In this document: one piece after another, positions 1 to 64,000 of the stretch | Position numbering within the stretch: position 1 is the first letter of the stretch | How the letters are laid out: each line of letters opens with the position of its first letter | Source: Chlorobium sp. | GTDB lineage: Bacteria; Bacteroidota; Chlorobiia; Chlorobiales; Chlorobiaceae | DNA length: 64,000 nucleotides | Direction: 5' to 3' | NCBI GenBank assembly: GCA_005862285.1 | Contig: SZXW01000003.1 | Span: 124,001 to 188,000, forward strand | Notes under the pieces: generated by a model | The model's database searches: none | Told to the model about the DNA's origin: nothing | Seen by the model: only the letters and a program-made list of their open reading frames with translations | Program-made: the position numbers and the translations under genes

Positions 1-2
1 TC

Positions 3-488
3 GATAACGGTGTCCAGATAGGGCCGATTGCCAGGCAAGATCTGCGTGACCAGCTTGATCGGCAGGTTTCGCAGAGCATCAGGGAGGGAGCCAGGCTGCT
101 CTGCGGAGGTGAAATACCCTCCGGAAAGGGATTTTACTATCCGCCTACGCTGCTTTCGGGAGTCCGCAAGGGAATGACCGTTTACAGCGAAGAGACCTTC
201 GGACCGATAGCCACGCTGATAGAGGCGGCAAACGACAATGAGGCGGTTCAGATTGCCAACGATACACCCTACGGTCTTGGCGCTGCGATTTTATCCACCA
301 ATCTCCAGCGGGCCCTTGCAGTTGCTGAGCAGCTCGAGGTTGGCAGCTGTTTTATCAACAGTATGGTGAAATCCGACCCGAGAATGCCGTTCGGCGGCGT
401 GAAACAGTCAGGATATGGCCGCGAGCTTTCTGCCTACGGGATCAAGGAGTTCGTCAATGTCAAGTCTTATTGCTTTAACGGACAGTGA
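3..488 (+). CDS. NAD(P)-dependent aldehyde dehydrogenase, C-terminal part (succinate-semialdehyde dehydrogenase type)
   Basis: The reading frame is open from base 3, so the gene begins before the window and only about 160 C-terminal residues are seen. They carry aldehyde dehydrogenase signatures: DNGVQIGPI near the left edge, YYPPTLL, EETFGPI, and the end motif MPFGGVKQSGYGREL followed by GIKEFVNVKSY. This form of the end motif is typical of succinate-semialdehyde dehydrogenases (GabD/Sad type), which oxidise an aldehyde to the acid with NAD(P)+. The catalytic Cys and general-base Glu lie in the missing part, so substrate and activity cannot be judged. The piece looks intact to its stop codon. 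Confidence 0.9.
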   Translation, partial: DNGVQIGPIARQDLRDQLDRQVSQSIREGARLLCGGEIPSGKGFYYPPTLLSGVRKGMTVYSEETFGPIATLIEAANDNEAVQIANDTPYGLGAAILSTNLQRALAVAEQLEVGSCFINSMVKSDPRMPFGGVKQSGYGRELSAYGIKEFVNVKSYCFNGQ

Positions 489-644
489 TTAAGGGATTTG
501 AAAAGCTTTTATCAAAAAAAGACCGGAAAACGAGGGAGGTTGCTTAAGGTATTAAAAATTAATATCTTATAATATAATCAACGTCTTTAGGGTCATCATT
601 TCTTCTCACGTGAAGGAGGAATTATTACTTTTGCGCATTTACCA

Positions 645-1118
645 GTGGGTTATATCACCTGCAGATTGATGTTCGATCATTTCGAACAACGTATAAAATC
701 CTACCGGTCATATCTGTTCTGGGGTTTGTCTGGTGCTGTCGCCCCGGATACTGATGTGCTTTATAACATTCTGCTCGATCCGAAGCAGACAAATCATCAT
801 AACTATTTCACCCACTATTTTTCATTCTGGGGGCCATTACTTCTGTTTTCATTATTTCTGCTTTTGATCTCGAAAAAAAGCAACCAATATCCGGTTTTTT
901 TTCTGCTGTTCAGTTTCGGCGGTTTTTTTCATCTGATGCTTGATATGGTGTCAGGATATATTTTTATACCGGCACCCTTCTTGTACTTACCTTTCGGGGC
1001 CTACCTTGAAAAAAATCATCATGATCGGGAATATTGTATTGAAGCATCGATAGTCATCTGGGCACTTTATCTGCTGATCAGGGATAAAAAAATCAGGGAC
1101 TATAATCCTGAGAGATAA
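645..1118 (+). CDS. YdjM/DUF457-like membrane-bound metal-dependent hydrolase family protein
   Basis: About 158 residues with several hydrophobic segments. It shows the pattern of the YdjM/DUF457 family: a GLSGAVAPDTDVLY segment, His-rich NHHNYFTHYFSFWG, and FFHLMLDMVSG, which could supply the metal ligands. The function of the family is poorly known. The GTG at 645 is the first conventional start, but the frame runs upstream and encodes FAHLP just before VGYI, which reads like the conserved family N-terminus. A strong ribosome binding site (aaggagga, 613-620) sits right before ATT codons at 621 and 624, so the real start may be ATT. It converges with the Nif11 peptide gene, with 17 bases between the stops. 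Confidence 0.7.
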   Translation: MGYITCRLMFDHFEQRIKSYRSYLFWGLSGAVAPDTDVLYNILLDPKQTNHHNYFTHYFSFWGPLLLFSLFLLLISKKSNQYPVFFLLFSFGGFFHLMLDMVSGYIFIPAPFLYLPFGAYLEKNHHDREYCIEASIVIWALYLLIRDKKIRDYNPER

Positions 1119-1135
1119 TGGTGCGTGTCTCTTAT

Positions 1136-1381
1136 TCAGTATTTTGGAGGGCAGAGAAAAATATCTTCCATATTATCCCACATCCATGTTCCGCCTGAAA
1201 TATTTCCCCAGGAACCGATTTCAGCCGATGCTTTCTGTATTTCCTCGATGGTGCAGGAAAAACCTTCTTCCTGGATAGCATGCATTCGTTGGGCGAGATC
1301 TTCAATGGCAAGAATGCGGAGGCGGAAACTGTCGTCTGTTTTCATTTTGTCGATCAGTGCTATAGCCTGTTTTATTGACAT
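1136..1381 (-). CDS. Nif11-like leader peptide family protein (candidate RiPP precursor 1)
   Basis: 81 residues. Residues 1-55 match the Nif11-type leader domain (MSIKQAIALIDKM, FRLRILAIEDL, GFSCTIEEIQKA). A double glycine at 63-64 (ISGG) is followed by a short tail, residues 65-81, rich in Trp and aromatic residues with one Cys. This is the layout of Nif11-type RiPP precursors, where a C39-type peptidase cuts after GG. A good ribosome binding site (ggaggt) lies just upstream of the ATG. The gene upstream is a second member with the same leader and the same ISGG junction. No modifying enzyme or export peptidase is visible nearby, so a peptide product is an inference. Confidence 0.8.
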   Translation of the reverse strand: MSIKQAIALIDKMKTDDSFRLRILAIEDLAQRMHAIQEEGFSCTIEEIQKASAEIGSWGNISGGTWMWDNMEDIFLCPPKY

Positions 1382-1428
1382 GGAAACCTCCGTTTCAAAA
1401 TTTTGACAGAATAAATCGTCAGTTGTAT

Positions 1429-1665
1429 CTATGTTTCCCAGATAGTAGAAGGGAAAATATCCTCCAGCCAGGAACCGCCCGAAATATCATCCCTGGGGCC
1501 GATTTCGGAATTTGCCTGTTGTATTTCTTCTATGCTGCAGGTATACCCTGCATCGATGATAGCTCGAAGTCGTGCATTGACATCTTCTATCGCCAGAATG
1601 CTGAGACGAAAATTCTCATCGTATTGAAGCTTTTCAATAAGTGCTTTTGCCTGTTCGACTGACAT
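1429..1665 (-). CDS. Nif11-like leader peptide family protein (candidate RiPP precursor 2)
   Basis: 78 residues, paralogous to the next gene downstream on the same strand. The leader is well conserved (MSVEQAKALIEKL, FRLSILAIEDV, GYTCSIEEIQQA). Gly63-Gly64 in ISGG is followed by a 14-residue tail (SWLEDIFPSTIWET) that differs from the paralogue except for a shared Trp and EDIF. The start ATG fits the leader alignment exactly, though no strong ribosome binding site is seen. It lies about 180 bases after the hybrid histidine kinase on the same strand, so it could be cotranscribed or have its own promoter in that AT-rich gap. Leader family assignment is good; activity as a peptide natural product is unproven. 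Confidence 0.8.
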   Translation of the reverse strand: MSVEQAKALIEKLQYDENFRLSILAIEDVNARLRAIIDAGYTCSIEEIQQANSEIGPRDDISGGSWLEDIFPSTIWET

Positions 1666-1845
1666 GGCGTACTTTATTTGATGGTAATGGTAACAGAAAT
1701 GGATAATGAATACAGATGATCCTTCAACAAGTATAAAATAATCATTCGTTTGAATGCAGACAATAAATATTGGATTATAATCTTTCTCTGAACGGTTGGA
1801 AAAAGAAGGCTTCAGGTTTTGGATGACTGGCAGGGTTCGATAATG

Positions 1846-4470
1846 TTAGTTAATAGCGGCGCCAGAAGTATTATTACCGAGATATTTTATCAAGACCTGC
1901 TCAAGGTCTGCTTTTTTGAAAGGTTTGGAAATATAGTCGTCCATACCGGCACTGATGCATTTTTCACGATCACCTTTCATTGCATGCGCTGTCATGGCTA
2001 CAATCGGGATGTTCGGAGTAATGCAGGCACTGTGATCTGCTCTGATGATTTTTGTGGTTTCATATCCATCGAGTTCGGGCATCTGGCAATCCATGAAAAC
2101 AAGGTCGTACGCTTTTTGTCTGAGGATATTCAATGCTTCTTGTCCACTTGAAGCCACGTCAGGAGAATATCCGATTTTCTGGAGCAGTGCAACAGCGAAT
2201 ATCTGGTTGACCTGATTGTCTTCTACAAGAAGGATGTTGAATTTTCTCATTGACAAGTCGGGTTTCGGTTCGCTTATATTGCTGTTATCTGCTGATAATT
2301 TAAGCTTTTTTCTGGAAGAATGCATGATATCGGAAATGCACTGGAACAATTCAGCACGTCTGACTGGTTTCTGCAGGATTTTGAAAACCTGGTTACCGAT
2401 CCGTTTTTTGATTTCTGAAAATCGAAAAGATGATGCAAGGATGATGACTGGACAAAGTTCCTTTTCATGAATTTTACGGATAAACTGATAAAGATCATCA
2501 CCGGCGGATGCTTCCATATTCACGTCGATAATGACGGCATCCCATGCGTCACAGGATTCAGACAGATCTCTATGACTGTCGATAAATGTCATGCATTGCT
2601 CAAAACTGTCAGAGGTTGTACAGCAGCAATGCCATGAATCAAGGAGGTCCGAGAGCATTTCTCTTGCATTGACATTGTTGTTTATGACCAGCACTTTAGA
2701 TGACATTGCCGATTTGCCTGTTTCCTTTGGCTTTTCTGCTGGTTTATGCTGTTTTTCAAGCAGAATGTCGAAACTGAATACGGATCCTTTACCGTGCGTA
2801 CTTTCGACGATTATCGAGCCACCCATTTTTTTGACGAGATAATTTGAAATGGAAAGCCCAAGACCGGTTCCACCGTATTTTCTCGCAGTAGATCCATCAG
2901 CCTGAACAAAAGGTTCGAAAATCGTTTTCAGATTTTCAGATTTCAGTCCAATTCCGGTATCGGTTATCGTGAAATGGATCATGACATGAGTCTCGGTTTC
3001 CTTTTCGGGTATGGCACTGACGACGATATCCCCCTGATGAGTGAATTTTACGGCGTTACCGATAAGATTGACCAGTACCTGACGGATTCTTCCTGGATCT
3101 CCTTTCAGGGCTGAAGGCAGGTTTCTTCCGATAAATATTGTCAGTTCTATGCCTTTTGTCTGAGCTTCAATACCAAGCATGCCGCAGACGTCTTCAATCA
3201 GGTTAAGCATTTCAAAATCGACAATGTCGAGCTCGAGACAGTTCGCTTCAATCTTTGAAAAATCAAGGATGTCATTGATGATCTCGAGGAGACTGTGACC
3301 ACTGTTTATGATGGTATCAACATACATCCTTTGTTCGGGATCAAGTCCTGTGTCGATCAGCAGTTCTGACATACCTATGACTCCTACCATCGGCGTCCGG
3401 ATCTCATGGCTCATATTTGCCAGAAACTGGCTTTTGGCAGCATTAGCCCGTTCAGCATCTCTTGCCATTTCCTGTGTATGTCTGACCGATTCCTCAAGTT
3501 TTCTGTTAGTTTCGATCAGTTCGTTATGAGCATTATTCGCATCTTCGATGAGGTTCAGGAGCGCATCTCTCTGATGTTTCGGATAGATAAGCTCATTGAA
3601 CCGATCGTCATCATCATCATTCAGATCGATGCCGGAAATGGAAAGCATCGTGTTCTTTTTTGTCTTTCCGAAAATACCATCGTCATCCATGTCCGCTAAT
3701 TCTGCGAGAAGGTCTTCCTCTTCGGATAAATATATGTTATCGTTCTTTTCTGCGAATTTCCTGATATCTGTTTTAAGCTGGCTGACCATTCTTTTCAATT
3801 CTATATTGCGCATTTCCCTTCCAACCATGACGCGATTGAAACGCTCGAGGTTACTGATCATTTTTTTCAGTTCCTTGTCCATCTTTTTCCGTTCAGTAAT
3901 GTCTGAAAGAAGGATGATGACGGATGTAATCTTGCCATTTGTAAAAGAGGGGCTGAAACGGGTTTCAATTTCAATTGCCTGAATGTTGTCAGGAAGAAGT
4001 TCAAACTCCATAACAGCAGGTTTTCCGGTAACGAAGACTTTCTCCAGGGCTTGATGGAACAGGACGTTGTTTGGAAGAATTATATGCTCACAAAGATGTT
4101 CACCGGATGATAACGTATTCTCGTATCCTGGAAGGGGGCGGTTGATGTAGATTGTCCGGTGTTCCCTGTCAACTGCAGCAATTGTATCCGGACTGTTGAC
4201 GAGAATGTCGCTAAGGGTGTTCTCGCTTTCACGGAGGGAATTCAGGACTTTTTCAAGTTTTACCCGGGATAGTTCAAGTTCATAATTTTTGTCTTCAATC
4301 TGCCGTTTGACATCGGACAGTTCAATTGATTTTTTTATGAGTTTGATATTCTGGTCAAGAAGTGTGCTCTGTTTTTCCAACAGTTCCTGCTCGATACGCT
4401 TGTATCTCACAGCATCTTTTTCAAGTTCCAGTATCCGCTGCTGTAATGTATAGGAATCAGTATCCATCAT
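1846..4470 (-). CDS. hybrid sensor histidine kinase with PAS domain and two receiver domains
   Basis: 874 residues, no clear membrane segment. Approximate order: coiled coil (1-85), PAS domain (85-195), second helical linker, HisKA with the H-box [13 protein letters not shown] (near 355), HATPase_c with GGTGLGLSI, then two receiver domains. The last receiver is canonical ([10 protein letters not shown], phospho-acceptor in [11 protein letters not shown], Lys in YISKPF). The first is degenerate: it has INNNVNAR where two acidic residues are expected, though IIDVNM and LQKP remain. The FIST-domain gene ends 42 bases upstream on the same strand, suggesting a sensor-kinase pair. It probably autophosphorylates in the cytoplasm and passes phosphate to its own receiver. 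The output is unknown. Confidence 0.93.
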
Positions 4471-4512
4471 AACACGATTACAGAGTAAGTTTGTTGGATT
4501 TTCCAGACAACA

Positions 4513-5718
4513 TCACACTTTGCCCAGTACCCAGAGAACAACTGTTTCATTATGGAATTTTGCAGTTAATCTTCCTTTTTTTGTCTTGTCGGCCGGGCCT
4601 ATTTCGCCATAGGTGTAAAAACCGATAATTGGCACATTGGGTCCGAGGCTTTCTCTGACAACGCCGACTTCTTCCTGAATCCTTCTTCCCAGAACAAGTT
4701 TTCTACCGACGCAGCTGAACATGATGATTGCCTCCGGAGCGGCTGCTCCAAGTGTTTTTTTTACCTCTTCGGCAGCTTCCCGTGCACCATTTATGATATC
4801 TCCCCTCGAAGCTGTCGTCAATGTTACTTCACTTCCTTCAGGGATTGATGCTGCAAGTGTGATCGTTCCCTTCTCGTGGTCAACAGAGAGACCGCAACGC
4901 AGTTGAAACAGATGGTCTCCCGTACCGTAAGGGTCATGGTCGATTATGCCGAACGGGTACTCGAGGCAAACGGCAGGAAGCCTTGCTGCCCGTTCTTCAC
5001 CTAAAAAGTCTTTGTAGAGATCGAGCGCTTTTGTGTGCTCGAATTCTTTCAGCACATTGCCATCCGAAGAGGTACAGAGCAGGCTGTTGCCGATCGATGA
5101 GAAACCGCTGCGGACTCCTATGCCTCTCCTGTAATTTTTTTTCGGATCGACGATCATCAGGCCGACAATGGCATCCCGATAGACTTTTCCGTTGAAGTAC
5201 TGAAAGGTGTTTTCAAACCGTTCATCATCGCCGAAGAAGCCTCCTGTAATTTCGAAATCCTTACCTAAAATCTTTTGAAGCCCTTCAAGCACTTTGAGAC
5301 CGTCACCGCCCATACCGTTAGGAAATACCATAAGTGATGCATCCGGATCGAAAGCCGTTCTACCGAGCATATCGTTTACCATTTCCATGCTGCATGCCGT
5401 TTCGTCAATGCTCATATTATGCCCGATTCCGGTAACAAACTCGAGATCGTCATGAGCGAATGCCATGATGACGACCGATCCGGATGTAACGCCTTCAGGT
5501 GAAATCTCTCCGGCAGTTGTGCCACCGAGCATTGGAATGCCACCGGCAACAGAAGCAATACCTGCAAGCAGTTCGCGGTGTTCGAAACGTGTGGCGCTGA
5601 AAACGACGAGAACTTTGGCTCTCTGTCCTGTTTTTTCAATGGACGCAAAAGCAGCCTCTTTGCCTGCGGAAAATGAATCGTCCAGTGAACTGATCCCTAC
5701 TCCAACATCACCCGGCAT
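4513..5718 (-). CDS. FIST domain-containing sensor protein
   Basis: 401 residues fitting the FIST_N plus FIST_C layout: N-terminal half with VLVVFSATRFEHRELLAG and MLGGTTAGEISPEG, C-terminal half with IIMFSCVGRKLVLG and IIGFYTYGEIGP. FIST domains are predicted ligand-binding sensors, often encoded next to signalling proteins. No signal peptide or membrane segment is seen, so it is probably cytoplasmic. A ribosome binding site (aaaggaga) precedes the ATG. The hybrid kinase starts 42 bases after its stop, so it most likely modulates that kinase. The ligand is unknown. Confidence 0.88.
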   Translation of the reverse strand: MPGDVGVGISSLDDSFSAGKEAAFASIEKTGQRAKVLVVFSATRFEHRELLAGIASVAGGIPMLGGTTAGEISPEGVTSGSVVIMAFAHDDLEFVTGIGHNMSIDETACSMEMVNDMLGRTAFDPDASLMVFPNGMGGDGLKVLEGLQKILGKDFEITGGFFGDDERFENTFQYFNGKVYRDAIVGLMIVDPKKNYRRGIGVRSGFSSIGNSLLCTSSDGNVLKEFEHTKALDLYKDFLGEERAARLPAVCLEYPFGIIDHDPYGTGDHLFQLRCGLSVDHEKGTITLAASIPEGSEVTLTTASRGDIINGAREAAEEVKKTLGAAAPEAIIMFSCVGRKLVLGRRIQEEVGVVRESLGPNVPIIGFYTYGEIGPADKTKKGRLTAKFHNETVVLWVLGKV

Positions 5719-6181
5719 ACGAGGTTCTCCTTTAAATTTTGTTTGTAAAAAAAATCATGCAGGCAGAGACCGGTTAAAACTTTTCATAATGAATGATAAC
5801 ATGGTCATTGATGCTTTTCAGGATGAAATTGTCAATGAAAAAGCCTGAACTGCAAAGCCCTCCCTAAATGATTTCAGTATAATTACGCCAATGTTTTTTT
5901 TGGGGGCGGTCAAGATGCCATAACAAATGGTGGAGAATCTTCCGCTGATTTATCCCGACATGTTTGTGAATGTTTATTTAGCCGGTCTTTCAACTTATGG
6001 TATCAAGCATTGAAATACCAACTGATTATCCGGGAGAATGTATTTTATCTGGTAACGGGGTGAATAAAACACATTGATAATGCTTTACCTGCTACTGCAA
6101 GTTACCATCAAATTTTCTTTTTTAAAAAAAGGATTACCGGGGAAGGATGATATTGCTTTGAAAATGAAGCCGAAAATAAAA
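5719..6181. other. intergenic region upstream of the FIST gene
   Basis: About 460 AT-rich bases between the FIST start and the terminator behind the HTH gene. It probably carries the promoter of the FIST-kinase unit. Only very short frames occur (for example a 19-codon one at 5790-5849), with nothing to support them. No tRNA or clear repeat was seen. Confidence 0.5.
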
Positions 6182-6215
6182 AAAGCCATTGTTCATTGGA
6201 AAAAACAATGGCTTT
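6182..6215 (-). terminator. rho-independent terminator of the LuxR-type gene
   Basis: A perfect 12-base inverted repeat, aaagccattgtt (6182-6193) and aacaatggcttt (6204-6215), with a 10-base loop. Read on the minus strand the stem is followed by a run of T. It sits 22 bases past the stop of the HTH gene. Confidence 0.85.
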
Positions 6216-6237
6216 CTTGCAAGGGTAACTATTACTG

Positions 6238-6741
6238 TCAGGAGGTTACAGCGAGATCCGAAAGATAAGTCTTGATCGACTGGTGTTTACCAAGCCCGAG
6301 TTTTTTGTGCATTCTGTAACGGATACTTTCCATGCCTCTGGTCGATATACCTATAGAACGGCCGATTTCCCTCGTATCGTAATTCAGTTTGACAAGCAGG
6401 CTTATTCTCAATTCGCGCTGGTTGAGGTTTGGGTGCTTTTTCTGAAGTTTTGAGAGGAAAAAGGAATCTGATTCAGTGAGCTCCATATTGAGACGTTTTT
6501 CGATGGTTTCAGTTTCAATAAGGCTCAGGCAGGAATCCGTCATCTGTCTTTTTACTGTCGGATCAATCTCAAGGGCGTATATCTGATCAAGCAGATTACG
6601 CAAGGCAGTTGTTTTTTCAGCAATTGCAGTTGAAACTCTTGTCAGTTCCATATCCTGACTTGCAATTCTCGTTTTCAGGACGGCAATCTCTTTTTCAAGA
6701 TCAGGAGATGCTTTTTTGTGTGTTTCCCTTTGTGTAGTCAT
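6238..6741 (-). CDS. LuxR-type helix-turn-helix protein with N-terminal coiled coil
   Basis: 167 residues. The N-terminal half is a predicted coiled coil (about 15-65). The C-terminal part is a LuxR/GerE-like helix-turn-helix: LNQRELRISLLVKLNYDTRE, then IGRSIGISTRGMESIRYRM and HKKLGL. There is no receiver domain. Proteins of this shape occur in Bacteroidetes and Chlorobi, often with sensor proteins. It lies upstream of the FIST-kinase unit on the same strand, but a strong terminator separates them. It may act on that unit or on the phosphatase gene that diverges from it; this is inference from position. Confidence 0.8.
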   Translation of the reverse strand: MTTQRETHKKASPDLEKEIAVLKTRIASQDMELTRVSTAIAEKTTALRNLLDQIYALEIDPTVKRQMTDSCLSLIETETIEKRLNMELTESDSFFLSKLQKKHPNLNQRELRISLLVKLNYDTREIGRSIGISTRGMESIRYRMHKKLGLGKHQSIKTYLSDLAVTS

Positions 6742-7232
6742 TTTTATCTGATCCTGTATTTGTTTAACAACCGGTTATCGGTTTTCATTGCAATTTCAGC
6801 TTTGACTGGTTATCCAATTGAATTCTGCTTGACGCTTTTAGAATGAATGGGATTTCCTTTTCCCGTTTTCTGCTGCAATTACTCTGAGAATTATATCTGT
6901 TCCCTATTTCTGTTTACGCGCCATCTGGTATTAACCGGCTTCAACTTCTGAAAATATATTTTGTCTGACGTGTTCTCAGATGTAATATCAAAATAATTTT
7001 ATAAATAGTCAAAAAAATATTTGTTTTTTTATGAAAAAATTACGGCCGTTATTCAATAAATACTTCGGAGCAGTGTTATTATGCTGCGTATCCGTAAGTG
7101 ATATTTTGAAGTATGTGCAATAAATACTTTTTTTCGCTTTACTTACACGTTTTTCCTGTTTTCACCCGCTCGTTCGAAGATTGAAAATGGATCAGTTATT
7201 TTTTCTATCATGATCAGTTAACAGTCAATAAA
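6742..7232. other. AT-rich divergent intergenic region
   Basis: About 490 bases between divergent genes, presumably holding both promoters. It contains two exact copies of caataaatactt (7054-7065 and 7118-7129), 64 bases apart, upstream of the phosphatase gene. They could be protein-binding repeats. No gene or RNA was recognised. Confidence 0.5.
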
Positions 7233-7745
7233 ATGGAATTGCCTATATCTGTTATTTTCATCTGTTATGAAAACATATGCCGCTCACCTATGGCGGAAGG
7301 GATTTTTTCTTCACTTCTCGACCGGTACGGATTACTGGAGTGCTTCAAAGTCTCTTCGGCAGGTACGGTTCCTTATCAGACAGGATCTTTGCCGGATCAG
7401 AGGGCAATCGATGTTCTCTTTTCCCGAGGTATAGATATTTCACCGATTCGTGCGCAATGTATCACGGATCTGGATATGGATGGTTTCGACTGGATTTTTA
7501 CCATGGATCATGAAATCCATGAAGAGGTCAGCAGTATCTTTATATCTTATGCAAAACCGAGACTTCATCTGGTGATGGATTTTGTCGAAGAGCGTGCTTC
7601 GGATGAAATTCGAGATCCTTACTACGGAACGGTTCGTGATTTTGAACTGGTTATGAACAATCTTCATATCGCTTCTGAACGGATACTTCAAGTGATGTTC
7701 AAGCAATATCCTGATCTTGCATTTCATGCTTCGCGCATCAACTGA
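7233..7745 (+). CDS. low-molecular-weight protein tyrosine phosphatase family protein
   Basis: 170 residues. The P-loop CYENICRS near the N-terminus keeps the CX5R(S) catalytic signature of the low-molecular-weight phosphatases, and the later DPYYG carries the expected general-acid Asp. The family dephosphorylates phosphotyrosine or phosphoarginine in the cytoplasm. One oddity: the P-loop Gly of the usual CxGNxCRS is Glu here. The lipid kinase gene starts 2 bases after the stop, so the two are translationally coupled in one operon. Family assignment is firm; the substrate is unknown. Confidence 0.88.
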   Translation: MELPISVIFICYENICRSPMAEGIFSSLLDRYGLLECFKVSSAGTVPYQTGSLPDQRAIDVLFSRGIDISPIRAQCITDLDMDGFDWIFTMDHEIHEEVSSIFISYAKPRLHLVMDFVEERASDEIRDPYYGTVRDFELVMNNLHIASERILQVMFKQYPDLAFHASRIN

Positions 7746-7747
7746 CT

Positions 7748-8671
7748 ATGGCAGATAAGACCCGCTATATATTCATTTTCAACCCTGCAGCCGATAAAGG
7801 CCGGGCGATTCGTAAAGCTGTGTGGCTCGAGTCGATGATTACCGCCCGGCCCGATGCTGTCATGCTGACCACAACTCATCCGGGACATGCACTCGATATT
7901 GCACGTGCAGAGGCACACAGCTGTTCCTTCATGATTGCCTGCGGGGGAGACGGTACACTTCATGAAGTAGTCAATGCGGTAGCTGGCGTCGGGGTCGGGG
8001 TAGGAGTCCTTCCTATCGGGTCGGCCAATGATTTTGTTAAAATGCTCAGGTTCGGAGATATGTCTGCTTCCGGAATCGGTCATCTTTTCAAGGCTCATAC
8101 CAAACATGTCGATGTCGGGCAGGTAGCTTACGGCATAAAGGATCATCGCTATTTCATCAACTCTCTAGGGATAGGGTTTACCGGCAGAATTGCACAGGTT
8201 GTCAAAAGAACTGAGTGGCTGAAAGGTGAGCTCAGCTATGTGCATGCTTTGTTACGCGTTCTTGCCGGCTTTGAGCCTGTCATGATGCATATCGTGATAA
8301 CACTCGAAGATTCCGTGATGGAACTGCATGAACCTGTTTTCGCTTTTTCTGTTTCAAACGGCAGGATAGAAGGAGGCAAATTCCGGATAGCTCCTGAAGC
8401 AGACCTGACTGACGGACTGCTTGATATCTGTATATTAAAAGCGATACCGAAATATGATTTTTTCCGTTACGTATTCAAATATCTCAAAGGGTCACAAATA
8501 AGTGATCCAAGGGTTATTTACTGTAAAGCAAAGGCGATTGAGGTAACTCTTGAAGAACCTGAGACCATGCATATGGATGGAGAGGTATTCGAGAACGTAT
8601 CAGGCAGAATCGCTATATCAGTCATGAAGGAAAGCCTGCCAATGCTGTTTGATCTGAGAAAGGGGATTTGA
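7748..8671 (+). CDS. diacylglycerol kinase family lipid kinase (YegS/DgkB type)
   Basis: 307 residues. The N-terminal catalytic domain has FNPAADKG, the nucleotide-binding CGGDGTLHEVVNAV and LPIGSANDFVKML; the C-terminal domain has GGKFRIAPEADLTDGLLD. These are the hallmarks of the DAGK catalytic family, which phosphorylates diacylglycerol or related lipids with ATP. It begins 2 bases after the phosphatase stop. It converges with the multi-PAS kinase gene. The lipid substrate cannot be told from sequence; sphingosine-kinase-like and YegS-like members share the same motifs. Confidence 0.9.
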   Translation: MADKTRYIFIFNPAADKGRAIRKAVWLESMITARPDAVMLTTTHPGHALDIARAEAHSCSFMIACGGDGTLHEVVNAVAGVGVGVGVLPIGSANDFVKMLRFGDMSASGIGHLFKAHTKHVDVGQVAYGIKDHRYFINSLGIGFTGRIAQVVKRTEWLKGELSYVHALLRVLAGFEPVMMHIVITLEDSVMELHEPVFAFSVSNGRIEGGKFRIAPEADLTDGLLDICILKAIPKYDFFRYVFKYLKGSQISDPRVIYCKAKAIEVTLEEPETMHMDGEVFENVSGRIAISVMKESLPMLFDLRKGI

Positions 8672-8770
8672 TTGCAGTTTGTTGCGTTTTGCCGGTATTG
8701 ATTCAGCCCTGGGGGCACTGGCTCGATTTGTTGTGGACGGTGCGGATGGATGGATTTGTTGAAAAACTGT

Positions 8771-11700
8771 TTATGCTTTGAGCAGTTCCCTCATCAGTTC
8801 AAAAAGCTCATTTTTTTTGACAGGCTTTGTGATGAAACCGTCACAACCCGCTTCCTCAGCTTTTGTTCTGTCATCTTCTGATGAAAATGCCGTTTGGGCA
8901 ATGACGGGCAGATCAGGCCTGATCTGCTTGATCATTCTTGTTGCATCGTACCCGTTCATGAAAGGCATTTTTATATCCATCAGTACAATATCTGTTTCGG
9001 GATGTTGTCTGACGAGTTCGACAGCTTCATTGCCGTTGCCGGCTGAAATAACAATGATGTTATCTCCCTGAAGGGTTCTTGTCAGCAGCAATCTGCTGAC
9101 TTCGTCATCTTCGGCCAGCAGGATCGTAAGACCGGGTGACGGATCAGGAGCGCTCTGCATATTCCTGATGTTTTTTTTACTTGCAGATTTTTTCGAGCCA
9201 GGCGGATTATAAGGCAGAGTGAAAACAAACTTGCTACCCTTGTCGCTTCCCGACTCAACCCAGATAGAGCCACCGAGCATTTCGATATAAGCTTTCGAAA
9301 TGCAAAGACCGAGACCTGAACCTTCATGATTGCGTGTAAGGGAGTTGTCGAGCTGCCTGAAACGGTCGAAAACATTTTCTTTCTGTTCCGCCGGTATTCC
9401 TATACCTGTATCGGAGACATAAAACTCCAGCATATCCTGATTTTTTAAGTATCCGAATTCAATCTGACCTTCATGAGTGAATTTCAGGGCATTCTGGATC
9501 AGGTTTGTCATGACCTGGATCAGTTTTGTTTCATCTGTTTCGATCGTGTCTTTCGTATCAGGCAGTCCCGGCCTGCAGATAAGCATCAATCCTTTCTTTT
9601 CCGTCTGTAGCCTGAAGAAGGCATGTAAATCCTGAAGCTGTTTGTTGATGTGGGTTTCGGAAACCTGCAGCAGGGTTTCTCCAGCCTCGATACGGGAAAT
9701 ATCGATAAGATCGTTTATCAGGTTGAGCATCCTTTCTCCGCTCTGCTGAATGAGAGCGATATATTCCTGCTGTTCCTCCCCGGACAGGTGGGGTTCCTTC
9801 AGCAGTTCCGAGAAGCCGAGAATACCGTTCATCGGGGTTCGGATTTCATGGCTGATGTTGGCAAGGAAAGCACTTTTCAGCCGATCGCTTTCCTCGGCTT
9901 TTTCTTTGGCGGAGACCAGTTCCGCCCAGAGCTTTTTCTTTTCGGTAATATCTTCCTTTACAGCTACAAAATTGGTGATAATTCCCTTTTCATCCCGAAT
10001 TGCCGACACAACGGCTTCTTCCCAGTAGAGTTCGCCATTTTTCTTTTTGTTGTGAAATTCTCCATACCAGACTTTTCCTGAAAGAATGGTTTTCCAAAGA
10101 TTTTCGTAAATCTCCTTTGGCATCATGCCCGACTGAAGGATACGAGGATTTTGTCCTCTGGCTTCCTCGAGAGTATAACCGGTATGTTCGGTAAACGTCG
10201 GATTGGCGTAATCGATATTTCCATCCGGATCGGTAATGACAACTACGGCGGGGCTCTGCTGAACGGCGATGCTCAGCTTTTTCAGTTCATCTTCCGCAAG
10301 CTTTCTTTCTGTAATGTTGGTTGAAGTACCGATGATTCTGTCTATGTAACCAGAATCGTTGCGAAGAGGGTTGAGTGATGTTTCCCAGAATGTTTCCTTT
10401 CCGTTGAACATTCTTTTTTCTTCGAATTGTATGGTTCTTCCTTTTTTCAGGCACTCTTCGAAATGACCATTTATCTCTCTGGCTATTGAAGGATCGAAGA
10501 GCTCTTCCGGAGTTTTACCGGCAATATTGTCGTTGCTGAAGCCAGACTGTTTTTCATGGTTTCTGTTTATTCCCCTGAACCGGAACCTGCCCCCTGCATG
10601 AACATCGACGACAAAAATGGAATGATTTACGGCATCATAGATGCTCTGGAGAAACTGACGGCTCTCAAGCAGTTTCTGTTCATATTCCCGGCGTTTGGCA
10701 TCGATATTTTTCCTGTCGGTGATATCTCGTATCAATCCGATCAGACCTGGATGCTCCTGATCCTGGTAATATCTGATATGACATTCTCCGAAGAAATTTA
10801 TGCCGTTTTTTTTCCGGAATTTCAGTTCGACTATCTGATCGTTCAACTGCTCCTTCAGTACATTATGGAAAATGTTCATGCCTTTTGAAACTTCTTCTTC
10901 TGCAAGAAATTCCAAAAAAGAATGTCCGAGCACTTCTTCCTGTACATTGAAACAGAACATTTTTTCTGCTGCATCGGAGACATAGGTCACATGTCCTTCA
11001 GCATCGATCAGGAATACGACTTCGGTCATCTTTTCGGTAATGGAACGGAACTTTCTTTCACTTTCCTGCAATGCCTGTTCTGTCAGCTTGCGAGCCGTTA
11101 TGACATCGAATACAGCAACAAAACATGCTTCTTTGTGCCTGTAAACCATGATATCGAGCCAAATATTCAGAGATTTGGAATACATTTCGAAGCGATCGGG
11201 TATGCCACTGCTGACGACCCTGGCAAGCTTCTCGAAAAATTCGGGATTTTCTTCCCGTATGTCAGGAACAAGTTCGGTAGCTTTACGTCCGATGACATCC
11301 CGAAGTCCGGTCATCAGCGAAAAACGTGCATTGACATCTTCATGTACGAAATCGACCGGCAGGCCGTTTTCAAAAATCATCCGGCAGTACGCAACAGCGT
11401 TCAGTGTATTGTTGAACAGCGAACGATGCCTTTCATTGCTTTCGAGAAGCAATTTTTCCGATTGTTTCCGTTCGGTGATGTCCATTACGACACCGATCAT
11501 TTTCACCGGTTTTCCTGACGCATTGAAAATGGGTCTTCCACGCGACATCATCCAGCGTACGCCTTTGCTTGTATCATTGACGAGCCATTCTACCCGGAGT
11601 TCAGTTCCTTCGAGCATGGCTTTCTGCGCTTCTCGAGCAACTTCTTCACGGTAGTCGGGATGGATGGATGAAATCCAGCATTCATAAGACGGTTCACAAA

Positions 11701-13204
11701 TACCGGGTTCCAGTCCGTAGAGTTCCCACAATTCTTCTGACCAGAAACTCCGGGATGTCGATAGGTCAGTACACCATGAGCCGGATTTTGCGGCATCCTG
11801 CGCAAGTCGGCGATGTTCCTCGCTCTGACGGAGCACCTCTTCCTTTTCCGCCCGTTCCATGATATCTGCAGTCTGGTTTGCAAGCAGTTCGAGCATTGTC
11901 AGGAGCCTTTTGTCAGGATGACTTGCAGCGCGGTAGTAAATCGACAGAATGCCCAGAAGATCGCTGTTCCGGTTTTTAAGAGGTATCGATTGAACTGCAT
12001 GAACTCCTGCCGCGAGATGTTCCTCGAGCTCTGTTTTGTTGCCGACAAAGGGGCTTTGCGTGATATCTTCAATAACAACCTTCTCATTGCGTTTCATGGC
12101 CATATCGCAAAGGCAGTCTCCTTCACCGGTGTAATTGCATAATTCCTTCAAAGGATGGTCGAAACCCTGCTGTTCAGTGATTTTAAGATGACCTGATTCG
12201 GGATCAATAAGACGGATGTTTCCCATATCAGCTCCGGAAATTTCAAGTGCAACAGCAATAACTTTCTTGAATATTTCCTGCAGGTTGCCTTCCCGGACAT
12301 ACAGCATTGATATTTCCTGCAGCTTTGACATGGCCTTCAGGTCGGCATCCAGGGATAGCTGCGATGAAATGAGGTTTTTTCTTGATTGCTTTAGCTCGGT
12401 TATATCGAGGGAATACACGACGAATTGCTGTATAACCCCCTCCATGTCTTTAATCGGGGTAATATTGTGAACTCTCCAGGCATTATTGTCTTCACTTTCA
12501 AATGTCATCCGTTTTCCGGTTCTCATTACTTCAAGAACCATTTCTTTCCTTTTTTCAGCGACTTCTTTCGGGAAAAATGTATAGACAGATTTCCCGATGC
12601 ACTCTTCGTGTTTTTTCCCGAACCTCAGGGCAAACGCGTCATTTGCTTCAAGGATTATACCAGTGCGGTCAAAGAGGAAGATGGATTCAGGAATGGAATT
12701 GATCAGCAGACAGAGGGGGCATTCCGAGGTTCGAGAGGAATGATTTTCATCCGGCTTTTTTGTTATATCATGACGGTCAACATTCTTATTGAAACGTGAA
12801 ATTTCCCGTAAGATCATCAATGTTCCGGCAGCTTTATTCTCATCATCAAAAAGGGGGATAACTTTGCATTTAACCGAGTTTTCGGCTCCGGAACGCTTTA
12901 TCAGCACACTTTCAAAAGTGAAGGGCTCGGTTCTGTTTCCTGTTGAAAAAGTCTGTATAAAGTCATTTTTTAAATCAATAGGTTGTTCTTTATTCGGGAA
13001 ATTCAGGACAGCATCGATTTTTCTGCCCTCTGCATCTTTTTTTTTCCAGTCGGTTATCGATTCAGCAGCATCATTGATGACCACAATGCAGCCATTTACA
13101 TCTGCAAGGATTACTGCATCATCAATGTTGTTCAACAGAATTGATGTAAGATGCCGGTTAGAATGCAGCTCCATTGAAGAAATTTTTAAACTTTTAAAGC
13201 ACAC
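8771..13204 (-). CDS. multi-PAS/GAF hybrid sensor histidine kinase
   Basis: Up to 1477 residues; the Met at residue 11 (MELHSNRH) is an alternative start. Approximate order: two PAS domains (20-275), a GAF domain (300-455), five more PAS/PAC units (465-1105, several ending in DITERK-like boundaries), HisKA with [15 protein letters not shown] (near 1130), HATPase_c with GSGLGLCISK, and a C-terminal receiver (LLAEDDEVSR, VLMDIKMPFMNG, FITKPV). No membrane segment is evident, so it is likely a cytoplasmic multi-input sensor. Redox, light or small-ligand sensing are all possible because PAS cofactors cannot be read from sequence. No partner regulator lies next to it. It converges with the lipid kinase gene. 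Confidence 0.93.
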   Translation of the reverse strand: MCFKSLKISSMELHSNRHLTSILLNNIDDAVILADVNGCIVVINDAAESITDWKKKDAEGRKIDAVLNFPNKEQPIDLKNDFIQTFSTGNRTEPFTFESVLIKRSGAENSVKCKVIPLFDDENKAAGTLMILREISRFNKNVDRHDITKKPDENHSSRTSECPLCLLINSIPESIFLFDRTGIILEANDAFALRFGKKHEECIGKSVYTFFPKEVAEKRKEMVLEVMRTGKRMTFESEDNNAWRVHNITPIKDMEGVIQQFVVYSLDITELKQSRKNLISSQLSLDADLKAMSKLQEISMLYVREGNLQEIFKKVIAVALEISGADMGNIRLIDPESGHLKITEQQGFDHPLKELCNYTGEGDCLCDMAMKRNEKVVIEDITQSPFVGNKTELEEHLAAGVHAVQSIPLKNRNSDLLGILSIYYRAASHPDKRLLTMLELLANQTADIMERAEKEEVLRQSEEHRRLAQDAAKSGSWCTDLSTSRSFWSEELWELYGLEPGICEPSYECWISSIHPDYREEVAREAQKAMLEGTELRVEWLVNDTSKGVRWMMSRGRPIFNASGKPVKMIGVVMDITERKQSEKLLLESNERHRSLFNNTLNAVAYCRMIFENGLPVDFVHEDVNARFSLMTGLRDVIGRKATELVPDIREENPEFFEKLARVVSSGIPDRFEMYSKSLNIWLDIMVYRHKEACFVAVFDVITARKLTEQALQESERKFRSITEKMTEVVFLIDAEGHVTYVSDAAEKMFCFNVQEEVLGHSFLEFLAEEEVSKGMNIFHNVLKEQLNDQIVELKFRKKNGINFFGECHIRYYQDQEHPGLIGLIRDITDRKNIDAKRREYEQKLLESRQFLQSIYDAVNHSIFVVDVHAGGRFRFRGINRNHEKQSGFSNDNIAGKTPEELFDPSIAREINGHFEECLKKGRTIQFEEKRMFNGKETFWETSLNPLRNDSGYIDRIIGTSTNITERKLAEDELKKLSIAVQQSPAVVVITDPDGNIDYANPTFTEHTGYTLEEARGQNPRILQSGMMPKEIYENLWKTILSGKVWYGEFHNKKKNGELYWEEAVVSAIRDEKGIITNFVAVKEDITEKKKLWAELVSAKEKAEESDRLKSAFLANISHEIRTPMNGILGFSELLKEPHLSGEEQQEYIALIQQSGERMLNLINDLIDISRIEAGETLLQVSETHINKQLQDLHAFFRLQTEKKGLMLICRPGLPDTKDTIETDETKLIQVMTNLIQNALKFTHEGQIEFGYLKNQDMLEFYVSDTGIGIPAEQKENVFDRFRQLDNSLTRNHEGSGLGLCISKAYIEMLGGSIWVESGSDKGSKFVFTLPYNPPGSKKSASKKNIRNMQSAPDPSPGLTILLAEDDEVSRLLLTRTLQGDNIIVISAGNGNEAVELVRQHPETDIVLMDIKMPFMNGYDATRMIKQIRPDLPVIAQTAFSSEDDRTKAEEAGCDGFITKPVKKNELFELMRELLKA

Positions 13205-13587
13205 CAGGGGGTGAAATGCAAGCTCAAGAATAAATCTTGATATATTTAGTGTTTAAGGTAGTGCGTTCCGTAAAAGAAAACGGCAAGGAAACACTTTTAA
13301 AAGGTAAATATCTTTTCTCTTTTTTCCTGACAGTTTTAAAATGTAAAAAATGAAACCTCAGGTTTGTTTTTTTTACTGAACTCGCAGATTAAGCCAGGGA
13401 AACACTTTTTTTATTATGTTTTACAGTATATTGGTTAGGTATTTATCCCGTCCTTTCAAATTCACTTGATAACTTGCAGGTATACGCTCGGGTTACACCG
13501 CAATTTCCAGAATTGATCCGGTTTTGTAATCTGTAGCGTTGTTTTTTGTATAAAAACATATCTGGACATAATCTGATTAGAGAAACC
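13205..13587. other. intergenic region between the multi-PAS kinase and the Sel1 gene
   Basis: About 380 AT-rich bases between divergent genes. The 12-mer ggaaacactttt occurs twice (13287-13298 and 13398-13409), exactly 111 bases apart. No gene or RNA was recognised. Confidence 0.45.
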
Positions 13588-14190
13588 ATGAAAAAACTGT
13601 ATGCAGGTATTTTATCTGTCTCTCTGATGTTTTTTTCCATAAATGCCCTTGGTGAGGCTCCTTCCCAGACCGAAATCTCTGAATGGCGAAGAGAGGGCGA
13701 AAAAGGGAATCCGGTGGCGGCTTATAATCTTGGATTGATGTATGCCAAAGGTGACGGGGTCAGGCAGAACTATTTCGAAGCACTGAAGTGGTACCGTATT
13801 GCTGCGGATAAAGGAGATATTTCTGCACAATTCAACCTCGGTATGCTGTACAGGGAAGGTCAGGGGGTGAGACAGAACTTCACGGAAGCAGCCCGGATAT
13901 TCAAGGGTATTGCCGAGAAGGGTTTTCCCGAAGCACAGAATGAACTTGGTATGATGTATGAAAAAGGGCAGGGTGTTCATCAGGATTATGACGAAGCATT
14001 GAAATATTATCGTATGTCGGCAGCTAAAAAATACGCCAAGGCACAGTATAACCTTGGTTCTGCATATGAGAGCGGCCGGGGAACAAGGCAGGATATGAAA
14101 GAAGCGAAAGAGTGGTATGGAAAAGCTTGTGATAACGGTCTTCAGCAGGGTTGTGATGCATATCGCAGACTTAACGAGTCGGGACATTGA
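13588..14190 (+). CDS. exported Sel1-repeat (tetratricopeptide-like) protein
   Basis: The preferred start is ATG 13588, giving a signal peptide (MKKLYAGILSVSLMFFSIN, cleavage near ALGEA); a start at 13546 would add 14 residues before it. The mature part contains four Sel1-like repeats of about 36 residues, each with the pattern A-x-x-NLG-MY-x-G-G-V-x-Q-(D/N)-(F/Y)-x-EA. The last one is followed by a short Cys-containing tail. Sel1 proteins act as scaffolds for protein-protein contacts; here it would be periplasmic. It stands alone, with no operon partner visible. Confidence 0.85.
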   Translation: MKKLYAGILSVSLMFFSINALGEAPSQTEISEWRREGEKGNPVAAYNLGLMYAKGDGVRQNYFEALKWYRIAADKGDISAQFNLGMLYREGQGVRQNFTEAARIFKGIAEKGFPEAQNELGMMYEKGQGVHQDYDEALKYYRMSAAKKYAKAQYNLGSAYESGRGTRQDMKEAKEWYGKACDNGLQQGCDAYRRLNESGH

Positions 14191-14194
14191 GTGG

Positions 14195-14237
14195 TTCAGG
14201 TATTGTCACGGCTTAGATAATTTTCCCGATACCTGAA
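14195..14237. repeat. inverted repeat downstream of the Sel1 gene
   Basis: Perfect 9-base arms, ttcaggtat (14195-14203) and atacctgaa (14229-14237), 25 bases apart, starting 4 bases after the Sel1 stop. There is no T-run, so it is not a textbook terminator, though it may protect or end the transcript. Confidence 0.5.
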
Positions 14238-14549
14238 ATCCGGGTTTCTGCCGAACAGGGGTTTCAGTTTTGTAGATGCAGTTCCCCCGAAGGGAAGAAA
14301 AGGCATATCAACAAGCAGCTTTGCAACTTCTTGCACGGGAAGGGTTGATGAAAACAACCGGTGTACAGGGGGAAGAAAAAATGATACATCGGATCGCTTC
14401 CCTGAAATAAAGGAAACATTTTGCAGAGAAGCAGGCAGAAGGCCCTCATCTCCGGAAGTGACAATCGTATCAGCAAAGAATAATGGCTGTTTTCCGGTAA
14501 AAGGGGCAAAACAGAGTGCCAGAGATTTTGTTTTGTGAGGATTGAACAC
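14196..14549 (-). CDS. unrecognised ORF, possible gene remnant
   Basis: 117 codons from a GTG start; the frame is open for ten more codons upstream without any start. The translation (SLALCFAPFTGKQPLFFADT, then PVHRLFSSTLPVQEVAKLL) has a normal amino-acid mix, but I recognise no family, signal peptide or membrane segment. No convincing ribosome binding site is seen. An overlapping minus-strand frame has an ATG at 14569, so a frameshifted remnant is possible. It is listed because nothing else explains these 350 bases. Confidence 0.3.
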   Translation of the reverse strand: MFNPHKTKSLALCFAPFTGKQPLFFADTIVTSGDEGLLPASLQNVSFISGKRSDVSFFLPPVHRLFSSTLPVQEVAKLLVDMPFLPFGGTASTKLKPLFGRNPDFRYRENYLSRDNT

Positions 14550-14666
14550 AGAATCATCGGGAATTTCATACTTTGGCTGTCAACGGTCCTTTGGAATGAT
14601 CTCAGGGAAAAAGAACACTCGGTCGAAGTTCAATTTCCTGTGATCACAGAATTTTGAAAAAAAGAA

Positions 14667-15731
14667 ATGGCGAATTCGAAAGCCTGGAAATCAAAAAAAA
14701 ACCTGACTGAACAGCAATTTCCCAACGGCTTGCCATGCCAGCCGGAAAGCATAGCGATACTCGCAAGGGAAAGATATGGTGATGTAATACTGATGACTCC
14801 GCTGATAAAGACCCTCCGGCAGGAATATCCCCAACTTTCTATATACATTATTGCATTTAACCAGATCATTTTTGATTTTTTCAGCACGGATGTCAATATC
14901 AAGGCCGTTTTTCATGTAAAAAGAAACATTGCAAAATATCTTGCGGAGCTTCTCCCGAAGAAATTCGATATCCTCTTCAATCCAAAAAACCATCATTCAA
15001 CAAGTTTTTACCTTCAGTCCCGGTTTATCCGTGCAAAGTACAAGGTCGGGCATCGCAACACGAACCATGACGAGATTTACGATTCCCTCATCGACCTTGC
15101 ACCCGGTACCCATGAATCGTCAAGAAACCTTTCACTTCTTGAAGTGCTAGGTAAAACCAGTATCGAGCCATGCAGGCCCTATATTCCTGAAATGCCGGTC
15201 TCGGATGATATGTCGTCATTTCTCGATACTGTCCACAGCGGCAGGTTCACAGGGATAAACATAAGTGCCGGTGCGGCCGGCGGCCATCGCTCTATTGAAC
15301 AATGGTCGGAGTTCGTCCGTAATTTCCCTGAAGAACGGTTCATTATTTTTTCTTCAAAGGCTGATACTGGCGAAAAAAGAACCCTTGAGAAGCTTCATGA
15401 AAACATCCTGCCTTCCCCTGCTACGAATAATCTTTATGAAGTATGGAAAGTTGTTGAAAAGCTCAAGCTGCTTGTTACTCCAGATACCTCGCTCGTGCAT
15501 GTAGCATCCTGCTCCGATACACCAGTGATTGCCCTGTACCGGCACAATCCGGCCGACAGTATAGAATTTTCACCTCTGAGCTCACTTCAGGAAGTTCTAG
15601 TTTCATCGACTCAGGACGTGGCAGATATAGAAAACGGAAAGGTAGCCGCCGCGGCCGCACGGATGCTTGAACGACTTCGTACAATGGCAGAAGCAAGTGA
15701 TACATGTACAGGGTTGACAGCTTCTCGGTAA
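14667..15731 (+). CDS. glycosyltransferase family 9 (heptosyltransferase-like)
   Basis: 354 residues. The start of the fold shows IAILARERYGDVILMTPLI, like the RxxxGDxxxxxP motif of family 9 (ADP-heptose:LPS heptosyltransferase type). The C-terminal half has ISAGAAGGHRSIEQWSEFV and LLVTPDTSLVHVASCSDTPV, the nucleotide-sugar binding TPDTxxxHxA motif. These enzymes act at the inner membrane face in LPS core synthesis. No other LPS gene lies nearby. The first 25 residues (MANSKAWKSKKN...) are a polar extension and the true start could be slightly later. The donor sugar is unknown. Confidence 0.85.
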   Translation: MANSKAWKSKKNLTEQQFPNGLPCQPESIAILARERYGDVILMTPLIKTLRQEYPQLSIYIIAFNQIIFDFFSTDVNIKAVFHVKRNIAKYLAELLPKKFDILFNPKNHHSTSFYLQSRFIRAKYKVGHRNTNHDEIYDSLIDLAPGTHESSRNLSLLEVLGKTSIEPCRPYIPEMPVSDDMSSFLDTVHSGRFTGINISAGAAGGHRSIEQWSEFVRNFPEERFIIFSSKADTGEKRTLEKLHENILPSPATNNLYEVWKVVEKLKLLVTPDTSLVHVASCSDTPVIALYRHNPADSIEFSPLSSLQEVLVSSTQDVADIENGKVAAAAARMLERLRTMAEASDTCTGLTASR

Positions 15732-16559
15732 AGCTTCACGGAAGAGGATTTTAAGAAACATCAAGGTCGTTTTAAACGGAATCCGGTCACTGTTCGTGAT
15801 AAAGTAGAGCACTTCAAGCTGAACCGGTCCATGATCCGCTATTTCCCGGCATTTTCAGAAAGACGGTTAAGTCATTGCGGGATATGGATTTTGATCATCA
15901 GGATCCGCTAAAAGGCTGGTGGTTGTCAGTCTTTTCTGTTTCAGGGTTTTTTGAAAGCTGAAACAAAGATGGGTAAAGTATTTTCCTATCGATTTCGGCT
16001 GCCATCTATACCTGTGACATTTGAGCTTGTGAAGGCATTCAGATGGAAGCTGTTGATTAAGAACACTGCAGGTTTGATGTAATTCACGTAAGAAGTGAGT
16101 GATGCAATTCATGTAAGGATCTTGTTCCAGCGTCCGTTAAGTTCCGTAACTTATTGATTTATATTATCATGTTATTTGCGAACAAACAGGTTTTCATAAC
16201 TATTTTATTTCATGGATTTATCGGTTTAAATACGCGTTATTTGTTATTTAAACAAGTTTTAATTATTATCAATTGTAAATTTTTGGTTACCTTGATTCAG
16301 TTGCCTGTCGTTTTACAGTTGTATTCAATGACAGTACTGCAATAATACTTGGTAGCTGTATTCAGGTATTGAAGTATTCAGGGTATTCTGATACATGCTT
16401 TATCATGCACGAACTGACGATTTCCACGATCTGACATTTACCATTGATATTTCGAACTGTTCCCGATGTGATCATCTTCTTTTGTTTTCGCATGTTCTGA
16501 ATGCGTAGCGGGTTTAATTTTCTTTATTTTTCAACATCGTCAATAGTAGGGGGATAGTT
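15732..16559. other. long intergenic region before the cytochrome-porin gene
   Basis: About 830 bases. The left part (to about 16150) is of mixed composition with only short, stop-broken frames; it could be a decayed gene, but no family was recognised. The right part (16150-16550) is very AT-rich and likely holds the promoter and a long leader for the cytochrome-porin gene. A partly palindromic AT-rich stretch at 16261-16279 (aattattatcaattgtaaa) loosely recalls an iron-regulator box. A ribosome binding site (tagggggat) lies just before the ATG at 16560. Confidence 0.45.
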
Positions 16560-17858
16560 ATGAAAAGATCACCTTTCTTTCTTTTTATGGCCCTGATGTT
16601 GTCCATTTTTTTATGGAACAACGATGCATCGGCCATTCCTGCATTTGCGCGGAAATACCATACGGCTTGTTCCACCTGCCATCTTGCTTTTCCTGTCCGG
16701 AACGCGTTTGGTGAGGCTTTCAGGAACAACGGCTACCGTTTTCCGGACAGCACCGATGAAGAGATGGTCAAGGAAGAACCGATAAAACTCGGTTCGGATA
16801 ACTACAAAAAATTGTTTCCCCAGGCAATCTGGCCATCCGACATACCGAACATGCCCTCTTTCGGTCTTCTCGCAAAAGTCGACGCCTCGTTGCCGAAAGA
16901 CCGTTTTAGCGGCAAGTTCAAGAATTCCCAAATCGATGAAGAGCTCGATATTTTCTTTGGTGGAACGATTACAAACCAGATCAGCTACATCGGCGATTTA
17001 TCGGTTACTCCCGACAATACAACCCTTGGACGCATATTGCTTCTCTGGACGTTCAAACCAGGTATAACCATGGCAATGGGCACGGTCGGTTTCCCGGAAC
17101 AGTTCGACCTCATATCAACCCATTCTGGCAGCGATCCGAACGGTTATGCTGCTCAAATGCCGAATCCAAACAAGGGTATCGAATTAAGATTTACAGGGAA
17201 TTTTGAAAAAACGGGGGGATATGCTCTTGTCGCCGGTGTAGGCCGGAATTCCCAGACAGACGGCGCTGCCCCGCTTGTTCCTCCAGGTGGTGAACCGGGA
17301 GGTTCGTTTATCGATACGAAGTATGTGAGGGCCGCTGTCAAGATAGGCGGCAGCGGATTGCTGAGCGGTTCCGGAGGTGAACTTGGGAACCAGTATATCG
17401 GTCTTGACAATTCGATCACGATCGGTGCCAATTTCTACAATTCTACCCATGGCGGTAATGTCAATGCGGCCGATTATACCTATGGCCTTACCAAGACAGC
17501 ATATTCCGGCGATGTGAGAATCAATTACGGCAACATGCGCCTTGTTGGTCAGTATGCTCATTTTGTTGAAGTTATCGATCCCGCTACCGGATGCGATTAC
17601 GGCAGCAGGGATGCGGTTTCACTTGAAGGCGATTACTGGATTTATCCATGGCTTTTCGGTGTTTTCCGCTACGAACATCTGAAGGACAATTTCAATGGAG
17701 AGTACACCAAACTTATTCCCGGAGTCGGTGTTCTGTTGAGACCTAATGTCAAGATGGGTATCCAGTATGTGGCGGTAACGAAAAATACCTTTACAGACCC
17801 GTTTGATATATATATGCCTGAAAGTTCCTGGAATCTTTATACCCAGATTGGTTTTTAG
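16560..17858 (+). CDS. secreted monohaem cytochrome-porin fusion, Cyc2-like outer-membrane protein
   Basis: 432 residues. A signal peptide (MKRSPFFLFMALMLSIFLW, cleavage near NDASA) leads into IPAFARKYHTACSTCHLAFP: a single CXXCH haem site about 15 residues into the mature protein, followed by RNAFGEAFRNNGYRF. The remaining 350 residues have the alternating Gly/aromatic pattern of an outer-membrane beta barrel and end in Phe, as barrels often do. This layout is that of Cyc2, the outer-membrane Fe(II) oxidase of Acidithiobacillus and neutrophilic iron oxidisers, with homologues known in Chlorobi. Some cytochrome-porins have other or unknown roles, so iron oxidation is a hypothesis. A terminator follows, then a cupredoxin gene. 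Confidence 0.75.
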   Translation: MKRSPFFLFMALMLSIFLWNNDASAIPAFARKYHTACSTCHLAFPVRNAFGEAFRNNGYRFPDSTDEEMVKEEPIKLGSDNYKKLFPQAIWPSDIPNMPSFGLLAKVDASLPKDRFSGKFKNSQIDEELDIFFGGTITNQISYIGDLSVTPDNTTLGRILLLWTFKPGITMAMGTVGFPEQFDLISTHSGSDPNGYAAQMPNPNKGIELRFTGNFEKTGGYALVAGVGRNSQTDGAAPLVPPGGEPGGSFIDTKYVRAAVKIGGSGLLSGSGGELGNQYIGLDNSITIGANFYNSTHGGNVNAADYTYGLTKTAYSGDVRINYGNMRLVGQYAHFVEVIDPATGCDYGSRDAVSLEGDYWIYPWLFGVFRYEHLKDNFNGEYTKLIPGVGVLLRPNVKMGIQYVAVTKNTFTDPFDIYMPESSWNLYTQIGF

Positions 17859-17902
17859 CGAGGCAGTCGGTTTTCAGAAAAATCTTTCGATGAATCTGGC
17901 AC

Positions 17903-17946
17903 GGTGTGCATTCCATAAATCTATATGTGAGTGCACACCTTTTTTA
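17903..17946 (+). terminator. rho-independent terminator after the cytochrome-porin gene
   Basis: ggtgtgca (17903-17910) pairs with tgcacacc (17932-17939), with a 21-base loop, followed by a run of seven T. It would make most cytochrome-porin transcripts end before the cupredoxin gene. Confidence 0.8.
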
Positions 17947-18112
17947 TAATGTTTACGATTAACAATCGTGACTTGCATTGTCCTGTTTTCTGCATGTTGT
18001 TTTTCGATTTGCAGAAGCACTGCAGGTACAGTTCAGGTTTGTCTGCTCAAATTCCCCAATGAAGAAATTGTTATTTGTTAAATACTAAAAATATTGAACG
18101 AGGAGGTTGAAA

Positions 18113-18715
18113 ATGGTTAAAAGCTTGTCACGGGTTACGAAAACAGCTTTATTTATTACAGGTTTCGGTCTGATTGCATTGAACGGTTATTGTAACGGCA
18201 CGATAACCGGTGTTATCGAGACAGACTTAGCAAAGAATAAAAAGGATGTTGTGGTTTATCTGAAAAATGTCGGAGTGCCTGTAAAACCGCGCACTGTTTC
18301 TGTTGACCAGCACCATATGTTGTTCAATCCCAGAGTGATTACCGTTCCGGTTGGTTCAACCGTCGAGTTTACCAATCATGATAAAATCTATCACAATGTC
18401 TTTTCCATAAGTGACCCGAAAAAGTTCAGCCTCGATACCTATGCGCACGGTTATTCGAAAAAAGTTACATTCGACAGACCCGGAGCTGTCAACCTGCTCT
18501 GTCATGTACATGCTGAAATGTCTGGTTGGGTTATCGTTACGCAAAATCAGTACGCTACCGTGTCCGAGCATGACGGGGAATTCAAGATCCAGGATGTTCC
18601 TGCAGGAACATATGAGGTAGGAGTCTGGAGCGAAACACAAAAACCGGTCGGGAAAATAACAGTGACGGTAAAAGATGGTCTGACCACGGAAACAACTATC
18701 AAATTGGGTAATTGA
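18113..18715 (+). CDS. exported blue-copper (cupredoxin) protein with C-terminal beta-sandwich
   Basis: About 200 residues from ATG 18113, chosen because aggagg (18101-18106) lies 6 bases before it; a TTG at 18107 overlaps that site. An N-terminal hydrophobic segment (TALFITGFGLIALNGYC) should direct export. The middle has cupredoxin features: VPVGSTVEFTNHD, then YHNVFS, and LLCHVHAEMSGWVIV, supplying the His, Cys, His and Met ligands of a type 1 copper site. The C-terminal 60 residues (FKIQDVPAGTYEVGVW) resemble a carboxypeptidase-regulatory-like sandwich. It follows the cytochrome-porin by 254 bases and could accept electrons from it in the periplasm, as rusticyanin does in Acidithiobacillus. 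That link is inference. Confidence 0.82.
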   Translation: MVKSLSRVTKTALFITGFGLIALNGYCNGTITGVIETDLAKNKKDVVVYLKNVGVPVKPRTVSVDQHHMLFNPRVITVPVGSTVEFTNHDKIYHNVFSISDPKKFSLDTYAHGYSKKVTFDRPGAVNLLCHVHAEMSGWVIVTQNQYATVSEHDGEFKIQDVPAGTYEVGVWSETQKPVGKITVTVKDGLTTETTIKLGN

Positions 18716-18756
18716 CAGAAATTTTATTGTTTGTTCGTTTTCTTGATGTTGTTCGA

Positions 18757-18784
18757 AAAGCCCGATATAAAGCGGGCTTTTTTG
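18757..18784 (+). terminator. rho-independent terminator after the cupredoxin gene
   Basis: aaagcccg (18757-18764) pairs with cgggcttt (18773-18780) around an 8-base loop, with T-rich sequence after the stem, 42 bases past the stop. Confidence 0.85.
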
Positions 18785-18894
18785 TTATTCGGAGCAACTG
18801 GGTTGCATTTGATATATTATCTTCTCTCATGGTCATATAAGCAGTATACCATGTCATGGTTGTCAGGAACCATATCATATCTGATCTATAAATT

Positions 18895-20148
18895 ATGCAG
18901 GTTATTGTCTTTGAAGATACCAGGGTCAACGAACTGAAACCACTCGTCAATCTCAAACCTGTTTTCGGGCTCGTTACCGGATTTCGTACCCTTCAGCAGA
19001 AGTTCGAACAATCGATCGGGAGGGAAGTGATACTCAGCTATCATCTTCGCCGTTATCTGGCTCCAGTCTTTGCCGAGCAGCATCCATCATTGATCGTGAA
19101 CCGCCTGCAGGAAGATGATGTGCTTCTTGTCAACGGCCGTCTTGTGAGTACCGGGGAAATATCGAGGATGGTCAACGAAGATTCCTTCGAGCCGGGAAAA
19201 GGGTACATGCAGGGAGACAATCTGCTGTTTGCGAGAGTCACGGCTGATGCCTTGTCAGGAGCAGAGGACGGGACAATGCCGGATATGATCGATACAGCAG
19301 TGCTTGCGGAAAATCTTGCACTTGAGAAAGTCGTGGGATTCCGTATTGTGGATAATATCTGGGATCTGATCGCTTTTCATCCCGATGAGCTTCTTCGGGA
19401 TGCGGAGAATCTTGAACTTGGACGTCATGAAGGGGAGGTTCACGCTTCTGCCGTTATCGTCAATCCTTCAAATGTCTATATCGGTCCGGGAGCTGTTGTT
19501 CGTGCCGGAGCAGTGCTGGATGCTGAAGAAGGGTTCGTTGCTCTTGACGCGGGAGCTGTTGCCGATCCGCACTCTCTTCTTATGCAGAATGTTTATCTCG
19601 GACCGCGTTCGAGGGCTAAATCCGGCGCAAAAATTTACAGCAATGTGTCTATAGGCAATGGTTCGAAAATAGGAGGTGAAGTAGAAGACTCGATTATCGA
19701 ACCTTATGTAAATAAGCAGCATGACGGTTTTCTCGGGCATTCCTACCTTTCTTCATGGTGCAACCTCGGTGCGGGTACAAACAACAGCGACCTGAAAAAT
19801 AATTACAGCGCTGTCAGGATTATGCTCACCGGGCGTGAAAGGATGACCGGGCTGCAGTTTCTGGGTCTCCTTATGGGTGAGCACAGCAAATGTTCGATCA
19901 ACTCGATGTTCAATACGGGAACCGTCGTAGGCACCGGTGCCAATATTTTTGGTGGCGGGTTTCCTCCGAAAGAAGTACCTTCCTTTTCGTGGGGCGGCAA
20001 CGGCGGGTTCGAACCTTACGATATCGATAAAGCCGTTGAAACCGCAAGGAAAGTTATGGAGCGCCGTCAGGTCTTCATGAGCAGCGCTTATGAAGAGATG
20101 TTCCGGTTCGTTGCGGGAACGGATGGTATGGGGCGGATTCTTACTTAA
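18895..20148 (+). CDS. GlmU-like putative sugar nucleotidyltransferase/acetyltransferase
   Basis: 417 residues. The N-terminal part (VIVFEDTRVNELKPL, VNGRLV) matches the alternative GlmU-like family of Bacteroidetes and Chlorobi; it lacks the usual GlmU nucleotidyltransferase N-terminus. The C-terminal half is a left-handed beta helix of hexapeptide repeats (VIVNPSNVYIGPGAVVRAGA, SNVSIGNGSKIGGEV) with the acetyltransferase-like GHSYLSSWCNLGAGTNNSDL. It is presumed to make UDP-GlcNAc, but that is from family annotation rather than from residues seen here. The next gene (trpG/pabA) starts 19 bases after its stop. Confidence 0.82.
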   Translation: MQVIVFEDTRVNELKPLVNLKPVFGLVTGFRTLQQKFEQSIGREVILSYHLRRYLAPVFAEQHPSLIVNRLQEDDVLLVNGRLVSTGEISRMVNEDSFEPGKGYMQGDNLLFARVTADALSGAEDGTMPDMIDTAVLAENLALEKVVGFRIVDNIWDLIAFHPDELLRDAENLELGRHEGEVHASAVIVNPSNVYIGPGAVVRAGAVLDAEEGFVALDAGAVADPHSLLMQNVYLGPRSRAKSGAKIYSNVSIGNGSKIGGEVEDSIIEPYVNKQHDGFLGHSYLSSWCNLGAGTNNSDLKNNYSAVRIMLTGRERMTGLQFLGLLMGEHSKCSINSMFNTGTVVGTGANIFGGGFPPKEVPSFSWGGNGGFEPYDIDKAVETARKVMERRQVFMSSAYEEMFRFVAGTDGMGRILT

Positions 20149-20167
20149 TGTTTCAGTATTCATATTC

Positions 20168-20731
20168 ATGATATTTGTTGTCGATAATTATGACTCTTTT
20201 ACCTATAACCTTGTTCAGTATATAGGCGAGTTTGGAGAAAAAGTCGAGGTATGCCGCAATGACGAGTTGACTCCGGATGAGATTATTGCGCTTGCACCTG
20301 AAAAAATCGTTATTTCACCAGGCCCTGGAACACCTGACGATGCCGGAGTATCGATGCAGCTGATTCATGCCGTGAAGGGGAAAATTCCCCTGCTCGGTGT
20401 CTGTCTCGGACACCAGGCAATCGGTGCGGCTCTTGGAGGAAAGGTCGTCAGGGCGGCGAATATCATGCACGGCAAGACATCTCTTGTTTTTCATGACGGC
20501 AGCGGAATTTTCAGGGATGTGGACAATCCGTTTGTGGCAACGAGGTACCACTCACTTGTTGTAGAACGTGATACGCTTCCAGAGGAGCTTACAGTCCGGG
20601 CATGGGCGGAAGACGGCGTGATAATGGGGATGGATTCCGTGGCGTTAAAGCTGTATGGTGTGCAGTTTCATCCTGAATCCATCATGACTGCCGAGGGTAA
20701 AAAGATTATCAGAAATTTTCTCGAGCTGTAG
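20168..20731 (+). CDS. trpG: anthranilate/aminodeoxychorismate synthase glutamine amidotransferase subunit
   Basis: 187 residues from ATG 20168 (MIFVVDNYDSFTYNLVQYI); an upstream ATG at 20090 would overlap the previous gene and lacks homology support. It is a class I glutamine amidotransferase with oxyanion-loop PGPGTP, nucleophile Cys in LLGVCLGHQAIG, and the His-Glu pair in VQFHPES. The protein releases ammonia from glutamine for a chorismate-using partner, in tryptophan (TrpG) or folate (PabA) synthesis; many bacteria use one protein for both. The partner is not in the window. It is likely cotranscribed with the flanking GlmU-like and LOG genes. Confidence 0.92.
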   Translation: MIFVVDNYDSFTYNLVQYIGEFGEKVEVCRNDELTPDEIIALAPEKIVISPGPGTPDDAGVSMQLIHAVKGKIPLLGVCLGHQAIGAALGGKVVRAANIMHGKTSLVFHDGSGIFRDVDNPFVATRYHSLVVERDTLPEELTVRAWAEDGVIMGMDSVALKLYGVQFHPESIMTAEGKKIIRNFLEL

Positions 20732-20749
20732 CAACCGGCAGAAGAGCCT

Positions 20750-21487
20750 ATGGATATTTACCGTCAACCTTCCGGGAAAGACCGGGATAGTTTGAAGAAA
20801 TCCGCACCCAGACTGCCGGTTTCAACCAGGGAAAGCGATTTCATGGTAGATGGATGGAGGGTATTCAAGATCATGGCGGAATTTGTCAGCGGTTTCGAGA
20901 TGATGTCTGATGCAGGTCCGGCTGTTACGGTTTTTGGTTCGACAAGAGTTCACGAGGGAAGCCCTGAGTATATGCTTGCCGAAAAGCTTGGAAGCCTGCT
21001 CGCTGCAGAGGGATTTTCAGTGATTACCGGAGGTGGTCCCGGAGTGATGGAGGCGGCGAACAAAGGAGCTCAAAGCGCAGGCGGGGTATCTATCGGTTTC
21101 AATATCAAACTTCCCAATCAGCAGCATCCGAATAAATTTATCGATTACGGAAAGCTGGTAAGTTTTCAGTACTTTTTTGTCCGCAAGGTCATGTTTGTCA
21201 AATATGCCCAGGCTTTCATCGCTCTGCCGGGCGGTTTCGGCACGCTCGACGAGGTGGCGGAAGCCATTACGCTTATACAGACAGGAAAAAGCGAACGGTT
21301 TCCGGTCATCTTGCTGGGAAAAAGTTACTGGGAAGGCTTTTACCGCTGGATTTGCGATACCATGTTCCGTGAGAAGGGTTATATAAATGAAGATGATCTT
21401 GGATTCATCCATCTTGAAGACAACCCTGAAAAAGTGATCACGATCATCAGGGAATTTTATCCGGAAGGGTATACCCTGAATTTTTGA
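20750..21487 (+). CDS. LOG-family protein (nucleoside 5'-monophosphate phosphoribohydrolase type)
   Basis: 245 residues, TIGR00730-type Rossmann fold. Key motifs: VFGSTRVHEGS, ITGGGPGVMEAANKGA and ALPGGFGTLDEVAE, the PGGxGTxxE signature of the LOG/lysine-decarboxylase-like family. The family cleaves AMP or cytokinin nucleotides to the base and ribose 5-phosphate. It starts 18 bases after trpG. The 3' end overlaps the convergent haem-protein gene by 41 bases, so one stop lies inside the other coding region. Confidence 0.88.
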   Translation: MDIYRQPSGKDRDSLKKSAPRLPVSTRESDFMVDGWRVFKIMAEFVSGFEMMSDAGPAVTVFGSTRVHEGSPEYMLAEKLGSLLAAEGFSVITGGGPGVMEAANKGAQSAGGVSIGFNIKLPNQQHPNKFIDYGKLVSFQYFFVRKVMFVKYAQAFIALPGGFGTLDEVAEAITLIQTGKSERFPVILLGKSYWEGFYRWICDTMFREKGYINEDDLGFIHLEDNPEKVITIIREFYPEGYTLNF

Positions 21488-21932
21488 TGTTTATTTTCTG
21501 AAAGCTGCCGGTCTGCCTGAACCATTCCAACAGAACTCGTTGTTCCTCTGCCGTAAATCTTGCTCCCGGATTCCAAAAGTAATAGCACCACTGATGATCA
21601 TTTCCGTGTTGAATCACATTTCTGATTTTGTTGAACTCCTGATTGCTGTCCGTCTTTGTTGCCTTGCCCAATATTGAAAAATTCAGGGCATGGCGACCCG
21701 AAGCGACTTTCCAGGACGCCAGCCATGATAACGGTGCTATGTATGCAATTCCGGTCCAGTTTGTTTCAAAGGAATGGCAGTCGTAGCAGGCTTTTTTCAG
21801 GGGTTTTTTTACCGTTTCGGGTGCTGCTATATCTGAAACGGTGTTCGGATTTATGCGGTTCAGTGGTATGAATTGCATGAGTATCAGTAAAAAAATTGTC
21901 CAGCTGGCAATTGTTTTTATTGAAAGATTCAT
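21447..21932 (-). CDS. small membrane-anchored haem-binding protein (Haem_bd family)
   Basis: 161 residues. An N-terminal hydrophobic anchor (IASWTIFLLILMQFIP) is followed by KKACYDCHSFETNW, a single CXXCH haem c site, and then PLSWLASWKVASGRHALNFS and EEQRVLLEWFRQT, all typical of the Haem_bd/DUF family of small periplasmic monohaem proteins. It is probably a periplasmic electron carrier or haem sensor. It diverges from a small HTH gene across a 69-base region with repeats, and overlaps the LOG gene by 41 bases at the 3' end. The partner is unknown. Confidence 0.83.
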   Translation of the reverse strand: MNLSIKTIASWTIFLLILMQFIPLNRINPNTVSDIAAPETVKKPLKKACYDCHSFETNWTGIAYIAPLSWLASWKVASGRHALNFSILGKATKTDSNQEFNKIRNVIQHGNDHQWCYYFWNPGARFTAEEQRVLLEWFRQTGSFQKINIKNSGYTLPDKIP

Positions 21933-21940
21933 TATTTCCT

Positions 21941-21990
21941 GTATTGTTAAAGTTCACTTTGTTAACTTTTATAGTTCTGAAAACGTTAAA
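21941..21990. promoter_or_regulatory. candidate operator between the haem protein and HTH regulator genes
   Basis: The 69-base divergent spacer holds an inverted repeat aaagtt (21949-21954) / aacttt (21964-21969) with 9 bases between, and three gttaa elements (21946, 21961, 21985). A site of this kind between a small regulator and its divergent neighbour often serves autoregulation. Inference only. Confidence 0.45.
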
Positions 21991-22001
21991 ACTACAAAAT
22001 C

Positions 22002-22319
22002 GTGATATTTCCCTGTGAAAAAGCGGTATGGTACTATCTGCCCCAGATAAGGGCCGATATGGCCATCGAGCTTGTAAAATCCGGATTATCCCAGTCCCAG
22101 ACAGCTAAAAAACTCGGAGTCACTCCTGCGGCCATTTCCCAGTATATCCATAAGAAACGAGGTATTCAGTCGCCGAAAAGCAAGACTTACCGGCAGGATA
22201 TCAAAAAAGCAGTCAAAAAACTGTGTGATGACGCTCCTCCGGATGAACTTCGTCAGATGGTCTGCGACTGCTGTCATCTGTTGCAGAAAGAAGCCGAGGA
22301 AGATATATGCGGTAAGTAA
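22002..22319 (+). CDS. small helix-turn-helix transcriptional regulator with Cys-rich tail
   Basis: 105 residues from GTG 22002 (MIFPCEKAVWYYLPQIRADM). The helix-turn-helix is ELVKSGLSQSQTAKKLGVTP followed by AAISQYIHKKRG, similar to predicted regulators of the COG2522 type. The C-terminal part contains KKLCDD and VCDCCHLLQKEAEEDICG, with five Cys in total there, which suggests a metal or Fe-S ligand site and possible redox or metal sensing. It diverges from the small haem-binding protein, its most likely target. The regulated signal is unknown. Confidence 0.75.
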   Translation: MIFPCEKAVWYYLPQIRADMAIELVKSGLSQSQTAKKLGVTPAAISQYIHKKRGIQSPKSKTYRQDIKKAVKKLCDDAPPDELRQMVCDCCHLLQKEAEEDICGK

Positions 22320-22432
22320 CCTGTCCATCCATACTGAATGTTCTTGTTGCCGACTTGTTCCGGTAAACCGGTGCGGGAACAGACATGATGTGCAATATGT
22401 TGCTCCGGTCACTTTTTTCATGTCCGGCCAGT

Positions 22433-24124
22433 CTATAATTCGACAACGATATGCTGTTCGGTTGAATAACCGCTCAACTGGTTTTTCAGCATGTCGATCA
22501 ACTCCATTCCGTATTTGTTCAGAAAATAAAAAATATTGATCAGCCTTTCCTGTGGTATTCCTTCGGGAAAAAGGGCTGTTTCAGCTTTCCTGATCTGTTC
22601 GAGCAGTTCCTCGTTTTTCCTCCTGCTTGCTTTCCGCGTTTTCTGCTCGACCGTTTCCACGATTTTTTCCCCCTGAACCGTTGCAGAGGCAAGCAAAGGT
22701 TCAAGGGTTGGATCGATTTTGATCAGTACCGGCTTGAGCGCATCAAAAGTTTTTCTGATCTCTTCCTTTGACTTTTCGAACAGGGTTTCAAGTTCAGGGT
22801 TTTCAGCTATGCCCGCTGCATTGTTCTTCAATTGCTCAAGGTTACTGAATACCGAATGGTAAATCTGCTTTCTTGAGAATCCGGGTCTGCCGGTAACTTT
22901 CAGAAGTTTATCCATTATCCGGCTTATTTTCGGTTCGACAAGCGTAAAGCTTCCTCTCGGGATCACAAACGGCATGTTGAGACCGAAATGCTCGTAATTT
23001 TTCCGGTACTGGGCCAGGTAGCTTATTTCCCCAGGTCCAGCAATGGTTGCAAAGACCGGAAGGACGTAATCCTGTACAATCGGGCGAAGTACCACATTGG
23101 GGCTGAATCGTTCAGGATGGTCCTGGCAGAGTTCGAGTATCTGGTGCCTGGAATAAACCTGCTTGTCAGGCAAGATCTGATAAACATTATCCGAAGAGTG
23201 TTCAATTTTCTGTCGTTGACCGAGATGGTTGATATAAAAGAGATTCACCGCTCTCGGTTTCGTCTGGGCCGCATATCCGAGGGTTTCCATTTTTGAACTC
23301 TGCTCGATCACATTGTAGGAAGATGCCGGTGATGTCGAGAGCTCTTTCATGAAAACAGGGCAGGCAAGCTGTTTGAATTCCCGGTCGTGGCTTGAAAGGA
23401 GTACAATCGGCAGTTCCCTGAACAGCCTCATCATGGTTCGGGCGAAGCTCATTTCGAAGGTGCTGCCGGGACAGTAGCATTCTCTCAGGATGTCCGAGAT
23501 TGTCTCCTTGTGGACAGAATCCGGCAGAAAATTCAGAAAATTTGAAACGGTAGAGCTGATCTCTTCATCAAAACAGGTATTTGCAACCATCTGGTCAGGA
23601 AGGCGCCTCGGTGAATCCGGCTTGAAGTGAACGACCCTGTTTTCGGAAAACAGGGCAGTGTGTGCCGACTCTTCATAGTCGTGGTCTTCTCCTTCAAGCC
23701 AGAAAACGGGCACGAAATCATACTCGGGGAAGATGGCTTTCTGGTGCTCGGCAAAAACAACGGCCGTGAGCGCCTTATAAATGGTATAGAGCGGTCCGGT
23801 GAAAAGTCCAAGCTGCTGTCCAGTAACGATCACCATACATTCAGGCGAACGGAGTTTTTCAATTTCCCGAAGATGAAGCTCCGTACACCCGAACTGTGTG
23901 TTTTGTCTGCTGAGAATCCTTATCAGTGCTTCCCGGTCAAATTTCCTTGTTCCAAGCGAGCCAAGCTGCCGGTAGTAATCCGCTTCCCTCTGGATATCGA
24001 GATGAAAGCAATCGTTCATCAGCGCTGTGCGTTCAGAGCCTTCCGAAGTGTAGTCACGGAATAGTCTTGAAAAGCCTTTCCTGGGGGTCAGGATCGTTTT
24101 ATAATCGAGAAGGAAGGTGTTCAC
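22433..24124 (-). CDS. bshC: bacillithiol biosynthesis cysteine-adding enzyme BshC
   Basis: 563 residues, close to the usual length of BshC. Recognisable segments include [36 protein letters not shown] and [20 protein letters not shown], characteristic of the family. The enzyme is believed to add cysteine to GlcN-malate in the last step of bacillithiol synthesis in the cytoplasm. Green sulfur bacteria make an N-methylated bacillithiol, which fits. It starts 9 bases after the surE stop, so the two form a transcription unit. The other bsh genes are not in the window. Confidence 0.93.
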
Positions 24125-24133
24125 GCTATTGTC

Positions 24134-24904
24134 TCAGAGATTCCAGGTTTTAAGGGTGCCGATAAAGCCGTGATTGGTCAAATCACAGGAAAGCGGGGTA
24201 ACGGAAACGTAGTTTTTCCTGACGGCAAATTCATCCTTGTGCAGCTCATTGTCAAGCAGCATGAGTGTGCCGTTCAACCAGTAGTAAGGATTTCCGTACA
24301 TATCGTTCCGTTCAATAGCGTTTTCCTCCCAGCGCGATCGTCCCTGTTCCGTTATGACGACACCTGCAATAGCGGATTCGGGAACATTCGGAATATTGAC
24401 GGAAAGAACGGTATCAGGCGGAAGTCCATCTGTCAGAACCTTTTTCGCAAGTTTACGGGCAAATTTTCCAGCAAAGGTGAAATCGGCATGTTCATAGGTT
24501 GTCAGGGAAAAAGCGAGCGAGGTGATCCCCTGAAGCGCACCTTCGAGTGCCGCAGCCACTGTTCCGGAGTATAAAATGTTCGTCGCCGTATTGCTGCCAT
24601 AATTGATTCCGGAAACGATCAGATCCGGTTTCGCAGGCAGGATGTGGCTCAGTGCAACCTTGATGCAGTCGACAGGTGTTCCTGACACGGTATAGCCGAA
24701 AAACCGGTTGTTTCTTGAATATTTCCTGATCCTCAACGGAACACCGAGTGTCATGGCATGGCTCATGCCGCTGTGAGGCTCTGCAGGTGCCACCACGGTG
24801 ACCTTGCCGATTTTTTTCATGGCTGCGGCGAGCACATGAAGTCCTTCACCTTCGATGCCGTCATCGTTGCATACAAGTATATGCGGTTTCTGAATATTGT
24901 TCAC
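24134..24904 (-). CDS. surE: 5'/3'-nucleotidase SurE
   Basis: 256 residues. The N-terminus [19 protein letters not shown] has the metal-binding NDDG, followed by [32 protein letters not shown] and [20 protein letters not shown], all SurE signatures. It dephosphorylates nucleoside 5' and 3' monophosphates using a divalent metal. Length is normal. It is followed by bshC after 9 bases and preceded by the patatin-Omp85 gene's neighbour strand with a 73-base gap to that gene's stop. Confidence 0.95.
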
Positions 24905-24977
24905 CCTTTCTGGTCAAATAATGGAGATGTTTCTGCTTACTTCCTGATGGCGTTGAAAAAATACAAAAAAGTTCTGC

Positions 24978-27749
24978 TCAAAAATCATGGCCGATACTGA
25001 AATAAAACATGGTATCTGAAAAGTGTATCGACGACGATCCGTTATCATCGGGCTGTTCAAGAAAGGCGAAAGCCTTTGAAACGGTAAATCTTGCGGGACC
25101 CAAAGGTGTTTCCCAGATCATGCTCGTTCCGACGCCATGAATGAGGTGTCTGAAGCCGATATCCTTGCGCTGTTCCCATACATTGCCTGCATTGTACTGA
25201 AGAAGGAAAGATGTTGGAAAAACAAGGGAGAATTCGGGTTTGTAATACAGGCCTAAACCCGCTGCTGCAACATTGTTGCCTTGCAATTCGCTTTCTTTGA
25301 GGCCGACAAATCTCCTGCTGTATGGTGTTCCCGGTCCTCCGAGAAAATATTTTTCCGAAAGCGGCATGTAACTGCTGCTCAATCCTAAAAGTCCCGAAAT
25401 CTGCAGTGTGGTCGTGTTTCCAAGGCGGATATTCTCTTCATGGTTGCCGGTGACCTGCCAGAAAATGTCGTTGTCATTGAAAACGGTTGGAGTAATTGCA
25501 TATCTAAGGTTAGTATAGCTGCCAGAGGTCGGCAGTTCGGTATTGTTTCTCGAATCAAGGGTAAACTGTGTCCCGAAGGAAAACAGATTGTATTCAGCTG
25601 TTTTCAGTGGATTCAGGTCTTTGCGGTCAATGTAAGACTGAGCATTCTGCAGCGTCATGTCGATAACGAACTGTCCGTTTTTTCTGATCCTTGTCCCGAA
25701 AGCCGTGGTAAATCCGTATCTCTGGATTCCGTAACTCCCTGAGTTTTCGGGCTCGGTCGGAAAGAATTGCTTCGAAAACAGCAGGTCACGGGTTTCGAAT
25801 ACATGCTGGTCAAAAAAGAGCCTCGATGACATGGTAAAATGGGTGGAACCGATGCGCGGTGCGTTGTATTCGAGGTTCAGAAGGCTGCTTTTTCTTCCGG
25901 CTTTTATCCAGCCGCCTACCGAATTGGTTGTTCCTGCAAGATTTTCATTCCTGAAATCGAGGAGAAGCTGGGCATTATAGGTTTCATCATATCTGAAGCC
26001 GGCCCGGAGTACCGATTCCGGTTTTTCGTTCAATGTAAATTTAAGTGTGTTGTTTGCCCCACGGTCATTTTTTCCTTGTGGTTCCTGGGAAAGTGATACC
26101 CTGTTGAATACTCCTGTTTCGTAGAGGTTGTCTATCGATTCTTCGGCTTTTTTCAGACGCAATACCCTTGTGGTATCGATTTTTACTTCCCTTCGGACAG
26201 GGACCAGCGCAGTTTTGTTCCTGTCCCTGACAATCTCGATAGCGTCAGGTTTTCCGGAAGAGAGCCTTATGTCGAGAACCCCGTTTTTAATGGAAACATT
26301 TTCGATATTGACAAGACTCAATCCTTTGTCACGGTATTTTCTGACAAGGGATTCAAGAGACCTTGTTCCCGAGGTGTTAGTATAGAGCTTTTCTTTTACC
26401 GGCAGGAAACAGGATTCGATTTCTTCAGCCGATATTTCCCCGAAAGGCCCTCCGGTAACGGAAATTTTCGAAATCCTTTTCAGTGGCTCAAGATGGAAAA
26501 CAGCTGTTTTTTGCTGTTTGTCCAGTTCGACGTGTGCCGATGTGAAAAGGTCTGTAGCGAGCAGTTCCTCCAGGATTTTCCCGGCATTGTCCGAGTTGCG
26601 GATTATGCCCGAGACGATACGGTAATGTTCTTGGTATTCAGGATTTTTGTCAGGGAACTCGATTTTTTTTGTATAGCCTCTGATCGGAATGTTCTGCTGA
26701 TTTCCGGGCTCGATACTGCGCTTGATTGTACCGGCAAGCAATTTTCCTTTGGAATAGCCGGAATTCACCAGGGATTTGACATCCGAAAAGTCGGTGGCTT
26801 TGTGCTCATTGAGATCCGGGGTGATGACGATATCCGCTTTTTCGAGTTGTGAAGGGTACTGGAGTTTCGTGAGGATGGTCATGGTTTGATCGGCCGCTTT
26901 CCAGGGAATATCGAGTTCTCCGCTTGAAGAGTACATGCTGCCGTGCGTGTCTACAGCGATTTTGTATTGCACATTGGCATTGTTCAGTTCGTCTACCGGC
27001 AGGTTTGCGACAAGTCCGCCGTCGACCAGGTCGTAACTGTCTCGTTTGACGGGTTCGAAAAGCACGGGAATGGTACTGCTTGCGAGCATCGCTTCGGAAA
27101 GTGAGCCGTTTGTGAGCGTGATCCTTTTGCCCGAAACTAGGTCGGTTGTAACTGCCCTGAAATTGACGGGAAGGTTTGAAAATGATCCGGTATTCCGGTA
27201 GATGCTGTTAAGAGTCAGCAGATCGAGCGTGCTGGTGAGGGCCTGTGCGGAGCCGAGAGATTTCGGAAACAGCAGCTTCAGTTTATCGAAACGGATGGCA
27301 AAAGTTGCACGGTCCCTGATTCGCTGCTGCTCGAGGAAAATGTTCGATCTCGAATAATCATTTCGTAATGAAACAATGGATTGCCAGGGAAGCCCTGACG
27401 CGATTTTTTCAAGTTCCTCGGCGGAATAACCGCAGCTGTAGAGGCCTCCTATCACGGCTCCCATGCTTGTTCCGGCGATATAATCGATAGTTATGCCTTC
27501 CTCTTCAAGTGCTTTCAGAATACCGATCTGCGCAAGTCCGTTTGCACCGCCTCCGGACAGTGCAAGACCTACACTTTTTCTGGCAGGTCTCATATAGGGC
27601 CGCAGTGCCAACCGGTGAAAGGGGAGCTTGAGTGTATCCGGATAAATAACTGTTTTCCGGGAAGATTGGGCAGCATAAGCCGATGCCGTTATTTCCGGCA
27701 GAAGAGCTGTCATGAGCAGTGCCAGACAGAGAATGAATCTTGCTTTCAT
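24978..27749 (-). CDS. patatin-like phospholipase fused to a POTRA/Omp85 barrel (type Vd autotransporter-like)
   Basis: 923 residues. Signal peptide (MKARFILCLALLMTALLPEI, cleavage near YAA). Patatin domain at about 55-340: GGGANGLAQIG oxyanion loop, nucleophile Ser in GTSMG, and the catalytic Asp in LVDGGLVANLP. Then about 400-560 with POTRA-like elements and an Omp85-type barrel to the end (LRYAITPTVF, FLGGPGTPYSRRF, ending in FSIGHDF). This matches PlpD-type proteins, in which the barrel carries a lipase to the outer membrane. All catalytic residues are present. It probably acts on outer-membrane or foreign phospholipids. It heads a minus-strand run with surE and bshC. Confidence 0.9.
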   Translation of the reverse strand: MKARFILCLALLMTALLPEITASAYAAQSSRKTVIYPDTLKLPFHRLALRPYMRPARKSVGLALSGGGANGLAQIGILKALEEEGITIDYIAGTSMGAVIGGLYSCGYSAEELEKIASGLPWQSIVSLRNDYSRSNIFLEQQRIRDRATFAIRFDKLKLLFPKSLGSAQALTSTLDLLTLNSIYRNTGSFSNLPVNFRAVTTDLVSGKRITLTNGSLSEAMLASSTIPVLFEPVKRDSYDLVDGGLVANLPVDELNNANVQYKIAVDTHGSMYSSSGELDIPWKAADQTMTILTKLQYPSQLEKADIVITPDLNEHKATDFSDVKSLVNSGYSKGKLLAGTIKRSIEPGNQQNIPIRGYTKKIEFPDKNPEYQEHYRIVSGIIRNSDNAGKILEELLATDLFTSAHVELDKQQKTAVFHLEPLKRISKISVTGGPFGEISAEEIESCFLPVKEKLYTNTSGTRSLESLVRKYRDKGLSLVNIENVSIKNGVLDIRLSSGKPDAIEIVRDRNKTALVPVRREVKIDTTRVLRLKKAEESIDNLYETGVFNRVSLSQEPQGKNDRGANNTLKFTLNEKPESVLRAGFRYDETYNAQLLLDFRNENLAGTTNSVGGWIKAGRKSSLLNLEYNAPRIGSTHFTMSSRLFFDQHVFETRDLLFSKQFFPTEPENSGSYGIQRYGFTTAFGTRIRKNGQFVIDMTLQNAQSYIDRKDLNPLKTAEYNLFSFGTQFTLDSRNNTELPTSGSYTNLRYAITPTVFNDNDIFWQVTGNHEENIRLGNTTTLQISGLLGLSSSYMPLSEKYFLGGPGTPYSRRFVGLKESELQGNNVAAAGLGLYYKPEFSLVFPTSFLLQYNAGNVWEQRKDIGFRHLIHGVGTSMIWETPLGPARFTVSKAFAFLEQPDDNGSSSIHFSDTMFYFSIGHDF

Positions 27750-28216
27750 CTATAGAATAGCGAGCGGTTCATGAGCTGAAAAGAACCATTATTTCTTTTG
27801 TTAACGTCCCGATTTCATTATGGAACGGCGTTATTACTCCGGCGATTAAAGGAATTAATCCTGGTCACCAGCAATAGATCCGATTTTGTCATTCCAAGTC
27901 CGAAGCAGCCGGCCGAAGAATCCGGAAATTCTTGTATAGTAATAAAATGGATTCTTCATTCCGCTACGCTTCATTCAGAATGACAGACTCGTTACATGGA
28001 TTTCCTTGCGACTTATTGTTGACGGAGTATTAAATACATAGGAGACGTTCTAAACATCAGCCGTTCCAAATCCGGTACGTCTCCAGGTTTTGGCATTGAC
28101 GGGTTTTCATAACGTTTGCATGAAGCAGAAACTACCCGTCGAAGACTGCTTTTGATATCTCGTTCGGACTTTATATCTTGACCCGTAATGTATAACCTTT
28201 AGTCCTAATTGTGAAA
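27750..28216. other. intergenic region between the patatin gene and accD
   Basis: About 465 bases between divergent genes. It contains one long inverted-repeat element (27888-27984, listed separately). The rest, likely holding the accD promoter, shows no gene, tRNA or riboswitch that I recognise. Confidence 0.5.
27888..27984. repeat. dispersed palindromic repeat element
   Basis: Two imperfect inverted arms: gtcattccaag...gaagaatcc (27888-27923) and ggattcttcattcc...cagaatgac (27949-27984). The arms resemble the gtcat(c/t)ctga-type elements found three times at 39.5-39.8 kb, so this is one family of intergenic repeats. It could fold into a long hairpin if transcribed. Confidence 0.7.
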
Positions 28217-29056
28217 ATGGCCTGGTTTAAACGGGTAAAGCCTTCCATTCGTACGACCGACAAGCGTGATACGCCTGAAGGGTTATGGTGGAAATGTGAC
28301 GAATGTAGTGCAATGTTACACAGGAAACAGCTTGAAGATCATTTCTATACCTGTTCCCAGTGCGGTTACCATTTCAGGATTTCTCCCTACAAATATTTTT
28401 CGATCCTGTTCGACGAAGATAGATACGCAGAATTTGACGATAATCTGAGAACTGCGGACCCTCTCGGTTTTGTAGATACGAAAAAATATCCTGACAGGGT
28501 CAATGAGATCATAGAAAAAAGCGGTAAGACGGAAGCCTGCCGAAACGCCTGGGGAGATTGCGGAGGGCAGGCTCTGGTTGTTTCAGCAATGGATTTCGGC
28601 TTTATCGGCGGTTCCATGGGATCTGTCGTCGGTGAGAAAATTGCCCGTGCAGTCAACAAATCTCTCGAGCTCAACGCTCCGTTGCTGGTGATTTCACAGA
28701 CAGGCGGAGCCCGAATGATGGAAGGGGCATTAAGCCTCATGCAGATGGCCAAAACCTCTGCAAGGCTGACCCTCCTCAGCCAGAGGAAACTGCCGTTCAT
28801 CTCTCTCATGACCGACCCGACGATGGGCGGTATCAGTGCATCATTTGCAATGCTTGGCGACATCAATTTGAGCGAACCGAAGGCTCTGATAGGTTTTGCA
28901 GGACCGAGGGTGATCCGGGATACCATCAAGCGCGACCTGCCCGAAGGTTTCCAGCGAGCGGAATTTCTTCTCGAACACGGATTTGTTGACTGCATCGTGC
29001 ACCGGAGGGAACTGAAGAACCAGCTTGTCCGGATTCTCGGGATGCTCCGGGTCTAA
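28217..29056 (+). CDS. accD: acetyl-CoA carboxylase carboxyltransferase subunit beta
   Basis: 279 residues from ATG 28217 ([10 protein letters not shown]); a GTG two codons earlier is an alternative. The N-terminal four-Cys zinc ribbon is [11 protein letters not shown] then [11 protein letters not shown]. The carboxyltransferase core includes [34 protein letters not shown] and [16 protein letters not shown]. With AccA it transfers the carboxyl group from biotin to acetyl-CoA, the first step of fatty acid synthesis. Length is typical. The 3' end overlaps the convergent thyX gene by 4 bases. Confidence 0.96.
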
Positions 29057-29703
29057 AGCCAGCCGAGCGCTGACGACGTAACCGGGAATTGTCCGATGAA
29101 TATCTTTTTTATTTCGAGGGCGATATCCCGGTGTTCCTTCTGTGTGCTGCTGTCCGTTCTCACCTCGAGGTAATGTATCCAGCTTCTTACGCTTCCCTTC
29201 ATATAGAGCTTTGTCCGGGTGCCAAGCGGAAGCAGCATCCTCGCGCATTCTTTCGCTATACCTTTTTCAAGCGCCTCATTGTAAAGGTCAAGCGAAAGAC
29301 GAGAGATTTCAGCCTGGGCATCGTCAAACCATGAAACGGTCGTTTCATCGAGGTTTTCCAGTGAATTCTGGCGGTTTTTGCTGTCCTGGCCTCTTGGCGT
29401 GTAATGCTCTATCTCCAGCGCCTTGGCGTAACGTTGCGAGAATTCCTGGAACTGGAAACTCCGGTGACGCAGGATCTGGGGTGAAATAGCTCTCGATGTA
29501 ACGATTTCCACGGTCATATCGACCATCTCGAAGACACTCCAGTGCTTGTTTGCAATGCAGTAGGTCAGAAGTTTTTCATAATCCGGCGTTTCCTGGTGGG
29601 GGCTCGATACCCTCGCACAGTAAGCCATGAGCCCTTCCGGAGTCAGCGTTTGATTGTCTATTGAGATGATCGGCGATGTGACCGAGATGAGGCGTACCTG
29701 CAT
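29053..29703 (-). CDS. thyX: FAD-dependent thymidylate synthase ThyX
   Basis: 216 residues. The ThyX signature [15 protein letters not shown] is complete (RHRxxSxxxxSxR type), and the C-terminal [20 protein letters not shown] carries the conserved Arg residues for dUMP binding. It makes dTMP from dUMP with methylene-tetrahydrofolate, FAD and NADPH, replacing ThyA. Length is normal. It overlaps accD tail to tail by 4 bases. Confidence 0.95.
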
Positions 29704-29949
29704 GTTCAGGATTGTTTTGGTTCAACAGGGATGAAATATACTCAAATCAGGGTTTTTCTTTTCCGCGATTGTCCGTGGAAAGCCTCTTTTTTTTATGAAT
29801 TGAAACCATGGTTCTTGATTTGTTGTTATCACTATGTATTTTAAAAATCTGAAAGTTTGAGGGTATCGGGAGCACAGTGTTACGCTTTTCTTCTGTTGCC
29901 TGTGTGAATAATAAAAGAATGGCTCAGCAATTTAAACGACATCGCAGCT

Positions 29950-30627
29950 ATGGCTAATATCAATTTCGGTTTCGAGCACCATGCAAAGAAAATGTATTCC
30001 GGTGCTATAGAGCAATCCATCAACAGCCAGCTTGTTCCCATGGTTATCGAAACTTCCGGAAGAGGGGAGCGTGCTTTCGATATTTTTTCACGTCTTCTGC
30101 GTGAACGCATCATCTTTCTTGGCAGCGGCGTCGATGAGCACGTGGCCGGCCTGATCATGGCACAGCTCATTTTTCTCGAATCCGAGGACCCGGAAAGAGA
30201 TATCTATATATATATCAATTCTCCCGGAGGAAGCGTTTCCGCCGGTCTCGGTATCTATGATACCATGCAGTATATCCGTCCGGATGTCTCGACCGTCTGC
30301 GTCGGAATGGCAGCCAGCATGGGCGCTTTTCTTCTTGCCAGCGGCGCTAAAGGCAAGCGGGCTTCGCTGCCTCATTCGAGGATCATGATTCACCAGCCTT
30401 CCGGCGGCGTGCAGGGTCAGGAGACCGATATCGTAATCCAGGCAAGGGAGATCGAGAAAATCCGTGTGCTTCTCGAAGAGCTCCTTGCCAGCCATACCGG
30501 CAGATCCGTGCAGCAGGTGAGGGAGGATTCTGAGAGGGACCGCTGGATGAACGCGAAGGAGGCGCTCGAATATGGCATTATCGACCAGGTTTTTCAGAAA
30601 CGTCCGGTACCTGAAAAGTCGGAATGA
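29950..30627 (+). CDS. clpP: ATP-dependent Clp protease proteolytic subunit
   Basis: 225 residues. The Ser nucleophile is in [11 protein letters not shown], the His in [12 protein letters not shown], and the Asp in [35 protein letters not shown] is the substrate-binding strand. The first 30 residues are longer than in E. coli ClpP and may include a propeptide. It forms the tetradecameric protease that works with ClpX or ClpA/C. ValS follows 56 bases later on the same strand. Confidence 0.96.
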
Positions 30628-30683
30628 CGAGATACTGAACTCTGTTTTGTGTAACCTTGCCAGCTGTAACCGAATTTTTTATC

Positions 30684-33398
30684 ATGAGCGATCAGTCCAT
30701 AGCTTTCAATCTGGATAAGACCTATAACCATCAGGATGTTGAGGAACGGTGGCGGAGCACGCACTGGGAAGCTCTCGGTATTTTTCATGCCGAAAGCTCC
30801 CGTGTCGCCGAAGAGGGAAAAACTCCCTACACGGTTCTCATGCCTCCGCCCAATGTGACAGGCAGTCTTACGCTCGGTCATGTTCTGAACCATACCCTGC
30901 AGGATATTTTCATCCGCTACAGCCGTATGCAGGGAAGGGAGTCCCTCTGGCTCCCCGGAACGGACCATGCCGGCATTGCGACGCAGACCGTGGTCGAACG
31001 GAAACTGAAAAAGGAGGGAGTGACACGCCATGATCTCGGACGCAGGAACTTTCTCGACCAGGTCTGGCAATGGCGTGAAGAGTATGGCGGCCTTATTCTC
31101 AAGCAGCTCAGGCGGCTCGGCATCTCCTGCGACTGGCGGCGCAATCTTTTCACGATGGATGAAAGCGCCTCGAAAGCGGTCATCAATGCTTTCATCACCC
31201 TCTACCGTGACGGGCTGATCTACCGGGGTTCGCGGATCATCAACTGGTGTCCCGTTTCACAGACAGCACTCTCGGACGAAGAGGTCATCATGAAGTCCCG
31301 CAAGGACAAACTGGTTTATGTGCGTTATGCCCTTGTCAACCATCCGGGCAGCTTCATAACTATTGCCACAGTTCGGCCTGAAACCATCCTTGCCGATGTT
31401 GCGATAGCCGTCAATCCGAATGACAGCCGTTACAGCGACCTCATCGGGGAACTTGTCGTCGTGCCTGTCGCGGGTCGGCATATCCCGGTCATCGCTGATG
31501 ATTACGTCGATGTGGAATTTGGTACCGGTGCCCTGAAAATAACCCCCGCCCATGACGCAAACGACTATGAGGTCGCCATGCGGCATAATCTTCCCGTCAT
31601 TTCCGTTATCGGCAAGGATGGCAGGATGACCGACAGTTTCGGGTATGGCGGCATGGACCGTTTTGACGCTCGTGAAAAAATCCTCAGGGACCTCGAAGAG
31701 CTCGGTAACCTGGTCAGTGTCGAAGAGTACGAGCATAATGTCGGGTACTCAGAACGGGCGGATGTCGTTATCGAACCCTACCTTTCCGAACAGTGGTTCG
31801 TGAAGATGAAACCGCTTGCCGAAAAGGCACTGCAGGTTGTCAACGACGGCGAAGTCAGGTTCCACCCTCCGCACTGGATCAATACTTACCGGCACTGGAT
31901 GGAAAACATCAGGGACTGGTGCATCTCCCGACAGCTCTGGTGGGGACATCGCATTCCTGCATGGTATGATCCTGACGGCAATGTATGGGTAGCCACAAGT
32001 TATGAGGAAGCCTGCCATCTTGCCGGGACCGACAAGCTTGTCCAGGATGAGGATGTGCTCGATACCTGGTTTTCATCATGGCTCTGGCCGCTTACCACGC
32101 TTGGCTGGACGGGTATGCACAAGGAAAACGAGGACCTGAAGACCTTCTATCCGACCGATACGCTGGTTACCGGTCCTGACATCATTTTCTTCTGGGTCGC
32201 CAGAATGATCATGGCCGGACTCTATTTCAAAGGCGATGTGCCTTTCCGTGACGTGTATTTCACCAGCATCATCCGGGACATGAAGGGACGCAAGCTTTCC
32301 AAGTCGCTCGGTAATTCGCCCGATCCACTGAAGGTCATTGATACTTACGGTACCGATGCATTGCGGTTCACCATCATCTATATCGCCCCGCTGGGCCAGG
32401 ATGTGCTGTTCGGCGAAGAGAAATGCGAACTCGGCCGGAACTACGCGACAAAGATATGGAATGCTTCGAGGCTTGTGTTCATGCTGCGGGAGAAATATTT
32501 CAGTTCACCTGAGGATTTCGAAGCCTTCTACCGGGAGTTTACACCGAAGAAAGAAGCATTTTCCTTTGCCGAGGAGTGGGTTCTGATGGCAAGGTACAAT
32601 GCCATGCTTGATAAATACCATACCGCTCTCGGCCAGTTCAGGGTCAACGATATTGTGAAAGGTCTTTATGATTTCTTCTGGGGTGAATATTGCGACTGGT
32701 ATCTCGAATCATTGAAAGCCATGGATACCGATGGCATGGATCCGGAGCAGGGGCGTCATGCAATCGGTCTCGCTGTCCGGGTGCTTGAAGGGTTCCTGAA
32801 GACACTGCATCCTGTCATGCCGTTCATTACCGAAGAGATATGGCATCATATCATGCGTCGTCCCGAAACGGAAAGCATAGCCCTTTCTTCGATGCCTAAG
32901 GCTGATGAGGCCTGGATCACGGCAGATGTCAGCTTAAAAACCCTTCCTCAATCGGTCATATCGGAAATACGCAGTGTCCGTTCCGTTTTCGCCGTTCCGG
33001 CGGGAAAGCAGGCCACTCTGCAGATCCGCCCGGTATCGCGGGAAGCTTCCGAAGAGCTGATCGCCAATACCTGTATTATCAGCGCCCTGACAAGCTGCAC
33101 CGTGGAATTTCTCGCTGACGAACCCCGACCCCAGCATGCTGCCGGTTCTGTGATCGAGGGAAATGAACTTTTCCTGCAGCTTGAGGGTTTAATATCGTTT
33201 GAAAAAGAAAGGGCGAGACTCGGGAAGGAAATTGCAAACATCACCTCTTATGTCGGTTCGCTTCAGAAAAAGCTTGGCAACAGAGGGTTTGTCGATAACG
33301 CTCCTCCTGAAGTCATAGCGAAGGAAAAGGATAAGCTCAGGGAGGCGGAAAACAATCTTGAAAAGCTCACCGGCAATCTCGCTGTTCTCGAGGATTGA
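30684..33398 (+). CDS. valS: valyl-tRNA synthetase
   Basis: 904 residues from ATG 30684 ([14 protein letters not shown]); the frame is open to 30657 but the family starts here. Class I synthetase motifs are present: [20 protein letters not shown] with the HIGH-equivalent GH, and [14 protein letters not shown] as KMSKS. The editing domain contains [18 protein letters not shown]-terminal coiled coil ([19 protein letters not shown]) is typical of ValS. It charges tRNA-Val. Length and motifs are complete. Confidence 0.97.
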
Positions 33399-33568
33399 AG
33401 TTGTTATGCAGTAAGCACTGATTATGTATGTCGATGTCGGTTTTTTCTCCGAGAAAATGTTTTTTTGGAAAAAAAGTGTAATAAGTGATATCTTCCGGTT
33501 TTTCTGGGTAATCGTACAAGCCGACAGGAAAAGTTTAAATTGTTGAAGTTCGTAAGGAGACGTTCTAT

Positions 33569-34468
33569 ATGAGGCAGCTTAAAATAAGCAAACAGATAAC
33601 CAATCGTGAGAGCCTTTCTCTCGATCGATATCTGCAGGAAATTGGAAAATATGATCTGCTGACGGCAGAAGATGAAGTCAAGCTGACCAAGGCGATCAAG
33701 GATGGTTTTGACATGCCGGTCGATACGGTGGAATACAAGCGGGCAAAGCGGGCTCTCGACAAGCTGATCAAGGGAAATCTCCGTTTTGTGGTCTCTGTGG
33801 CTAAGCAATACCAGAACCAGGGCCTGACACTCGGTGACCTTATAAACGAAGGAAATCTCGGACTGATCAAAGCCGCGAAAAGGTTTGATGAAACACGCGG
33901 TTTCAAATTCATCTCCTATGCGGTGTGGTGGATCCGGCAGTCCATTCTTCAGGCGCTTGCCGAGCAGTCGAGGATTGTGCGTCTTCCGCTGAACCGTGTC
34001 GGCACCCTGAACAAAATCAGCAAGGCATACAGCCAGCTCGAACAGGAATATGAACGGGACCCGAATACCCGTGAGCTTGCCACTCTTCTCGACATGGATT
34101 CACAGGATGTCGCCGACACCCTGAAAATCGCCGGAAGGCATGTTTCAGTCGATGCTCCATTTGCACAGGGTGACGACAACCGTCTTCTCGATGTTCTCCA
34201 GAATGACGGCCATATGCCGGACCACGGTCTCAATCGCGATTCTCTCACGCTCGAGGTGGAACGTTCGCTTTCAGTGCTTGCCCCGAGGGAGGCTGATGTG
34301 ATAAAATCCTATTTCGGTATCGGTATGGATAATCCGCTGACCCTCGAGGAGATCGGCGAGAAGTTCAAACTCACAAGGGAGCGCGTCCGCCAGATCAAGG
34401 AAAAAGCCATAAGAAGGCTCAGACAGTCGGCATACAGCAAGATTCTCAAGGAGTATATCGGCAGCTGA
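33569..34468 (+). CDS. rpoD: primary RNA polymerase sigma factor (short sigma-70, group 1 of Bacteroidetes/Chlorobi type)
   Basis: 299 residues, lacking region 1.1. Region 1.2 is [20 protein letters not shown]; region 2 has [20 protein letters not shown], then [20 protein letters not shown] and [20 protein letters not shown]; region 3 and region 4.2 follow ([20 protein letters not shown]). The short form is the housekeeping sigma in this phylum. A ribosome binding site (aaggag) precedes the ATG. It recognises most promoters here, which need not match the E. coli consensus. Confidence 0.93.
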
Positions 34469-34474
34469 CCGCTG

Positions 34475-35278
34475 TCATTTTCCTGCGAGCCTCACCTTGT
34501 CTCCGTTTGCCAGGTTCAGCGATTCCGCAGCGTTTCCGTTTCTTACCGCAATTTCAATCATGCCGCTGCTGCCTGTACAGGCAAGCGGCTGTTTGTTTTC
34601 CGCACAGCCATAGGTTTCCGATATCGATAGCGGGTCGAGATTGCCTGCAATGACCATCCATTGCTCCGGATTCCCGATCATATCGGAATCGAGAGAGGTT
34701 ATCAGGTTACCGAAATGGTCTGCATAGATGATGCTTCCTTCCCACGATTTGCCATTATCCGGGCTTTTACAGGCCGGCATCTCGATTCGTTGGCAATCGG
34801 ACGGATCGATCTCTGCTCCGGTCTCTTTCAGGGAAATGCCTGAAGCGAGGTGTGCGGCGACCGGTGAAAAAAGATCCCGTCCATGAAAGGTGGAACTCTG
34901 CTGCGGCAGCATGAACCGCTTTTCCATGATATGCACGCAGCGGATGATTTCCTCCTGCTCGAGGATCGGGGTAAACAGTCCGTTATCCGGGCCGATGAAG
35001 ATATTCCTTGAGGTTTCGATGGCAATTGGCCTCCGCGATGTTCCGACTCCTGGATCGACCACCGATACGAAGATTGTTTTTTCAGGAAAATACCGAAAGG
35101 ATTTGCCGAGCAGGAATGCCCCATGCACTATGTTCTGCGGTTCGACAGCATGCGTGAGGTCAACAATCCGGGTTTCCGGGCAGATAGAAAGGATCACACC
35201 CTTCATTTGTCCGACATAGGTATCGTTCAGTCCGAAATCGGTCATGAGGACGATAACGCACTTTTTGTTTGAGTTCAT
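34475..35278 (-). CDS. SAM hydroxide adenosyltransferase (DUF62) family protein
   Basis: 267 residues. The start is VLMTDFGLNDTYVGQMKG, the SAM-binding Asp region of the chlorinase/fluorinase-like DUF62 family, followed by VSVVDPGVGTSRRPIAI and FIGPDNGLFTPIL. Family members hydrolyse S-adenosylmethionine to adenosine and methionine; true halogenases need a distinct loop that I cannot identify here. The lptG gene ends 9 bases before its start on the same strand, so the pair is likely cotranscribed. It converges with the sigma factor gene with 6 bases between. Confidence 0.87.
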   Translation of the reverse strand: MNSNKKCVIVLMTDFGLNDTYVGQMKGVILSICPETRIVDLTHAVEPQNIVHGAFLLGKSFRYFPEKTIFVSVVDPGVGTSRRPIAIETSRNIFIGPDNGLFTPILEQEEIIRCVHIMEKRFMLPQQSSTFHGRDLFSPVAAHLASGISLKETGAEIDPSDCQRIEMPACKSPDNGKSWEGSIIYADHFGNLITSLDSDMIGNPEQWMVIAGNLDPLSISETYGCAENKQPLACTGSSGMIEIAVRNGNAAESLNLANGDKVRLAGK

Positions 35279-35287
35279 GAAGGGGGG

Positions 35288-36367
35288 TCAGTCCAGTGAT
35301 GTTTTCAAAATTGCATATCCGATGCCGGCAAACATAATTTCGGGCAGCCAGGCTGCAAGGACCGGGTTCAGGGCGCCCTGTTCACCGGCAATGGCGAATA
35401 CTTTCTGCAACCCCAGATAGAGCAGCCCGATCAGAAGAGTTATGCCGATCTCACCGGCCAGGCCTCCCCGTTTTTTTCTGGCCGATAGCGGCACACCAAT
35501 GAAGACAATGATCAGTGATGCAAGCGGCATGGAAAATTTGGTATGGAACGTCACGATCGACCGTTCAAGGCCGGAGAATCCCGCTTTCTGTTTTTCATCG
35601 AGATACCGGTAATGATGAACCAGGTTCATTTCGTCAGGATTGAGATCGAGCTCCTTCAGGGAGTGAGGGGTAAACGAAAGTTTGACCGGCTGCTGCTGTA
35701 TGAAACTGAAAACCTCCTTTCCAGTATTGAAGATGCGCGTGGAAACGTTTTGCATGATCCACTCGCGGGCAGCCGGATCGTAATGCAGTGATTCGGCATC
35801 GGTACGGGATACAAGGTGCGATTTATCGAGATTTTCGATAGAAACATTTTTAAGTGTTACAGCATTCTCTCCGATCATGCCGATCGATACTATCCTGTTG
35901 CCCGGTTCAAGGATATGGATATTTCTGATTCCGGCTACCGTCTGGTTTGAGTGATTGATATACTGTTTTTCAAAACTGTTGACAACGGGATAGGATGTCG
36001 GGGCCAGCCAGCATGCATTGAAGAGATTCAATGAAGTAATAATGGTTCCCCCGAGCGCAAAAGGGATGAGGAACTGCTTCATGCTCACACCGGCGGAACG
36101 TATCGCGGGAAGCTCGCTTGAAAAAGAAAGCCGTCCCGATACCAGCATTGAAGAGAGCAGGGAGCTGACAGGCGAGGTTATCAGGAATATCGTAGGAATT
36201 GAAAACAGGTAATACCTTATGATGTCGAAGGTACCCAGCTTCATATCCATGAGCTTGCCAATCTTTTCGACCATTGAAATCACTATAAAGATGGACGCAA
36301 ATGCGACGGTCGAAAAAATGAATGTTCGCATGTATTGACTGAATATGTAACGGTCAAGGATCTTCAT
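35288..36367 (-). CDS. lptG: LptG/LptF-family LPS export permease
   Basis: 359 residues with about six membrane segments: one near the N-terminus (FIFSTVAFASIFIVISMVEK), two following, a large periplasmic beta-jellyroll region (about 130-260), then three at the C-terminus. It starts MKILDRYIFSQYMRTFIFS, which is typical of the YjgP/YjgQ family. These permeases pair with LptB and extract LPS from the inner membrane. Assignment to G rather than F is a guess. The SAM hydrolase gene follows. Confidence 0.88.
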   Translation of the reverse strand: MKILDRYIFSQYMRTFIFSTVAFASIFIVISMVEKIGKLMDMKLGTFDIIRYYLFSIPTIFLITSPVSSLLSSMLVSGRLSFSSELPAIRSAGVSMKQFLIPFALGGTIITSLNLFNACWLAPTSYPVVNSFEKQYINHSNQTVAGIRNIHILEPGNRIVSIGMIGENAVTLKNVSIENLDKSHLVSRTDAESLHYDPAAREWIMQNVSTRIFNTGKEVFSFIQQQPVKLSFTPHSLKELDLNPDEMNLVHHYRYLDEKQKAGFSGLERSIVTFHTKFSMPLASLIIVFIGVPLSARKKRGGLAGEIGITLLIGLLYLGLQKVFAIAGEQGALNPVLAAWLPEIMFAGIGYAILKTSLD

Positions 36368-36426
36368 TGCATCACAGTCTTGTTCCCAGCTTCATACGGC
36401 ACCCATGCGGCCTGGTTCCTGCCGGA

Positions 36427-39279
36427 TCAATAACCGAAAACATCTTCCAGGCTCAGTTTTTTCACTGCCCCGTATCGTCGAAGCGTGTCCATATCCAGAT
36501 TTTCAACTTTGCCAAGTACCAGCAGGACATGTTTCCTTGTTCTCAAATGTTTTCTATGGAAACTTTCCACATCGTCAATACTCATCAGGGCGGTTTCACG
36601 GTAAATGTCTTCCCTGATATCATGGGTGTGCCCGAGCCGGACGGCTTCTTCGTAATTGAAGAGCACTTCGGTTTTGGTCAGGCGTTCGGACGAAATCTTC
36701 TGCAGGATGCCGTTTTTAGCTGAATCGAAAAGCTCCGGCGATTTCGGCAGTTCGTCGAGTAGAGCGCTGATTCCTTCGAGCGCTTCCGGCAATTTGTCTG
36801 CCTGTGTCCCGATATAGCTGACGATGTAATTGTGATCGTTTTTGCGTTTTGGTGTACGGTAGACTGAAAAAACGGAATAGGCGAGCGCTTTTGCCTCGCG
36901 AAGTTCCTGGAATACAACGGATGACATGCCTCCGCCGTAATACTCGTTGAAGAGGGTGATCATCGGCACAGCGTCAGGATTGTATGGTTCGTCCTTCGTC
37001 AGCAGGATCAGTTCGGCCTGTGTCATGTCGTAATCGACCACAAACACGAGGTTTTCATGCTGTTCAAGTTCGATAAACGCATCGGTTTCGGGTGTTGTCC
37101 TGAACGATTCCTGATAATGGCGGACGGAACGGAGGGTCGCAAGCACATTTTCTGCCGATGCAGGCCCATAATAGAGCACCCGGTGCCTGTACTGCAGGAG
37201 ATCGCGGATTTCATCGAGCAGTTCCCGGGAGGTTACTGCTTCGAGTTCGTCGTTAGAAAGGACATTGGTGAACGGGGAAGACGGGCCGTATTTTCCATAA
37301 CTGCTCATGGCCTCGAAAAGGATCTTTCTCTTGGCAAGTTTGGCATCGGCCCTCTCCTTCATCAGGCCTGCCTTCAGTTTTTCAAGTGCTTCTTCATCGG
37401 ACCTGGCCGAGAAAAGCAGGGTTTCGAGCAGCTTGATCGCTTCGATGGAATTTTTTTCAAGTCCGGTCAGCTTCAGATAGACATAGGTATCGGATGTATA
37501 GGCTGAAAAGCTCGCACCGATTTTGTAAAGTTCCTGGTTGAATTCAGCAGGGCTCAGGCCTGTAGTGCCGAGATAGGAGAGGTAATCGAGCGCAAGATCG
37601 ATTTTGCGGTTATGGTTCTTGCCGAAGTCGAAAACATAGTAGAGCGAGAACAGTTCGTTTTCCCGGTTCTGCAGATAGTGCAGTCTGATTGAGGAATTGA
37701 TGTCGAAAAAGCCGATATCTTTCCGGTAATCGAGAAACGAAGGTTCGGTGGTTTCCGATTTCCGGGCAAGGATTTTCTTGGCAAAACTGGAAGAAGTGTT
37801 CCTGTTGACCGTCAGCGGAGTGATAGGCGGCTTCTGTATCTTCATCTCGCTTTCCGCCGTGCCGTGATCCTTGTATACCGCGACGTAATTGTCATGGTAG
37901 TGCTTTCGTGCAAATGCGACCAGGTCCTCTTTCGTGATTTTCGAGAGCCTTTCGATCTGAAGCACATAATTTTCCCACGACATGCCCCAGATGAAGGTAT
38001 CGACGAATGCTTCCACCCTTCCCTTGTTGCTTTCGTAAAGCTTCAGCTGTTCGATTTTCAGGTCGTTGATGATGGCTGACGGCAGCCAGTCAGGAAATTT
38101 GCCTTCCTTGAGCAGTTCGATCTGCTGGAGCAGGAGTTCCCGGACTTCATCGAGGCTCTGACCTTCCCTCGGCTTGGCGCTCAGCAGGTGGGCGGAGTAA
38201 TCCTTCATCATGACCGGCATGGAACCGGCGTCAAGCACTTTCTGTTCCTGGTTCAGGTTGAGGTCGATAAGACCGGCCGTCTGATTGTAAAGTATCTTGT
38301 CGACAAGGGTCAGGTAATCAGCATCGGAGCTGTTGATGCCGTCGAACCTGAACCCTATCATCAGCTCTTCCGCTTCAGGTCCCCGGACCTTGATTACAAC
38401 CGGTTCTTCGATAGAATCTTCGACAGCCGGAACGAAAGCCGGAATTTCTTTCGGCTCCAGCAGTGAAAATTTCTCGTCGATCAGCCGTATCGTGCTATCT
38501 GGATCGAAATCACCGGAAATACAGATCGCCATGTTGTTCGGTACATAGTATCTGTGATAGTAGTCGATCACATTTTTGATCGACGGATTTTTCAGGTGCT
38601 CCGCCTTTCCTATCGTGGTTTGTGTTCCGTAGGTGTGCTTTCTGAAGAGTCCGGTAAATATGCTTTCCCATATTTTGCGGCTGTCGCTGTCGATGGTCAT
38701 GTTCTTCTCTTCATAGACCGTTTCGAGCTCGGTATGAAAAAGCCTCATGACCGGATTGCGGAACCGCTCGGCTTCGATGGTCAGCCAATGATCGAGCTTG
38801 TTCGATGGAATGTCGTTGATATAGACCGTCTGTTCCACCCATGTATAGGCATTGGTGCCCTGCGCGCCGATCGAGTTGAGTAATTTGTCATATTCGTTCG
38901 GGACGGTAAAGCTTGCGGCAACATTGGAAATAGTGTCGATATCACGGTAGATCGCTGCTCTTTTGTCCGTGTCGGAGGTCGAACGGTACTGTTCGTAGAG
39001 TTCTGTTATTTTTTCGAGTTCGGGATGTTCCTTTTCATAATCGATGGAACCGATGGCGTCCGTGCCCTTGAAGAGCATGTGTTCGAGATAATGGGCAAGG
39101 CCTGTCGTTTCGGCAGGATCATTCTTGCTTCCGGCCCGGACTGCAATGGATGTATAGATGCGCGGTTCGTCGCTGTATGGGCTCATATAGACTGTCAGGC
39201 CGTTGGGGAGCCTGTAGATTCTTGTATTGAGGGAATCGCCCTCAACGGTCGTGTATGGAAAGGATGTGGATGTTCTCAT
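36427..39279 (-). CDS. M16-family (insulinase-type) zinc metallopeptidase
   Basis: 950 residues. The inverted zinc motif HYLEH is at 63-67, with the third ligand in [12 protein letters not shown] second, inactive-type M16 half follows and the C-terminus ends in [20 protein letters not shown]. This large, two-repeat form matches insulinase/pitrilysin family enzymes that degrade peptides. No signal peptide is seen, so cytoplasmic action is likely. It lies 59 bases upstream of lptG on the same strand. Confidence 0.9.
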
Positions 39280-39491
39280 TATATGATCAAGCTGTTAAAT
39301 ACCGATTCTATATTCCGGCTGTTGTCCGGGAAAAACGTCCTCGATAAGATGGTTGAGCTGGTCCCGGTTTAAAAAACTTTAATAATGGAATTTATACCGG
39401 ATAATTGCAACCATATTTATCGGGTCCTGCAAAATAACCTTCAGACTTTTGCATGGCGTTCCGTCAGGCAGATAAATATTTTCATATCACA

Positions 39492-39580
39492 AAAACATCT
39501 GGATTCTTCACTGCGTTCAGAATGACAGGAAAAAGAGTCTGTTCCAAAAGATCGTTGATACTCTTAATCGCTGAATTAAT
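39492..39580 (+). repeat. dispersed repeat unit, copy A
   Basis: Begins aaaacatctggattcttcac and continues through the core ggattcttcactgcgttcag (39501-39520), aatgac, then gttgatactcttaatcgc. It is matched by copy B 230 bases downstream with few differences. Confidence 0.8.
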
Positions 39581-39598
39581 AACATATTATCCCATTAC

Positions 39599-39663
39599 CG
39601 GGATCCCAGAAACAGCCCCGAAGGGGCGAGATATCGATCAAAAGGGGTGCCTGCCCCGGGTTT
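39599..39663. repeat. GC-rich palindromic intergenic element
   Basis: A structured stretch with agccccgaaggggcg (self-complementary) and aaaggggtgcctgccccggg. It resembles the element at 45829-45920 in style (short G/C stems built around a constant core), and may belong to the same wider class of repeats. Confidence 0.5.
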
Positions 39664-39669
39664 TTTCCT

Positions 39670-39705
39670 GTCATCCTGAACGAAGCATAGCGCAGTGAAG
39701 GATCC
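39670..39705 (-). repeat. dispersed repeat core, inverted copy
   Basis: gtcatcctgaacgaagcata...gaaggatcc is the reverse-complement orientation of the core seen in copies A and B (ggattcttcactgcg...aatgac). Read as protein, part of the region gives the familiar spurious string CHPERSIAQ, which often turns up in misannotated repeats. Confidence 0.75.
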
Positions 39706-39721
39706 ATCTTCCTATAAAACG

Positions 39722-39811
39722 AAAACATCTGGATTCTTCACTGCGTTCAGAATGACAAGGAAAAGGAGTTTATTCTGAAAGATAGTTGATACTCTTAATC
39801 GCCGGATAAAT
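39722..39811 (+). repeat. dispersed repeat unit, copy B
   Basis: Matches copy A over about 90 bases (aaaacatctggattcttcac..., aatgaca, then gttgatactcttaatcgc), with a few point changes and small indels, which points to local duplication followed by drift. Confidence 0.8.
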
Positions 39812-39926
39812 ATGTCTTACGGTTTTTCTGCCGGAGTGCTTTCAACATCATTCAACACAGAACTATCAGAGAGGATTAACAGTTTTTTTTAAATGCAATA
39901 ACATCAGTTAACGGTAAAAATATAAT

Positions 39927-41999
39927 TTGAGCGAATTATACAGGAGAAATTCAGGCTCGGAGAGATTCAAGCTTGTCAGTCCATACAGTCCTGCGGGAGA
40001 TCAGCCGAAAGCCATCGAGGCGCTTACCGAAGGAGTACTTGCCGGGAATCCTTACCAGACTCTGCTCGGCGTTACCGGATCGGGAAAAACCTTTACCATA
40101 TCGAATGTCATTGAGAGGGTGAACAAGCCGGTGCTTGTGATGAGCCACAACAAGACCCTTGCGGCTCAGCTATACGGCGAATTCAAGCAGTTTTTTCCGG
40201 AAAACGCCGTGGAATATTTTATCAGCTACTACGATTTTTACCAGCCGGAGGCCTACCTGCCTGCCATGGATAAATATATCGCGAAGGATATGCGCATCAA
40301 CAGCGAGATCGAGCGGCTGCGGCTCAAAACGACCAGTTCACTCCTTAGCGGAAGGCGGGATGTGATCGTCGTGAGTTCGGTAAGCAGTATCTACGGCCTC
40401 GGTTCCCCTGAAGACTGGAAAGCCCAGATCATCGAAGTGCGTCCGGGAATGGAAAAAGACCGGGATATGTTCCTCAGGGAACTGATCGCTCTGCACTATG
40501 TACGCGACGATATCCAGCCGGGAACCGGCAAGTTCAGGGTGAGAGGCGATATTATCGATCTTGTGCCGGCTCACGAGGAGATTGCGCTCCGGATCGAGTT
40601 TTTCGGTTCCGAAATCGAAAGCCTGCAAAGCTTCGATATTCATAGCGGCGAGCTTTTCGGCTTTGAGGACTATGCATTCATCTATCCCGCCAGGCAGTTT
40701 GTCGCCGAAGAAGAGAAGCTGCAGCTCGCGATGCTGTCGATCGAAAATGAACTCGCGGCGCGGCTCAACTTGCTCAGGGCGGACAACCGGATGCTTGAAG
40801 CCCGGAGGCTCGAGGAACGTACCCGTTACGATCTCGAGATGATGAAGGAGCTCGGCTACTGTTCGGGAATCGAAAACTATTCCCGATACCTGTCCGGGCG
40901 CAAGGAGGGTGAGAAGCCATACTGCCTGCTCGATTATTTCCCGGAGGACTACCTCGTGGTAGTTGACGAATCACATGTGACCCTTCCGCAGATACGGGGT
41001 ATGTTCGGTGGCGACCGTTCACGGAAAACCATCCTTGTCGACTACGGTTTCAGACTGCCATCGGCTCTCGACAACCGGCCGCTACGGTTCGAGGAGTACG
41101 AGGAAATGATCCCGCAGGTTATCTGTGTCAGTGCAACTCCGGGTGATCATGAACTTTACCGTTCCGGTGGCGTGGTGGTCGAACAGCTTGTCCGTCCCAC
41201 GGGACTGCTCGATCCGGTGGTGGAAATCCGGCCGGTCAAGGGGCAGATCGACAACCTCATCGGAGAGATCCGCAGGCACTGTTCGAAAGGGCACAAGGTG
41301 CTTGTGATGACCCTGACCAAACGCATGTCCGAAGATCTGCACGACTTTCTCAGGAAAGCCGGTATACGTTCCCGTTATCTGCATTCCGAGATCAAGAGCC
41401 TTGAACGCATGCAGATTCTCAGGGAGCTCAGGGTCGGGGATATCGATGTCCTGGTGGGAGTGAACCTGCTCCGGGAGGGGCTCGACCTGCCGGAAGTTTC
41501 CCTTGTGGCGATTCTCGATGCCGACAAGGAAGGGTTTCTGCGCAATACCCGTTCTCTCATGCAGATTGCCGGCAGGGCGGCAAGGAATGCCGAAGGCTTC
41601 GTCCTGCTTTATGCCGACAAGGTAACACGATCGATTCAGGAGGTTCTTGATGAAACGGCAAGGCGGCGCGGGATCCAGCAGAAGTATAACGAGGAGCATG
41701 GCATTGTTCCGCGCTCGATCACCAAATCGGTCGACCAGATTCTCGATACCACAAGTGTGGCCGATGCGGAAGAACGGTTCCGCAGGAAACGCTTCGGCCT
41801 CGAACCTAAACCGGAACGGCTGCTTGCAGGCATTCTCGAATCACTTACACCGGAGGAATGTTCAGCGATGGCCGAAGAACTGAAGGTTGAAATGTATGAA
41901 GCCGCGATCCAGATGGAGTACGAAAAAGCCGCCTATCTCCGTGACGAGATCGCGAAACTTGAACAGGTCCTTCACAAAGGGCCACCTTCCGGAGAATAG
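39927..41999 (+). CDS. uvrB: excinuclease ABC subunit B
   Basis: 690 residues from a TTG start ([20 protein letters not shown]). Helicase and repair motifs are complete: Walker [11 protein letters not shown], the beta-hairpin [16 protein letters not shown]-like [31 protein letters not shown], and QIAGRAARN. The C-terminal UVR domain ([20 protein letters not shown]) binds UvrA/UvrC. It loads onto damaged DNA in nucleotide excision repair. The upstream ribosome binding site is weak and the TTG is the first plausible start. Confidence 0.96.
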
Positions 42000-42110
42000 A
42001 TGATTTTTGATACGGTTTGTTTTTTTGAACGGAAATAGCTTTATAATTCATGATAAGGATATATGGACGGTGTGCCCATTCACAAGCAGATTATTTGATT
42101 TCACGTTGCC

Positions 42111-44318
42111 ATGTTAGCCCAGATAGACAAAGAGCATTACAGTAAACTTCACGAAATACTGCAGCTTTCCCGCCGGAATCTCAAGAATTTCGACGAATCG
42201 CTGATTCAGCGGGCATTTTTCATGTCCTATCGTGCGCATGAAGGGGAGAAACGGGCTTCAGGCGAACCTTTTTTCTATCATCCGGTAGAAGTAGCCACCA
42301 TCCTGCTCAATGAACTGCCTCTTGACGGCGTTTCGGTAGCGGCAGCTTTGCTGCACGATGTGATCGAGGACAGCGGTTACACCTATGAGGACCTTGCGGC
42401 GGAACTCGGCGCGGAAGTTGCCGACATCGTCGAAGGGCTCACGAAGATTTCCGGTATCGTCATAAACCGAGAAACCACCCAGGCGGAGGGGTTCCGGAAA
42501 ATGCTGCTCTCGATGGTGAAGGATATCAGGGTCATACTCATCAAGTTCTGTGACCGTCTGCACAACATGAGGACCCTTGATTCCCTGCCCGAGCACCGCC
42601 GCCTGAAGATCGCCCTCGAGACGAGGGATATCTATGCGCCACTCGCGCACCGGTTCGGTCTCGGTAAAATGAAGGTCGAATTCGAAAACCTCGCGTTGAA
42701 GTATATCGATCCGGAAATGTACGAGTTCCTGTCGCAGAAAGTCCGTCTGAGCAGGGCTGAAAGGGTCACGTACCTCAACAAGATGATCAACCCGATCAAG
42801 GCGGACCTCGAAAAGCAGGGGTTCAAGGTCGAGGTGCAGGGCAGGGCAAAGCATCTTTTTTCGATCTACAACAAGATGCGCAGCAAGAACAAGACTTTCG
42901 AGGATATCCATGACCTCTACGGTATCAGGGTGATTGTCGATACGGAGCGAATAGCAGACTGTTTCGCGGTTTACGGTTTCATAACCCAGAAATATCCACC
43001 GGTCCCGCTGCATTTCAAGGATTATATCTCGATTCCCAAGCATAACGGATACCAGTCGCTGCATTCGGCGATAATCGGCCCGAAAGGCAACCTGATAGAG
43101 CTGCAGATCCGTACCAGGAGAATGCACGAGTTCGCGGAACTCGGTGTCGCCGCTCACTGGCGCTACAAGGAAAAGATATCGAAGGACGACGCGAATATCA
43201 ACTCGTTCCTGCGGTGGGCGCGAGAACTGATCAAGGACGCCGATTCCGCGGCCGAGTTCATGGAAGGATTCAAGCTCAATCTCTACCATGACGAAATCTA
43301 TGTTTTCACGCCGAAAGGCGATATGAAGACCCTTCCTGCAGGTGCGACACCGATTGACTTCGCCTATGCCATCCACACCGAGATCGGCCATGGCTGCATA
43401 GGGGCAAAGGTGAACGGCAAGATTGTCCGGCTCAACGCACAGCTCAAATCGGGCGACAGGGTGGAGATCATCACGTCTAAAACCCAGAAGCCGAAATCCG
43501 ACTGGCTCAAGATCGTTGTGACCCAGCGCGCGAAGCTGAAGATACGTTCCGCCATCAATGAAGAACGCCGTATCCAGATCGAGAAAGGGCGCGGTATGTG
43601 GGAGAAGATGGTTTCCGGAACGAAACGGCTCTTTTCCGACAACGACATCATCCGTCAGGTCAAGAGGTACGGCATAAGAACCCCTGCGGATTTCTTCAGC
43701 GCCCTCGCCAGCCAGCAGATCAACGGCGAGGAGGTTATCGAACGGGTCACCAATACCCGCAAGGATGGTGAACCTGCACCGAAATCCTTCACCGAGGAGG
43801 CCCGGCAGGTTGAGGATTACCTGCACAAGGCACGCAAGGAGCAGGAGGAAGAAGGCATTCATGACAGGAAACGGGAAGACGTCGTTATCGCCGGTATGAG
43901 CAACATCGCCTATTCCTATGCGAAATGCTGCCAGCCTGTTCCAGGTGATGATGTGATCGGTTTTGTCACGGCCGACGGTGTCGTGAAGATCCACCGCAAG
44001 AACTGCGCCAATGTCAGCAACGAAAACCTCCTGAAAAGCGAACGGATCGTATCGGTTTCCTGGAACCGGAAGGTCGATACCGATTTTCTCGCAGGCATCC
44101 GGATCGTCGGAGAGGACAGGATTGGCATCACGAACCAGCTTACGGCGGTCATATCGAAGTTCGATACCAATATCCGAAGCATTTCTCTTCATGCCCGTGA
44201 CGGCATGTTTGTCGGCACCCTGATGATCTATGTCCGTAATGCCGAAAAACTCGGCACACTGATGGACAAACTGAAAAAAGTGCAGGGAGTCTTTACCGTT
44301 GAACGTCTTATCAGTTGA
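42111..44318 (+). CDS. spoT: RelA/SpoT-family (p)ppGpp synthetase/hydrolase
   Basis: 735 residues. The N-terminal HD hydrolase domain is intact (FYHPVEVATILLNE, LLHDVIEDSGYTYEDL, KFCDRLHNMRTL). The synthetase domain has DLYGIRVIVD, PKHNGYQSLHSAI and ELQIRTRRMHEFAELGVAAH, with HFKDYIS in place of the RFKD of bifunctional enzymes. TGS (VFTPKGDMKTLPAGATPIDF) and C-terminal ACT domains follow. Both activities are therefore likely. It is probably the single long Rel protein of the stringent response, acting in the cytoplasm. Confidence 0.95.
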   Translation: MLAQIDKEHYSKLHEILQLSRRNLKNFDESLIQRAFFMSYRAHEGEKRASGEPFFYHPVEVATILLNELPLDGVSVAAALLHDVIEDSGYTYEDLAAELGAEVADIVEGLTKISGIVINRETTQAEGFRKMLLSMVKDIRVILIKFCDRLHNMRTLDSLPEHRRLKIALETRDIYAPLAHRFGLGKMKVEFENLALKYIDPEMYEFLSQKVRLSRAERVTYLNKMINPIKADLEKQGFKVEVQGRAKHLFSIYNKMRSKNKTFEDIHDLYGIRVIVDTERIADCFAVYGFITQKYPPVPLHFKDYISIPKHNGYQSLHSAIIGPKGNLIELQIRTRRMHEFAELGVAAHWRYKEKISKDDANINSFLRWARELIKDADSAAEFMEGFKLNLYHDEIYVFTPKGDMKTLPAGATPIDFAYAIHTEIGHGCIGAKVNGKIVRLNAQLKSGDRVEIITSKTQKPKSDWLKIVVTQRAKLKIRSAINEERRIQIEKGRGMWEKMVSGTKRLFSDNDIIRQVKRYGIRTPADFFSALASQQINGEEVIERVTNTRKDGEPAPKSFTEEARQVEDYLHKARKEQEEEGIHDRKREDVVIAGMSNIAYSYAKCCQPVPGDDVIGFVTADGVVKIHRKNCANVSNENLLKSERIVSVSWNRKVDTDFLAGIRIVGEDRIGITNQLTAVISKFDTNIRSISLHARDGMFVGTLMIYVRNAEKLGTLMDKLKKVQGVFTVERLIS

Positions 44319-44414
44319 AAAACAATTTGAGAATGGACTGCTTTACCTAAACAGAGTTCAGCGGTCCGGAATTTATGGTATAAACAGTAAAAACCTTACA
44401 GAAAGGAGCGATTC

Positions 44415-45002
44415 ATGAAGACATCAGTTGCAAGGCTTGTTGCTTTTTTTCTTTTCATTGTCTCACTGTCCGGATGCGGGTACAACACCATGCAGCAGAA
44501 CGAGGAAGCAGTGAACCGGACATGGGGGGATTTCCAGTCGCAGCTGCAGCGCCGGGCCGACCTTGTTCCAAACCTTGTCGCGACAGTGAAAGGTGCAGCC
44601 AATTTTGAAAAAGAGACCCTGACAGCCGTGATCGAAGCAAGGGCGAAAGCCACTTCCATCCAGATCACTCCCGACAAGCTCAGCGATCCAGAGGCCATGG
44701 GCAAATTCCGCGCTGCCCAGGGAGAGCTTTCATCAAGCCTTTCGCGCCTGCTCGTTGCGGTCGAGCGTTATCCCGAGCTGAAGGCGAACCAGAACTTCAG
44801 GGATCTGCAGAACCAGCTCGAAGGTACGGAAAACCGTATCAGCGTAGCCCGGCAGCGATACAATTCCGCAGTCGAGACCTTCAACTTCTCGATAAGGAAG
44901 TTTCCGAACTCTCTTACCAACAACGTGCTTCTCAATTTGAAGCCGAAAGAATATTTCAAGGCCGATGAAGCTGCGAAAGCGGTTCCCCAGGTGAAATTCT
45001 GA
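44415..45002 (+). CDS. LemA family lipoprotein-like membrane protein
   Basis: 195 residues. A hydrophobic N-terminus ([20 protein letters not shown]) contains LSGC, a lipobox, so it is probably lipidated at Cys. The rest is the LemA four-helix core: [20 protein letters not shown], then [20 protein letters not shown], and [20 protein letters not shown]. The cellular role of LemA is unclear. A clear ribosome binding site (aaaggag) precedes the ATG. Its stop codon overlaps the start of the TPM gene, and LemA with TPM genes is a frequent pairing. Confidence 0.92.
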
Positions 45003-45769
45003 TGACAACCGGTAAAAGTAAATTTCAGATGGGCTGCAGGTTCAATGCAGCCCTGTTTTTCATTGCAGTTCTCCTGCAGTTGCTGCCATGCGGAAATCTT
45101 TTTGCTGTTGCCGTTCCAGCGCTTACGGGAAGGGTGAACGACTACGCCTCCATGATTTCGCCCGGGGCAAGGGCCGATATCGAAGGGAAGCTTAAACAGT
45201 TCGAGCAGCAGGAGTCCACCCAGATTGTCATTCTGACGATCCCTTCGCTTGAGGGCGATCCGATCGAGGATTTTTCGATACGGGTTGCCGAAGCATGGAA
45301 AATCGGCCGCAAGGGTTCGGACAACGGCGTGCTTTTCATTGTTTCAAAGAACGAACACAAAGTCCGTATCGAGGTCGGTTATGGACTCGAAGGCCGGATG
45401 ACCGATCTGCTCGCCGGCAGGATCATTCGTGACGAAGTCGCACCCTCCTTCAAGAACGGCAATTTCGACGAGGGATTTGCCAAAGGGGTTACGGCAATAA
45501 TGGATGCCGTCCGAGGCGAGTACAAGGGCAAGCCCCAAAAAGAAAACAACGACAATGCACCCTCGATTCCTCTGCTTCTGTTCATCATGTTTGTCGTTTA
45601 CCTCCTGAGCCACCTGTTCCGGAGGCGAGGTGGAGGCGGTTTCATGGGGCCCGGCGGAATGGGCGGATGGTATGTCGGCGGGCCAGGTGGTGGAGGCGGT
45701 TCCGACGGCGGCGGTTTCAGCGGCGGTGGAGGCGGCTTCGGCGGCGGCGGCGCGTCGGGGGATTGGTGA
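45002..45769 (+). CDS. TPM-domain (YgcG-like) exported membrane protein
   Basis: 255 residues. An N-terminal hydrophobic signal (AALFFIAVLLQLLPCGNLFA) leads to a TPM domain: LTGRVNDYASMISPGARADI, then KIGRKGSDNGVLFIVSKNEH, and VRIEVGYGLEGRMTDLLAGR. One membrane segment follows (PLLLFIMFVVYLLSHLF), then a Gly-rich tail ending in GASGDW. Its first codon shares bases with the lemA stop. TPM proteins of plants help photosystem II repair; the bacterial role is unknown. Confidence 0.9.
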   Translation: MTTGKSKFQMGCRFNAALFFIAVLLQLLPCGNLFAVAVPALTGRVNDYASMISPGARADIEGKLKQFEQQESTQIVILTIPSLEGDPIEDFSIRVAEAWKIGRKGSDNGVLFIVSKNEHKVRIEVGYGLEGRMTDLLAGRIIRDEVAPSFKNGNFDEGFAKGVTAIMDAVRGEYKGKPQKENNDNAPSIPLLLFIMFVVYLLSHLFRRRGGGGFMGPGGMGGWYVGGPGGGGGSDGGGFSGGGGGFGGGGASGDW

Positions 45770-45828
45770 CTGGGTAATGGGGAATGGGTAGTGGTAGGCT
45801 GGAAAACAGGACAGGGGATTGTAGCCGG

Positions 45829-45940
45829 TGTTAAGCTCCGTAGGAGCGAAATAATGGTAGCCCGGGGTGAAACCCCGGGTAGAGGAACAAAAAAAATGGG
45901 TTTAGCTCCGCAGGAGCGGTATATCGGTAATTTATTTATC
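45829..45940. repeat. palindromic intergenic repeat array
   Basis: Three short hairpin-forming units: ttaagctccgtaggagcg (45831-45848), gcccggggtgaaaccccggg (45860-45879), and tttagctccgcaggagcggt (45901-45920). The first and third are two copies of one unit, agctccg(t/c)aggagcg. They sit between the two TPM genes. Elements of this style recur through genomes of this group. Confidence 0.7.
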
Positions 45941-46000
45941 ATGTCCTGAATTCCCCAAATCCCAAATTTCGGAGACCTGAAAGAACATCTATGGAGAATC

Positions 46001-46651
46001 GTGATGATGAGAATTGCGGAAAAATTTCTGACCGAGGCCGAACGCAAGCAGGTCGAGGGACGGATAGCAAAAGCCGAAGAACGAACCTCCGGTGAGATTG
46101 TGGTCATGATTGCCCCGACAAGCCATCATTATCACGACGCAACCCTGCTCGGCAGCTCACTGTTTGCCGTTCTGACCGGTCTCCTGGTCTCACTGCTTTC
46201 CGGCAAAGAGCACTTCTGGTTTTTCCTTGCAGTTTTCGCAGTGTCGTTTGTCATCCTGAACGAGCTTTTCAGGCGGGTTCTGCCGCTCAAGCGACTGTTC
46301 GTGAACAGGGCGGATATGAAGGAAGAGGTCGAGGAAGCGGCCATCAGATCGTTTTACCGCAGCGGTATCAACCGTACAGCGAAGCATACCGGCATCCTTG
46401 TTTATATCTCTCTTTTCGAGCACAAGGTGCGTGTTATCGCCGATCAGGGCATCAACGCGAAGGTTGCGGAGGGTACCTGGCAGGAACTCGTCGATACCAT
46501 CACCCAGGGTTTTCAGAACAGGCAGCATGCAGCAGCTCTTTCAGCTGCAATCGACCGCTGCGGCGATATCCTTGCCCCCCATTTTCCCCGCCGGGACGAT
46601 GACATTAACGAGCTTTCCAATACGATCATTATCGGTGGTGTTTCAGATTGA
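46001..46651 (+). CDS. second TPM-domain membrane protein
   Basis: 216 residues from GTG 46001; ATGs follow at 46004 and 46007, so the exact start is uncertain by two codons. A short TPM-type N-terminal part (FLTEAERKQVEGRIAKAEER, TSGEIVVMIAP) is followed by two membrane segments (LLGSSLFAVLTGLLVSLL; FWFFLAVFAVSFVILNELF), then the second part of the domain (KHTGILVYISLFEHKVRVIA, DQGINAKV). It lies behind lemA and the first TPM gene but separated from them by the repeat elements. Likely same functional cluster; function unknown. Confidence 0.87.
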   Translation: MMMRIAEKFLTEAERKQVEGRIAKAEERTSGEIVVMIAPTSHHYHDATLLGSSLFAVLTGLLVSLLSGKEHFWFFLAVFAVSFVILNELFRRVLPLKRLFVNRADMKEEVEEAAIRSFYRSGINRTAKHTGILVYISLFEHKVRVIADQGINAKVAEGTWQELVDTITQGFQNRQHAAALSAAIDRCGDILAPHFPRRDDDINELSNTIIIGGVSD

Positions 46652-46862
46652 CATCAACTGTCAGAAAGATAAGTAAACCATTTTTTATACAGGTTTTCCG
46701 GGATGCAAAACAGAATCCCGCTAATTTTGTTATTTTAAAAGACAGTTACATTTTTGCAGATATCTGCGTCAGTGCAGGTTCTCCAATGCCGGCAGGGTAT
46801 CTTCAGGAATGGTGGAAGGGTAGTAATTCAAAGACCGGAATGGTCTGAAAAAAAGCGTTGCC

Positions 46863-47960
46863 ATGAAAAAAACCGCGTTGTACTCCTGGCATGAAAAAGC
46901 CGGGGCGAAAATCATTGACTTCGGGGGATATCTAATGCCGGTCCAGTATACGGGGATCATTGCCGAGCACACGGCAGTGCGAACCGCTGCCGGTATTTTC
47001 GATGTTTCCCATATGGGCAACTTTTATGTCAAAGGTCCGAATGCAAAGGAGTTCCTGCAGTCCATCACGACCAACGATCTCGGCAAAGCTGCTCCAGGCA
47101 CGGCGCAGTACAATCTCATGCTCTATCCGAGCGGCGGAATCGTCGATGATCTCATCATTTATATCATTGACGACGAAACTTTTTTCCTGATCGTCAATGC
47201 AAGCAATACCGTTAAGGATTTCGAGTGGATCACGGAGCATGTCAGGTCCTTCGAGGGGGTCGAGCTCGAAGATCATACCGACAGACTGTCCCTGATAGCT
47301 TTGCAGGGCCCTGCGGCACTTAAAATCCTTTCCGCTGTTTTTCCGTCTCTCGATATAGCATCTCTTGGATCGTTCCAGTTCTGCAAAACCCTGTTTCATG
47401 GCGCAGAGATCATGATAGCACGCACCGGCTATACCGGTGAGCCCGGTGTTGAAATCTGCATGCCGAACGAGAGCGCTATGCCGCTATGGGAAGCACTGAT
47501 CGAAGGAGGTCGCGCTTGCGGAATCCAGCCTGTCGGTCTCGGAGCACGTGATACCCTGAGGCTTGAAATGGGCTATTCGCTTTACGGGCATGAAATAGAC
47601 CAGGACACCAACCCCCTTGAAGCTCGGCTGAAATGGGTGGTGAAGATGAACAAGGGTCATTTCATCGGCAAGGAGGCCTGCCGGCAGGTTGAACTGAACC
47701 TGAAGAAAGGTGTTGCCGGCTTCAGCCTTGAAGGCAGGGTGCTTCCCCGTCAGCATTTCAAAGTTTACAATACGGACCGGCAGGAAATAGGATATGTCTG
47801 CAGCGGGACTCTTTCACCAACCCTTCAGCAGCCTGTCGGCACCTGCAGCGTCTATTGCGAGTACCTGACACCCGGAACACCCATCCTTGTCGAGGTTCGG
47901 GGGGTTTTTCACAGCGGTGTGATCAGGAGTCTGCCGTTCGTGAAACCTTCGCTTGGCTGA
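46863..47960 (+). CDS. gcvT: glycine cleavage system aminomethyltransferase (T protein)
   Basis: 365 residues. GcvT motifs run in order: MPVQYTGIIAEHTAVRTAAG, FDVSHMGNFYVKG, YNLMLYPSGGIVDDLIIY, ARTGYTGEPGVEICMPN and LGARDTLRLEMGYSLYGHEI. It moves the methylene group from the H protein to tetrahydrofolate while releasing ammonia. No other gcv genes are in the window. A small hairpin (agacc 46832-46836 / ggtct 46842-46846) lies just before the start; no glycine riboswitch is recognised. ftsK follows 19 bases later. Confidence 0.95.
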   Translation: MKKTALYSWHEKAGAKIIDFGGYLMPVQYTGIIAEHTAVRTAAGIFDVSHMGNFYVKGPNAKEFLQSITTNDLGKAAPGTAQYNLMLYPSGGIVDDLIIYIIDDETFFLIVNASNTVKDFEWITEHVRSFEGVELEDHTDRLSLIALQGPAALKILSAVFPSLDIASLGSFQFCKTLFHGAEIMIARTGYTGEPGVEICMPNESAMPLWEALIEGGRACGIQPVGLGARDTLRLEMGYSLYGHEIDQDTNPLEARLKWVVKMNKGHFIGKEACRQVELNLKKGVAGFSLEGRVLPRQHFKVYNTDRQEIGYVCSGTLSPTLQQPVGTCSVYCEYLTPGTPILVEVRGVFHSGVIRSLPFVKPSLG

Positions 47961-47979
47961 AAGTTAAAGAGAACTGAAC

Positions 47980-50415
47980 GTGGCGAACAATACGAAAATC
48001 AGAAAAGAAAACGGGAAATCAGGCAGAAAACCTTTCGATAAGGAGTTGCTGCAGAAAGAGCTGGCTGGAATTGCCCTCATGCTTGTTTCTCTTTTTCTTA
48101 TCGCCGCGGTGCTCTGTTTTCATCCGGATGACGAAGCCGTTTTCAGAGGACTTGCCTGGCATGATATATTCAGCAAGGCTGCCGGAGAAGTCGTTGAAAA
48201 CATCCATAATCCTTTCGGCCTTATCGGTGCACGTGTATCGAACTTCCTTGTCCGCTCGTTTCTCGGCTATCCCTCCATTCTGCCGATGGTTGCAGTCCTT
48301 TTCTCCGGATGGTCACTCGTGAGGGCAAAAAGCCTCAAACCGGCCATTTTCTTTTTTCTGTACACTGTTTTCATGTCGGTCGATGTGTCCATCATGTTCG
48401 GTCTCACGTCAGAACCCTTCAGCGACGGTATGTCCGGCGCGATCGGCAGGATGCTTGCAGCTCTGCTTTCACGAGCTATCGGAATGACAGGTTCCTGGGT
48501 ACTCTGCGGTGTCGTTGCCGCAGTGCTGACATTCTATACGGGAGGCAGTATCCTTATGGTTGTTACACAGGGCGCGAGATCGATGAACGAGAACATTTCC
48601 GGCTCAGTCAATGGTTTAGGCGCCTGGTTCGAAGAACAGAGAAAAAAAAAAGGGGAAAAACAGAACGCAATAGAAGAGCGTAAAAGACTGAAATATGAAA
48701 AGCAGCTCGAACGGCAGCGTGCACGGAAACCGCGGGAAGCAGTAAAACCCTCATCTGTATCTACCACTCCTCAGGATCCGAACCTCCGGAGCGAAACATA
48801 TTCATACGAACCTTCAAGCCCGGAACTGTCGAAGGAGGTTACCCAACCAGGGAGCCCCGGAGAGCCTGAAATGGTCATACGTCAGGCTGTCAGGGAAAAG
48901 GAAGCCGATCTCGACGAACGGCAGCTGAAGGTGAAAACCAAGGACCGTGAACCCTACCGCATTCCCTCGATCGACCTGCTCGACAGAGGTTCTGACGACG
49001 ATGACCGTATTGACGAGCAGCATCTGACCGAAAGCAAGAGGCGGCTGCTCGAGAAGCTCAGCATCTACAAGATCGACGTAGTGAGGATTTCAACCACAGT
49101 CGGTCCTCGCGTCACCCTTTTCGAGATGGAGCTTGCCCCGGATGTGAAGATAAGCCGGGTGAAATCCCTCGAGGACGACCTTGCCATGGCGCTGGCGGCA
49201 CGCGGCATCAGGATTATCGCACCGATTCCCGGAAAAAACGCGGTCGGCGTCGAAATACCCAACGGAAAACCCAAAACCGTCTGGCTCCGTTCGGTGCTGC
49301 AGGTGGAAAAATTCAAGAACACCAGGCTCATGCTGCCTGTCGTGCTCGGCAAAACCATAGCGAACGAAGTCTATATCGACGACCTGACAGCGATGCCTCA
49401 TCTGCTGATCGCCGGTGCGACCGGCGCCGGGAAATCGGTATGCATCAACGTCATCATCTCGAGCCTGCTATACTCGTGCAGTCCGGACAAGGTGAAGTTT
49501 GTGCTGATCGATCCGAAACGGGTGGAACTGTTCCATTACCAGCACCTGAAAAATCATTTTCTTGTCCGTTTTCCCGGTATAGACGAACAGATCATCACCG
49601 AGCCCCAGAAAGCGGTATATGCGCTCAAATGTGTTGAAAAAGAGATGGAGCAGCGTTATGAAATTCTCGAAAAAGCTGGTGTGCGCAACATCGGGGATTA
49701 CAACCGCCGTCTTCCCGGAGAGGCTCTGCCTTATCTTGTCGTGATCATCGACGAGCTTGCCGACCTCATGATCACTGCCGGAAGGGAGGTCGAGGAACCG
49801 ATCACGAGGCTCGCCCAGCTTTCGCGTGCTGTCGGCATCCACCTGATCGTAGCTACCCAGCGCCCTTCGGTGGATATCATCACCGGTATCATCAAGGCCA
49901 ATTTTCCATCGAGGATCGCCTTTCAGGTTGCGAGCAAGGTGGACTCGCGCACCATTCTCGACGGATCGGGAGCGGAGCAGCTGCTCGGCAACGGCGACAT
50001 GCTTTACCAGCCGTCAAACCAGCCTAAATCCATGCGCATCCAGAGCCCTTATGTCTCTTCAAATGAGGTTGAGGCGATCACGACCTTCATCGGTGCCCAG
50101 CATGCGCTGAAGAATATGTATGTGCTTCCCGCCGCGGAAATGCAGAAGGGTGGTTCATCCCAGTCGGGATACCAGGAAAAGGACGGCCGCGACAGCATGT
50201 TCGAGGATGCCGCAAGGCTCGTGGTCATGCATCAGCAGGCAAGCGTGTCGCTTCTGCAGAGAAGGCTCCGGCTCGGTTTCAGCCGTGCTGCGAGGGTCAT
50301 GGACCAGCTTGAATTCAACGGGATTGTCAGCCAGGCTGACGGAAGCAGGCCAAGGGAAGTCCTCATCAACAGTGAAGACTCCCTTGAACTTCTTTTACGA
50401 AACCTTGACGGGTGA
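47980..50415 (+). CDS. ftsK: DNA translocase FtsK/SpoIIIE
   Basis: 811 residues. The N-terminal region has about four membrane segments (residues 25-190), then a charged linker (RKKKGEKQNAIEERKRLKYE...), the ATPase motor with Walker A LIAGATGAGKSVCINVIISS and Walker B VVIIDELADLMI, and the C-terminal winged-helix gamma domain that reads the DNA polarity sequence (ASVSLLQRRLRLGFSRAARV). It pumps chromosomal DNA through the division septum and aids XerCD. It starts 19 bases after gcvT and ends 4 bases before the convergent nfu gene. Confidence 0.95.
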   Translation: MANNTKIRKENGKSGRKPFDKELLQKELAGIALMLVSLFLIAAVLCFHPDDEAVFRGLAWHDIFSKAAGEVVENIHNPFGLIGARVSNFLVRSFLGYPSILPMVAVLFSGWSLVRAKSLKPAIFFFLYTVFMSVDVSIMFGLTSEPFSDGMSGAIGRMLAALLSRAIGMTGSWVLCGVVAAVLTFYTGGSILMVVTQGARSMNENISGSVNGLGAWFEEQRKKKGEKQNAIEERKRLKYEKQLERQRARKPREAVKPSSVSTTPQDPNLRSETYSYEPSSPELSKEVTQPGSPGEPEMVIRQAVREKEADLDERQLKVKTKDREPYRIPSIDLLDRGSDDDDRIDEQHLTESKRRLLEKLSIYKIDVVRISTTVGPRVTLFEMELAPDVKISRVKSLEDDLAMALAARGIRIIAPIPGKNAVGVEIPNGKPKTVWLRSVLQVEKFKNTRLMLPVVLGKTIANEVYIDDLTAMPHLLIAGATGAGKSVCINVIISSLLYSCSPDKVKFVLIDPKRVELFHYQHLKNHFLVRFPGIDEQIITEPQKAVYALKCVEKEMEQRYEILEKAGVRNIGDYNRRLPGEALPYLVVIIDELADLMITAGREVEEPITRLAQLSRAVGIHLIVATQRPSVDIITGIIKANFPSRIAFQVASKVDSRTILDGSGAEQLLGNGDMLYQPSNQPKSMRIQSPYVSSNEVEAITTFIGAQHALKNMYVLPAAEMQKGGSSQSGYQEKDGRDSMFEDAARLVVMHQQASVSLLQRRLRLGFSRAARVMDQLEFNGIVSQADGSRPREVLINSEDSLELLLRNLDG

Positions 50416-50419
50416 GATT

Positions 50420-50680
50420 TCAGACGGATTCCACGCGGACGATTGCAGGAATTGCCTTTTTGATTGCCTGTTCGACGCCTGCCCTCAGTGTCAGGGTGCT
50501 CATCGGGCATGAACCGCATGCGCCAAGCAGTTTTACATCGACAACCATATCTTTCGTTACGCCGACAAGCTGGCAGTCTCCGCCGTCAACCTGAAGGTAT
50601 GGGCGAACGGTTTCAAGCGCGGCTATGACCCGGTTATAAATTTCATCGTTTTTTGGAAGATAATCTTTGGTGGTACTCAT
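50420..50680 (-). CDS. NifU-like Fe-S scaffold protein (Nfu)
   Basis: 86 residues, only the NifU C-terminal domain: RPYLQVDGGDCQLVGV and LLGACGSCPMSTLTLRAGVE with the CxxC that carries a labile [4Fe-4S] cluster. It delivers clusters to apo-proteins in the cytoplasm. The next gene upstream on this strand is Mrp, also an Fe-S carrier, with a 108-base gap. Length is normal for stand-alone Nfu. Confidence 0.93.
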   Translation of the reverse strand: MSTTKDYLPKNDEIYNRVIAALETVRPYLQVDGGDCQLVGVTKDMVVDVKLLGACGSCPMSTLTLRAGVEQAIKKAIPAIVRVESV

Positions 50681-50788
50681 GGTATTGACTGTTTAGGGTA
50701 ATTGGAGATACTGTTTTTCGGGCCTTATTCTTTTTTTCCCTGCATAGAGCTAATATCAATCCTCCGGTGCAAAAAAACAATATGAAAT

Positions 50789-51874
50789 TTACGATTGATG
50801 TTCAGCGTCCAGCCCTGCATTCGTCATAGAAACCCTTCTTGCGACCTCCATCGCAGCAGCGTTTATGGCTTTCGATGCCGGTGAATCGGAGTGAGCGATC
50901 ACATAGGGCACTCCTTCGTCGCCGCCTTCGCGGATGCTTCTCTGGATCGGGACCGATCCGAGGAATGCCATGCCCTGAGCTTTCGCGAAGATCTCACCGC
51001 CGTGGTGACCGAATATATAATCCCTTGTACCGTCAGGAAGTTCATAGTAACTCATGTTTTCCAGAAGTCCGAGAATGGGGATGTTGACCCGGCGGAACAT
51101 GCTGACAGCTTTGGATACGTCTGCAAGTGCGACATCCTGCGGAGTTGTGACGATAACCGCGCCGCTGATGGGCAGTATCTGGGCAAGCGTGATCTGGATA
51201 TCGCCAGTGCCCGGAGGAAGGTCGAAAATCAGGTAATCGAGCTCATTCCACTCCACTTCGTTGATGAACTGCTTGAGCGCACTCGATGCCATGGGCCCGC
51301 GCCAGATGACGGCCGTTTCGTTATCGACGAGGAAGCCGATGGACATGAGTTTCACACCGAACTTTTCAAGGGGGATGATCTGCTTGTCCACCACCTCCGG
51401 TTTCGCATCCTGCAGGCCGAACATGGTTGGAATGCTCGGTCCGTAGAGGTCGGCATCCAGCAGTCCGACTTTAGCACCTGTTTTTGCAAGGCTTACGGCG
51501 AGGTTTGCCGCGAAGGTCGATTTGCCGACACCGCCTTTTCCCGACGCGACGGCGATGATGTTTTTCACATTTTTCAGGGGACGTTCATGGTCGCAGTGGT
51601 GATGACCGCATGAAGATGTCACCTTCGATTTCATATTCACCGTCACCCCGGCAGCTTCTGGAACATGCTGTCTGATTGCCTCGATACAGGCATTTTTGAT
51701 CTGCTCCTTCATCGGGCAGGCCGGAGTGGTAAGCACGACGGAAAAAGAGACATTGTTCCCGCTGTCGATCTCGATGTCCTCGACCATGGCGAGAGTGACC
51801 AGATCTTTTTTGAGATCCGGTTCCATGACGGTACTCAGGGCTTCGTAAATATGTGATTCATGTACTGTAGCCAT
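50789..51874 (-). CDS. Mrp/ApbC family iron-sulfur cluster carrier ATPase
   Basis: 361 residues from ATG 51874 (MATVHESHIYEALSTVMEPD); the frame extends 55 codons upstream but with no family match. An N-terminal DUF59/MIP18 domain (about 1-95) is followed by the P-loop ATPase: IAVASGKGGVGKSTFAANLA (deviant Walker A) and VGLLDADLYGPSIP. It is believed to carry and transfer Fe-S clusters as a dimer. Normally the C-terminal CXXC binds the cluster; I see ENMSYYELPDGTRDYIF where members often have CPHC, so the cluster ligands are not obvious here. Confidence 0.9.
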   Translation of the reverse strand: MATVHESHIYEALSTVMEPDLKKDLVTLAMVEDIEIDSGNNVSFSVVLTTPACPMKEQIKNACIEAIRQHVPEAAGVTVNMKSKVTSSCGHHHCDHERPLKNVKNIIAVASGKGGVGKSTFAANLAVSLAKTGAKVGLLDADLYGPSIPTMFGLQDAKPEVVDKQIIPLEKFGVKLMSIGFLVDNETAVIWRGPMASSALKQFINEVEWNELDYLIFDLPPGTGDIQITLAQILPISGAVIVTTPQDVALADVSKAVSMFRRVNIPILGLLENMSYYELPDGTRDYIFGHHGGEIFAKAQGMAFLGSVPIQRSIREGGDEGVPYVIAHSDSPASKAINAAAMEVARRVSMTNAGLDAEHQS

Positions 51875-51914
51875 ACGACTGTTGATTGGTTGGATAGTGT
51901 TGAGAAACAAAGGG

Positions 51915-53231
51915 TTATTTATGCTGGAAACGCAGAGAAACCGGTACACCCTCGAGCGGGAAATGTTCCCGCAGTTTCTTTTCGAGGAATTTCCGGAAAT
52001 TGTCCTGCACAAGTTCCGGATCGTTGCAGAAAAATACAAATACAGGCCAGGGCGCCTCTACCTGCGTCATGTATTTGATTTTCAGTTCACGGCCGGATTT
52101 CGTGGAGGGGTGCTTCTGCGAAAGAGCCTCTTCGAGGAATCTGTTCAGATGGCTTGTAGCGATTTTCTTTGAGCGGCGCAGGCTTATCTCTTTTGCTGTA
52201 TCGATAGCGCGGTAAAGGTTTTTTTTCGAAAGTGCGGAAATAAAAATAACCGGGACGTAGGAGAGGTTGCCCATGATCGACCGGAGATTGTCTTCGTAAA
52301 GCTTGCTGGTTTTCGAATCCTTTTCGATCAGGTCCCATTTGTTGACGAGGAGCAGGACTCCCTTTTTGCGCTCGAGCGCCATGTTGATGATTTTCATGTC
52401 CTGTTTTTCGAGCCCCGGTACGGAATCAAGCATGACAATGGCCACATCGCAGCGCTCGATTGCTTTTTCGGAGCGGAGCGAGCTGTAAAATTCGATTCCT
52501 GCATCGATTTTTGTGCGCTTCCTCAGGCCGGCGGTATCGATCAGCACGAATTCCTGACGACTGCGGGTGAAACGGCTGTCGATGGCATCACGGGTCGTGC
52601 CGGGAATATTCGACACGATCAGGCGGTTCGAGCCGAGGAGGGCGTTCACGAAGCTCGACTTGCCGACATTCGGCCGGCCGACTACGGCAAGTTTGATGGC
52701 TCCGTCTTCCTCGATTTCGTCTGTTTCTTTTTCGGGGAGCGCTTCGAGCAGGTCGTCGAGCAGTTCGGCAACTCCGCTTCCGTCTTTTGCCGAGATGAAA
52801 TAGGGTTTCGTGAACCCGGTGCTGATGAACGATTCCGCATCGATCGAGAGCGAAGGGCTTTCGACCTTGTTTACCGCGAAGAAGACCGGTTTTTCCTTGA
52901 AGTTCCGCTGGAGCAGCTTCGCCAGTTCGAGATCATCATAGGTCAGGCCTGAACGGACATCGGTGATGAATATCACGATATCGGCATCACTGATCGCGGT
53001 GAGGGTCTGCTCGAGCATCGCCGAGCTGATCGTGTCGCTGTCAGAGGTGTTGTACCCGCCCGTATCCATCAGCCGGAACTGTTTTCCCAGCCACTCGCCT
53101 TCGACGATATGCCGGTCCCTTGTGACGCCGGGAGTGCTGTCGACAATGGCACTTCGCTGACGCAGAATCCTGTTGAACAGGGTGGATTTGCCGACATTCG
53201 GCCGGCCGACCAGAGCAATTAAGGGCTTCAT
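51915..53231 (-). CDS. der: ribosome biogenesis GTPase Der (EngA)
   Basis: 438 residues from ATG 53231 ([20 protein letters not shown]). Two tandem GTPase domains: the first with [13 protein letters not shown] and VDTxGG-type [10 protein letters not shown], the second with [31 protein letters not shown] and NKWDLIE. A C-terminal KH-like domain follows. Der helps assemble the 50S subunit. Length is normal and all motifs are present. It is divergent from rplM. Confidence 0.96.
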
Positions 53232-53384
53232 ATGACAGACTTGCGGTCTTGATAAAAATTTCCGGATTACATCCCTTCCGGACAAGTATACAAATGCACA
53301 GGTATAATTTGTAGAATTATGTGGAATAATTTACATTGCTAAACTTTATTTTTCGGAAAAGACCAGTTAATCTATCGTAAGAGT

Positions 53385-53834
53385 ATGAGCAAGACGTTAA
53401 GTTTCAAAACATATTCGGCAAAACCTGCAGAAGTCGAGCGCAAGTGGTATGTCGTTGATGCTGATGGGCAGATGTTGGGCAGGATGGCTTCTGAAATCGC
53501 CAAGGTACTCAGGGGCAAGCACAAACCTCAATTTACACCGCATGTCGATACCGGTGATTTCATTATCGTCACCAATGCGGAAAAAGTTGGTTTCAGCGGC
53601 AGAAAAAATGAGATGAAAACCTATTTCACACACTCCCAGTACCCGGGTGGAGCCAAAATCGACCATGTCAAGGAGCTGTTGAAGAAAAAACCTGAAAGGG
53701 TTATCGAACATGCAGTCTGGGGGATGCTTCCGCACAACAACCTCGGCCGCCAGCTTTTCAGGAAGCTTAAAGTTTATGCAGGCCCTGAGCACCCTCATGC
53801 TGCTCAGGCTCCGATTGAAATGAAAGTTAACTAA
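53385..53834 (+). CDS. rplM: 50S ribosomal protein L13
   Basis: 149 residues with the L13 pattern: [40 protein letters not shown], and [20 protein letters not shown]. It is the first gene of the L13-S9 pair, preceded by a divergent promoter region of about 150 bases shared with der. rpsI starts 17 bases after its stop. Confidence 0.97.
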
Positions 53835-53851
53835 ACCATAAAGAACAGGGA

Positions 53852-54241
53852 ATGAAAGAGGTTATCGATACAGTCGGACGCCGTAAAACCTCGGTGGCAA
53901 GAGTGGTTATGTCTCCGGGAAAAGGCCGGGTGATTATCAACAAGCTGCCGGTCGAGGAGTATTTCAGGGACGAGCTCAAACGTCAGCAGGCACTCAGGCC
54001 GCTTGCTCTTACCGAAAAGACGGAAGAGTTCGATATCAAGGTCAATGTCCAGGGCGGCGGAATCAGCGGTCAGTGCGGCGCGGTCAGCCTCGCAATTGCC
54101 AGGGCTCTTGTCGAGCTCGACGAGTCCTCGAGAATTGTGCTCAAGACCGAGAAGCTGCTTACCAGGGACCCCCGTATGGTCGAGCGCAAGAAATTCGGAC
54201 GGAAGAAAGCGCGTAAACGCTTCCAGTTCTCGAAACGTTGA
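53852..54241 (+). CDS. rpsI: 30S ribosomal protein S9
   Basis: 129 residues: [19 protein letters not shown] at the start and the conserved basic tail [12 protein letters not shown] that reaches the P-site tRNA. It follows rplM in the usual L13-S9 order and is followed by rpsB after a structured leader. Confidence 0.97.
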
Positions 54242-54310
54242 GATTTTTTTTACATCGTTATTTTTTGACAATAATCACGCATACCATACCGCTCTGATTT
54301 TATAGATGCT

Positions 54311-54358
54311 GCTTCCGGAAGTGTCCTGTGCCCTGCACAGGATCCCGGGACATGCAGG
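54311..54358 (+). promoter_or_regulatory. structured rpsB leader with mutually exclusive hairpins
   Basis: Three stems can form: cttccggaag (54312-54321), cctgtgc (54325-54331) with gcacagg (54335-54341), and cctgca (54332-54337) with tgcagg (54353-54358). The second and third share bases 54335-54337 and cannot both form. This layout suits feedback control by ribosomal protein S2, but the protein-binding site is not shown. Confidence 0.5.
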
Positions 54359-54392
54359 TTTGGTAGAGGAACAACTAAACAACAGAACAGCT

Positions 54393-55148
54393 ATGTCGTA
54401 TTTTCAGCTTGACGACCTGCTCCGCGCAGGTGTTCATTTCGGTCACCTCGCACGCCGCTGGAGCCCAAAGATGAAGCCGTACATTTTCATGGAAAAAAAC
54501 GGCGTTCACATCATCGACCTTCAGAAAACCCTTGCACTTTCCGATGAAGCCCTGAAAGCCCTCGAAGCAATAGCATCGACCGGCAGGGAGATCATGCTGG
54601 TAGGTACCAAGAAACAGGCCAAACACATAATTTCCGCTGAAGCCGAACGTGCGGGTATGCCTTATGTCTGCGAGCGCTGGCTCGGCGGTATGCTCACGAA
54701 CTTTTCGACCATCCGCCAGAGCATCAGGCGCATGAACGCAATCGACCGCATGGCGACCGACGGTACATTCGATATGATCACCAAGAAAGAACGTCTCATG
54801 CTTGCCCGTGAAAAAGAGAAGCTCATGAGAATTCTCGGAGGTATCGCCACTATGACCAGACTTCCGGCCGCACTCTTTGTCGTCGATATCAAGAAAGAAC
54901 ATATTGCCGTCAAGGAAGCCCGTTCACTCGGTATTCCCATCTTCGCGATGGTCGATACCAATTGCGATCCGGAACTTATCGACTACGTCATTCCGGCTAA
55001 CGATGATGCGCTCCGTTCCATTCAGCTCATGGTAAAGGCCGTTGCCGACACCATTCTGAATGCAAGGCAGCACAAGGTAGAACAGGAAGTCATTGCCGAA
55101 ATGGATGAAGAGGAAGTTGATGACGAGAAGGAAGACATCAGCGAGTAA
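54393..55148 (+). CDS. rpsB: 30S ribosomal protein S2
   Basis: 251 residues from ATG 54393 ([20 protein letters not shown]), the standard S2 start; an ATG at 54306 would add 29 unrelated residues. The core includes [20 protein letters not shown] and LWGG-type [20 protein letters not shown] Glu/Asp-rich tail ([17 protein letters not shown]) is longer than in E. coli. The structured leader upstream suggests autoregulation. tsf follows after 32 bases, the common S2-EF-Ts pairing. Confidence 0.97.
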
Positions 55149-55180
55149 CTTACGAATTCAACATTAATAGTGATAGTTCA

Positions 55181-56047
55181 ATGAGCCAGATTTCAGCAAA
55201 GGATGTAAAGAATCTTCGTGATACAACAGGCGTAGGCATGATGGACTGCAAAAAGGCCCTTGAAGAGTGTGCCGGCGACATGCAGAAAGCCATCGAATAC
55301 CTTCGCAAAAAAGGCGCGGCACTTGCTGCAAAACGTGAAGGCAAGGAAGCGGGAGAGGGAATGATCTGTATCAGAATCGCACCAGACCGCAAATCCGGCG
55401 TCATTCTCGAACTCAACTGTGAGACGGATTTCGTTGCGAGGGGTGAGGTATTTACCGGGTTTACCGGCGCTCTTGCCGAACTTGCCCTTGCCAACCGTAC
55501 CGCTTCACCTGAAGCCGCAATGTCTCTCAAAATGGGAGATGCCTTTGGCGGCGAAGCCGTTGAAGATGCATTGAAGACCATGACCGGCAAACTTGGAGAA
55601 AAGCTCCAGCTCAAACACCTTGTTTTCTGTGACGCTCCGGACGGAATCGTCGAAGGGTATATCCATCCCGGTTCCCAGCTTGGTGCAATCGTGCATGTTG
55701 CAACCGACAAGCCGGAACTGGTTGGCGATCTTGCGAAAGATCTCGCCATGCAGATCGCTGCAGCGGCACCGATCGTCTGCAACCGTTCCGATGTTCCTGC
55801 GGACTACGTTGCCAAAGAATCGGAAATCTACCGCCAGCAGGCGCTCGAACAGGGAAAGAAAGAGGAGTTTGTCGACAAGATCGTGACCGGCCGGCTTGAA
55901 AAGTACTATCAGGAAGTCGTGCTTACCGAACAGTCTTTCATCAAGGACAATACCATGAAAGTAACTGACGTGCTCGGTGATTTCCGAAAGAAGCATCAGG
56001 CTAAAATAGATGTTTCGGGATTTGTCCGCTACCAGTTGGGAGAATAA
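55181..56047 (+). CDS. tsf: translation elongation factor Ts
   Basis: 288 residues. The N-terminal UBA-like part has [20 protein letters not shown] and [20 protein letters not shown]; the middle has [15 protein letters not shown], which contacts EF-Tu. It reloads EF-Tu with GTP. Cotranscribed with rpsB and ended by a strong terminator before pyrH. Confidence 0.97.
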
Positions 56048-56048
56048 A

Positions 56049-56081
56049 AAAAGAAGCCTCGTTGATCGAGGCTTTTTTTTT
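56049..56081 (+). terminator. rho-independent terminator after tsf
   Basis: gcctcg (56056-56061) pairs with cgaggc (56067-56072), extended by A-T pairs, loop of 5, followed by nine T. Confidence 0.9.
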
Positions 56082-56135
56082 GTGATTCAAGCAGCGATAG
56101 CGTTTTCATAAACCTTTGTTCAGGAGGATAAGTAT

Positions 56136-56855
56136 ATGTTGCAGTATAAGCGCATCTTGCTGAAATTGAGCGGTGAAGCACTTGCCGGCAGTGATGGTTA
56201 CGGTATCAATGCAGACATGCTTCGACGTTATGCAGAGGAAATCAGAGAGGCAAAGGATATGGGTGCCGAAATTGCCCTTGTTATCGGCGGAGGAAATATT
56301 TTCCGGGGCATGTCAGAAGCTGCGGCGAACATGGACCGGGTTCAGGCGGATTACATGGGTATGCTCGCTACCGTAATCAACTCCATTGCTTTTCAGGATG
56401 CACTTGAACGTCTGGGTGTCTATACCAGACTCCAGACAGCCATCATGATGGAACAGATTGCCGAACCATTTATCAGGCGAAGGGCTATCCGCCATCTTGA
56501 AAAGGGAAGGGTCGTCATTTTCGGCGCAGGAACCGGAAACCCCTATTTCACTACTGATACAGCTGCATCTCTCAGGGCTATCGAGATCGAGGCCGACGTG
56601 ATCGTTAAAGGTACGAGGGTTGACGGTGTTTATGATTCCGATCCTGAAAAAAACCCGGACGCGGAGTTTTTCCCCAATATCTCCTATATCGATGTGATCC
56701 GTAAGAACCTCAGGGTTATGGACATGACAGCCATTACCCTATGCCGGGAAAACGTTCTTCCTATTGTAGTGATGAATATGAATCAGAAGGGGAATTTTAC
56801 AAGGCTTCTCAGGGGTGAGCAGGTCGGCACGCTCGTGAAGGGAGAAACGAATTAG
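56136..56855 (+). CDS. pyrH: uridylate kinase
   Basis: 239 residues. Amino-acid kinase fold with [48 protein letters not shown] and [20 protein letters not shown]. It phosphorylates UMP to UDP. A strong ribosome binding site (aggagg) precedes the ATG. It has its own start after the tsf terminator. Its stop codon directly abuts the stop of the convergent recX gene. Confidence 0.96.
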
Positions 56856-57347
56856 TCAGCAGGACGTATCCTGATCCGGTCCGTCCGGAAAAAAACGTTC
56901 AAGTACCTCTTTGATTTCCTGCCAGGTAAAACCCCGGTTATGCAGGAATGTTTCGAGCTTTTTTTTCCGCGCGGCAACGGATAACCCTCCAAGTGCGGCG
57001 GTTTTTTTTTCAGCTGCTTTCATGCACAATTCAAGACTGTCATAATTTTTCAGCAGCTCATCGGCTACCCTTCCGGAAACGCCTTTTTTAAGGAGTTCGG
57101 CACGTATTTTCAGTGTCCCGGATGGTTTCCGTCTCGACTGGCTCCTGATGAGATCAGATCCGAATACCCTGTCGTCAAGAATACCTCTGGCTGTGAGTCT
57201 GTCCAGTACCTGATCGATACAATCCCGGTCAAATCCCTTTTTAAGGAGTTTCCTCCTGAGCTCTTCCAGACTGTGATTGCGAATACCAAGCAACTTGAGT
57301 GCAGAGATCATTGCACTTTCCAGAGTGTTTTCCAACTGTGAAGGCAT
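56856..57347 (-). CDS. recX: regulatory protein RecX
   Basis: 163 residues of helical three-repeat RecX type: LLGIRNHSLEELRRKLLKKG, RLTARGILDDRVFGSDLIRS, AELLKKGVSGRVADELLKNY and FLHNRGFTWQEIKEVLERF. RecX inhibits or modulates RecA filaments. recA is not in the window. It lies downstream of the ABC transporter genes, 27 bases after livF, and converges with pyrH. Confidence 0.85.
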   Translation of the reverse strand: MPSQLENTLESAMISALKLLGIRNHSLEELRRKLLKKGFDRDCIDQVLDRLTARGILDDRVFGSDLIRSQSRRKPSGTLKIRAELLKKGVSGRVADELLKNYDSLELCMKAAEKKTAALGGLSVAARKKKLETFLHNRGFTWQEIKEVLERFFPDGPDQDTSC

Positions 57348-57374
57348 TTCAGCAAAACATTTTTTTTAAACAAT

Positions 57375-58091
57375 CTAACCAAGATATGCTTCTGCAACGG
57401 CAGGATTTTTTGCAAGATCTGCGCTGGGCCCTTCAAGGACAACCGTGCCCTGTTCCATGATGTAAGCACTGTCAGTGACCGAAAGGGCGTTTCTTGCGAA
57501 CTGTTCCGAAAGCAGAATCGTCATTCCCGATTTCCGCAAGGTGACGATTGCCTCGAAAACCTCTTTCAGTACAAGGGGAGCAAGTCCCATCGAAGGTTCA
57601 TCAAGAATAACGAGGCCAGGTCTTGCCATGAGCACCCGGCCGATTGCGAGCATCTGCTGTTCTCCACCCGAAAGGCTTCCCGCCTGCTGAGACCTCCGCT
57701 GTTGCAGAATTGGAAACATATCGTAGATTTTTTCGAGATCTGCTGAAGCTTTCCTTCGGAACGGGCCTATTGAAGGCAACCGGGGGAAGGCTCCAAGGAG
57801 AAGGTTTTCCTCGACAGAAAGTGGTGCGAAGACATGCCTTCCTTCCGGGCAGAGACACAGACCTTTCCTTGCTATACGACTTGCCGGGAGCCCGGAGATC
57901 TCCTTCCCCTTGAAAAGGATCTGGCCTTTTCGAGGTACGAGAAGACCGCTGAGTGTCCTGGCAAGGGTAGTTTTACCGGCGCCATTTGCCCCGACGAGAG
58001 CGACACAGCTTCCTTCAGGTACTTCGAGGGAAATTCCTTTCAGCACATCGGAGCCGCCATAACCTGCGTGCAGGTTCGTTGCTTTCAGCAT
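57375..58091 (-). CDS. livF: branched-chain amino acid-type ABC transporter ATP-binding protein LivF
   Basis: 238 residues from ATG 58091 (MLKATNLHAGYGGSDVLKGI). Walker A is VGANGAGKTTLARTLSG, the signature is SGGEQQMLAIGRVLMARP, and Walker B is LVILDEPSMGLAP, with LSEQFARNALSVTDSAYIME near the C-terminus in LivF style. Its start overlaps the end of the livM-livG fusion by 7 bases. The substrate of the system is uncertain. Confidence 0.92.
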   Translation of the reverse strand: MLKATNLHAGYGGSDVLKGISLEVPEGSCVALVGANGAGKTTLARTLSGLLVPRKGQILFKGKEISGLPASRIARKGLCLCPEGRHVFAPLSVEENLLLGAFPRLPSIGPFRRKASADLEKIYDMFPILQQRRSQQAGSLSGGEQQMLAIGRVLMARPGLVILDEPSMGLAPLVLKEVFEAIVTLRKSGMTILLSEQFARNALSVTDSAYIMEQGTVVLEGPSADLAKNPAVAEAYLG

Positions 58092-60001
58092 GGTTCTTCC
58101 TCCGTTTTGATCATGCATGAAGCATGCAGATCTTCAGCTCCGAGATAAGCTTCGATTACCCTGGGATTTTTCCTGATCTCTTCCGGCGTTCCAAGTGCGA
58201 TCAGACTGCCTCCGTTCATGACGGCAACACGGTTGCAGAGTTCGGTTATAACATCCTGGTGGTGTTCGATCAACAGAATTCCTATGCTTGCGGTTTGTTT
58301 GATCGAATCGATCAGTCCTATAAGACGGGTAATATCGGGTTTTGACATTCCGGCAGCTGGCTCGTCAAGCATCAGGATGCGTGGACAGGTTGCAAGGGCT
58401 CTTCCGATCTCGAGAAAGCGAAGATCGCCGAACGACAGTTCAGAACATCGTTTTCTGGCTTTATCCTCCAGACCAACGGTACGAAGAAGCCCCATAGCTG
58501 CCGGTCTGTCAACCTTTTTCTGGCAGACTATGATTGAATCGAGTGCGGTAAGACTGTAAAATGGTTGAAGATTCTGAAAAGTCCGGGATGCTCCTGCAGC
58601 AGCTGCAGCCATCAGGCTGCCATGCCTGGGATGCGATCCTGCGATTTCGATCGAGCCGGTGTCGGGGGAGTAAAGTCCGCTTACAAGGTTTATCAATGTT
58701 GTTTTTCCAGAACCATTCGGGCCAACAAGACCGACAACCTCTCCTGGTTTTATTTCAATGGAAAAAGTGTCCACTGCTGTTACCCCTCCGAAAAATTTAG
58801 TGAGGTGTGATGTACGTAAAGGGTACCCGGTAAGCACTTTTGGTGAAGGGATTGAACCTTTCGCTTCGGGCAGAGGCTCGGGGTTGAAAACAAGTACATT
58901 GTTTACGGCTGCAGTCAAAGCTCCTGCAATGCCGTCAGGAAGTCCCACCACTGCGGCAAAAAGAAAGAGCGCAAAGATTCCTTTTCGCCACTCTTCAATA
59001 TTTGGGACGAAAAAAGAAAGCAGAAGAGCGAACAGCATTGCACAAGCAGGTGCGGCTTCATTGAAGGAGGGCATTCTCCTGGATATGAGTGTTTTGACCG
59101 GAGAAATAAATGCAAGCAAGCAGCCGGTCGAGACCAAAGCAGAGAACAGGAACCTGTTCGAAAGCAGATTGGGGAGCATCGTAACGACAGCTGCTCCCAG
59201 AAATGCACCCCATTGGCTTCTTCGGCCGCCAAATACAACACCGAGCAGCAGTACTACCATGAGTTCGTATCCGAAAGCGGCTGGTTGGAGATAGCCGAAA
59301 TTCATCACATGCAGACCTCCGGCAAGTCCGGCAAGCGCACTGCCCCAGGCAAAGGCAAGCACTTTGTGCCTCAGCGATCCTATACCGAGAGCATCTGTAG
59401 CGGTAGGGGAGTCATGTAAAGCTTCGATAGCCATGCCTATCCGCGACTTGAGTAACTGGTCGGATGCCAGCCAGATGGAGTACAAAACCACAAGGCAGAA
59501 CCAGTAGAAGCCAGTCGGGTCGAGTTTGATTGAAAAAAAAGACGGCCGTTCGATGGTGAGGCCAAGCGCTCCGTTCGTTATGGATTCACATTGATTGAGA
59601 ACAACGATGGTCAGTGATGCGAAAGAAAGGGTGGAGAGCGCGAATTGCGGTCCTTCCAGTCTCAGTGACGGTATCGCAAGGGCCGCCCCGGGAATGAATG
59701 CGGTTATGATACCAGCCAGCAGAGCGAAGGGAAATGGTGCTCCGGCTTTTATACTCAGAGCGGTTCCGTAGGCACCGATGGCGAACAGGGCGGCATGTGC
59801 CAGATTGACCTGCCCAAGGTATCCGACGGTCGCATCGAGTCCGATGAGCAGGACCCCGTAAACCGCCATGAGCGTGAGCAGGCCGAGAGCATACTGCCCA
59901 TGCCAGACTGACGGCAGGAAAGCGAGAAATAAAAAAAGAACTAAACGAAGGATATGTTCAGCTGTTTTTTCTTTAACTCCCGGATTGATGCTGCTGAACA
60001 T
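58085..60001 (-). CDS. fused LivM permease and LivG ATP-binding protein
   Basis: 638 residues from ATG 60001 (MFSSINPGVKEKTAEHILRL). Residues about 15-350 are a LivM-type permease with roughly nine membrane segments (IGLDATVGYLGQVNLAHAAL; MNFGYLQPAAFGYELMVVLL). After a further membrane stretch, residues about 400-638 are a LivG-type ATPase: VGLVGPNGSGKTTLINLVSG, LSFGDLRFLEIGRALATCPR, ILMLDEPAAGMS and the LivG-like C-terminal YLG. Both halves keep their motifs, so this is a true fusion rather than a frameshift. It starts 10 bases after livH. Confidence 0.9.
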   Translation of the reverse strand: MFSSINPGVKEKTAEHILRLVLFLFLAFLPSVWHGQYALGLLTLMAVYGVLLIGLDATVGYLGQVNLAHAALFAIGAYGTALSIKAGAPFPFALLAGIITAFIPGAALAIPSLRLEGPQFALSTLSFASLTIVVLNQCESITNGALGLTIERPSFFSIKLDPTGFYWFCLVVLYSIWLASDQLLKSRIGMAIEALHDSPTATDALGIGSLRHKVLAFAWGSALAGLAGGLHVMNFGYLQPAAFGYELMVVLLLGVVFGGRRSQWGAFLGAAVVTMLPNLLSNRFLFSALVSTGCLLAFISPVKTLISRRMPSFNEAAPACAMLFALLLSFFVPNIEEWRKGIFALFLFAAVVGLPDGIAGALTAAVNNVLVFNPEPLPEAKGSIPSPKVLTGYPLRTSHLTKFFGGVTAVDTFSIEIKPGEVVGLVGPNGSGKTTLINLVSGLYSPDTGSIEIAGSHPRHGSLMAAAAAGASRTFQNLQPFYSLTALDSIIVCQKKVDRPAAMGLLRTVGLEDKARKRCSELSFGDLRFLEIGRALATCPRILMLDEPAAGMSKPDITRLIGLIDSIKQTASIGILLIEHHQDVITELCNRVAVMNGGSLIALGTPEEIRKNPRVIEAYLGAEDLHASCMIKTEEEPC

Positions 60002-60011
60002 GGTGAAATAC

Positions 60012-60896
60012 TTAAACTTTACGGATGATTTTTTTCCCGAAAATTCCCTGGGGACGGAGAGCGAGAGCGAGAATGAGCAGGATAAGTCCGGGAGTTTCAC
60101 GCCATCCGCTTCCAAGGAGAAAACCGGAGAGATTTTCAACTGTACCGAGGAATATACCTGTGAATACAAGTCCGATTGCGCTGTCGAGTCCTGCTACCAC
60201 AGCAACGGAAAACGCCTTGAGTGTCAGAGCAGCCGCCATTGTCGGACCAACAGTGGTGACAGGCCCGATAATCGTCCCGGCAAAAGCTGCAGCGGCACCG
60301 GAGACCGCCCAGGAGAGAGATGTTGCAGAGGTTGAACGGATTCCGCACAGTTCCGCTGCGTCCGGATCTGCACTTACCGCCTGTACGGCAATGCCGAACA
60401 TCGTGCAGCGTTTTGCGATCTCGATCAGGATCATTGCGCCGAGGGCACCCGCGGCAATCGTAATTTCAGGCCAGGTTACCGAAATGCCGTAAAAATCTAT
60501 CGAGCCATCCTGCCAGGGAACGGGATATGGTTTGTCCTCACGGCCCCATATGTTTTCAGCTGCCGAAACGGCAAAAAGTCCGATGATAATGGTGAGCAGT
60601 ATCCATCCTTCATTATGTTGTTTCAATGCAAGACGAACAGCACTTCGTTCGACAAACCATCCGAGTCCGGTTCCGACAGCCATCGCACCAGCGATCGACA
60701 GCCAGTACGGGATTCCTATACCAGTAAGAGTCAGGCCAACGAAAGCACCAAGCATGACAAGCTCTCCCTGGCCGAAGTTGACCGCCTTGCCCGCGGCAAA
60801 GGTCAGCTGGAATCCGTAAGCCACCAATGCATATGCAAGGCCCATGAGAGCTCCGCTGACGGCCATCTGGGTATATGCCAGAATTTCCGGGTTCAT
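60012..60896 (-). CDS. livH: branched-chain amino acid-type ABC transporter permease LivH
   Basis: 294 residues from ATG 60896 (MNPEILAYTQMAVSGALMGL); the frame extends 10 codons upstream. About eight membrane segments; the start LMGLAYALVAYGFQLTFAAG and KAVNFGQGELVMLGAFVG are typical of LivH. SADPDAAELCGIRSTSATSL is the coupling loop. It forms the channel with the LivM domain of the next gene. Substrate uncertain. Confidence 0.92.
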   Translation of the reverse strand: MNPEILAYTQMAVSGALMGLAYALVAYGFQLTFAAGKAVNFGQGELVMLGAFVGLTLTGIGIPYWLSIAGAMAVGTGLGWFVERSAVRLALKQHNEGWILLTIIIGLFAVSAAENIWGREDKPYPVPWQDGSIDFYGISVTWPEITIAAGALGAMILIEIAKRCTMFGIAVQAVSADPDAAELCGIRSTSATSLSWAVSGAAAAFAGTIIGPVTTVGPTMAAALTLKAFSVAVVAGLDSAIGLVFTGIFLGTVENLSGFLLGSGWRETPGLILLILALALRPQGIFGKKIIRKV

Positions 60897-60932
60897 TTTT
60901 CCTGATTCACTGAATGAAAAAACCAATACAGG

Positions 60933-62159
60933 TCAATTCCGGTTTCTATCCAGCAATGCTTTGTCACCAGGATTTGCAAGCACGACCCGTCCGTTTTCAA
61001 CTTTTCCCATTACAGTATAACTTCTTCGGAATGCTTCGTGGGATTCCTCATTTGCCGGGTCCCATTTCGACCATGGTTTTTTCCAGTCGGTGATGGCTCC
61101 TTTTACAACACCGGTGAGGTTTTCAAGCGCTGCCTTGATTTTTGACGGCTGTGTGGATCCGGCCTGATGGATAGCCTCGGCAAGAAGCAGGGCTGAATCG
61201 TAACCCTGTGCGGCTGATACTGGTGAAGGGATCCTGTTGACTCCATAAACCTTGCGGTATGCCTGGATGAAGGGTTTTGCCCTCGCGATCGATTCATCCT
61301 CGATGAATGTCTGAGGCATGAGTGCTCCATTGCCTGCAGGACCTGCAGTATCGATAAAATTGCTCATCGACAGTGTCCATCCTCCGATCATCGGAACATT
61401 GTAACCAAGTTTCTTTTTCCCCGAAGCGACCGCTGCCAGTTCAGGCCCTATACCCCAGATTAGTATTGCCTGGGCTCCGGCGATTTTTGCCTTCATAAGC
61501 TGCCCGGTCATGTCCTTGTCACCGATTGCGAACTTTTCGATGGCAACAACTTTCAATTTTTCGCCCTGATTCCGGATTTGCGAAAGCAGGTCATCACGTC
61601 CCGAAACACCGTAATTGGTATCGTCATGCAGGATTGCAACCCTCCTGGCACCGAGTTTTACAGCCTGTTCCACAACCATCTGCGACTGGATACCATCGTG
61701 AGCCGCAAACCTGAAAATTGGAATATCCTGGATTCCGGCCTTGCTCCATTGGGTCATGGAAGCACTGCCTGCTGCAGGGCTGATGATTTTGACGATGCCT
61801 TTCTGCACATAGTATTTGTCTCCCATTATGGCAATGCCGGTATTGACGGTGCCGATAACCGCCGAGACATCATTCATCGATGATATCTCCTGTGCCACAA
61901 GGGCACCGCGGTCGTTTTTGCCTTCGTCATCCCTTTCTATGATTTCTATTTTCATTTTTTTTCCCGCTACGTCAATTCCTCCTTTCTGATTGATCTGCGC
62001 AATGGCAAGTTTTGCGCCATCCCGCATCGAAATGCCCATCGGGGCTGATCCTCCGGAAAATGGTCCTGTAAGGGCTATTTTCACCACATCTGCAGCCGTG
62101 GCTGTTGCGGAGCATGAAAACGCAAGCAAAAGGGCAAGAAAGGAACGATGTGCATTCAT
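60933..62159 (-). CDS. branched-chain amino acid-type periplasmic binding protein
   Basis: 408 residues. Signal peptide (MNAHRSFLALLLAFSCSATA, cleavage near TAA), then the type I periplasmic-binding fold: VVKIALTGPFSGGSAPMGIS, DGAKLAIAQINQKGGIDVAG, VSAVIGTVNTGIAIMGDKYY and VGMIGGWTL-like NVPMIGGWTLSMSNFIDT. It has no lipobox and is likely soluble in the periplasm. It heads the operon livK-livH-livMG-livF. The binding residues do not settle whether the ligand is leucine/isoleucine/valine, another amino acid, urea or an amide. Confidence 0.88.
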   Translation of the reverse strand: MNAHRSFLALLLAFSCSATATAADVVKIALTGPFSGGSAPMGISMRDGAKLAIAQINQKGGIDVAGKKMKIEIIERDDEGKNDRGALVAQEISSMNDVSAVIGTVNTGIAIMGDKYYVQKGIVKIISPAAGSASMTQWSKAGIQDIPIFRFAAHDGIQSQMVVEQAVKLGARRVAILHDDTNYGVSGRDDLLSQIRNQGEKLKVVAIEKFAIGDKDMTGQLMKAKIAGAQAILIWGIGPELAAVASGKKKLGYNVPMIGGWTLSMSNFIDTAGPAGNGALMPQTFIEDESIARAKPFIQAYRKVYGVNRIPSPVSAAQGYDSALLLAEAIHQAGSTQPSKIKAALENLTGVVKGAITDWKKPWSKWDPANEESHEAFRRSYTVMGKVENGRVVLANPGDKALLDRNRN

Positions 62160-62544
62160 GGCTGATGTTCTTAGGGATTAATGGATACTTCGGGTTTAAT
62201 TGAAGAATGAGGGTTTTTTTATCCTTTTTCCTGTTAAACCGCTATTGAGTATTTTTTTACCATGCGGTACAAAATATATACGTATTCGGTACTCCTTTGC
62301 AAATTTACACTGCACCTTTCATACACAATTCTTTTATTTATATGTGCGACGATCCGTACAGTTCATACTGAACCGCCGGATTTGCTTCCTCTTCCGGCTT
62401 CATTCTCTTCCATGGAGTTTTTCTCTCTCCGCTATTTTGCTATATTCTATGCTTTATGGTTTGAGGCCTGACCAGGGGTTTATATCCATATAAGTACCAT
62501 ACTCCCTTGTCGCCATAAACTGTCAAGTCAAGTAGAATTTCAAG
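62160..62544. other. divergent intergenic region between the ABC transporter and bchF/bchV
   Basis: About 385 AT-rich bases with likely promoters for both sides. No repeat, RNA or ORF of note was seen. Confidence 0.5.
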
Positions 62545-63018
62545 ATGCCTCGTTACACTCCGGAACAGCTCGTCAAAAGGAATGCTTCCGTCTGGACCGA
62601 TATCCAGATCATTCTTGCCCCGGTCCAGTTCATTTTTTTCGTTGCCGGAGTTACTGTTACCACGCTTTATGTAAATGGATTATTTCAGAACAGTTTTTAC
62701 TGGGTCAGCATAGCCATTCTCTTCAAGACCCTGTTTTTTGCACTGCTTTTTACGACCGGCATGTTTTTCGAAAAAGAGATTTTCGATCAGTGGGTTTACT
62801 CGAAAGAATTTCTCTGGGAAGATATCGGAAGTACCGTCGCTGCGTTTTTCCATCTCTTTTATTTTTATCTCGCTTTCTTTGATTATCCCCGTGAAGTGTT
62901 GGTATGGGATGCCTATATCGCTTATTTCACCTATGTGATCAACGCCATGCAGTACCTGATCAGGATCATACTTGAAAAACGAAATGAACGCAGAATGAGA
63001 ATGGAAGGGCATCTGTAA
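62545..63018 (+). CDS. bchF: 2-vinyl bacteriochlorophyllide hydratase family (BchF/BchV)
   Basis: 157 residues with three to four membrane segments. The start [20 protein letters not shown] and the following [15 protein letters not shown] are highly characteristic of Bch[21 protein letters not shown] and [16 protein letters not shown] match later family blocks. It hydrates the C-3 vinyl group of a bacteriochlorophyllide, in the photosynthetic pigment pathway at the membrane. Green sulfur bacteria carry two paralogues, BchF (for BChl a) and BchV (for BChl c/d/e); I cannot tell which this is. A small membrane protein gene follows after 10 bases. Confidence 0.87.
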
Positions 63019-63028
63019 GAGGAACAAA

Positions 63029-63265
63029 GTGAACAATGCAGGACACTCCATGAAATACAGTTTCAAAAAACTCTGGAATACCATGTTTCTCTTTGTCGGA
63101 CCTGGCTGGTATGTGCTGGTCTGGATGATCTGGTCTTCCGGACAGCTTCTGACTATCGAGGACAAACTCATCTTTCTTTGCATCGTTATTCCCGGTTTTC
63201 TCATGATTTATTTTGCGGGATTCTGGATTGAAGGCTGGCATAAAAAGAAACATGGCCTTGTGTAA
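63029..63265 (+). CDS. small membrane protein adjacent to bchF/bchV
   Basis: 78 residues from GTG 63029, chosen because agagga lies about 6 bases before it; ATG 63050 is an alternative. Two membrane segments are likely (MFLFVGPGWYVLVWMIW; LIFLCIVIPGFLMIYFAGFW) with a short positively charged tail (HKKKHG). I do not recognise a family. It begins 10 bases after the pigment hydratase gene, so the two are probably cotranscribed, which suggests a link to pigment synthesis or its membrane enzyme. Confidence 0.6.
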   Translation: MNNAGHSMKYSFKKLWNTMFLFVGPGWYVLVWMIWSSGQLLTIEDKLIFLCIVIPGFLMIYFAGFWIEGWHKKKHGLV

Positions 63266-63340
63266 TGGAAGGGTTCCTTTTTCCTGTTTCAAATTTATCA
63301 ACCAAACACACCGAATAGGTGTAAGAAGTATATTATCACT

Positions 63341-64000
63341 ATGCAGAACAGCTGGAATGATGCTGATCTTCAACGCTCCGTAGAGGAGTATTCCGGTACT
63401 CCCGAACTGGCTTCAGAACTGGTCGACCTTGTCTATGTTTCAAGGCTGCTTGGCAGCGAAAATTCGCTTGTCATGCACGGAGGGGGCAATACATCGGTCA
63501 AATGCGAACTTGTCGATATGGTTGGGAACCGTGTCGATGTGCTTCTTATCAAGGCCAGTGGTGTAGACCTCAGCCAGGTAACCGGTCATGATTATACACC
63601 TGTCAAGCTTGCACCCCTGCGCAATCTCGGGCATCTGTTCAAAGAAAACGACCGGATCAGCGAAGAGGAGCTGCAGCGATTTTCGACGAAAGAGTTCAAG
63701 CATATCCTGCTTTTGAATCTCTTCAGCCTCACGGACCATATGGCCGAAAAGCGCCTGACACCCTCTATCGAAACCCTGCTTCACGCATTCCTGCCGCATC
63801 GTTACATCCTGCATACTCATTCACTTGCACTGTTGACCCTGAGCAACCAGCCTGACGGCGAAAAGCTCTGCAAAGAGGTGCTGGGAGATGGGTTCGGTTC
63901 GGTTCCCTATATCAAGCCGGGTCTTCATCTTGCACTGTCAGCCCACGATGTCTATGAAGCCGATAACAAAATTGAAGGGCTGGTATTACAGAAGCACGGG
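63341..64000 (+). CDS. class II aldolase / short-chain dehydrogenase fusion, N-terminal part
   Basis: The frame is open from ATG 63341 to the window edge, about 220 residues, so the gene is cut. The visible part is a class II aldolase/adducin-type domain: LVMHGGGNTSVKC with the metal site, then LHTHSLALLTLSNQP with the HTH metal-binding His pair and FGSVPYIKPG. Proteins with this N-terminal part are commonly bifunctional rhamnulose-1-phosphate aldolase/short-chain dehydrogenase enzymes; the dehydrogenase part would lie beyond the window. Function in this organism is unknown. Confidence 0.8.
   Translation, partial: MQNSWNDADLQRSVEEYSGTPELASELVDLVYVSRLLGSENSLVMHGGGNTSVKCELVDMVGNRVDVLLIKASGVDLSQVTGHDYTPVKLAPLRNLGHLFKENDRISEEELQRFSTKEFKHILLLNLFSLTDHMAEKRLTPSIETLLHAFLPHRYILHTHSLALLTLSNQPDGEKLCKEVLGDGFGSVPYIKPGLHLALSAHDVYEADNKIEGLVLQKHG

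Follow-up and report, generated by a model that had tools for sequence, protein, structure and literature searches.

A cytochrome-porin and a blue-copper protein of Chlorobium form a candidate outer-membrane electron-transfer pair distinct from Cyc2 proper

In a stretch of 64,000 nucleotides from a Chlorobium genome (G000; 2.61 Mb in 15 contigs; the stretch, C9:124001-188000, is called the window here), an exported monohaem cytochrome-porin, CP1, is followed by an exported cupredoxin, CU1, and the two are best explained as an outer-membrane electron-transfer pair in which CU1 acts as periplasmic carrier, a reading to which we give a probability of roughly 0.56. CP1 would form a 16-strand porin whose barrel carries a short N-terminal haem domain on its periplasmic side. 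Fe(II) or reduced humic or dissolved organic matter, as a small donor from outside, would enter the pore and reduce the haem, from which the electron would pass to CU1, the blue-copper protein of the periplasm. CU1 could then deliver it through a cytochrome c to the reaction centre, or exchange it with quinone through the complex encoded beside a second porin, CP2. We infer the haem-to-copper transfer, its direction and the nature of the donor, and electron flow through CP1 and CU1 is probably inward. The preliminary description of this DNA had proposed a Cyc2-like electron-uptake module; its functional guess is right in kind, while the label Cyc2 needs correction. The features are collected in Table 1.

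Table 1. Features of the CP1-CU1 region, in window coordinates.
Feature	Position	Strand	Basis
Ribosome binding site of CP1, AGGGGG	16548..16553	+	sequence
CP1, exported monohaem cytochrome-porin, 432 aa, 'FARKY' branch of the Cyc2 superfamily	16560..17858	+	
AIPAFARKY motif of CP1 (Cyc2-defining AXPXFAR[Q/K][T/Y])	16632..16658	+	sequence; definition PMC8406198
CXXCH haem-binding motif of CP1 (CSTCH, residues 37-41)	16668..16682	+	sequence
Predicted 16-strand beta-barrel of CP1, residues 101-432	16860..17855	+	AlphaFold; OprP/OprO matches
Intrinsic terminator between CP1 and CU1	17903..17945	+	
Ribosome binding site of CU1, GAGGAGG	18100..18106	+	sequence; conserved among relatives
CU1, exported cupredoxin, 200 aa, with C-terminal carboxypeptidase-regulatory-like domain	18113..18715	+	
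CU1 copper ligand His94	18392..18394	+	
CU1 copper ligand loop Cys130-x-x-His133-x-x-Met136	18500..18520	+	
Terminator-like hairpin downstream of CU1	18755..18782	+	consensus match only

Export signals, haem motif and copper site of the pair are recognizable in the protein sequences, and the barrel of CP1 in its predicted structure. CP1 begins with a signal peptide (approximately residues 1-24/25), followed by AIPAFARKYHTACSTCH and a long beta-rich remainder. Its only CXXCH, a motif expected 0.0003 times from composition alone, places C37, C40 and H41 inside the first 20 mature residues, as had been noticed earlier, and these three residues are invariant among 58 relatives, in which no second axial ligand (His or Met) for the haem is invariant. 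The barrel-like remainder seen in the preliminary description, which had proposed to model it, is borne out by an AlphaFold model built with the 58 relatives (pLDDT 78, pTM 0.77), which predicts 16 strands with a helical domain at the N-terminus. Confidence is lowest in the haem domain (below pLDDT 50 at residues 20-32), and the position of the haem is to be taken as putative because the stretch in front of it is of low confidence and the model contains no haem. Among solved structures, the best matches are OprP (2o4v, Z 23.2) and OprO (4rjx/4rjw, Z approximately 23; range 22.8-23.2), with ordinary 16-strand porins ranking below at Z 21-22. Searches of Pfam and NCBIfam with CP1 returned no family up to E 1, and a sequence search for solved relatives gave none that were meaningful.

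Cyc2 fused cytochrome-porins, with the Chlorobium members as Cluster 1, have been defined in a study that also likens the Cyc2 barrel to OprP/OprO (PMC8406198). CP1 shares with them the signal peptide, the single N-terminal CXXCH, the motif AXPXFAR[Q/K][T/Y] just upstream of it (AIPAFARKY-HTA-CSTCH), a length of at least 365 residues (432) and the predicted 16-strand OprP/OprO-like barrel. It differs in carrying FARKY where Cyc2 has FARQT, and in the PXL that Cyc2 proteins carry four residues past CXXCH: CP1 reads LAF-PVR, so that PVR takes the place of PXL one residue nearer the haem, whereas the genome's own Cyc2 reads FEQY-PML after CXXCH; most relatives outside Chlorobi have PKL at three residues from the haem motif. 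G000 holds two further haem-porins besides CP1, namely Cyc2 proper on C1 (C1:464921-466159, FARQTGFSCTACHFEQYPML) with a small monohaem cytochrome c just upstream, and CP2 on C7, which shares 41% identity with CP1. A tree of 85 proteins, rooted on Cyc2 and containing Cyc2 of Chlorobium (Cluster 1) only, shows one group each for CP1, CP2, a third type termed CP3, Chlorobium Cyc2 and the porins from other phyla; CP1 (100/99) is sister to CP2 plus CP3, and the Cyc2 group stands apart from the CP porins (99/98). The separate Cyc2 on C1 and the separate clade rule out CP1 as the Cyc2 of this genome; of the earlier assignment, the Cyc2-like fold stands and the identity with Cyc2 does not. Homology between the CP1 and Chlorobium Cyc2 families is firm, judged by comparison of their profiles (Prob 99.2, E 7e-20, 366 columns), and its sequence puts CP1 in a 'FARKY' branch of that superfamily, the Cyc2 superfamily, present in approximately ten phyla among the matches listed. 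The CP3 proteins (PSWARKY...; loci L031-L036 and L091-L137) make up a third kind of haem-porin in Chlorobi; a c5-type cytochrome or ResB is often encoded close by, a cupredoxin is not. Small monohaem cytochromes adjoin 19 of 21 Chlorobium Cyc2 genes and 12 of 21 CP3 genes, and the combination of Cyc2 with a small cytochrome on one side and of CP with a cupredoxin on the other looks like an exchange of the periplasmic carrier. The carrier is also different between the known pathways, being rusticyanin in one and Cyc1 in another.

For CU1, the ATG at 18113, preceded by GAGGAGG, is a better start than the TTG at 18107. The protein matches PF00127 (6.9e-9) and is, as described earlier, an exported cupredoxin on the same strand with a complete copper site (H94, C130, H133 and M136). 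Its structure model (pLDDT 91.5) resembles the NirK cupredoxin domain, pseudoazurin, amicyanin and plastocyanin, and the predicted plastocyanin-type fold together with the His-Cys-His-Met site make CU1 a type 1 cupredoxin; rusticyanin is absent from the matches listed for sequence or for fold, these being to the NirK domain, plastocyanin, pseudoazurin and amicyanin. Cysteine, second histidine and methionine of the site are invariant in 35 cupredoxin relatives, and the first histidine is nearly so, being Asn in some Nitrospinota and Myxococcota copies. A second, carboxypeptidase-regulatory-like domain (approximately residues 143-198) had escaped the preliminary description. Between the two genes, the terminator consists of the arms GGTGTGCATTC/GAGTGCACACC followed by TTTTTT, with a fold z of -4.4, and the hairpin and T-run are kept in four relatives (L008, L009 and L010 among them), two of which differ in sequence. 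This conserved strong hairpin with its T-run argues that CP1 and CU1 are separate transcription units in their own lineage, and it backs the earlier suggestion of separately tuned expression. A search for a common regulatory motif upstream of CP1 and CU1 gave only chance-like repeats.

Outside Chlorobi, the partnership of porin and cupredoxin proved to be real: its gene order, as read from the sequences, is kept in other phyla and goes together with genes of complex III-type (quinol-oxidoreductase) enzymes. A scan of a genome collection found at least 569 relatives, of which the best 80 were kept, and neighbouring genes outside Chlorobi were taken from lists of open reading frames, with Pfam scans of examples. 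A CU-family cupredoxin lies directly downstream of the porin on the same strand in 20 of the 23 sampled non-Chlorobi loci, which come from Ignavibacteriota, Calditrichota, Bacteroidota, Nitrospinota, Gemmatimonadota, Acidobacteriota, Myxococcota, Thermodesulfobacteriota and Zixibacteria; it is upstream in two of the remaining loci (L106 and L118) and absent from the third (L130, a short contig). The gap between the genes is 12-117 bp in the 17 loci where a stricter pattern caught the cupredoxin. Rieske and cytochrome-b genes continue the run in five loci (L089, L117, L125, L127 and L132), to which the longer contigs add an 8-haem cytochrome and a small cytochrome c, and L089 also an FeS-flavoprotein. 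In L114 the run instead takes in genes for a pentahaem, a molybdopterin and an FeS protein and for NrfD, an operon resembling that of alternative complex III in its sequences. In L089, L117, L127, L114 and L124 the pair is preceded by genes for a sensor kinase and for a response regulator of the sigma-54 type, which suggests two-component control outside Chlorobi. In a plasmid collection, CP1 had one weak match, from Methylocystis, with cytochromes c and no cupredoxin downstream, and the cupredoxin had matches of approximately 30% identity annotated as 'methylamine utilization protein'.

Within the green sulfur bacteria, a comparable run, a second bc-type cluster of these organisms, is found at CP2 (L006:822-8870; G000:C7), where the order is CP2, Rieske protein, 2[4Fe-4S] ferredoxin, cytochrome b in two parts, an octahaem protein of 873 aa, cytochrome c and a cupredoxin, CU2, divergent from ResB/CcsA haem-lyase genes. 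This order recurs in many Chlorobiaceae MAGs and also in L074 and L075-L090; in L074, from Chlorobium sp. L227-S-6D, a small cytochrome and Cyc2 follow directly after the cluster (L074:17334-18673). Compared with the NCBIfam models ExtP, ExtQ and ExtS, the bc subunits reach 258/290, 54/150 and 96/100 bits, all below cut-off. The Geobacter cluster extHIJKLMNOPQS, which has been linked to selenite and tellurite reduction, likewise combines a phosphate-selective-type porin with Rieske, cytochrome b and multihaem cytochromes, but its porin ExtI is devoid of a haem or cofactor motif, whereas CP1 and CP2 carry CXXCH, and it contains no cupredoxin (PMC5877670). CP1 might by analogy be a solute or oxyanion porin whose haem is structural, sensing or gating, with CU1 serving copper handling, given that its barrel is of the phosphate-selective OprP/OprO type and that ExtI, whose loss impairs the reduction of selenite and tellurite, is encoded beside a homologous bc complex. 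We consider this very unlikely, since C37, C40 and H41 are invariant in CP1 where ExtI has no haem motif, and the co-occurring genes encode electron carriers rather than copper chaperones or pumps.

The cupredoxin tree points to the origin of the pair in the window. CU1 (three sequences, 100/100) nests among CU2 proteins of Chlorobi (98/91 together with seven of them). A cupredoxin copied from the CP2 cluster therefore became the neighbour of CP1, which itself branched off before CP2 and CP3 split. The sequences place this move in the lineage of L001, L008, L009 and L010. In the last of these, the cupredoxin beside CP1 (L010:2931-3530) is frame-broken, falling into three frames with stops, and is either a pseudogene or an assembly error. 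No cupredoxin adjoins most Chlorobium CP1 genes (L011-L025), which stand beside a LysE-type gene or others; that they are unpaired, and that one of the four paired cupredoxins is broken, weakens the explanation as an electron-transfer pair. A CP2-type porin with an adjacent cupredoxin outside any bc cluster is found in G016:C34 (L186). Among 61 Chlorobium genomes, with kinship ignored, a cupredoxin is present in 25 of the 26 that carry CP1 or CP2 and in 0 of the 35 others, a co-occurrence that partly counts one event twice because CP2 and its cupredoxin lie in the same cluster. Solitary CP1 genes would suit a further Cyc2 dedicated to Fe(II) with an incidental cupredoxin next door, as would the separate terminators and ribosome binding sites and the motif, haem and length of CP1, with which it passes the screen published for Cyc2. 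We regard this as improbable, because the adjacency recurs in approximately ten phyla, the cupredoxin with which the pair in the window formed anew is a copy from the CP2 cluster, and G000 already has a Cyc2.

As an electron-transfer pair, CP1 and CU1 resemble known routes in part. The Cyc2-rusticyanin system of Acidithiobacillus ferrooxidans also joins a haem porin, a periplasmic blue-copper protein and a bc complex, but the present host is a neutrophilic anaerobic phototroph, the cluster has no oxidase, and CU1 is plastocyanin- or NirK-domain-like with a C-terminal sandwich domain. In the Mariprofundus model, a haem porin likewise feeds a periplasmic carrier and a complex III-type enzyme (ACIII/bc1), the carrier there being the cytochrome c Cyc1 (PMC5566968). 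The direction of flow is less certain than the parts, as many relatives are heterotrophs in which flow could be outward. In the dark, for instance, a Rieske/cytochrome-b complex could oxidize quinol and pass electrons via the cupredoxin and the porin to an acceptor outside the cell; relatives in heterotrophic lineages of metal-reducing type (Ignavibacteriota, Calditrichota and Acidobacteriota) and the resemblance, below cut-off, of the bc subunits to ExtP, ExtQ and ExtS from the cluster of an Fe(III) reducer (PMC5877670) fit such an export. It is nevertheless unlikely, given that all characterized proteins of this fold, three Cyc2 representatives, oxidize Fe(II) (PMC8406198), that the host as a phototroph needs donors rather than acceptors, and that bog-lake Chlorobium takes up electrons in the light (PMC12285243).

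G000 carries DsrA and is therefore not an obligate photoferrotroph. Of the 61 Chlorobium genomes, 21 lack DsrA, and every one of these encodes a CP porin or Cyc2 (p = 0.011 with kinship ignored; p = 0.16 in high-quality genomes), an association that is weak as evidence and was not seen for CP1 alone (p = 1). A report on Trout Bog describes Chlorobium populations with 'three homologs of Cyc2' that show light-driven oxidation, one homolog being transcribed far above the genes for other donors (PMC12285243). The MAGs GSB_A June25 Bin_2 and GSB_B Oct13 Bin_1, which we take to be these populations, hold both CP1 and CP2 types (L063 and L088; L068 and L081), and G049, by matching contig coordinates a GSB_B genome, also holds Cyc2.

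Homologs of Cyc2 in Chlorobium were thus already known from that report, which counts such porins as Cyc2 homologs and, in the passages found, describes neither a separate branch nor a cupredoxin partner (PMC12285243); it is the pairing of haem-porin and cupredoxin that is of interest, and no link of Cyc2-type porins to the CU1 family was found in the open-licence literature. Because cyc2 serves as a marker of Fe(II) oxidation, its counts have to be read differently once the CP porins are set apart as a branch of their own that has another periplasmic partner. In Chlorobium genomes without Cyc2 and DsrA (11 of the 61, all of which carry a CP porin), the CP porin is also a candidate for electron uptake that can be tested, and its pairing with a cupredoxin would be a neutral-pH parallel to Cyc2-rusticyanin in approximately ten phyla. 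More tentatively, with odds that we place somewhat below even, these porins may represent an undescribed, widespread haem-porin branch that uses a blue-copper protein as dedicated carrier and is coupled, in many phyla, to a Rieske/cytochrome-b complex or to alternative complex III; if true, the branch would offer green sulfur bacteria a Cyc2-independent uptake of electrons from outside donors.

Elsewhere in the window, a short exported protein with one CXXCH (ACYDCHSFETNW) is encoded at 21447-21932 (-), approximately 2.7 kb beyond CU1, and a 1477-aa multi-PAS hybrid histidine kinase at 8771-13204 (-), a few kb upstream of the pair. A run at 57375-62159 (-) reads, from its translations, as an ABC transporter of the branched-chain amino acid or urea type, with two ATPase-type genes, permeases and a binding protein. 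The bacteriochlorophyll gene at 62545-63018, which we take to be bchF, fits a green sulfur bacterium.
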